From a virus: DNA of 29,245 nucleotides. Below the pieces are notes generated by a model. The model was not told the DNA's origin. It worked only from the letters and a program-made list of their open reading frames with translations, and did not search any database. The position numbers and the translations under genes were made by a program. Below are positions 1 through 29,245 of this stretch, piece after piece; the stretch's first letter is position 1, and each line of letters opens with the position of its first letter. The DNA is taken from positions 1 through 29,245 of IMG/VR virus record IMGVR_UViG_3300025889_000677, one strand, 5' to 3'.

Positions 1-2
1 AC

Positions 3-740
3 GAAGTACTAAGAGAACTCAATGAGATACCTCTTACGTCTGCAAACTTTTCAAGTGCTGTAGGACTTCAGCAGTTTACTAAGGATGCCATCAACAAGTC
101 TATATTCGATATAGCAAATGAAGAACCCCAGTTACCATTTTTTTCAGTAGGTGAAAGTGGTTCAACTGACCCCTTCTATGGAAACGTAACTGTGGCTACA
201 GTGGCTGGTACTAGATGGTACGAGTTAAAAGCTAGTAGCTCAAGCGTTCAAGACGATTACGCTTCGATAGACTGGGATGATTTTTATTTAACCACCATTA
301 ACGTGAGTGGTGAATCAGCTCCTTTTGTCTCAAGAGGATTACAGTTTTTAAACTTAGCTGATTGGAAAAGATATTACAGAGACAACGAGAACATAGACGA
401 TGCAGATTCACAGGCTTATGGTGAGCCTTGCAGAGTTATTAAATCACCAGATGGCAGGAAGTTTGGCTTGAGTCCAATCCCTGATAAAGTTTACAACGTA
501 CATTTCTATGCGTTTGAAAAGCCTACAAAGCTTTCAGCTCATGGAGATACAGTTGTATTCCCAGAACAATACACGAATGTTATAACTGCTAAAACAAGAT
601 ACTATGTATGGCAGTTCAAAGAATCTCCACAACAAGCAGCGTTTGCTATGGATGATTACAAGAAAGCATTGAGGAGCATGAAATCTAATTTGATTAATCC
701 TACTCCTCGTACTATGACAGACGATAGAAAGTACTTTTAA
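3..740 (+). CDS. Head-tail adaptor-like protein, 5' truncated
   Basis: The frame is open from the first bases of the window, so this gene begins upstream; the in-frame GTG at 192 is not a convincing start. The visible part is about 245 aa. It has the pattern of podovirus adaptor proteins that sit between portal and tail nozzle: a 'GEPCRVIKSPDGRKFGLSPIPD' type strand-turn segment, then 'VYNVHFYAFEKPTKLS', then a helix-rich end rich in Ala, Lys and Tyr. That order (residue-rich beta core, 'P-x-P-D' turn, 'Y-x-x-x-P-x-x-L', terminal helices) is seen in SU10-type adaptors and tail tubular A-like proteins. Its position immediately before a nozzle-like gene, with only 3 bases between them, supports the role. 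Portal, capsid and terminase genes would be expected to the left, outside the window. Family assignment is by motif memory only. Confidence 0.6.
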   Translation, partial: EVLRELNEIPLTSANFSSAVGLQQFTKDAINKSIFDIANEEPQLPFFSVGESGSTDPFYGNVTVATVAGTRWYELKASSSSVQDDYASIDWDDFYLTTINVSGESAPFVSRGLQFLNLADWKRYYRDNENIDDADSQAYGEPCRVIKSPDGRKFGLSPIPDKVYNVHFYAFEKPTKLSAHGDTVVFPEQYTNVITAKTRYYVWQFKESPQQAAFAMDDYKKALRSMKSNLINPTPRTMTDDRKYF

Positions 741-743
741 TTT

Positions 744-2348
744 ATGGCAACATCACAACCTTATACAGTTGCATGTGCCGGTGGTTTAGTCAAAGCTTCT
801 AATCAGATTGACTTACTTAAAACTCCCGGTGTAGCTACAGACCTTAGTAACTTTGAAGTTTCTATCGAAGGTGGTTATAGACGTATTAATGGTTTTAGTA
901 GATTAGGAGCTGGTAGTGCTGCACTGGTAAGTGGTAGTGCTGATACTATTCATGGGGTAATACCTTATGGAGATGGTGTTGTAGCTTGTGCATCGACAGG
1001 AATATTCTTTAGTCAAGATGGCACAAGTTGGTTAAACATAAGCAGAAGTTCTGTAGATGCTAGTGGAGATAACTACACAGCCTTTACAGGTCGTAGTACA
1101 CTAACTAGGACAGGACAAGGTAAGATTAGTTTTTCATTGTTTGAAGGACCTGATTATGATTATGGACTACTAGTCATTTGTGATGGAGCTAATAAACCCT
1201 ATTATTTTAGAATGGAGGGTACAGGTTCTAACATTAATACTAGAACATATTTTAGTGGTGAAGTTACTGTAACAGGTACAAAGTTTGCAACACACTCTGA
1301 AATACACGATAAACATTTAGTTGTTGCTGGTGTTGAAGATAATCTTAGTACAGTATTTTATAGTAAACTATTAGACCCTACAGATTTTAGTGGTACTGGT
1401 TCAGGTTCTATAACCTTATCAGACCAAATAGTAGGTATTAAAAGTTTCCGTAATGAACTTTTTATATTTTGTAGAAACAGTATATTTAAGCTACAAGATA
1501 TAAACGGTACACCGGTGGTAGTTCCAGTGGCAAAGAACATTGGTTGTCTATCAGGCTACAGTATTCAAGAGATAGGTGGTGACCTTATCTTTTTAGCACC
1601 CGATGGATTAAGAACGGTTGCTGGTACTGCAAGGATTGGAGACGTTGAGTTGGGTACAGTTAGTAAAGCTATCCAACCTATTATTACACAGTTAGCAGAA
1701 AACATTGACAAGTTTGTAATATCAAGTGTTGTCATTAGAGAAAAGTCTCAGTATAGATTATTTTATACAAATACAGGTGTTATTAATGCACAGCAAAAAG
1801 GAATTATAGGGACACTTAGACCAAACGGGTTTGAGTGGTCAGAAACAAAAGGAATAGAAGTAACCAGCATAGGAGCTGGATTTAATGATGATGGTGTTGA
1901 AAAATATTTTCACGGTGATACTGATGGCTATGTGCTTGTACACGATTCAGGTGACGACTTTAATGGGTCTAACATACTTGCTAGATATGCCACACCAGAC
2001 TATGACTACGGAGACTTAGGAACTTTAAAAACTTTACACTACGTTAGAGTTTCTTGTTCAGCAGAAGGAGTTGTAACTCCAGCACTACAAATTAAATACG
2101 ACTTTAACAGTCAAGATATTCCACAACCAACAAGTGACTTTTCTTTTGGAACAGTTAATCCACCTGCAATCTTTGGAGATGCAGTGTTTAACTCAACAGT
2201 GTTTGGTGGTACTGCAGCACCTATGATAAGAATACCAGTACAAGGAAGTGGTACAAGTAATAACTTTACAGTTGTTACAGAGGATACAAAACCACCATAC
2301 AAGATAAATGGTTTATATATAGATTTTATACCTTCAGGTAGGAGATAA
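744..2348 (+). CDS. Tail nozzle / DNA-stabilisation-like protein
   Basis: A 534-aa, beta-rich protein without signal peptide or membrane segment. The N-terminus ('LLKTPGVATDLSNFEV...GGYRRINGF') and the later phrases 'DKHLVVAG', 'VGIKSFRNELFIFC' and 'FLAPDGLRTVAG' recall the beta-propeller-type nozzle proteins that close the podovirus tail, such as P22 gp10 and T7 gp12. Length lies between P22 gp10 and T7 gp12. It follows the adaptor gene by 3 bases and precedes the fibre gene by 4, the normal podovirus order. There is no clear Shine-Dalgarno before ATG 744 (the upstream sequence is 'TTTTAATTT'), so translation is probably coupled to the upstream gene. The product would form the lower tail tube and hold packaged DNA. 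The exact family is uncertain. Confidence 0.6.
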   Translation: MATSQPYTVACAGGLVKASNQIDLLKTPGVATDLSNFEVSIEGGYRRINGFSRLGAGSAALVSGSADTIHGVIPYGDGVVACASTGIFFSQDGTSWLNISRSSVDASGDNYTAFTGRSTLTRTGQGKISFSLFEGPDYDYGLLVICDGANKPYYFRMEGTGSNINTRTYFSGEVTVTGTKFATHSEIHDKHLVVAGVEDNLSTVFYSKLLDPTDFSGTGSGSITLSDQIVGIKSFRNELFIFCRNSIFKLQDINGTPVVVPVAKNIGCLSGYSIQEIGGDLIFLAPDGLRTVAGTARIGDVELGTVSKAIQPIITQLAENIDKFVISSVVIREKSQYRLFYTNTGVINAQQKGIIGTLRPNGFEWSETKGIEVTSIGAGFNDDGVEKYFHGDTDGYVLVHDSGDDFNGSNILARYATPDYDYGDLGTLKTLHYVRVSCSAEGVVTPALQIKYDFNSQDIPQPTSDFSFGTVNPPAIFGDAVFNSTVFGGTAAPMIRIPVQGSGTSNNFTVVTEDTKPPYKINGLYIDFIPSGRR

Positions 2349-2352
2349 ACAA

Positions 2353-4233
2353 ATGGCAGGGTACATAAGACAGAGTTCGTTTTCAGATGGAGACACAATA
2401 ACTGCTGCACTATTCAATAACGAATACAATCAAATTTTAAATGCTTTTAGCAATACATCAGGTCACGCACATGATGGTACTGCTGCTGAAGGTCCAGTGA
2501 TTGGTCTTATTGGTGATGCAGGAGAAACAGCTCCTAATAACAAAGTATTAATTGATACAACAAATAACTACATTGAGTTTTATGTACAAGTATCTAGTAG
2601 TCCTGTACAACAGTTATACATAGCCGATGGTGCTATTGTACCTGTTACAGATAACGATATTGATTTAGGTACTAGCTCTTTAGAGTTTAAAGATGGATAC
2701 TTTGATGGTACTCTTTATGCAGATGCTATTAACTTTAATGGTACAGCTATTACATCTACTGCAGCAGAACTAAACATATTAGATGGAGTAACATCTACTG
2801 CTGCTGAATTAAACATATTAGATGGTGTAACAGCTAGTGCAGCCGATATAAACCTTATAGATGGTATAACTAACGGAACTGTTATAGCTAGTAAAGCTAT
2901 TATTACCGATGCTAACAAAGATATTACTGGTGGGCGAAACATCACAATCTCTGGAGAACTTGATGCTGCTACCCTAGATATTAGTGGTGATGCAGACATT
3001 GACGGAACTTTAGAAGCCGATGCAATTACTATAGCTGGTGTAACATTAGCAGAAACAATTAGTGATACTGTAGGAGCTATGGTTAGCTCTAACACTGAAA
3101 CAAACATAACAGTTACTTATGATGACTCTGATAACACATTAGACTTTGTAATTGGTACACTGAATCAAGATACAACAGGTACTGCCGATAACATAACTGT
3201 TTCAGCTAATAATTCCACAGACGAAACTGTATATCCTATCTTCGTTGATGGGGCTACTGGTTCGCAAGGAGCAGAAAGTGATACAGGTTTAACATATAAC
3301 CCATCAAGTGGTCTTTTAACTACGACACTTTTAGCAGGTACGTTAAATACTGCAGCTCAAACAAATATTACAAGTCTTGGAACATTAACAGCACTTACTG
3401 TAGATAATGTTGTAATTGATGGTGCAGTAATTGGACATACAAGTGATACTGATTTAATAACTTTATCAAGCGGTGTTGTAACTGTAGCAGGAGAATTAGA
3501 TGCTACTAGTTTAGATATTTCAGGTGATGCAGACATTGATGGTACACTAGAAGCTGATGCTATAACTATTGGTGGTGTTACACTAGCCGAAACTATATCT
3601 GATACAGTGGGTGCTATGGTTACAAGTAATACTGAAACAGGAATTACAGTTGCTTATCAAGATGCAGACAACACACTAGACTTTACAATTGGTACGCTTA
3701 ACCAAGACACAACAGGAACAGCAGATAATATTACAGTATCTGCAAATAACAGTACAGATGAAACTGTTTACCCAATATTTGTAGACGGAGCTACAGGTTC
3801 TCAAGGTGCTGAAAGCGATACAGGCTTAACATATAATCCAAGTTCGGGTGTACTAACAGCAACACAATTTACAGGAAATTTAACAGGTAATGTTACAGGA
3901 AATACAAGTGGTACTGCAGCTACAGTTACCGGTGCAGCACAATCAAACATTACAAGTCTTGGTACGCTTACAACGCTTACAGTTGATAATGTAATAGTTA
4001 ATGGTACAACAATAGGTCATACAGACGATACAGATTTAATGACTCTTGCTGATGGGGTATTAACAGTAGCAGGTGAAGTCTCAATGACTACACTTGATAT
4101 AGGTGGTACAAATGTAACATCGACAGCAGCAGAATTAAACTTTAGTGATGGAGTAACTTCCAACATACAAACCCAGCTTGATACAAAAGCTACAACAGGT
4201 AAAGCTATTGCTATGGCTTTAGTCTTTGGATAA
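2353..4233 (+). CDS. Tail fibre / virion protein with internal duplication
   Basis: A 626-aa low-cysteine protein rich in Thr, Gly, Asp and Ala, preceded by a good AGGAG site. Residues 1-45 ('YIRQSSFSDGDTITAALFNNEYNQI') look like the fibre attachment region common in marine phage fibres. Residues 134-172 carry three 'TAAELNILDG(V/I)T' type repeats, and a fourth degenerate copy occurs near 589-602. These repeats are typical of trimeric fibre shafts in marine phages. The middle holds two long tandem copies (residues 201-379 and 380-573) annotated separately. The C-terminus ('SNIQTQLDTKATTGKAIAMALVFG') has the heptad-like 'Q-x-x-L-D-x-K' seen before fibre ends, and no chaperone or peptidase domain is visible. 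It probably forms the shaft linking the tail to the small tip proteins and glycine-rich adhesins encoded next. Receptor is unknown. Confidence 0.65.
   Translation: MAGYIRQSSFSDGDTITAALFNNEYNQILNAFSNTSGHAHDGTAAEGPVIGLIGDAGETAPNNKVLIDTTNNYIEFYVQVSSSPVQQLYIADGAIVPVTDNDIDLGTSSLEFKDGYFDGTLYADAINFNGTAITSTAAELNILDGVTSTAAELNILDGVTASAADINLIDGITNGTVIASKAIITDANKDITGGRNITISGELDAATLDISGDADIDGTLEADAITIAGVTLAETISDTVGAMVSSNTETNITVTYDDSDNTLDFVIGTLNQDTTGTADNITVSANNSTDETVYPIFVDGATGSQGAESDTGLTYNPSSGLLTTTLLAGTLNTAAQTNITSLGTLTALTVDNVVIDGAVIGHTSDTDLITLSSGVVTVAGELDATSLDISGDADIDGTLEADAITIGGVTLAETISDTVGAMVTSNTETGITVAYQDADNTLDFTIGTLNQDTTGTADNITVSANNSTDETVYPIFVDGATGSQGAESDTGLTYNPSSGVLTATQFTGNLTGNVTGNTSGTAATVTGAAQSNITSLGTLTTLTVDNVIVNGTTIGHTDDTDLMTLADGVLTVAGEVSMTTLDIGGTNVTSTAAELNFSDGVTSNIQTQLDTKATTGKAIAMALVFG
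2953..3489 (+). repeat. Fibre-gene tandem duplication, copy 1
   Basis: Encodes residues 201-379 of the fibre, starting at 'GELDAATLDISGDADIDGTL'. It ends where the second copy begins with 'GELDATSLDISGDADIDGTL'. The 52 residues encoded by 3157-3312 are identical to those encoded by 3694-3849, yet 33 of the 52 codons differ. Confidence 0.9.
3490..4071 (+). repeat. Fibre-gene tandem duplication, copy 2
   Basis: Encodes residues 380-573. It follows copy 1 nearly residue for residue until about residue 500. There copy 2 carries an extra stretch of 'TGN'-type repeats (residues 507-522) before rejoining at 'NITSLGTLT.LTVDNV'. Nucleotide identity with copy 1 is low for such similar proteins because most changes are synonymous. 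Confidence 0.9.
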
Positions 4234-4247
4234 TATAGGAGAAGAAA

Positions 4248-4613
4248 ATGGCAAACCCTAACTTAGTAGCAGTAACTTCCATATACGGGAATAGTATAAA
4301 CGGAGCTTTAACTACTACTACAACAACTGATTTATTAACTTGTGCAAGTAATAAGTTAATTAAAGTAAACAGCATTATTATAGCTAATATTGATGGTACA
4401 AACTCTGCTACTGTAACAATGGGCATCATTAAAAGTGGTGGCTCAGTAGTTTTGTTTGCATCAACTATTGCTGTTCCAGCAGATGCGACTCTTGTTTTAA
4501 TAGATAAAAATTCAAGTTTTTATTTAGAAGAAGGAGACATCTTAGAAGGTGGTGCAAGTGCAAACTCAGACTTGACTTACACTATTAGCTATGAAGAACT
4601 AGATGACGCTTAA
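4248..4613 (+). CDS. Small beta-rich tail-associated protein
   Basis: A 121-aa protein with a strong ribosome site (AGGAG, 6 bases before ATG). I do not recognise a named family. The sequence alternates Val/Ile/Thr strands ('LIKVNSIIIANIDGT', 'ATVTMGIIKSGGSVVLFAS') with an acidic loop, 'FYLEEGDILEG'. It reads as a single compact beta-sandwich. The 'L-x-x-GD-x-L' turn with an aliphatic strand before it is common in small virion proteins of marine phages. It has no signal peptide or membrane helix. It lies between fibre shaft and adhesins, so a tail-tip, collar or decoration role is likely by position only. Confidence 0.5.
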   Translation: MANPNLVAVTSIYGNSINGALTTTTTTDLLTCASNKLIKVNSIIIANIDGTNSATVTMGIIKSGGSVVLFASTIAVPADATLVLIDKNSSFYLEEGDILEGGASANSDLTYTISYEELDDA

Positions 4614-4632
4614 TTAAAGGAGGTATTTAACA

Positions 4633-5070
4633 ATGGCTCATTTTGCAGAACTTAACTCAAGTAATGAAGTATTACAAGTAATCGTAGTATCAAATGATGA
4701 TGTAGATGCTAATGGTGGTGATTTACATGCAGATGCAGAAACTTTTGTAACAACTATTGTTCCACATTCAACAGGCGGAGTTGCTTGGAAACAAACTTCA
4801 TACAATCATAATTTTAGAAAACAATACGCAGGTATAGGTGCTACTTATGATGCAAGTAAAGATAAATTTATAAGTCCTCAACCTTTTCCATCTTGGTCTT
4901 TAGATTCTAACGATGATTGGCAGCCACCAGTTGCTCGACCTACTATTACAGAAATTGATTCTGAATTTGTTGTTACATCTTGGGACGAAGACAATCAAAA
5001 ATGGTTAGGTGAAGCTAACTTAAAAGATTATGAGTGGAATGCTAGTGATTTATCTTGGACTGAGATTTAA
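4633..5070 (+). CDS. Small marine-phage virion-type protein
   Basis: A 145-aa protein with the best Shine-Dalgarno in the window (AAAGGAGGT, 8 bases before ATG), which suggests high expression. The sequence 'MAHFAELNSSNEVLQVIVV' followed by 'WKQTSYNHNFRKQYAGIGATYD' and 'FPSWSLDSNDDWQPP' is a pattern I associate with small proteins encoded next to fibre genes in many marine myo- and podoviruses. Their structural role is assumed rather than known. The C-terminal third is rich in Trp and acidic residues ('W..DNQKWLGEANLKDYEWN'). No enzyme motif is visible. Position between fibre and adhesins supports a tail-tip or fibre-associated role. Confidence 0.55.
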   Translation: MAHFAELNSSNEVLQVIVVSNDDVDANGGDLHADAETFVTTIVPHSTGGVAWKQTSYNHNFRKQYAGIGATYDASKDKFISPQPFPSWSLDSNDDWQPPVARPTITEIDSEFVVTSWDEDNQKWLGEANLKDYEWNASDLSWTEI

Positions 5071-5072
5071 CT

Positions 5073-6047
5073 ATGGCTAGTATAAACGGTGGATACATTG
5101 GTATAGATTACAAACCTGAAGCAGGAACTCAATCTGCGGTTATAACTACTTTTAACTCAAGCGGTACACTGACCACAGCAGCTAGAACTACAGAAGTACA
5201 GTATGTAATTGTTGCAGGTGGGGGTGGTGGAGACCGTAATGGAGCAGGTTCAGGCGGTGGTGGTGCGGGTGGATATCGTTCATCAGTACCCGGTGAAGCA
5301 TCAGGTGGCGGAGCATCTGCAGAATCTTTAAGTCCAGTTAATGGTAGCACTGGTTATCCAGTTGTTGTTGGTGCTGGAGGAGCAGGAAATACTCCCTCAG
5401 ACACAGTAGCTAATGGAAGGCATGGTTCAAATTCAAGTTTTAATGGCGTAACATCTATTGGTGGCGGTGGTGCAGGTTTTGTACCTAATCCAACTTCTCC
5501 AAGAAATGGTGGTTCAGGCGGTGGAGCTTCATATTCAAACGCAGGGGGTAACGGAACATCAGGTCAAGGTTTTGCTGGTGGCGGAGCTGCATATAGTGGT
5601 GGTGATGCTAATGGTGGTGGTGGCGGAGGTGGAGCTTCTGAAGTAGGTGTTTCTTGTCCATTTCCTGCACCCCCACAAAGAGGTTATGATGGTGGAGATG
5701 GCGTAGCTTCTTCTATTACTGGCTCATCTGTTACAAGAGCAGGTGGTGGCGGTGGCTGTGGAAGATTTGAAAATGCAGGACCAGTTGGTCAGGGTGGAGC
5801 AGGTGGTGGTGCACCGGGTTCTAATCCTGTAGATTCACCAAATCCGGGTGGAACTGCTAATACTGGCGGTGGCGGTGGAGGAACTGATTTAGGTAATCCA
5901 CCATTTAATCCAGTTGCAAGTGGTAATGGTGGTTCAGGGGTTGTTATTATTAAAGAACCTGAAGTTAATTTTGTAAATAATGTAAGTGGAGTATGGGATA
6001 TGACTGCACTTTACGATAATGTAAAAGCAGGTAGTTGGGTAAGTTAA
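5073..6047 (+). CDS. Glycine-rich tail adhesin, paralogue 1
   Basis: A 324-aa protein in which most of residues 50-285 is made of Gly-rich runs ('AGGGGGD', 'GSGGGGAGGYRSS', 'GGGGGGAS') separated by short variable loops. An N-terminal beta segment ('TFNSSGTLTTAARTTEVQYVIVAGG') and a C-terminal 'GVWDMTALYDNVKAGSWVS' frame the run. This is the organisation of the Gly-rich adhesin domain, where polyglycine-II helices pack into a sandwich and the loops bind receptor, as known for Salmonella phage S16 gp38. It begins 2 bases after the upstream stop with only a weak GAG. A shorter open frame inside it, at 5458-5646, is a shadow of the repetitive DNA. It is likely the receptor-binding tip of the fibre; that is inferred from architecture. 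Confidence 0.65.
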   Translation: MASINGGYIGIDYKPEAGTQSAVITTFNSSGTLTTAARTTEVQYVIVAGGGGGDRNGAGSGGGGAGGYRSSVPGEASGGGASAESLSPVNGSTGYPVVVGAGGAGNTPSDTVANGRHGSNSSFNGVTSIGGGGAGFVPNPTSPRNGGSGGGASYSNAGGNGTSGQGFAGGGAAYSGGDANGGGGGGGASEVGVSCPFPAPPQRGYDGGDGVASSITGSSVTRAGGGGGCGRFENAGPVGQGGAGGGAPGSNPVDSPNPGGTANTGGGGGGTDLGNPPFNPVASGNGGSGVVIIKEPEVNFVNNVSGVWDMTALYDNVKAGSWVS

Positions 6048-6048
6048 T

Positions 6049-7002
6049 ATGCCAAGATTAATAGGAGCAGCACAAGCAGTAACCACTGACACTCAAGCAG
6101 AACAAATTACAACTTTTACTTCTAGTGGAACTCTTACTACTCAACCAAGAACAACATCACTTCAATATTTAGTAGTTGCAGGTGGCGGAGCAGGTGGAGA
6201 CACTGGTGGTGGTGGAGGAGCAGGAGGTTTTAGAACTTCCGTTCCGGGTGCTACATCAGGTGGTGGAGCTTCAGCCGAATCAACAACACCCGTTTCAGGT
6301 GGTGCACCTTATCCAGTTACAGTAGGAGCAGGGTCAGCAGAAGTAAACAGAGGAACATACGGAACAGGTAGTAATTCAGTTTTAGGTACACCAAGCCCCA
6401 TTACATCTAATGGTGGTGGAGGTGGTGGACACCGTTTTTCTTATGTTGTTGGCGGAGACCCAGTTGGTCAACCCGGTGGTTGTGGTGGTGGACATAGTAG
6501 CAATGACCCATTAGTGCCTGAAGGCACAAGTGGAACATCAGGACAAGGTTATGGTGGTGGGTCAAAAGATGTTGCTACCAACTCAGCACCAGGAGGCGGA
6601 GGAGCAGGGTCAGCAGGTTCAACTGCGTTTACACCCGGACCGGGAGTAACAGGAAGTGGAGGTGCAGGTGGTAATGGAGTTGCATCAAGCATAACAGGTT
6701 CATCAGTTACCTACGCAGGTGGCGGTGGAGGTGGCTCATCTCCAAGAAATTCTGTAGCTTCAGGAGGGTCAGGCGGTGGCGGAAATGGAGCAGCAGGAAT
6801 CGGAGGAACAGCAGCAGTAGCAGGAACAGTCAATCGAGGTGGCGGTGGTGGCGGAGGTGCTAACGATGGAAACCCCGCAGGAGCAGCAGGTGGTTCAGGT
6901 ATAGTTATAACTAAAGAAGTTGCAGTTCCTTTTACATCAGCATCAACTTGTTGGGATTTAAGAACTGTATATAGACAAATTAAAGCTGACGAGTGGGTAT
7001 AA
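6049..7002 (+). CDS. Glycine-rich tail adhesin, paralogue 2
   Basis: A 317-aa paralogue of the preceding gene, starting 1 base after its stop. Shared framework: 'ITTF.SSGTLTT..RTT..QY..VAGGG', 'SGGGASAES', 'YPV.VGAG', 'GVASSITGSSVT.AGGGGG', and a C-terminus of the form 'WD...Y...KA..WV'. The loops between Gly runs differ strongly from those of paralogue 1. The C-terminal 'CWDLRTVYRQIKADEWV' matches the neighbour's ending, so both may attach to the same partner. A divergent tandem pair would allow two receptor specificities or mixed tips. The stop codon overlaps a TATAAT sequence. Function is inferred from the Gly-rich architecture and neighbourhood. Confidence 0.65.
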   Translation: MPRLIGAAQAVTTDTQAEQITTFTSSGTLTTQPRTTSLQYLVVAGGGAGGDTGGGGGAGGFRTSVPGATSGGGASAESTTPVSGGAPYPVTVGAGSAEVNRGTYGTGSNSVLGTPSPITSNGGGGGGHRFSYVVGGDPVGQPGGCGGGHSSNDPLVPEGTSGTSGQGYGGGSKDVATNSAPGGGGAGSAGSTAFTPGPGVTGSGGAGGNGVASSITGSSVTYAGGGGGGSSPRNSVASGGSGGGGNGAAGIGGTAAVAGTVNRGGGGGGGANDGNPAGAAGGSGIVITKEVAVPFTSASTCWDLRTVYRQIKADEWV

Positions 7003-7003
7003 T
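6998..7003 (+). promoter_or_regulatory. Possible -10 element before the oxygenase cassette
   Basis: A perfect TATAAT overlaps the stop of the second adhesin. It is followed by an AT-only imperfect inverted repeat (ATTAAAA-TATAT-TTTTAAT, 7001-7020 region) before ATG 7023. There is no recognisable -35 at 16-18 bases; the nearest candidate, TAGACA at 6972-6977, is 20 bases away. In AT-rich DNA such a hexamer can occur by chance, so this is a weak call. Confidence 0.25.
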
Positions 7004-7022
7004 TAAAATATATTTTTAATTT

Positions 7023-7643
7023 ATGAATCTAAAATATTATTACTGGTACTTCCAGTCAGTTATACCCGAAAGGATATGTGACGATATTGTTCGTTATGGT
7101 AAAGAGCAAGATAAAGAAATAGCTCTTACAGGTAATGCTAATAAAGATAAGTTAACTAAATTAGAACTAAAAAATATTCAAAAGAAAAGAAAGTCTGATG
7201 TGGTATGGATGAACGATAAGTGGATATACAAAGAAATACAACCTTACATACATCAAGCTAATGTAAATGCTGAATGGAATTTTGAATGGGATTGGTCAGA
7301 GTCTTGTCAATTTACTGAATACAAAAAAGGTCAGTTTTATGACTGGCACTGTGATTCATATATTGAACCTTATAACCAACCAGAAAACCAAAACACACAT
7401 GGTAAATTAAGAAAACTTAGTATGACTATATCGCTTACAGACCCTGATGAATATGAAGGTGGTGATTTAGAGTTTGATTTTAGAAATCAAGATGAAGCAG
7501 TACAACCAAGTATTTGCACAGAGATTAGACCAAAAGGAAGTATAGTTGTTTTTCCATCTTTTGTTTGGCATAGAGTTAAACCAGTAACTAAAGGAATACG
7601 AAACTCTTTAGTGTGTTGGAACATAGGATACCCATTTAAATGA
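7023..7643 (+). CDS. 2OG-Fe(II) oxygenase, PKHD-hydroxylase type
   Basis: A 206-aa protein with the complete facial triad of Fe(II)/2-oxoglutarate dioxygenases on a double-stranded beta-helix. The HxD motif is His109-Cys-Asp111 in 'YDWHCDSY'. The distal histidine is His183 in 'FPSFVWHRV'. The 2OG-binding arginine is Arg193 in 'GIRNSLVCW'. 'LSMTISLTDPDEYEGGDLEF' and 'GSIVVFPSF' are signature strands of the prolyl 4-hydroxylase/PKHD branch. These enzymes couple 2OG decarboxylation to hydroxylation of a protein or small molecule; the substrate here cannot be read from sequence. There is no Shine-Dalgarno in the 20 AT-rich bases before ATG. It opens a run of four such genes and overlaps the next by 4 bases (ATGA). 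Confidence 0.88.
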   Translation: MNLKYYYWYFQSVIPERICDDIVRYGKEQDKEIALTGNANKDKLTKLELKNIQKKRKSDVVWMNDKWIYKEIQPYIHQANVNAEWNFEWDWSESCQFTEYKKGQFYDWHCDSYIEPYNQPENQNTHGKLRKLSMTISLTDPDEYEGGDLEFDFRNQDEAVQPSICTEIRPKGSIVVFPSFVWHRVKPVTKGIRNSLVCWNIGYPFK

Positions 7644-8266
7644 ATTTTAAAAAAGATAAATACCAAGTAATTAAAAGTGCTATATCAACAGAACTAGCAG
7701 ATTTTTGTTATCAATACTTTTTAAACAAAAGAGCAGTAGCAAGACATTTGTTTGATGATAGATATATTTCACAATTTACTCAATACTTTGGAATTTGGAA
7801 TGATGAGATGATACCTGAAACATATTCACATTATGGTGATATAGTTATGGACACTTTATTACAGAAAGTAAAACCTGTTATGGAAAAAGAAACAAAAATT
7901 AAACTGACTGAAACATATTCATACGCTAGAATCTATAAAAAGGGTGATGAATTACATAGGCATAAAGATAGGTCTTCTTGCGAAATATCTACAACTATGC
8001 ATTTAGGTGGAGATGAGTGGTCAATCTTTTTAGAACCATCAGGCGAAGAAGGAAAAAAAGGTGTAGAGGTTAAGTTAGAAGCAGGAGATATGTTAATTTA
8101 TAAAGCCTGTGATTTAGAGCACTGGAGAGAACCTTTTGAAGGTAAAAATTGTGGACAGGTATTTTTACACTACAACGACTCTAGTAGTGCAGAAGCTAAA
8201 TTTAATAAGTTTGATGGTAGACCGATGATTGGATTACCGGGCTACTATTCATCAAATCGTGTTTGA
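7640..8266 (+). CDS. 2OG-Fe(II) oxygenase-like protein, cyanophage type
   Basis: A 208-aa protein starting within the stop of the previous gene (ATGA overlap). The metal motif His108-Lys-Asp110 lies in 'DELHRHKDRSSCEIS', and the distal His161 lies in 'KACDLEHWREPF'. The strand 'EAGDMLIYKACDLEHW' before it is characteristic of a group of 2OG-Fe(II) oxygenases common in marine T4-like phages. The usual Arg about ten residues after the distal His is not evident. Instead 'GKNCGQVFLHYND' follows, so 2OG is probably bound by another residue, or the co-substrate differs. The protein is clearly different in sequence from the first oxygenase, so the cassette did not arise by simple recent duplication. 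Substrate unknown. Confidence 0.78.
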   Translation: MNFKKDKYQVIKSAISTELADFCYQYFLNKRAVARHLFDDRYISQFTQYFGIWNDEMIPETYSHYGDIVMDTLLQKVKPVMEKETKIKLTETYSYARIYKKGDELHRHKDRSSCEISTTMHLGGDEWSIFLEPSGEEGKKGVEVKLEAGDMLIYKACDLEHWREPFEGKNCGQVFLHYNDSSSAEAKFNKFDGRPMIGLPGYYSSNRV

Positions 8267-8762
8267 AGTTTTTAATTGTGATTACATATCGAAAGTAAAC
8301 AATAAACAGTTTCAGAAAGATTTGATTGAGTACACAAAAAAAACTAAATGTTGTAATAAAGATAATTGTAATCACCCAAAAATACAAAGTGATTTAAAAA
8401 TTGATAAAGCTTTTAAAATAATTGATGATTCAATAAACAATCTTTTTAAAAGTTATTTAGGAACAGATAAGTTTGAGTTTACCAAAAAAAATGTGTGGAG
8501 TTATTACGCACCTAAAGGTTCTCAATTACAGAATGTGATGCATAATCATATGTTTAAAAAAGAAAAAGGTTTACAGATTTCTGGTTTAATGTACGTTACA
8601 CCAACAGAATTAGGTACTAACTTTGCAGATTTTAAAATAGAACCTGAAATAAACAAATGGTATCTTTGGCATTCGGGATTGTTTCATAACCCAGAAGGTG
8701 GGGTAACACCTAAAGATAGAATTGTTTTAGCTTTATCTAGTGTAATAAATAAATGCATATAA
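8229..8762 (+). CDS. Putative 2OG-Fe(II) oxygenase, HxH type
   Basis: Up to 177 aa if it starts at TTG 8229. GTG 8259, or even ATT 8247 ('IHQIVFEVF' resembles the usual start of this family), are alternatives, and all overlap the previous gene. The order 'VMHNHMF...LQISGLMYVTP...WYLWHSGLFHNPEGGVTPKDRIVLALS' fits the PF13759-like group: His105-x-His107, a 'SG-x-x-YV' strand, distal His153, then Arg164 for 2OG. An odd insert near residues 41-49 contains three Cys and a His ('CCNKDNCNH'), which could bind a metal or be disulfide-linked. The acidic partner of a classical HxD is replaced by His, as is normal for this group. It is the third gene of the cassette. Confidence 0.65.
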   Translation: MDYRATIHQIVFEVFNCDYISKVNNKQFQKDLIEYTKKTKCCNKDNCNHPKIQSDLKIDKAFKIIDDSINNLFKSYLGTDKFEFTKKNVWSYYAPKGSQLQNVMHNHMFKKEKGLQISGLMYVTPTELGTNFADFKIEPEINKWYLWHSGLFHNPEGGVTPKDRIVLALSSVINKCI

Positions 8763-9295
8763 ACATTCCAAACTTTTTATCAACAGAAGAATGTGAGTTA
8801 ATAGAAAAAGTTTTGTTAGATAAAGAAAAAGAAATACTTTCTTTACCTGCAAATACAGATTATTACTCAGGTACAACTGCAAGGTATGAACATTATAACT
8901 TTTTAAAGTACATACCCGAAGTAAACATAATAGAAAAGTTATTTGCTTTACCTATTATGCAAGATGAAAATGAATGTTGGATACAGTGTTGGGGTAATGT
9001 TCTTCATAAAAATGAAGAGATACCAATGCATAATCATGGACAGCCTGACAGTATTTTTTATGCTTGTAATATATTTATTGCAGGTCCAGAAAATTGTTTT
9101 ACTTATTATGATGATGTGGGTCATGTTGATAATAAGACAGGTGAGCTTCATTTGATTGATTGTCACCTTTTACACGGTGTAAAAGAAAACAAAGACGAGC
9201 AGCCAAGATTATCAATTGCATGTGATATACATTTTAAAGACCCAAAACATTTTGATAATTATGATACAAGAATTATTTACGCAAAAAGAGATTAA
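8753..9295 (+). CDS. Putative 2OG-Fe(II) oxygenase, HxH type
   Basis: A 180-aa protein whose ATG lies 10 bases inside the previous gene. Residues 93-95 are His-Asn-His in 'EIPMHNHGQPDS'. A beta strand 'FYACNIFIAG' follows. The distal site is His141 in 'LIDCHLLHGVKEN', and Arg152 in 'EQPRLSIACDIHF' sits where 2OG is bound in the family. The spacing of the two His sites and the terminal 'R-L-S-I-A' strand match the double-stranded beta-helix fold. The N-terminus 'MHINIPNFLSTEECELIEKVL' is the usual opening of 2OG oxygenases ('p-n-f-L-s-x-e-E-c-x-x-i'). It shares the HxH arrangement with the preceding gene but little other sequence. Substrate unknown. Confidence 0.7.
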   Translation: MHINIPNFLSTEECELIEKVLLDKEKEILSLPANTDYYSGTTARYEHYNFLKYIPEVNIIEKLFALPIMQDENECWIQCWGNVLHKNEEIPMHNHGQPDSIFYACNIFIAGPENCFTYYDDVGHVDNKTGELHLIDCHLLHGVKENKDEQPRLSIACDIHFKDPKHFDNYDTRIIYAKRD

Positions 9296-9314
9296 TATAT
9301 AAAAGGACTTTAAA

Positions 9315-9560
9315 ATGGAAATGGTATCACCTTACATTGTTTGGAATGTTTTAATAACTTTAGTGTTAGCTCCAATCTGGTTTCAGATTAGACAAAACTC
9401 TTCAGAGCTTAAAAGACAAGACATACTCATTAATAAAACACGTGAAGAGATTGCAAAAGAGTATGTCACAAAACTAGAACTAAAAGATGATTTTAATCTT
9501 TTAATGGAAAGAATGGAAAAATTGCATGAAAAGGTTGACAAACTCTTTGAAGTTAAGTAA
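9315..9560 (+). CDS. Small membrane-anchored coiled-coil protein
   Basis: An 81-aa protein with a good AAAGGA site. Residues 5-23 ('SPYIVWNVLITLVLAPIWF') form one transmembrane helix. The rest is a charged, heptad-patterned helix ('SELKRQDILINKTREEIAKEY', then 'LMERMEKLHEKVDKLFEV'). It has no recognisable enzymatic motif. Proteins of this build in phages include i-spanin-like and holin-accessory proteins, but the position between oxygenases and ejection proteins is unusual for a lysis gene. Residues 14-60 are charged enough to lie on one side of the membrane. Function is not known. Confidence 0.6.
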   Translation: MEMVSPYIVWNVLITLVLAPIWFQIRQNSSELKRQDILINKTREEIAKEYVTKLELKDDFNLLMERMEKLHEKVDKLFEVK

Positions 9561-9563
9561 AAT
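9535..9563 (+). promoter_or_regulatory. Predicted sigma70-type promoter
   Basis: A perfect -35 hexamer TTGACA (9535-9540) is followed after exactly 17 bases by TAAAAT (9558-9563), which matches TATAAT at 5 of 6 positions. A perfect TATAAT also lies at 9563-9568 but is 22 bases from the -35. Transcription would begin near 9570, leaving a short leader with AGGA before ATG 9589. It overlaps the end of the small membrane gene and faces the ejection-protein genes. It is a sequence match only. Confidence 0.5.
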
Positions 9564-9588
9564 ATAATATAAGTATATAGGAATTGTA

Positions 9589-11775
9589 ATGGCAAGAAAT
9601 AAAAGAACAAAATTTAAAGCTTACAGAAAAGACATGAGCAAAGGTGGTAGAGTTAGTTATGCTGAAGGAAATAGAGTTGAAAAAGATACCCCTTTAAAAA
9701 AAGCTATAAAAAATAAACCAAGCAGTAGTCGTGGTGAGCAAGAGTATAACCAAGTTAAAAACATAAAAACTCCTACATCTCCAGGAGGAACTCCTCCGGT
9801 TACACCAGCACCTACACCAGCACCTACACCAGCACCAACACCGGCCCCTACTCCTGCACCTACACCAGCACCAACACCTGCACCTAGAAATGTTCCAGAA
9901 ATAGACACTCCTATTAGTGAATCTCCATCAGGTACTATAAGTCCTGCTGCAAGAGAAAGAGAATTTAGAGTTGATGAGTCTGCTAAACGTCAAGAGGATA
10001 TAGCTACAGGTAAACTTGGAATAGAAGAATTAGGTTTAAAAGCAGAAGCTGCTACAGCTACTGTAAGTGCTGATGAAATTATTGACAAAGAAGACCCTAA
10101 ATTTAAAATAGACCCGACAGGAATACCATTAGATTCAGAAGAATATGAAGCTAGAGCTGGTACAGACGAACAAGTTAGAGAAGGAGTAAGAGCTCCCGAT
10201 GTTGGAGCACCACAACCTATTACAACTTCAAAAATTGAAGATGTTGCTCAGATTGATAAAGCTCCAGACTTAGAAGCTGCTCAAGGTCAAGTATCAGATG
10301 AAGCTATAGCTCAAGCTGCTCAAGTAGATAGAGTTAAACCTATTGAAGGTGCAGAAGTAGAAATTATACCAGGTGCATTAACTGAAAGAGTTGTAGGTGT
10401 TTTAAGTCCCGAAGCTAAAGCTACTGCTGCAGAAAATGTTGGTTCTTCTTTAGCAAGAGTTACAAGAGCTAAAAAACAATTAACTAATGCAGGTTTAAGT
10501 GAAGAAGATATAACAGAGCTTGGTAATGACCCCGAATCTTTAGAAGCTAGGCTAATGGAGTTTAGTGAAACTCAACGAGGAATTATTGAAGGGCTTCCAG
10601 AAGAAGCATTAGTCTCTAATCAGTTAGATACATTAATTAATGGTATTGAAGAAGGTGAGATTCCTACATGGGCTAGACCTGCTGTTGCTAGTGTTGAAGC
10701 TATGTTAGCTCAACGTGGTATGTCTGCATCTACTGTAGGTAGAGATGCCTTGTTCAATGCTATTATAACATCAGCTATGCCTTTAGCTCAAGCAAATGCT
10801 CAAGCTATACAAGCTAGTGTAGGACAACAAAAATCTATTGAAGCTCAAGAAGCAGAAGCAAATGCTGCAAGAGCTCAACAAACAGGACTACAAAACGCAC
10901 AAACAGTATTTCAAATGGACATGGCTCAGTTTAATGCTGACCAACAAACAGCATTATCTAACAGTAAGTTCTTACAAACTGTAGGAATAACAGAAGCAAA
11001 CTTTGACCAACAATCTACAGTTCAAAATGCTTTACTTATGTCTCAAGCTAATTTAGCAGAAGCAGATTTTTATCAGAAATCTCAAATACAAAATGCTCAA
11101 GCATTCCTACAAATGGATATGGCTAACTTAAATGCAAAACAACAAACAAATGTTTTACGAGCTCAACAAGAACAACAAGTACTGTTGAGTAATCAAGCAG
11201 CAGATAACGCTGCAAAACAATTTAATGCTGCTAGTGAAAATCAAACACAACAGTTCATGACAAATTTAAATACTCAAGTTAAATTAAACAATGCTCAACG
11301 TAACGATGCTATGCAACAGTTTAATGCTGTACAAGCAAACCAAGCAGAAGCTAGAAGAGCTCAAAGAGAAACAGATGTAAATAAATTTAATGCACAATTA
11401 GCAGCTAGTGTAGACCAATACAACTCACAACAAACTTTTGCTAGAGAACAATTTAATGCTCAAAACTCTTTAGTTATTGAACAAAGTAATGTTCAGTGGA
11501 GAAGAGGTATTACTAAAGCTAATACTGCAGCTCAACAACAAATTAATATGCTTAATGCTCAACAAGCTTATGGTATTACAACTCAAGCACAAGCTGCTTT
11601 ATGGCAAGAAGTACGTGATGAGTTTGATTATATTTGGAAGTCTGCAGAAAATGCAGCTAACAGAGAAACTAATATAGCTGTAGCAGGTATGCAAGGTGAA
11701 AATTCAGCTTTAAAAGGTCCAACCTACATGAGTAGACTAGAAGACTTTTTAGCATTATTTGACCCAACAGATTAA
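9589..11775 (+). CDS. Large virion protein with PAPT repeat and Gln/Asn/Ala-rich helix
   Basis: A 728-aa protein with no recognised enzyme domain. The N-terminus is basic ('MARNKRTKFKAYRKDMSKGGR'). Residues 73-100 are six PAPT units plus PAPR, a rigid extended linker. Residues 105-330 are acidic and helical. From about 340 to 700 the chain is rich in Ala, Gln and Asn with many 'Q-F-N-A-x-Q' and 'N-A-Q' units, strongly helical and probably coiled. The end ('LWQEVRDEFDYIWKSAENAANRE') is a type of C-terminus I associate with podovirus internal/ejection proteins. It starts after a predicted promoter and heads the block of large virion genes. A role in the internal core, or as an ejected or tail-tube extending protein, is likely but inferred. 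Confidence 0.5.
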   Translation: MARNKRTKFKAYRKDMSKGGRVSYAEGNRVEKDTPLKKAIKNKPSSSRGEQEYNQVKNIKTPTSPGGTPPVTPAPTPAPTPAPTPAPTPAPTPAPTPAPRNVPEIDTPISESPSGTISPAAREREFRVDESAKRQEDIATGKLGIEELGLKAEAATATVSADEIIDKEDPKFKIDPTGIPLDSEEYEARAGTDEQVREGVRAPDVGAPQPITTSKIEDVAQIDKAPDLEAAQGQVSDEAIAQAAQVDRVKPIEGAEVEIIPGALTERVVGVLSPEAKATAAENVGSSLARVTRAKKQLTNAGLSEEDITELGNDPESLEARLMEFSETQRGIIEGLPEEALVSNQLDTLINGIEEGEIPTWARPAVASVEAMLAQRGMSASTVGRDALFNAIITSAMPLAQANAQAIQASVGQQKSIEAQEAEANAARAQQTGLQNAQTVFQMDMAQFNADQQTALSNSKFLQTVGITEANFDQQSTVQNALLMSQANLAEADFYQKSQIQNAQAFLQMDMANLNAKQQTNVLRAQQEQQVLLSNQAADNAAKQFNAASENQTQQFMTNLNTQVKLNNAQRNDAMQQFNAVQANQAEARRAQRETDVNKFNAQLAASVDQYNSQQTFAREQFNAQNSLVIEQSNVQWRRGITKANTAAQQQINMLNAQQAYGITTQAQAALWQEVRDEFDYIWKSAENAANRETNIAVAGMQGENSALKGPTYMSRLEDFLALFDPTD
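9805..9888 (+). repeat. PAPT tandem repeat (12-base period)
   Basis: Seven 12-base units encode PAPT x6 then PAPR. Third positions vary (CCA/CCG/CCT/CCC and ACA/ACT), so the repeat is conserved at the protein level rather than as a fresh DNA slippage product. Confidence 0.9.
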
Positions 11776-11785
11776 AGGAGAAACT

Positions 11786-13027
11786 ATGTTTAAGAAATTT
11801 ATAAAAAAAACATTTAAAGGAATTAAGAAAGTATTTAAAAATCCAGGTAGAGCTTTAAAGAAAGGCTTGGGTAAAATTGGTAAAGCTTTTGGTAAGCTTG
11901 GTCCACTAGGTACACTTGCTCTTACTCTTATGCTGCCGGGGCTGGGAGCTGCGTGGTCAACGTTTGGCACGTGGGCTCAAGGACTTAGTGGTCCTTTAGG
12001 AGCTGTCATGAATGGTATTCGTGTTGCAGGTAATGCTGTTGGAAGTGTGTATGGAAAAGTTACAGACTTAGTAAGTGGTACTTTAAATAAAGTAACTGGA
12101 GGTTCTTTTGCAAGACCAGGAACTCCAGGATATACAGAAGGAGCATCAGATAAACTATCAAACTTTGTAGGAAGAAAGTTAGACGACTTTAGAATGAAAG
12201 TAGGATTACCTACAGCAAACATTACTCCCGATACTGCTATGGCAGATGCTACAAAACTTGGTGAAGACTTACAAACAAAAGGATATACTGGTAATATAAC
12301 CAAAGAGCAAAACGTTGCTCTTGGTGATACAAAAGTTGAGTTAAAAACTGACTCTTCATTATTAAGACCGTCTACTACAGCGATTACAACTCCTGACCCA
12401 TTAAAAGCTAAAGACTTAAATGTATCTTTTGAAAATATTGATATACCTAAACCTAATCTTGATTTAGTTAAATCACAAGGACAGACTGTAGATGTTATTA
12501 CTGGTTTTGATAAAAAAGTATCTTATATTGGAGACAACGAACTTGAGTTAGTTGAATTAACTCCTCAAACTACAACTGTTGCTAAAGGAACTTTAACAAA
12601 CGACCAAATATATCAAAACAAAAGGTTAATGAATTATCAAAGAAATTTACAAAGAGTTAATAAAGGATACATAGATATGGTTAATGATAATCCTGCAGCA
12701 ACAGAATTAGATGTCTTTAAACAACAAACTAAAAAACTAGCTACAGTAGCTGGAGGAGCAGCAGGACTACAAGGAGATACTTCAGATGAGGGTACAAGAA
12801 TTTCACAACCAATAGAAGTAACTCCATTATCTACAGACGTTACTACATCTAATGATTATACAAAAGCTTATGGAAATCAATTTGCTCAAGCAGGTTATAT
12901 GGGTCCTCAAAATATACAAGGCTTTGCAGATGCTGGTTTTTATGGTGGAGACCCGTTTAGTTTTGGTCAAGCTTTAAGAGCTAACTCTGTACCAATTCCA
13001 CAATCAACTATTAGGATGGGAGTTTAA
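11786..13027 (+). CDS. Virion protein with basic amphipathic N-terminus
   Basis: A 413-aa protein. ATG 11786 is chosen because AAAGGAG lies 5 bases upstream; a longer frame from TTG 11759 has no such site. The first 40 residues are Lys/Phe/Gly-rich ('MFKKFIKKTFKGIKKVFKN'), like an amphipathic membrane-active helix. A hydrophobic segment at about 41-55 follows ('LGTLALTLMLPGLGAAW'), then Gly/Val-rich helices to about 100. The remainder is polar with no recognisable domain; the C-terminus is Gly, Tyr and Phe rich ('FADAGFYGGDPFSFGQAL'). A basic amphipathic start followed by a hydrophobic helix suits a protein that meets the host membrane during DNA ejection. It lies between two virion genes. 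Function is inferred. Confidence 0.5.
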   Translation: MFKKFIKKTFKGIKKVFKNPGRALKKGLGKIGKAFGKLGPLGTLALTLMLPGLGAAWSTFGTWAQGLSGPLGAVMNGIRVAGNAVGSVYGKVTDLVSGTLNKVTGGSFARPGTPGYTEGASDKLSNFVGRKLDDFRMKVGLPTANITPDTAMADATKLGEDLQTKGYTGNITKEQNVALGDTKVELKTDSSLLRPSTTAITTPDPLKAKDLNVSFENIDIPKPNLDLVKSQGQTVDVITGFDKKVSYIGDNELELVELTPQTTTVAKGTLTNDQIYQNKRLMNYQRNLQRVNKGYIDMVNDNPAATELDVFKQQTKKLATVAGGAAGLQGDTSDEGTRISQPIEVTPLSTDVTTSNDYTKAYGNQFAQAGYMGPQNIQGFADAGFYGGDPFSFGQALRANSVPIPQSTIRMGV

Positions 13028-13030
13028 GAT

Positions 13031-13639
13031 ATGCAAGAACAATTTATGAATCAAGCAACTGCTGATAAGTTAATTAACTACACTGGCCCTATTCCTGGAC
13101 AAAGTTTAACAAACAGCCCAGACCAAAAATATCCTTGGGAATCACCGCCACAGCTTACAAACAGACGTGAAGCAGAACTTTATATCTTAGAAGAACTAAC
13201 AGATAAAGAAAAGTTTATTGCTTTAACAGATGCTATTTCTGATGGTCTTCCTATTGATGTTATGACTAGAACTTATTTATTAAGCGGATATAGTCGTGGG
13301 TTATGGGATGTTGATTTAATGATGTTACTCGTTGAGTCTGTTGGTTTTATTATTATGGCACTCGCAGAAAAAGTAGGACTTCGTTATGAACTCTATGCAG
13401 GAGACGATGAAGAAGATGCTGCTGAAGATGTAAATCAAGATTCAAAATTAGAAGAAGCATCCGACTTAGTTAGGGATGGAATTAAAAAGATTTCTTTAAA
13501 GAGCTTAAAACTTCCAACAGGTGAAACACAAGAAATACAACAAAAGATAGAAGAAATTCCAGAAGAAACAATAGAAGAAGTAAAGGGTTTATTAGACAGA
13601 CCCGAACCAACAGAAAGAACAAGTTTATTAGGTAAATAA
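13031..13639 (+). CDS. T7 gp14-like internal virion protein (by size and order)
   Basis: A 202-aa protein 3 bases after the previous gene and 2 before the next. It has one hydrophobic segment at about residues 97-115 ('LMMLLVESVGFIIMALAEKV'), then an acidic region ('GDDEEDAAEDVNQD') and a helical, Lys/Glu-rich C-terminal half. I do not see direct sequence similarity to T7 gp14 (196 aa). However, size, a single membrane-prone helix, and position directly before 767-aa and 1438-aa genes parallel T7 gp14-gp15-gp16. In T7 these proteins form the internal core and are ejected to make a channel through the envelope. It has a weak ribosome site, consistent with coupling. Confidence 0.45.
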   Translation: MQEQFMNQATADKLINYTGPIPGQSLTNSPDQKYPWESPPQLTNRREAELYILEELTDKEKFIALTDAISDGLPIDVMTRTYLLSGYSRGLWDVDLMMLLVESVGFIIMALAEKVGLRYELYAGDDEEDAAEDVNQDSKLEEASDLVRDGIKKISLKSLKLPTGETQEIQQKIEEIPEETIEEVKGLLDRPEPTERTSLLGK

Positions 13640-13641
13640 TT

Positions 13642-15945
13642 ATGGCAAGTCAATACACAAAAGATATAACAAAATCTAAAGTTTACAGACAAGCAACGGG
13701 ACAAGATACAAAACTTATTGATGAAGTTATTGAAGGTCTTGGAGTTGTTAAAAAGTTTGGACAATCTAAAATTGCTGATAACATAACAAGATTACAAGAA
13801 GAAAAAATCTTTGATGCTCAAAATAAAAAAAATCAACTAATGCAACTTAATAAGTTTGGTGAGTTAGAAACAGATTTACAAGATAATTATGGTGGAGACT
13901 TAGAAGCTTTTTCTAGAGCTAAAGCTAAAGAATTGTTAGACCAAAGAGCTTTAATAAATTTTCCTGTTGGTGATACTGAAAAATCCAAACTTAATATTAC
14001 ACATCCAGACGAAGCTTATGGTCAAACTTTACTAGATGCTTCTCGTGTATATAAAGAAAACTTTAAAGGTTTAAGAGAAAAACTTAATGAAGCGGGTATT
14101 CCTTACACAGCAGATGCTGCTAAACAAGGTGCGTTTATTGATGAAGCTTATCAAAATATATTTAATAATGTAAGCAGAGCAAACAACTTTAATGTTATGA
14201 AAGGCATGGGGAGTTTGTTTAGAGGACAAGGATTAAATTATGCAAGTGCTGAAGACTTAAAGAAAAGTTATAATGAAAATATTTCTAAATCAAAACTTTC
14301 AGATATAGAAGATTTAAACAATCAGTTTAAAGCTATTTATCATTTTGATTCTAATTTAGCTGATAGAATTTCTAAAGTTGTTGAAAACGCAGACGTAAAA
14401 AAAGATGTTACAACAACCTTTGGAGAAAGAAAACAACGAACTATAGTTGATAATAAAGGACAAGAAAGAATACAAAATTATGTTATTATGAGAACCGAAT
14501 ATATTGATAAAGAAGGAAATCCTCAAATAAATGTAGTTGAAAAAGACTTAGGAAATGACCCCTTTAAAGCAAAACTAAGTGATGTACCAACTGAAATGTT
14601 GTATGCGGGATTTTTAAAAAACATTGAAGTAAATGGCAGAAATGCTTTAGATGAATATCAAGCTTTATTATCAGATGGTTATACTCCACGTTATGCTTAT
14701 GAAGCATTAGACCCAGAATTTAAAAAGAGTTATTCAGAAATTGAATTTGATAATTTTTATAAATCAAATCAAGAAACAATTTTAGATGCTTATCAAAAAT
14801 ATCAAGACGATTATTATATGGTAGCATCACCTACAGGTGGTTTTGTAATGAAACCAGAAGTATCAAATTACTTTGCTGGTAAAGGTCCAAAACCAAACTA
14901 TGTATATGCTAATGCAAGAGACTTTGCAGCTAGTTTAATTGATGTTAAAACTGCAATTAATAAAGAAAATATTATTGGAGGAACTGTTGCAGTTCTTGAC
15001 TACGGACTTTCAAGTGGTGCTGATTGGCAAGAATACATGAACAGTTTTCAAGGTAGAAAAGATATACTAGGTTTAAAAGATGGTGTAGTTCCTAATGAAG
15101 CATTTATTGAAGAATTAAAAGATGAGTTTAAAAAAGGAGATAAAACTAGAGTAGATAATTTTGGTAACTATTTCCCTACAACAAGTCGTACAGCATTAAC
15201 CCCACAACAATTACAAGAAATGGGACTTGGTAGTTCTTTTACAGACACACAACAATTAGGTTACAATGTCAATCGTGATACTGTTGTTATGAGAAATTTT
15301 GGAGGAACACCGCCACCAACAGAGGGAGACGGAACAACTCCAGAAAAAATGACATTTGGAACTTTAGCTAAAGATGTATTTGAAGGAGCTAAAAACTTTG
15401 CTATTGGAGAAGAACTATCTTGGGACGATGCTTTGTGGTTAATTCCTGGTGGAGGAATAGTTCTTAATTTAGGTAGAAGAGCTTTGGTAGGAGGATTTAA
15501 AAATCTTGCTCCAAAAGTTTTAAAGAATAACAAAACTCAAAAAGTTATTGATGATTTATTAAAAATTAAAAACAAAACTAAAACTAAAACTGTTCCTCAA
15601 GCCCAAGGAAAACCTCGACAAGTTCCAAAACCTGTAGGTAAACCTGAATTTTTTGGATTTAATAGTAAAGGTCAATTTGATAATTGGTATAATGGATTAA
15701 CTTCATTGCAAAAAGCTTTAGTTAATTCTATGAAAAAAGTTGGTAAAGATGGTAAAGTTAGCTTTAGAGACTCAGTAGATATAAAACAATTTTCTAAAGA
15801 ATTTGGTAACTTAAGAGGTGGAGAGTTAGTTTTTCAAACTCCTAAAGGTTTAATTAAATGGGGAAGTGGTGCTGCAGTAAGTAAGTCTGCTATAGAAGAA
15901 TTTATTCTTGAACCATACAATGAAGCTTTAGAAACTGAGGAATAA
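13642..15945 (+). CDS. T7 gp15-like internal virion protein (by size and order)
   Basis: A 767-aa, mainly helical protein (T7 gp15 is 747 aa). The N-terminal ~70 residues form a charged helix ('VIEGLGVVKKFGQSKIADNI'). Residues 100-330 contain alternating charged helices. Residues about 590-618 ('SWDDALWLIPGGGIVLNLGRRALVGG') hold a hydrophobic Gly-rich stretch. A Lys/Pro-rich linker at about 640-665 precedes a compact C-terminal region. No lytic domain or signal peptide is present. It lies directly before the large lysozyme-bearing protein, the position of gp15 in T7. In T7 this protein lines the ejected periplasmic tunnel. Correspondence is by position and size, not by sequence. Confidence 0.5.
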   Translation: MASQYTKDITKSKVYRQATGQDTKLIDEVIEGLGVVKKFGQSKIADNITRLQEEKIFDAQNKKNQLMQLNKFGELETDLQDNYGGDLEAFSRAKAKELLDQRALINFPVGDTEKSKLNITHPDEAYGQTLLDASRVYKENFKGLREKLNEAGIPYTADAAKQGAFIDEAYQNIFNNVSRANNFNVMKGMGSLFRGQGLNYASAEDLKKSYNENISKSKLSDIEDLNNQFKAIYHFDSNLADRISKVVENADVKKDVTTTFGERKQRTIVDNKGQERIQNYVIMRTEYIDKEGNPQINVVEKDLGNDPFKAKLSDVPTEMLYAGFLKNIEVNGRNALDEYQALLSDGYTPRYAYEALDPEFKKSYSEIEFDNFYKSNQETILDAYQKYQDDYYMVASPTGGFVMKPEVSNYFAGKGPKPNYVYANARDFAASLIDVKTAINKENIIGGTVAVLDYGLSSGADWQEYMNSFQGRKDILGLKDGVVPNEAFIEELKDEFKKGDKTRVDNFGNYFPTTSRTALTPQQLQEMGLGSSFTDTQQLGYNVNRDTVVMRNFGGTPPPTEGDGTTPEKMTFGTLAKDVFEGAKNFAIGEELSWDDALWLIPGGGIVLNLGRRALVGGFKNLAPKVLKNNKTQKVIDDLLKIKNKTKTKTVPQAQGKPRQVPKPVGKPEFFGFNSKGQFDNWYNGLTSLQKALVNSMKKVGKDGKVSFRDSVDIKQFSKEFGNLRGGELVFQTPKGLIKWGSGAAVSKSAIEEFILEPYNEALETEE

Positions 15946-15948
15946 TTT

Positions 15949-18900
15949 GTGGCAATAAAAGCTATTAATGTACCCGATACTGTTAATAATTATCAAACAG
16001 TAACCCCTACACCAAACCAAATACAAGGTATAAAAGCAATTAGCCTTGATGGGTCTAGTAGTGGTTTTGGTGGTAAAGCAATAAGCAAACAAGATGCACT
16101 TCGTTATGCTATGAAAATGGGTATGACAGATTCATCTCGTGGACTCCAACAAATGTATGCAAAGCTTACAAAAAAATCTAGTCTTTTAGATACCTTAAAA
16201 CAAAAAGATGAAAAACTAAAAGCTATCTTTGAAAATCCAGAATATGGTGATAGAGCTTTTCAATCTTATTTAGGTTCAGCAATTGCATTAGACCCTGTAG
16301 GGTGGATACCTTTAGCAGGTTGGATGAAAAAATCTAAATCTCTAGCAGATGCAACAAAGTATGGAGCAGGTTTAGGAGGAGCTTATGGAGCTACTTCTTA
16401 TGTTGGTGAGGGAGAAAGTAGACTTTTAAATGCTGCAGCCGGGGCTACTGGTGGAGGTGTACTAGGATTAGGAGGTGCAGCAGTTGCAAGAAGTATTACA
16501 AAAGCTTTAGGAAGAGAGCCTATAATTCCATCCTCGTCTGATATTCAAAAAAGAAACATTGAAGACAGAGCATTACTAACACAAGAAGGTAAAGCATTAA
16601 CTCCCGAAGAAATAGATGAAGTAGTTAGTAAAGCTGTTACTGACCAACAAGCACAAAAACCAGACGTTATGGGAGAAAGTGTAAAAACATTTTATACAAA
16701 CGTAGCAGGTGATAAGCTTTGGGATGTAGCTGTGCAAAATTGGGGTTCTGGAATTGTAGGTGTTGCAGCCGGTGTAGGTGGATACAATGCATTTAATGAC
16801 CCCGAAGCTACTGAAGCTCAAAAGATTATAGCTGGAGTATTGTTTTCTCTTGGTGGAGTAGGTGCAACTAAAGCATTATCAAAAATATCTTTTAATTCTG
16901 GAACTTTAGGCGATATTATGTCAAGGGGAATTGTAGATAACTATGGATTACCTCAACGTTACACAGATGTTGTTAAAGCTAGTACAGGGGAAGTAAATAA
17001 ACTAGCTACTCAGTTTGCCGAGATAGTTGAAGAAACTCAAACTTTAACAATGGAACAAAGAAAACTTTTGAATGGTATGATAACTGGAGAAATAGATGAA
17101 ATTCCAGAGCTTGTGGGTTTTTCTGTTAAAGCTCGTAATGTAATTAAAAAAGCAGGTCAAGAAATGGTTGATGCTGGATTACTAAGCCAAGAAGTATTTA
17201 ATAAAAATATTGATACTTATTTAAAAAGAACTTATGAAAAATATTTAAACAAACAAATAAGTAAAGAAGGCTATCAAGCAGCTCGTCAACTTAAATTAAT
17301 CGGGGATGAGCTTAGAGCAAGAGGAAGTAAGAATACAAAAAAACTTACAATTGCAGCATATAATAGAAGTTTAAACCCTACTAGTAAAACTTTTAATAAC
17401 TATGCTGAATATACTCCGGTTCCTTTAACTTCAATTGTTAGTAAGGTTAGGTATGAAAAAATACAAAACAAAATATCTACACAAAAACGAGAAAATATTA
17501 ATAACTATAAAGTTACGGAAGAAGTAAAAGACATTCGAGATTGGAAAGTAGTTGACGATGATGGTACTTCATTAAAATTAGAAAGTACAAAAGAACTTAA
17601 TTTAAGACGAGACTACACCAAAGCAGAACGTGTTGCTATGGGTGAGATTGAAGATGCTTCTTTTAATATTGCTGAGACAGGTCGACTAATGACCAACGAT
17701 TTAACAACGTTTAAAATCTACGAGAACATAGCTAAAGACGATACTCTTTCTTTAAGTAAGTTAGCTTTTGACGATAAAATATCTAAAGGTTTAATTCAAT
17801 CTGATGATTGGGTTCAAGTACCTTCAGATGTTTTAAATCAAACTTTAAAAGTTAAAGGAAAACCTATTAAAAAATATGGTCAATTAGCGGGACAATATGT
17901 ACCTAAAGAAATTTTTAATGATTTAACAAGAATACAAAACTTAAAACAAAATAGTGATGGTGTACTCAACGGATATCTTACAGTTAATAGACTTTGGAAA
18001 AAAACAAAAACTGCATGGAATCCAGTTGTGCACGTTAATAATACTGTATCTAATATTATTCTTTATGATTTAGCAGATGCTAACTATAAATTCATGGGCC
18101 GGGGTTTTTCAGAACTACAAAAAGGTTTACGTAAAGACAAAGATGCAACGTTGTTTAAATTAGCAGATGAATATGGTGTTTTTAATTCTGACATGCTAAC
18201 ACAAGAATTAAGAAAACAAAGTTCAGAAATTGGGGATGATATTCTTAGAAAACTTTCAGATGAAACAGCTCCAGAAATTATTAATGCTCAACAATATGCA
18301 ACAGGAGTTTTTGGAAAACTAAGTAAAAAAGGCTACAACATGACAGTTGGTAAGCTTGAAAAGTTTTATCAACTTGAAGACCAAGCATTTAGAATGGGTT
18401 TGTTTATGGACAGACTTGCTAAAGGTATGAGTCCCGCAGAAGCTGCAGCAGATGCTAAAAAGTGGTTTATTGATTATGATATTAATGCTCCATTTATAAA
18501 TGCAGCTAGAAGATTCCCAACACCTTTTCTTTCTTACACATACAGAGTTGTTCCTTTGTTAGCAGAAGCAGCAGTTAGGAGACCTTGGAAGTTTGCTAAG
18601 TGGTCACTTGGAGCACACTTGTTAAATGAAGCGGGTAATACATTTGGTCCTGGTAATGAACAAGAAGAAAGAGCTTTAATGCGTGAAGAAATGCAACAAA
18701 AACTTTTTGGTATGCCGTTTTTACCATCAACTACAGTTAAACTTCCTTTTGCTTCAGAACGAAAAAGTTCTACAGGAGAAGCTGTTCCTTTGTATATAGA
18801 TTTAAAAAGATTTATACCAGGTGGTGATGTATTTACTGTTGGTGAAAAAGGTATTGGTATACCTATTCCCCTTACAGATAATAGGTCTATAAAACTTCCA

Positions 18901-20265
18901 ACAACTTTAACACCTAGCTTTGGTGCTCTTGGTGAAATTATGATACCTATTATGACAGGGGTTGACCCCTTTACATTACAAAAGATTGAGGGTCTAGGAT
19001 TAGGTAATGATGATGCAGTTAAATTACAACACATAGCTAGTCGTTTAACTCCGAACATACCAAGTACAGCTTTTTCAGTTCCACTGTTTAAAGCATTTCA
19101 AAAACCAGGAGCAGAGCCAATAGACGTTACTAGATACGACCCCTTCGGTGAAACATTTGGTTCTAAGAAAATTGTTCAAGCTTTTAGGAGAGCAAAGGAA
19201 GGAACAGAAACTCAGTATGGTACAAACTATACACCCTTTGAAGCTATTATGAGTGTGTTTGGTTTTAAACTACAGCCAACTGAAATATCTAAATTGTTAG
19301 GTATTAAAGGTGCAGAGTTTAGAAGATTTTATGCAACGACTAAAAAATCTGTAAGAAAAATATCTAGAGATTTATCTCAAGGAACTATTAGTCAAGAAAA
19401 AGCAGAAGAAGAACTAGACGAACTTTACAGAAACTTAGAACGAGAAGCTCTTAGATTTCAAGATATAGCACAAGCAAGACAACAAAATGTTAGAGGTGGT
19501 TACATAGTTCCTCAAGTTAAAGACGACCCTAAGACTAGGATTAATCCGTTGACGGGTGAGCCTTACGAAGAAGAAGAAGAAACTAGAACACCCCGTCAAG
19601 GCTTTATAGTTGGTGGTATGGCTCAAAGTGAAGTGACTGGGACTACTCCTTTAGAGAATGAACTGTATGCACTTCAACAACAATCAGAAGTAGGACTACC
19701 TCAAGAAGATGAATATGGTGGTATTGAAAAAAAAGAACGAGGAGTTAAACGTTTAGGTTTTGTAGAAGGTGGAGATGAAAGATATCAAGCATATTTAGCT
19801 TTACTAAAACAAAGAGAAGGAGTTAAATTAAATGAACAAGGACAACACATTGTTTATCACAACAAAATGGATGAACCTGGTGTATTAACTGCTGGTCATG
19901 GTCACAAATTAGTTGAGAAAGAACTTGCTCAGTACAGAGAAGGAGATGTTGTACCTAAACAATTAGTTAATCAGTGGTTTGTAAACGATACAAGAAAAGC
20001 ATATCAAGCAGCACAAAAACAAATAAAAGATTTAAATATCGAAGATAAAAACTTTTTACCCGTGTTAGGTTCAGTAAATTATCAGCTTGGTACAAAATGG
20101 ACACAAAAATTTCCTTTAGCTTATAAAGCTTTACAAGAAAGAAACTACAAAGAAGCTGCAAGACAAGTACAATTAAATTCAGCAGGAGACGGAGACTCTA
20201 AATGGTTGCGACAATCTCCAACTAGAGTAAAAGATTTTGTAGTAGCACTTTCAAGTTTAAACTAA
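15949..20265 (+). CDS. Giant ejection protein with C-terminal T4-type lysozyme domain
   Basis: A 1438-aa protein starting with GTG after a GAGG site. Gly/Ala-rich membrane-prone segments occur near residues 139-182 and 268-314. A conserved-looking region at about 848-928 ('PFINAARRFPTPFLSYTYRVV') follows helical domains. Residues about 1278-1438 are a T4-lysozyme-type muramidase (GH24). Glu1290 in 'KQREGVKL', Asp1308 in 'KMDEPGVLT' and Thr1314 before 'AGHGH' align with T4 lysozyme Glu11, Asp20 and Thr26, and 'WLRQSPTRVKD' matches the terminal 'W..QTPNRAK' motif. T7 gp16 (1318 aa) carries a different lytic transglycosylase at its N-terminus. It likely travels into the cell during ejection and opens peptidoglycan locally. 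The lysozyme assignment is strong; the ejection role is inferred. Confidence 0.8.
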   Translation: MAIKAINVPDTVNNYQTVTPTPNQIQGIKAISLDGSSSGFGGKAISKQDALRYAMKMGMTDSSRGLQQMYAKLTKKSSLLDTLKQKDEKLKAIFENPEYGDRAFQSYLGSAIALDPVGWIPLAGWMKKSKSLADATKYGAGLGGAYGATSYVGEGESRLLNAAAGATGGGVLGLGGAAVARSITKALGREPIIPSSSDIQKRNIEDRALLTQEGKALTPEEIDEVVSKAVTDQQAQKPDVMGESVKTFYTNVAGDKLWDVAVQNWGSGIVGVAAGVGGYNAFNDPEATEAQKIIAGVLFSLGGVGATKALSKISFNSGTLGDIMSRGIVDNYGLPQRYTDVVKASTGEVNKLATQFAEIVEETQTLTMEQRKLLNGMITGEIDEIPELVGFSVKARNVIKKAGQEMVDAGLLSQEVFNKNIDTYLKRTYEKYLNKQISKEGYQAARQLKLIGDELRARGSKNTKKLTIAAYNRSLNPTSKTFNNYAEYTPVPLTSIVSKVRYEKIQNKISTQKRENINNYKVTEEVKDIRDWKVVDDDGTSLKLESTKELNLRRDYTKAERVAMGEIEDASFNIAETGRLMTNDLTTFKIYENIAKDDTLSLSKLAFDDKISKGLIQSDDWVQVPSDVLNQTLKVKGKPIKKYGQLAGQYVPKEIFNDLTRIQNLKQNSDGVLNGYLTVNRLWKKTKTAWNPVVHVNNTVSNIILYDLADANYKFMGRGFSELQKGLRKDKDATLFKLADEYGVFNSDMLTQELRKQSSEIGDDILRKLSDETAPEIINAQQYATGVFGKLSKKGYNMTVGKLEKFYQLEDQAFRMGLFMDRLAKGMSPAEAAADAKKWFIDYDINAPFINAARRFPTPFLSYTYRVVPLLAEAAVRRPWKFAKWSLGAHLLNEAGNTFGPGNEQEERALMREEMQQKLFGMPFLPSTTVKLPFASERKSSTGEAVPLYIDLKRFIPGGDVFTVGEKGIGIPIPLTDNRSIKLPTTLTPSFGALGEIMIPIMTGVDPFTLQKIEGLGLGNDDAVKLQHIASRLTPNIPSTAFSVPLFKAFQKPGAEPIDVTRYDPFGETFGSKKIVQAFRRAKEGTETQYGTNYTPFEAIMSVFGFKLQPTEISKLLGIKGAEFRRFYATTKKSVRKISRDLSQGTISQEKAEEELDELYRNLEREALRFQDIAQARQQNVRGGYIVPQVKDDPKTRINPLTGEPYEEEEETRTPRQGFIVGGMAQSEVTGTTPLENELYALQQQSEVGLPQEDEYGGIEKKERGVKRLGFVEGGDERYQAYLALLKQREGVKLNEQGQHIVYHNKMDEPGVLTAGHGHKLVEKELAQYREGDVVPKQLVNQWFVNDTRKAYQAAQKQIKDLNIEDKNFLPVLGSVNYQLGTKWTQKFPLAYKALQERNYKEAARQVQLNSAGDGDSKWLRQSPTRVKDFVVALSSLN

Positions 20266-20267
20266 TA

Positions 20268-20504
20268 ATGCTTTTATACACAGAAAAACAACTAGACACA
20301 GCATATCGTATAGACTGTAAAGCCCGTACAAGATGTAACGAACCTTGGTTAAAACGTGAGGACTTCCGGCCCTTATACGAGGACTTAATAGAATCTTTTA
20401 TGATTGCACATAACGAAGATAATATATTAGGGGCTAATGTTCCTGAATATTTATTAGACTCAGTTAACGATTTGCTTGAATCAACTTTAACAATAGATAA
20501 ATAA
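20268..20504 (+). CDS. Small acidic protein of unknown function
   Basis: A 78-aa acidic protein beginning 2 bases after the ejection-protein stop and ending 1 base before the next gene; no Shine-Dalgarno, so coupled translation is likely. It opens 'MLLYTEKQLDTAYRIDCKAR' and has 'W.KREDFRPLYEDLIESFM', a helical pattern. No family is recognised. There is no membrane segment. It has the typical position of small conserved genes between ejection and lysis genes in marine podoviruses. Real gene status rests on tight packing and normal codon usage. Confidence 0.5.
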   Translation: MLLYTEKQLDTAYRIDCKARTRCNEPWLKREDFRPLYEDLIESFMIAHNEDNILGANVPEYLLDSVNDLLESTLTIDK

Positions 20505-20505
20505 T

Positions 20506-20937
20506 ATGTTCCCATTTGAAATTATAACAATGCTTGGCTCTACACTTCTTAGTAGTGTATTAAGTCTATGGTCTCAACGCATGAAGGCTAAACAAGATGA
20601 GCAGAAGATGCTTATTACACGAGGAGAGTTTCAGCTTAAAGCTGTAGAGTCTGCAAGGAACGTACAAGATAAAGGCTTTCAATGGACAAGACGTATCATT
20701 GCGTTATCATCTATCTTTGCAATCGTTATACTACCTAAACTAGTAGCAGTATATTATCCTAGTGTAGATGTAACAGTAGGATATACATTATTTCAACCGG
20801 GCTTTTTATTCTTTTCAGATGGCAGAGAAGTATTTGAATGGATAACTTTTCAAGGCTTGGTAATAACACAACTAGATACAAACCTTGTATCAGCAATCAT
20901 AGGTATGTACTTTGGTGGCAGTCTAGTTAAAAAATAA
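20506..20937 (+). CDS. Holin-like membrane protein
   Basis: A 143-aa protein with hydrophobic segments at about residues 5-21 ('EIITMLGSTLLSSVLSLW'), 66-87 ('IIALSSIFAIVILPKLVAVYY') and 125-140 ('LVSAIIGMYFGGSLV'). A charged Lys/Glu/Gln loop separates the first two. The size, three possible membrane helices and a position just after the ejection genes fit a holin, the protein that permeabilises the inner membrane at lysis. No dedicated endolysin is nearby. It could alternatively be a structural membrane protein. No clear Shine-Dalgarno precedes ATG, which is 1 base from the upstream stop. Confidence 0.5.
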   Translation: MFPFEIITMLGSTLLSSVLSLWSQRMKAKQDEQKMLITRGEFQLKAVESARNVQDKGFQWTRRIIALSSIFAIVILPKLVAVYYPSVDVTVGYTLFQPGFLFFSDGREVFEWITFQGLVITQLDTNLVSAIIGMYFGGSLVKK

Positions 20938-20946
20938 GAGGGCATT

Positions 20947-21312
20947 ATGCAACAGAATAATATGGGTGGCTTTAGTGGCGACATGGATAGGAATGAGGTC
21001 GAGATAGACCTTAATAAGTTTATGGAGTTGCTGCAAGAAAAGTCAGCACTTAAAGATAGGATAAGAGAGTTAGAAGATATCAAGAACGATAACCCTTATC
21101 AAAAATTAATATTTGTAGCACAAGCTGTAGATAGTTGGAGAATAATACCGAGAGCTTTTCTAAGTGTGTATATGTTTTTATTATACTATACAACTTTTTG
21201 GTTTATGGATATTACTGACCCAACAATGGAGCAATCAGGATTTATATCAGTAGTCGTAGGAGCAGGGGCTGCATGGTTTGGATTATATACATCAACATCA
21301 AAAACTAAATAG
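20947..21312 (+). CDS. Two-helix membrane protein, holin-accessory-like
   Basis: A 121-aa protein with GAGGG before ATG. Residues 17-50 form a charged helix with heptads ('VEIDLNKFMELLQEKSALKD'). Then two membrane helices follow at about 72-90 ('AFLSVYMFLLYYTTFWFM') and 101-116 ('ISVVVGAGAAWFGLYTS'). The C-terminus is short and basic. The topology (cytoplasmic coiled coil, two helices) resembles class II holins or holin-partner proteins. A pair of adjacent membrane proteins here suggests a joint lysis or membrane-remodelling role. No family is named with confidence. Confidence 0.5.
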   Translation: MQQNNMGGFSGDMDRNEVEIDLNKFMELLQEKSALKDRIRELEDIKNDNPYQKLIFVAQAVDSWRIIPRAFLSVYMFLLYYTTFWFMDITDPTMEQSGFISVVVGAGAAWFGLYTSTSKTK

Positions 21313-21320
21313 GAGATAAA

Positions 21321-22400
21321 GTGTCAAGAGGTGATTTAAATAGAGGATTTTTTGGACCATTATTTATATTAGGTTTATTAACAGTGTCGTTTGCTGCAAG
21401 TGCTGACCCAACAGGAGACTGTACTTCAGGTACACAGTATTGTGAAGACAATGGTTTAACTACTATTAATACTACGGTTACGACTAATACCAACACAAAC
21501 AATAATACTAATAGTAATACTAATACAAACACTAATACTAATAACAATACAAATGTAAATAGTAACACTAACAATAATACTAATGTCAATACTTCAAATA
21601 ATACTAACGTAAACACCTCGACATCAAATAACACTTCGACAAATACAAACAATAATAACAACGTCAACACATCTACGTCTACATCTAACTCTACTGTAAA
21701 CTCTACAGTAAATCAGAACGTAAATAACAACAGTAATTCTACTAGTAATAATACAAATACTAATAACAATACTAACGTTAATACATCGACTTCAGATTCT
21801 AATGTTACTACTGATAATACGAATACCAATAATAACAACACCAAGTCTGATAACACTAACAGAAATATTAACGAGTCCAACTCTACTCAAACAATCAACC
21901 AGAATGTAAAAAGCAAAGCACCCCCTGCTTCTGCTATTGCACCTAGTATTATGTCTTACTCCCAAGACCTCTGTACTGTAGGGCGTTCTGGTGCTTTTCA
22001 AGGGCAAGTATTTGGGTTCTCTACAGGAGCAACTGTAACTGACGAGAACTGTGAACGCTTAAAACTTTCTAAGTATCTGTACGATACCGGTATGAAAGTC
22101 GCTTCAGTATCTATACTTTGTCAAGACCCTAGAGTATTTAAAGCTATGGAAATGGCTGGTACTCCTTGCCCTTATCAAGGTCAGATAGGTAAAGAAGCCA
22201 CTAAAGCTTGGGCAGAAAACAAATCTAAAAGACCTGATGCTAAAGAACAAGAAAAACTTTTTATACAGCAATGCACACACGACAGAAATCCCAACAGAGA
22301 CAAGATTAACAAAGATGTTGTGGGTTTAGTTAAAAAAACTTACACAAGAAAAACTAAAACTAAAGGGCAATGCAAAAAAGAATTTTATGCTACGCAGTAG
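21321..22400 (+). CDS. Secreted Asn/Thr-rich protein with Cys-containing C-terminal domain
   Basis: A 359-aa protein starting with GTG after a strong AGGAG. Residues 1-28 are a signal peptide: basic 'RGDLNR', hydrophobic 'FFGPLFILGLLTVSFAASA', likely cut at Ala28-Asp29. Residues 47-196 are almost only Asn, Thr, Ser and Val with 'TNTN', 'NNNT' and 'VNTSTS' units. Residues about 205-359 form a folded-looking domain with Cys218, 244, 267, 283, 318 and 351 and the phrases 'GAFQGQVFGFSTGATVTDENCERLKLSKYLYDTGMKVASVSILCQ' in pieces. I recall similar C-terminal domains in other marine phages, of unknown function. It overlaps the next gene by 31 bases. A role in the periplasm or cell surface is inferred from the signal peptide. 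Confidence 0.6.
   Translation: MSRGDLNRGFFGPLFILGLLTVSFAASADPTGDCTSGTQYCEDNGLTTINTTVTTNTNTNNNTNSNTNTNTNTNNNTNVNSNTNNNTNVNTSNNTNVNTSTSNNTSTNTNNNNNVNTSTSTSNSTVNSTVNQNVNNNSNSTSNNTNTNNNTNVNTSTSDSNVTTDNTNTNNNNTKSDNTNRNINESNSTQTINQNVKSKAPPASAIAPSIMSYSQDLCTVGRSGAFQGQVFGFSTGATVTDENCERLKLSKYLYDTGMKVASVSILCQDPRVFKAMEMAGTPCPYQGQIGKEATKAWAENKSKRPDAKEQEKLFIQQCTHDRNPNRDKINKDVVGLVKKTYTRKTKTKGQCKKEFYATQ
21459..21908 (+). repeat. Asn/Thr low-complexity tract
   Basis: Encodes about 150 residues dominated by Asn, Thr and Ser. AAT/AAC and ACT/ACA codons are mixed irregularly, so the DNA is degenerate rather than a perfect microsatellite. The composition is prion-like. Confidence 0.85.
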
Positions 22401-24406
22401 CGTGTCTCTTAAGCGTTAGTCTTTTTGGTCAAGTAACGACTACAGTTACATCTAATAACCAACTCTGGGATTTACGTTTAGATAACGCCACTGATATGTC
22501 AGCTAGTGATGATGGTACATCACAAAGCTTTAACTTTGGTTTTGATTTTAATTTCTTTGGTGAAACTTTTAACCAAGGTTACATGGCTAGTAATGGTTGT
22601 CTAATCTTAGGCTCATTATCAACAGCTAACACATGGGAAAAGAACTGTACGCAATACAATCCTAGCCCATCCCCCAACACCAACTATACAATGTATCCTT
22701 TTTGGACTGACCTTATTATGGGCAGTAACTCTTCTATGTTAGCCAAAAGTTTTGATGATAAAGTTATTTTTGGTTGGTATGAAATGTGGGAATACTATAG
22801 AGATTCTAAAAATACTTTTGAGCTTTGGTTATATCCTGATAATACTTATGAAGCTATTTATGGGCAGTTAGACATCAAAGACCATGATGTTTTTATAGGA
22901 GTGCAAGGTAACGAGACTGAGTTTGAAACTTATTATTTCCATGATGAATGTAACACAGGAGTTTTCAACTCAACCACTTGTGTTAATCAAGACTGGAACG
23001 ATATAAAAGAAAATCAAACTTTAGAAAATGGTGGTTCTATTTTTGTAGGAGAACAAGTAGACTGTAGTAATCCACTTAACGATGTAAGCTGTACAGGTTA
23101 TTGGGAAGCTTACGATGACCTACAGTGTTCTCTTGACCCACAGTATGGACCCTTCTGTCCCGGATATAGCCAAGAAATTGATGTTGGTTATTATCAAGAA
23201 GAAGAATACTTTGACTACGGATATCAAGAAGAACAAGTTGATTATGGTTATCAAGAAGAGTATGACACGTATGACACTTATCAAGAGCCAGAAGTCTTTG
23301 AAGAGCAGACGTTTGAACCTGAGTATGATACTTTTGAAGAGCCTGAATTTGTTTTTCAAGAACAAACAACCTTTGAACCTGTACAAGAATATGAACAATT
23401 TGTAGAACCTTTTGAAGTTATGCACGAAGAAGAAGTATTTATGCCGACAGAAGATTTAATGGTTGAAGAGTTTGTGTTTCAAGAAACATTTATTGAAGAA
23501 AGGGAGGAGTGGTTTGAGGAAGAGACAGGGATGGAAGAAGAACTTGCGTATACAGAAGAGCCGGAAGAAGAACTTATTGAGGAGGTCTTCGAGGAAGAAG
23601 TTGTAGAAGAAGTCTTTGAAGATATAGAGGAGATGCGTGAAGAGATGGAAGAAGAACGCCTTGCTGAAGTTGAAGAGGAAAGAGTCGAAGAATTACAAGA
23701 AGAAGAAATTGTAGTTTCAGTGGGAGGTAAGAGTTCAATAAGTAGAGAAATGGCACTGAACGTTGTCTCGTCTACTCTAAGCACAGCTCAAGCTAGTGTA
23801 AGTGGAACTACATCAGGTAATTCTATCCATGCCACAAGTGGAACGACAGGAGCTTCTAGCGTATCATCGTCTAGTTCTGGTGGTGGTGTAAGTACTAGTA
23901 ACTCACCTAGTATATCAGAACAATTTGCATCTTCTACTGCACAAAACAATCAAGTATTAGACATGAGTGCAAGTGTTACAAGCTCTACAAGTGTTGAAGT
24001 TGAGACAGTTGAGACAACGAGTGTCGCAGTCAATACAACACCTACTCAAACTTTACAAAGTCAAATAGATGTATCAGTCTCGACAGATTCATCAGCCACC
24101 GAAGCTGAACAAACTGTAGCCAATGTCATAGCCCAAAACTTACAAGCTGCTCAAGATGATGTTGAAGCTAAACAAGAAGAGACAGGTGAGTATGGGTCAG
24201 AAAATACTATCATAGCTTACATGGGATTTGTTCCTAACTTTAATAACTATAGGTTAGTTACATTACCCGACCAAGAAACCTGGTATGAGTCTACAGATAT
24301 CTATGCCAACAATATGTTGTCAGATAATATCGAAGGCTTTTATCAAATGGCAGGTCAGAGTTTAGAAACTTTGATTGAAATGAGAGAACTACAACCAAAA
24401 TTATAG
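22370..24406 (+). CDS. Secreted beta-domain plus Glu-rich and Ser/Thr-rich protein
   Basis: A 678-aa protein. Residues 1-21 are a signal peptide ('MQKRILCYAVACLLSVSLFG'). Residues 25-190 are a beta-rich domain with 'FNFGFDFNFFGETFNQGYMASNGCL' in pieces and 'MYPFWTDLI', the 'f-G-x-x-y-x-x-x-y-x-x-S-N-G' then 'P-x-W-x-D' pattern of nidogen-like and related secreted domains. Several Cys pairs lie at 193-263. Residues 272-300 are Tyr/Gln/Glu repeats ('GYQEE'). Residues 300-448 are dominated by Glu, with predicted helix near 375-445. Residues 450-600 are Ser/Thr/Val rich and of low complexity. It begins inside the previous gene. A secreted or surface-exposed function is inferred; the exact role is unknown. 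Confidence 0.6.
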   Translation: MQKRILCYAVACLLSVSLFGQVTTTVTSNNQLWDLRLDNATDMSASDDGTSQSFNFGFDFNFFGETFNQGYMASNGCLILGSLSTANTWEKNCTQYNPSPSPNTNYTMYPFWTDLIMGSNSSMLAKSFDDKVIFGWYEMWEYYRDSKNTFELWLYPDNTYEAIYGQLDIKDHDVFIGVQGNETEFETYYFHDECNTGVFNSTTCVNQDWNDIKENQTLENGGSIFVGEQVDCSNPLNDVSCTGYWEAYDDLQCSLDPQYGPFCPGYSQEIDVGYYQEEEYFDYGYQEEQVDYGYQEEYDTYDTYQEPEVFEEQTFEPEYDTFEEPEFVFQEQTTFEPVQEYEQFVEPFEVMHEEEVFMPTEDLMVEEFVFQETFIEEREEWFEEETGMEEELAYTEEPEEELIEEVFEEEVVEEVFEDIEEMREEMEEERLAEVEEERVEELQEEEIVVSVGGKSSISREMALNVVSSTLSTAQASVSGTTSGNSIHATSGTTGASSVSSSSSGGGVSTSNSPSISEQFASSTAQNNQVLDMSASVTSSTSVEVETVETTSVAVNTTPTQTLQSQIDVSVSTDSSATEAEQTVANVIAQNLQAAQDDVEAKQEETGEYGSENTIIAYMGFVPNFNNYRLVTLPDQETWYESTDIYANNMLSDNIEGFYQMAGQSLETLIEMRELQPKL

Positions 24407-24415
24407 GAGAAGATT

Positions 24416-24772
24416 ATGGATTGGTTACAAAATAAAACAACACAGTTTATTGCATTGGCTGGTATCATAGGAACACTAGCAGGATTTGGATATACTGGGG
24501 CAACCTATGTCAATAGGATTGAGAACTTAGAAACTAAAGCTCAACAAGCTAAAGAAACTGAGCAAGGAGTTGATGAGGTTATCAATAGAATTGAAGCGTT
24601 AGAAACATCAGTAGAATATATTAATAAAACTATTGATGAAACTATCTTACTTAAGATTAATAACCTCGAATCTATCAGGTCTGATATGTCAGGTATGAAA
24701 GCTGATATCGAAAGTGTTAAGACTGATATAAAAATATTTAAAGAAGAGAATAAGAATCCTTTAGCAGGATAG
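24416..24772 (+). CDS. Membrane-anchored coiled-coil protein, spanin-like build
   Basis: A 118-aa protein with a good AGGAG site. Residues 9-31 ('TQFIALAGIIGTLAGFGYTGATY') are one membrane helix near the N-terminus. The rest is a long charged coiled coil ('IENLETKAQQAKETEQ', 'INRIEALETSVEYINKTI', 'IRSDMSGMKADIESVKTDI') ending 'NPLAG'. This is the build of the inner-membrane spanin (Rz type), although no outer-membrane partner (lipobox Rz1) was seen in other frames here. It is the last plus-strand gene; its stop touches the stop of the opposite gene. A lysis role is inferred from build and position. Confidence 0.5.
   Translation: MDWLQNKTTQFIALAGIIGTLAGFGYTGATYVNRIENLETKAQQAKETEQGVDEVINRIEALETSVEYINKTIDETILLKINNLESIRSDMSGMKADIESVKTDIKIFKEENKNPLAG
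24756..24770. terminator. Weak hairpin at the convergent junction
   Basis: ATCCT-TTAGC-AGGAT is a 5-base stem with a 5-base loop, inside the last codons of the plus-strand coiled-coil gene. The flanks on each strand are pyrimidine-rich but no clean T run follows. It is the only candidate at the tail-to-tail junction and is thermodynamically weak. Confidence 0.2.
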
Positions 24773-24991
24773 TTATTTCAAAACATTTAACTCTCTTTGA
24801 AAGAAGTTATGTAAGTCAGAAAGTTTATACTTTCCGTTTCTTAATATAGATTTAATTACATCCCTCTCGTCTGGTGGAAATATTTCATCCACCATTTCGA
24901 GGGGTAACGTACTAAATTCAGTTACTATTTTATTATCTCGTGTCAACAAAACTTTAAAGCTTACTAAGTTTGCTTCATTTTTATTAACCAT
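24773..24991 (-). CDS. Small protein at end of reductase operon, unknown
   Basis: A 72-aa protein, last gene of the minus-strand operon. Its ATG overlaps the end of nrdB by 8 bases and has GGAG about 6 bases upstream, so it is expected to be translated with nrdB. It is charged, without membrane helix. The end 'LRNGKYKLSDLHNFFQRELNVLK' is helical, and 'EMVDEIFPPDERDVIKSIL' looks like a short helical hairpin. No family recognised. A role linked to reductase or nucleotide supply is only suggested by coupling. Confidence 0.6.
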   Translation of the reverse strand: MVNKNEANLVSFKVLLTRDNKIVTEFSTLPLEMVDEIFPPDERDVIKSILRNGKYKLSDLHNFFQRELNVLK

Positions 24992-25967
24992 TATTACTCT
25001 CCAATTTTGAAAAAGTTATTTTATCTTGCCTACCTCTTAGTCCGGCCTTCATATAAGAAGTTGCCCGGCCCTCAAAAAAGTTCTGATGCTCTACCCCCAT
25101 TACTTCGTCTAGCCATCCTAAAGGATTCTCACGTTGGTCATAGTTGGTCTTAAGACCTAACTGAAGTAGTCTTCTATCAGCAATGTATCTGTTGTAAGCA
25201 TACATATCTTTCTTGGTAAGACCTTCAAGGTCTCCCATATCAAACACTAAGTCTAAGAATTTGTCTTCTAGTGTTACCATCTGTCTACATATTTCGTATA
25301 GTTCTCCTTTAAAATCATCTGTCCATATCTCCAGGTTCTCTTGAATAAACTCTCTAAACAATTTAGTCATAGCTTCAACGTGCATAGACTCATCACGTAT
25401 AGAGTAAGTAACTATCTGTCCCATACCTTTCATACGTCCAAAGCGTGGGAAGTTTAACAAGATTGCAAAGCTACTAAACAACTGTAGTCCTTCTGTAAAA
25501 GCTGAATAGACTGCTAAAGTTTTTGCAATGCTTTTCTTGTCAGACTTGGTTGTCTTAATTTTATGAACATACTCATGTTTGTTAGCCATCTCTTCGTACT
25601 CGGCAAAAGCTTTGTACTCTATCTCAGGCATACCAACTGTATCAAGTAGTAAGCTGTATGCATGTTGATGAATTGATTCCATGTTAGCAAACGAACCCAT
25701 CATCATTCTAGCTTCTGGTTTTCTAAAGATACGCATGTATCTGTCAACATAACCTGCACCTACATCTACATCTGATTGAGTAAACAATCTAAAGATTTGT
25801 GTAAGTAAGTTCTTTTCTTTGGGGTCTAACTCTTGCCAATCCTTTACGTCTGTATGTAGTGGTACTGACTCCGGCATCCAATGCATTTGATTCTGTAACA
25901 CGTAGTAATCAAACATCCATGGGTTGTCAAAAGGTTTGTAATAATCTCTTGTGTCTAATAAACTCAT
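24984..25967 (-). CDS. nrdB: Ribonucleoside-diphosphate reductase, beta subunit
   Basis: A 327-aa class I small subunit that makes the radical needed by NrdA to reduce NDPs to dNDPs. All metal ligands are visible and spaced as in E. coli R2: Asp66, Glu97, His100 ('MESIHQHAY'), Glu159, Glu193 and His196 ('IRDESMHVEA'). Tyr104 sits at the radical position (E. coli Tyr122), so a tyrosyl-radical enzyme is expected. Tyr305 near the C-terminus ('RATSYMKAG') may correspond to Tyr356 of the radical path. The protein is about 50 residues shorter than E. coli NrdB, mostly at the ends. ATG follows AAGGAG and overlaps the stop of the 59-aa gene (ATGA). The sequence style matches reductases of marine T4-like and podoviruses. 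Confidence 0.95.
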   Translation of the reverse strand: MSLLDTRDYYKPFDNPWMFDYYVLQNQMHWMPESVPLHTDVKDWQELDPKEKNLLTQIFRLFTQSDVDVGAGYVDRYMRIFRKPEARMMMGSFANMESIHQHAYSLLLDTVGMPEIEYKAFAEYEEMANKHEYVHKIKTTKSDKKSIAKTLAVYSAFTEGLQLFSSFAILLNFPRFGRMKGMGQIVTYSIRDESMHVEAMTKLFREFIQENLEIWTDDFKGELYEICRQMVTLEDKFLDLVFDMGDLEGLTKKDMYAYNRYIADRRLLQLGLKTNYDQRENPLGWLDEVMGVEHQNFFEGRATSYMKAGLRGRQDKITFSKLESNNG

Positions 25968-26143
25968 CTGTTCTCCTTGTTAAATCTCTTAACTAAATAT
26001 TTAAAATTTTCAATTACGTATCCTGCGTAATCTTTTGTTTTTGAGAATGGGTCTTTATGTTCATCACAATAATCTAACCACATTCTACTAGTAAAGCCAG
26101 AAAACTTCTGACTAAATACACTTGTAAACTCTTCTTGTCTCAT
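25964..26143 (-). CDS. 59-aa protein upstream of nrdB
   Basis: A short gene of 59 codons, read as 'MRQEEFTSVFSQKFSGFTSR' then 'MWLDYCDEHKDPFSKTKDYAGY' in pieces, ending 'KRFNKENR'. AAGGAAG lies 6 bases before its ATG, and its TGA overlaps the ATG of nrdB (ATGA), which is strong support for a real coupled gene. Without it there would be a 177-base hole in an otherwise gapless operon. It is aromatic and charged, with one Cys and no membrane helix. Function is unknown; position suggests a link to NrdB or its expression. Confidence 0.65.
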   Translation of the reverse strand: MRQEEFTSVFSQKFSGFTSRMWLDYCDEHKDPFSKTKDYAGYVIENFKYLVKRFNKENR

Positions 26144-26144
26144 A

Positions 26145-26642
26145 TTAATCTTCCTTATAATTATTTAAATATGTAGTTGCTTTTTGTAAAACATCTACAT
26201 TGTCTTTGAAGTATCCTAATCCTGCATTACATAAATGACACAACATACCACGAACCTTGTTTGTATTGTGGCAGTGGTCTACAAAAGGCTTAGTATTGTG
26301 AGTATCATATGAAAAATCTATTGAACATATTTTACACTGATTGTTTTGAGACTTTAATAAATTATCCCAATCTTCTAATGTTAGATTATATTTTCTTTTT
26401 AATCTATATATTTTATTAGTTTTTGCAACATGTTCTTTATTTTTTAAGTACCATTTTTTATTTTGAAGTTGTAATTTTTCTTTATTATTTTCTTTATAAC
26501 ATGCATTTTTTAATTTTATTTCTGGTTTATTATTGTATATTTTTGATTTAACTTTAATAGTTTCTTTGTTTTTTTCGTAGTATTTTTTTTGTTTTTGTTT
26601 TACTTTTTCTTTATTATCTTGATAATATTGTTGTGTGGTCAT
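26145..26642 (-). CDS. Endonuclease VII-type HNH nuclease, putative homing endonuclease
   Basis: A 165-aa protein. ATG 26642 is chosen because it lies 1 base after the nrdA stop with GAGGG upstream; a longer frame from 26672 runs inside nrdA. Residues 103-139 match T4 endonuclease VII: zinc Cys103/Cys106 ('CKIC') and Cys135/Cys138 ('CHLCN'), catalytic Asp122-His123, His125 ('VDHCH') and Asn139. Residues 1-85 are Lys/Asn/Tyr-rich degenerate repeats ('YYEKNKETIK', 'WYLKNKEHVAK'), far more AT-rich than nrdA or nrdB. T4 endonuclease VII resolves branched DNA, but free-standing relatives with such repeats inserted beside reductase genes usually behave as homing nucleases. It interrupts the nrdA-nrdB operon. 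Confidence 0.8.
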   Translation of the reverse strand: MTTQQYYQDNKEKVKQKQKKYYEKNKETIKVKSKIYNNKPEIKLKNACYKENNKEKLQLQNKKWYLKNKEHVAKTNKIYRLKRKYNLTLEDWDNLLKSQNNQCKICSIDFSYDTHNTKPFVDHCHNTNKVRGMLCHLCNAGLGYFKDNVDVLQKATTYLNNYKED

Positions 26643-26643
26643 A

Positions 26644-28539
26644 CTATCCCTCACATGCGATACATTCAGCATCGTCTAATTTAATACGTTGTACTTTAGT
26701 GTTTACGTTCTCTGCATTACGAGCAGCATTAGTTCTAAAGTAATATAAAGATTTAAGTTTGTTCATACCATACCAATGAACATCATTGACATACTGCATG
26801 TACTCATCGTGTACTTCTTGGGGCTCTGTAGCTGTAGGTATAGTAAAGAAAAGATTAACTGACTGTGCTTGACAAATAAACTCTTGTCGTTTAGCAGCAT
26901 GTTCTATAATCCATATTTGGTCTATCTCATTAGCAGTTTTAAATATTTCTTTTTCATCGTCAGTAAGAATATCTAAGTGTTGAACTGAGCCTTCTTTACC
27001 TGCAATGTCTTTCCACAATGCAGTAAGCTCATCTTTCTTTAATCCTTTATCTTGTAATACTTCTTCTAAGTATTTGTTTTTAACTTGGAACGAACCACTG
27101 AGAGTTTTGTGCGTATAAACGTTAGCACGATATGGCTCAATCGAAGGAGATGTCCCACCACATATGATACTAGAAGAAGCATTAGGAGCAACAGCGAGTA
27201 GATGAGCATTACGCCTACCACTACCACTGATATCAGGTGACTCACCACGTTCATCAGCAAGTCGTTCAGTTGCTCTAAGCGAATGTCTTTTAATGTGTTT
27301 AAATGCTTTGTAATTAAAGCCCGTAGCGTATATACCCTCAAAAGGTAACCTGCGTGACTGGAGATACGAATGGAATCCCATCGCACCCAGACCGAGTGAC
27401 CTTTCTCTGTAAGCAGAGTAGGCAGATTTAAGAAAGCCTTCTTTGCCCGGCTTAATATGTTTCTGAAACCTTTTAAAGTTTGCATTGTATTCTCCTAGGT
27501 TGTCTGTATCCACAGCGTTATCAATATAATGTTGAAGCACGTTGTCTAACATGGTTATTAAATCATCAATGAACATAGGATTCTCTGACCACTCGTCAAA
27601 GTATTCTAAGTTCACACTAGACAAACAACACACTGCTGTTCGTTCTTCGTTGGTGGCTAGGGTTATCTCAGAACATAAGTTGCTCTGTTTAATATTTAAT
27701 CCTAAAGCTTTTTGTTCTTTGGGTAAAGCATCATTACATCTATCAATGTTAATCATGTAAGGCTCACCTGTCTCTGCTCTAGCATTAATAATCTGCCACC
27801 ATAAATCTCTAGCATTTACAATCTTAGTAGGCTCATGAGTCTTAGGGTCAATTAATCTAAAGTCTGCATCTTCTTCAACAGCTTTCAAAAACTCATTGGT
27901 AATGTTAATACCATTGTGAAGATTAAGATTCTTACGATTGATATCACCACCAGATTCTTTACGCATGTTAATGAACTCTTCAATCTCCGGATGAGATATA
28001 TCCATGTAAGCTGCATAGCTTCCACGTCTTGTAGTGCCTTGGTTAAAGGCTAACATCTGAGAATCTACGACATGCATAAAGGGGATTGAACCAGTAGACT
28101 TACTACCGTGAGTAGTAGAAATACCGTTACTTCTAATATCTCCCCAATATCCACCAATACCTCCACCCGAACTCGCCAACCATATATTCTCGTCATAATG
28201 AGCAGATAACCCATCACGACTATCAGGTACATAATTGAGGAAACAGCTAATAGGAAGCCCACGACTTGTTCCCCCGTTACTAAGTATAGGAGTGCTAAAC
28301 ATGAACCAACAATTGGAACTGTAGTGGTAAAGTCTTTGAGCCAATTCAAAATCTGTGTGACCTTTGTAGGTCGCCCCGAAGACGGATGCTCTTGCGAATG
28401 CTTCTTGTGCATGTGTTTCATTCTCCCATAAATATCTATCCTTGAGTGTGTCAAGACTAAACTTATCTAATAGTTTTTCATTACTATAATTAATTTTTAT
28501 ACCAAGATATTCCTTGATACCTACTTTATCTTCAATCAT
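26644..28539 (-). CDS. nrdA: Ribonucleoside-diphosphate reductase, alpha subunit, no ATP cone
   Basis: A 631-aa class I large subunit, the catalytic half of the enzyme that supplies dNTPs. Active-site residues are present: Cys99 ('PISCFLN', E. coli Cys225), Asn287-x-Cys289-x-Glu291 ('SNLCSEI', Asn437/Cys439/Glu441), Cys304 ('AVCCLSS', Cys462), Tyr599-Tyr600 ('LKSLYYFRT', radical path), and the C-terminal redox pair Cys626/Cys629 ('CIACEG'). 'APNASSSIICGGTSPSIEPY' is the phosphate-binding loop region. The catalytic Cys lies about 126 residues closer to the start than in E. coli, so the N-terminal ATP cone (overall activity site) is absent. Its ATG overlaps the end of the DUF3310 gene by 8 bases; AAGGA lies upstream. 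Confidence 0.95.
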   Translation of the reverse strand: MIEDKVGIKEYLGIKINYSNEKLLDKFSLDTLKDRYLWENETHAQEAFARASVFGATYKGHTDFELAQRLYHYSSNCWFMFSTPILSNGGTSRGLPISCFLNYVPDSRDGLSAHYDENIWLASSGGGIGGYWGDIRSNGISTTHGSKSTGSIPFMHVVDSQMLAFNQGTTRRGSYAAYMDISHPEIEEFINMRKESGGDINRKNLNLHNGINITNEFLKAVEEDADFRLIDPKTHEPTKIVNARDLWWQIINARAETGEPYMINIDRCNDALPKEQKALGLNIKQSNLCSEITLATNEERTAVCCLSSVNLEYFDEWSENPMFIDDLITMLDNVLQHYIDNAVDTDNLGEYNANFKRFQKHIKPGKEGFLKSAYSAYRERSLGLGAMGFHSYLQSRRLPFEGIYATGFNYKAFKHIKRHSLRATERLADERGESPDISGSGRRNAHLLAVAPNASSSIICGGTSPSIEPYRANVYTHKTLSGSFQVKNKYLEEVLQDKGLKKDELTALWKDIAGKEGSVQHLDILTDDEKEIFKTANEIDQIWIIEHAAKRQEFICQAQSVNLFFTIPTATEPQEVHDEYMQYVNDVHWYGMNKLKSLYYFRTNAARNAENVNTKVQRIKLDDAECIACEG

Positions 28540-28804
28540 TTTTTGTTTCCTTATCGTGTATGTCTAACATAATTATACCATAGTGTAATATTTTTAATAA
28601 ATCTTTTTTGTTTTTACCATCTTTATTTCCATAGCGTTTAGCATACTTCATAATGTTTCCAATACAAAAACCTTCACCATGTCCAGAGTCAATAATTATA
28701 TCCGTTGCTTGATACTTATCAGAAGCATAGTGCTCATTATATGTACCATCAATGTATCCTTTAAGTTCTTGTATTGAATGTCCTTCATTAAATTTATAGC
28801 TCAT
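28532..28804 (-). CDS. DUF3310-family protein
   Basis: A 90-aa protein when started at ATG 28804, the second of two adjacent ATGs, which has the better spacing from GGAG; the frame extends further upstream inside the endonuclease gene, but that part is a shadow. The core 'ATDIIIDSGHGEGFCIGNIMKYAKRYG' in pieces, then 'KDLLKILHYGIIML', matches the DUF3310 pattern (a 'G-F-C-x-G-N-x-x-K-Y-x-x-R' helix followed by 'D-L-x-K-x-x-x-Y'). That domain is common in phages beside nucleotide genes and occurs in relatives of T7 gp1.7, a dNMP kinase, though kinase activity cannot be claimed from this short protein. It overlaps endonuclease I by 11 bases and nrdA by 8. Confidence 0.75.
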   Translation of the reverse strand: MSYKFNEGHSIQELKGYIDGTYNEHYASDKYQATDIIIDSGHGEGFCIGNIMKYAKRYGNKDGKNKKDLLKILHYGIIMLDIHDKETKND

Positions 28805-29231
28805 CATTTCTCCAATCATTAGGTAAAGTATCTTCACTGTACCATCTAAAGTTATTTGTTTCAGCCCATTCAGCATGGGTACGTTTTGTTCCATCTTTCC
28901 TAATGGTAGCTCCAGGCATAGGAGAGAAAGGCTTTTGAAATAAAAAGACTAGCTCCATATGTTCTGGTAAAGCTTTTCTAATCCAAACATATTTACTGTA
29001 CTCAGCATGGTCCCAGAACCGTCCTTTAGCTTCTAGTAAAATAGTTTTATCTTGAAATGTTTTAACAAAATCTACTTCATATTTTTTGTCAATAATATAT
29101 TTGATAGCTTCAAAGTGGTGTGCCCAATCTTTTAAAATTGTTTGGTGTATATTATATTCCCATGTACTATCATAGCCTTTAGGAACATTAACCTTTTTAG
29201 GTCTGGGTTTTCTTGGTACTCTCTTAGGCAT
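28794..29231 (-). CDS. Endonuclease I, T7 gp3-like Holliday junction resolvase
   Basis: A 145-aa protein, close to T7 gp3 (149 aa). Catalytic residues line up: Glu25 in 'STWEYNIH', Asp54 in 'YEVDFVK', Glu67 and Lys69 in 'ILLEAKGRFWD' (T7 Glu20, Asp55, Glu65, Lys67). The following 'YVWIRKALPEHMELVFLFQKP' matches the T7 'LLIREQHPELDIRIVF' strand-helix, and 'LPNDW' matches 'IPAEW'. The basic N-terminus ('KRVPRKPRPKKVN') would bind DNA. In T7 the enzyme resolves branched DNA and breaks down host DNA to supply nucleotides, which fits its place at the head of the visible reductase operon. Only 14 bases lie upstream in the window, so its promoter cannot be judged. Confidence 0.9.
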   Translation of the reverse strand: MPKRVPRKPRPKKVNVPKGYDSTWEYNIHQTILKDWAHHFEAIKYIIDKKYEVDFVKTFQDKTILLEAKGRFWDHAEYSKYVWIRKALPEHMELVFLFQKPFSPMPGATIRKDGTKRTHAEWAETNNFRWYSEDTLPNDWRNDEL

Positions 29232-29245
29232 TAGTGAACTACCCT

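Follow-up and report, generated by a model that had tools for sequence, protein, structure and literature searches.

Four overlapping genes for putative oxygenases in the tail region of a virus raise the question of what such a set of enzymes might modify, and whether the genes belong together at all. The virus record analyzed here, hereafter the window, is 29,245 bases long in full. Its + strand encodes a block of tail/virion genes, and its - strand encodes the small and large subunits of ribonucleotide reductase (24984-28539), with a 175-aa ORF separating the two genes. A preliminary description of this DNA had pointed to four consecutive 2OG-Fe(II) oxygenase genes, and all four ORFs were found as described, each on the + strand; they are named g1 to g4 and are listed here with a short gene that marks the 3′ end of the cassette:

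7023..7643, + strand: g1, 206 aa, PF13640 / phrog_61 oxygenase (H109, D111, H183, 2OG Arg R193)
7640..8266, + strand: g2, 208 aa, phrog_2954 / T4-GC 615 protein annotated as 'ferrochelatase', apparently a 2OG-type oxygenase (H108, D110, H161, Q173)
8259..8762, + strand: g3, 167 aa from GTG 8259 (alternative TTG 8229), divergent PF13759-type oxygenase (H95, H97, H143, R154)
8753..9295, + strand: g4, 180 aa, PF13759 / phrog_81 oxygenase (H93, H95, H141, R152)
9315..9560, + strand: short protein gene, cassette 3′ end marker, weak phrog_12220 / phrog_462 matches

The adjacent genes overlap by 4 nt between g1 and g2 (ATGA), by 8 nt between g2 and g3 when g3 begins at its GTG, and by 10 nt between g3 and g4, which confirms the overlaps previously proposed and favours the short end of the 8 to 38 bases allowed for the second of them. 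Of the 49 contigs that contain g3, 44 have ATG and 5 have GTG as the codon at window position 8259, which makes GTG 8259 the likely start in the window and would give a g2/g3 overlap of 8 nt and a protein of 167 aa. Among the relatives, the overlap lengths of 4, 8, and 10 nt are kept in 39/48, 37/49, and 26/29 contigs, respectively. The gene g2 lies directly upstream of g3 in all 49 contigs and g1 is present in 48, the remaining contig being too short upstream, and g4 is the next gene after g3 in 27 of the 39 contigs having enough downstream sequence. The linkage proposed from this one stretch thus holds across contigs: the genes are not scattered, and their order and overlaps are kept in dozens of viral contigs. 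The dN/dS values of g1, g2, g3, and g4 against relatives (0.07-0.36) point to purifying selection on all four oxygenase genes and, together with the conserved overlaps, argue that the four-gene arrangement is not due to chance. The proteins are mutually divergent, as had been noted, with no significant BLASTP similarity among g1-g4. The arrangement is typical of coupled translation, and the computations support treating g1-g4 as one cassette. Around the cassette, the annotated phage most closely related to the window is Pelagibacter phage HTVC033P (72% nucleotide identity over g1 and g2), from which we infer that the host is probably SAR11.

Fold and family of the four proteins

The g1 protein matched Pfam family PF13640 (5.9e-16) and phrog_61 (1e-39), and a search of the PDB with its profile returned the PKHD hydroxylase 3dkq (1.5e-7) and PiuC 9ghl (6.7e-7). 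The metal site H109, D111, and H183 and the 2OG Arg R193 are among the invariant residues, so that the HxD pair and the distal His 183 had been correctly placed. On this basis g1 is assigned to the double-stranded beta-helix oxygenases. The match of the g1 profile to the PKHD-type proteins Sbal_3634 (3dkq) and PiuC spans the catalytic core, the metal site, and the Arg; however, g1 falls far under the NCBIfam PKHD cut-offs (62.9 bits for the PiuC/YbiX equivalog with a cut-off of 143), and PKHD genes are bacterial, whereas g1 lies in a phage tail region.

The g2 protein matched phrog_2954 (8e-49), a family annotated as 'ferrochelatase', and yet the ferrochelatase models of Pfam and NCBIfam gave no match for g2 or for the tested phage relatives, including S-PM2p234. 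Searches of the PDB with the g2, g3, and g4 sequence profiles gave chance-level matches only. Given that an hhalign comparison of the g2 family with the PF13640-type set was also not significant (prob 5), the fold assignment of g2 rests on its structure model. The AF2 model (pLDDT 93.7) gave 773 PDB matches at E <= 0.001, and the 50 listed were mainly 2OG oxygenases. The best Foldseek match was P. putida PPHD (4iw3, E 2e-9), which was crystallized with EF-Tu; structural neighbours by VIA included PHD2 and SnoN at Z 15-16.5, with SnoN, a small-molecule enzyme, at the top by Z. Thus, g2 resembles PPHD (4iw3, 4j25) and PHD2/EGLN1 (Z about 15) in fold and in its HxD...H site, but shares only about 10-16% identity with them and has an invariant Gln at the usual position of the 2OG Arg. 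In an alignment of 58 g2 sequences, H108, D110, H161, R163, and Q173 were invariant, in agreement with the HxD motif and distal His 161 first noted. An Arg or Lys about 10 residues past the distal His is found in g1, g3, and g4 and is absent from g2 (Q173), which bears out the earlier observation that the 2OG Arg is visible in three of the proteins, namely as R193, R154, and R152. The model confidently predicts a double-stranded beta-helix oxygenase fold for g2. This fold, which is not that of a chelatase, and the lack of any ferrochelatase match speak against a ferrochelatase identity of the family; judging from the model, the phrog_2954 / T4-GC 615 'ferrochelatase' is apparently a 2OG-type oxygenase, and the published heme-enzyme name apparently wrong. 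The open papers that were searched held no correction of this name, an absence that is not proof.

Relatives of g2 were also found in bacteria, including Brevundimonas and Legionella. The Brevundimonas member keeps the metal site and lies in a lasso-peptide-like cluster (locus L301, 457-5067) with an Asn synthase, a Transglut_core3 protein, and an HPr-kinase-like protein, where it would appear to be a lasso-cluster tailoring enzyme. The Legionella relative adjoins a PF13640 gene, and the S-PM2 copy of g2 lies near a helicase gene.

The g4 protein matched phrog_81 (4.4e-14) and reached PF13759 at 3.8e-5 with a score of 24.4, just under the Pfam cut-off of 27; its relative in locus L153 exceeded the cut-off (39.0, 1.1e-9). 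For g3, neither PHROG nor the phage isolate collection yielded a match, and hmmscan did not link the protein to PF13759. A direct AF2 model of g3 from 15 close sequences had a pLDDT of 39, and early hhalign runs on shallow alignments found nothing. A g3-like gene in locus L055 bridged g3 to the g4 profile (2.4e-33 and 1.4e-3), and hhalign of g3 against the PF13759 phage set gave prob 94.4, E 8.4e-8, and a score of 51.4, whereas none of 60 column shuffles scored above 26.1. The W, HxH, distal H, and Arg of g3 line up with those of the PF13759 phage set, and the same residues are found in the DSL-LC04 protein and HTVC033P gp60 of PF13759 (2OG-FeII_Oxy_5), although g3 is linked to this family by profile-profile comparison only. 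By profile homology, these comparisons place both g3 and g4 with the PF13759 double-stranded beta-helix oxygenases. For the beta-helix expected in the last two genes, support thus comes from the profiles, whereas the direct model of g3 stayed at its low pLDDT. The HxH pairs had been read correctly (H95 and H97 in g3, H93 and H95 in g4), as had the distal His, which is H141 in g4 and H143 in g3, the latter being residue 153 in the numbering from TTG. Thus, g1 and g2 have HxD...H, whereas g3 and g4 lack the canonical Asp and have HxH...H, in which the second His may take its place as an iron ligand. The possibility that HxH is a quirk of one phage was rejected, as HxH...H is invariant across the PF13759 phage set, in which the Arg is also common to phage members.

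Related clusters, fusions, and tail-gene neighbours

A link between g1 and g2 was provided by 14 natural ORFs, on 12 viral contigs and 2 genome contigs, in which a g2 domain is followed by a g1-like domain. The six fusion ORFs that were aligned keep both metal sites, with a reservation on how one distal site is spaced in two copies that look cyanophage-like. These fusions are good evidence that g1 and g2 would work together. The g1 and g2 families were also found in multi-oxygenase clusters of the isolates HTVC033P, HTVC023P, HTVC008M, Mosig, 023Pt, S-SM1, S-RSM4, S-SSM5, P-RSM4, and S-CAM8, so that the premise of the preliminary description, that single 2OG oxygenases are common in marine phages, needs amending: oxygenase genes are often clustered, not single. 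HTVC023P-type pelagiphages and T4-like cyanophages (S-SM1, S-SSM5, P-RSM4, HTVC008M, and HTVC033P among those compared) have the same g1 (phrog_61 / T4-GC 412) and g2 (phrog_2954 / T4-GC 615) families in overlapping genes, often near tail fibres. The window group likewise has a cassette of pelagiphage/cyanophage type, with overlapping oxygenase genes including phrog_61 and phrog_2954 members beside tail genes; it differs in its g1-g2-g3-g4 order with g3, a branch that lacks a PHROG or phage-isolate match. The best explanation is that g1-g2 is a conserved, functionally coupled core that g3 accompanies in the phage group of the window, with g4 and other oxygenases coming and going.

Two further families carry DNA-enzyme names. 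Proteins of phrog_274, named 'DNA endonuclease V' or denV (L055, 5456-6004; L029, 4511-5053; L034, 10145-10633), have an invariant H..D..H..R and at the profile level weakly resemble oxygenases of PF13640 type (prob 82, E 1e-5), and phrog_274 is probably another misnamed oxygenase family. Its gene forms a fifth gene exactly between g1 and g2 in L026, L028, L029, and L055. In addition, phrog_2297 'DNA endonuclease' (S-SM1 'leprecan'; L034, 9618-10142) matched PF13640 at 4.7e-10.

Parts of this picture had been published. A list from 2010 already includes cyanophage T4-GC 412 and 615 (PMC3037559), 2OG oxygenases co-located with 'ferrochelatase' are known from pelagiphages (PMC9599517), an enrichment of phrog61 and phrog2954 in seasonal marine viruses has been described (PMC11561400), and phage 2OG oxygenases, PHROG 61 above all, were found to be structurally like EGLN3 (PMC12774648). 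The first three of these papers report the co-location of the two families, and the oxygenase cluster itself is therefore already known, with related cassettes in pelagiphages and cyanophages. The oxygenase nature of phrog_2954, the g2-g1 fusions, and the linkage to upstream Gly-rich tail genes are new as far as the open papers searched go, in which neither the fusions nor the Gly-rich linkage was found.

Three genes upstream of g1 in the window are candidates for the protein acted on, and in three cyanomyoviruses a carbamoyltransferase gene adjoins the orthologous pair:

4633..5070, + strand: phrog_7759 small tail-region protein ('MAHFAEL...'), candidate partner or substrate, found beside oxygenase genes in other phages
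5073..6047, + strand: Gly-rich tail-region protein 1, candidate substrate (PF21722 2e-16; phrog_2295)
6049..7002, + strand: Gly-rich tail-region protein 2, directly before g1, candidate substrate (PF21722 4e-10; phrog_2295)
L242 5178-6788, L246 3157-4821, L252 2158-3822, strand opposite to g1-g2: carbamoyltransferase genes of three cyanomyoviruses

In 73/100 distinct loci, g2 is preceded within 3.5 kb by a Gly-rich ORF in the same orientation, as against 2/83 loci with such an ORF within 3 kb downstream, a test that was chosen after the data had been seen and on loci that are not independent, some being close relatives. By kinship, 60/62 close g2 relatives had the upstream Gly-rich ORF and 13/38 distant ones did (25/38 without). 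The phrog_7759 gene lies beside oxygenase genes in S-SSM5, P-RSM4, S-CAM8, DSL-LC04, ctNMl277, HTVC008M, and others; it directly adjoins g2 in the first three, it accompanies the cyanomyovirus g1-g2 orthologues (T4-GC 412-615-616), and it overlaps a PF13759 gene in DSL-LC04. More widely, tail regions of pelagi-, cyano-, roseo-, and freshwater phages repeatedly contain phrog_7759, in many cases beside oxygenases. Since other phages carry it with no annotated oxygenase close by, its role as an obligate substrate was rejected. Genes for other modifying enzymes were found in some relatives: a sulfotransferase gene (PF13469, 1.5e-13) is inserted after the Gly-rich gene and before g1 (L008, 5959-6774), and the carbamoyltransferase gene lies directly before the g1-g2 orthologues, on the opposite strand, in S-CAM8, S-SSM5, and P-RSM4. 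Downstream in the window, a large virion-block protein (9589-11775) has a proline-rich (TPAP)n repeat; this was rejected as a prolyl hydroxylase substrate, since among the checked loci only the window and L005 have it.

Possible substrates of the cassette

The computations support the family memberships, the g2 fold, the synteny, the purifying selection, the g2-g1 fusion, and the Gly-rich tail linkage; we infer that the enzymes would be active, would act on protein, and would have the tail as substrate. The reading that we prefer, at a little below an even chance, is that divergent oxygenases of Fe(II)/2OG type, co-translated from one late-gene cassette, would hydroxylate a co-made protein, the Gly-rich tail adhesins or the phrog_7759 protein being the first candidates. 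In such a system g1-g4 would be made together late, next to the Gly-rich tail genes, each oxygenase would hydroxylate its own residue or site on the side chains of the co-made protein, and in some relatives neighbouring enzymes would then sulfate or carbamoylate the new hydroxyls. Virion-protein modification is favoured by the Gly-rich tail neighbours, the natural fusions, and the relative in the lasso-peptide cluster, and this part of the earlier proposal of a pathway or multi-site system acting on a virion protein, envelope molecule, or host metabolite is retained; no sign of a sequential pathway was seen, and action on host targets remains as a rival. By analogy, the closest g2 folds include the protein hydroxylases PPHD (on EF-Tu) and PHD2 (on HIF), which we count for a protein target. 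The open papers searched held no precedent for oxygenase modification of a phage's own tail proteins. Tail-protein hydroxylation is countered by SnoN as the top match of g2 by Z, by the distant g2 relatives without an upstream Gly-rich gene (25/38), by the S-PM2 copy near a helicase, and by the missing usual 2OG Arg in g2 and canonical Asp in g3 and g4; moreover, the cassette may lie near the tail genes simply because this is a hotspot of gene gain. A more specific and more doubtful version is a dedicated modification of the phage's own receptor-binding adhesins, in which the g1 and g2 pair (sometimes fused) and a changing PF13759 set would hydroxylate Gly-rich fibres, sulfo- and carbamoyltransferases would decorate them, and host attachment would be tuned.

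The resemblance of g2 to PPHD could also suggest protein hydroxylases directed at the host during infection, at translation factors or ribosomal proteins, that lie in the late block by chance, given that the P. putida enzyme was crystallized with EF-Tu. We consider this unlikely: the cassette lies in the virion block right behind the tail genes and with a recurrent Gly-rich linkage, a late block is an odd place for genes of early host takeover, and nothing ties g1-g4 to a host target. The published proposals instead favour auxiliary metabolic enzymes, acting on small molecules or through drawdown of 2-oxoglutarate, as proposed for cyanophage oxygenases (PMC3037559), and paired with ferrochelatase (PMC9599517, PMC11561400), and some structural neighbours of g2, such as SnoN, are indeed small-molecule enzymes. 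We give this explanation a similarly low weight, as its heme-pathway part falls with the oxygenase fold of the 'ferrochelatase' and its missing match to ferrochelatase models, and as four divergent enzymes, fusions, and tail linkage are easier to reconcile with modification of specific sites than with a bulk use of 2OG.

Gln173, invariant in g2 where an Arg is usual, and the HxH of g3 and g4, which replaces HxD, would fit proteins that are non-catalytic or non-2OG partners of g1 as the sole working hydroxylase. The metal-site His are, however, invariant, the genes are under purifying selection, and the Brevundimonas member of the g2 family keeps the site, which makes this quite improbable. Modification of host surface molecules or of the receptor (LpxO-like on lipid A, or on surface glycans), with a block of superinfection or easier release as the outcome, is the least probable of these explanations. 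Phage tail-region genes can encode surface-active functions, and one g2-family member matched LpxO, though very weakly (E 0.068); on the other side, g1-g4 show no apparent membrane segment, and the closest solved g1 relatives and the g2 fold matches are soluble enzymes.

Pelagiphages rank among the most abundant viruses of the sea, and correcting the annotation of phrog_2954 is of practical weight. Papers on the phrog_61/phrog_2954 pair treat it as host-metabolism genes, with a link to heme by way of 'ferrochelatase', and this link is removed if the family is, as it appears, one of oxygenases. The fusions and the tail linkage would offer a concrete alternative, in which the phage modifies its own tail proteins, and so bear on the question of what phage 2OG oxygenases act on.
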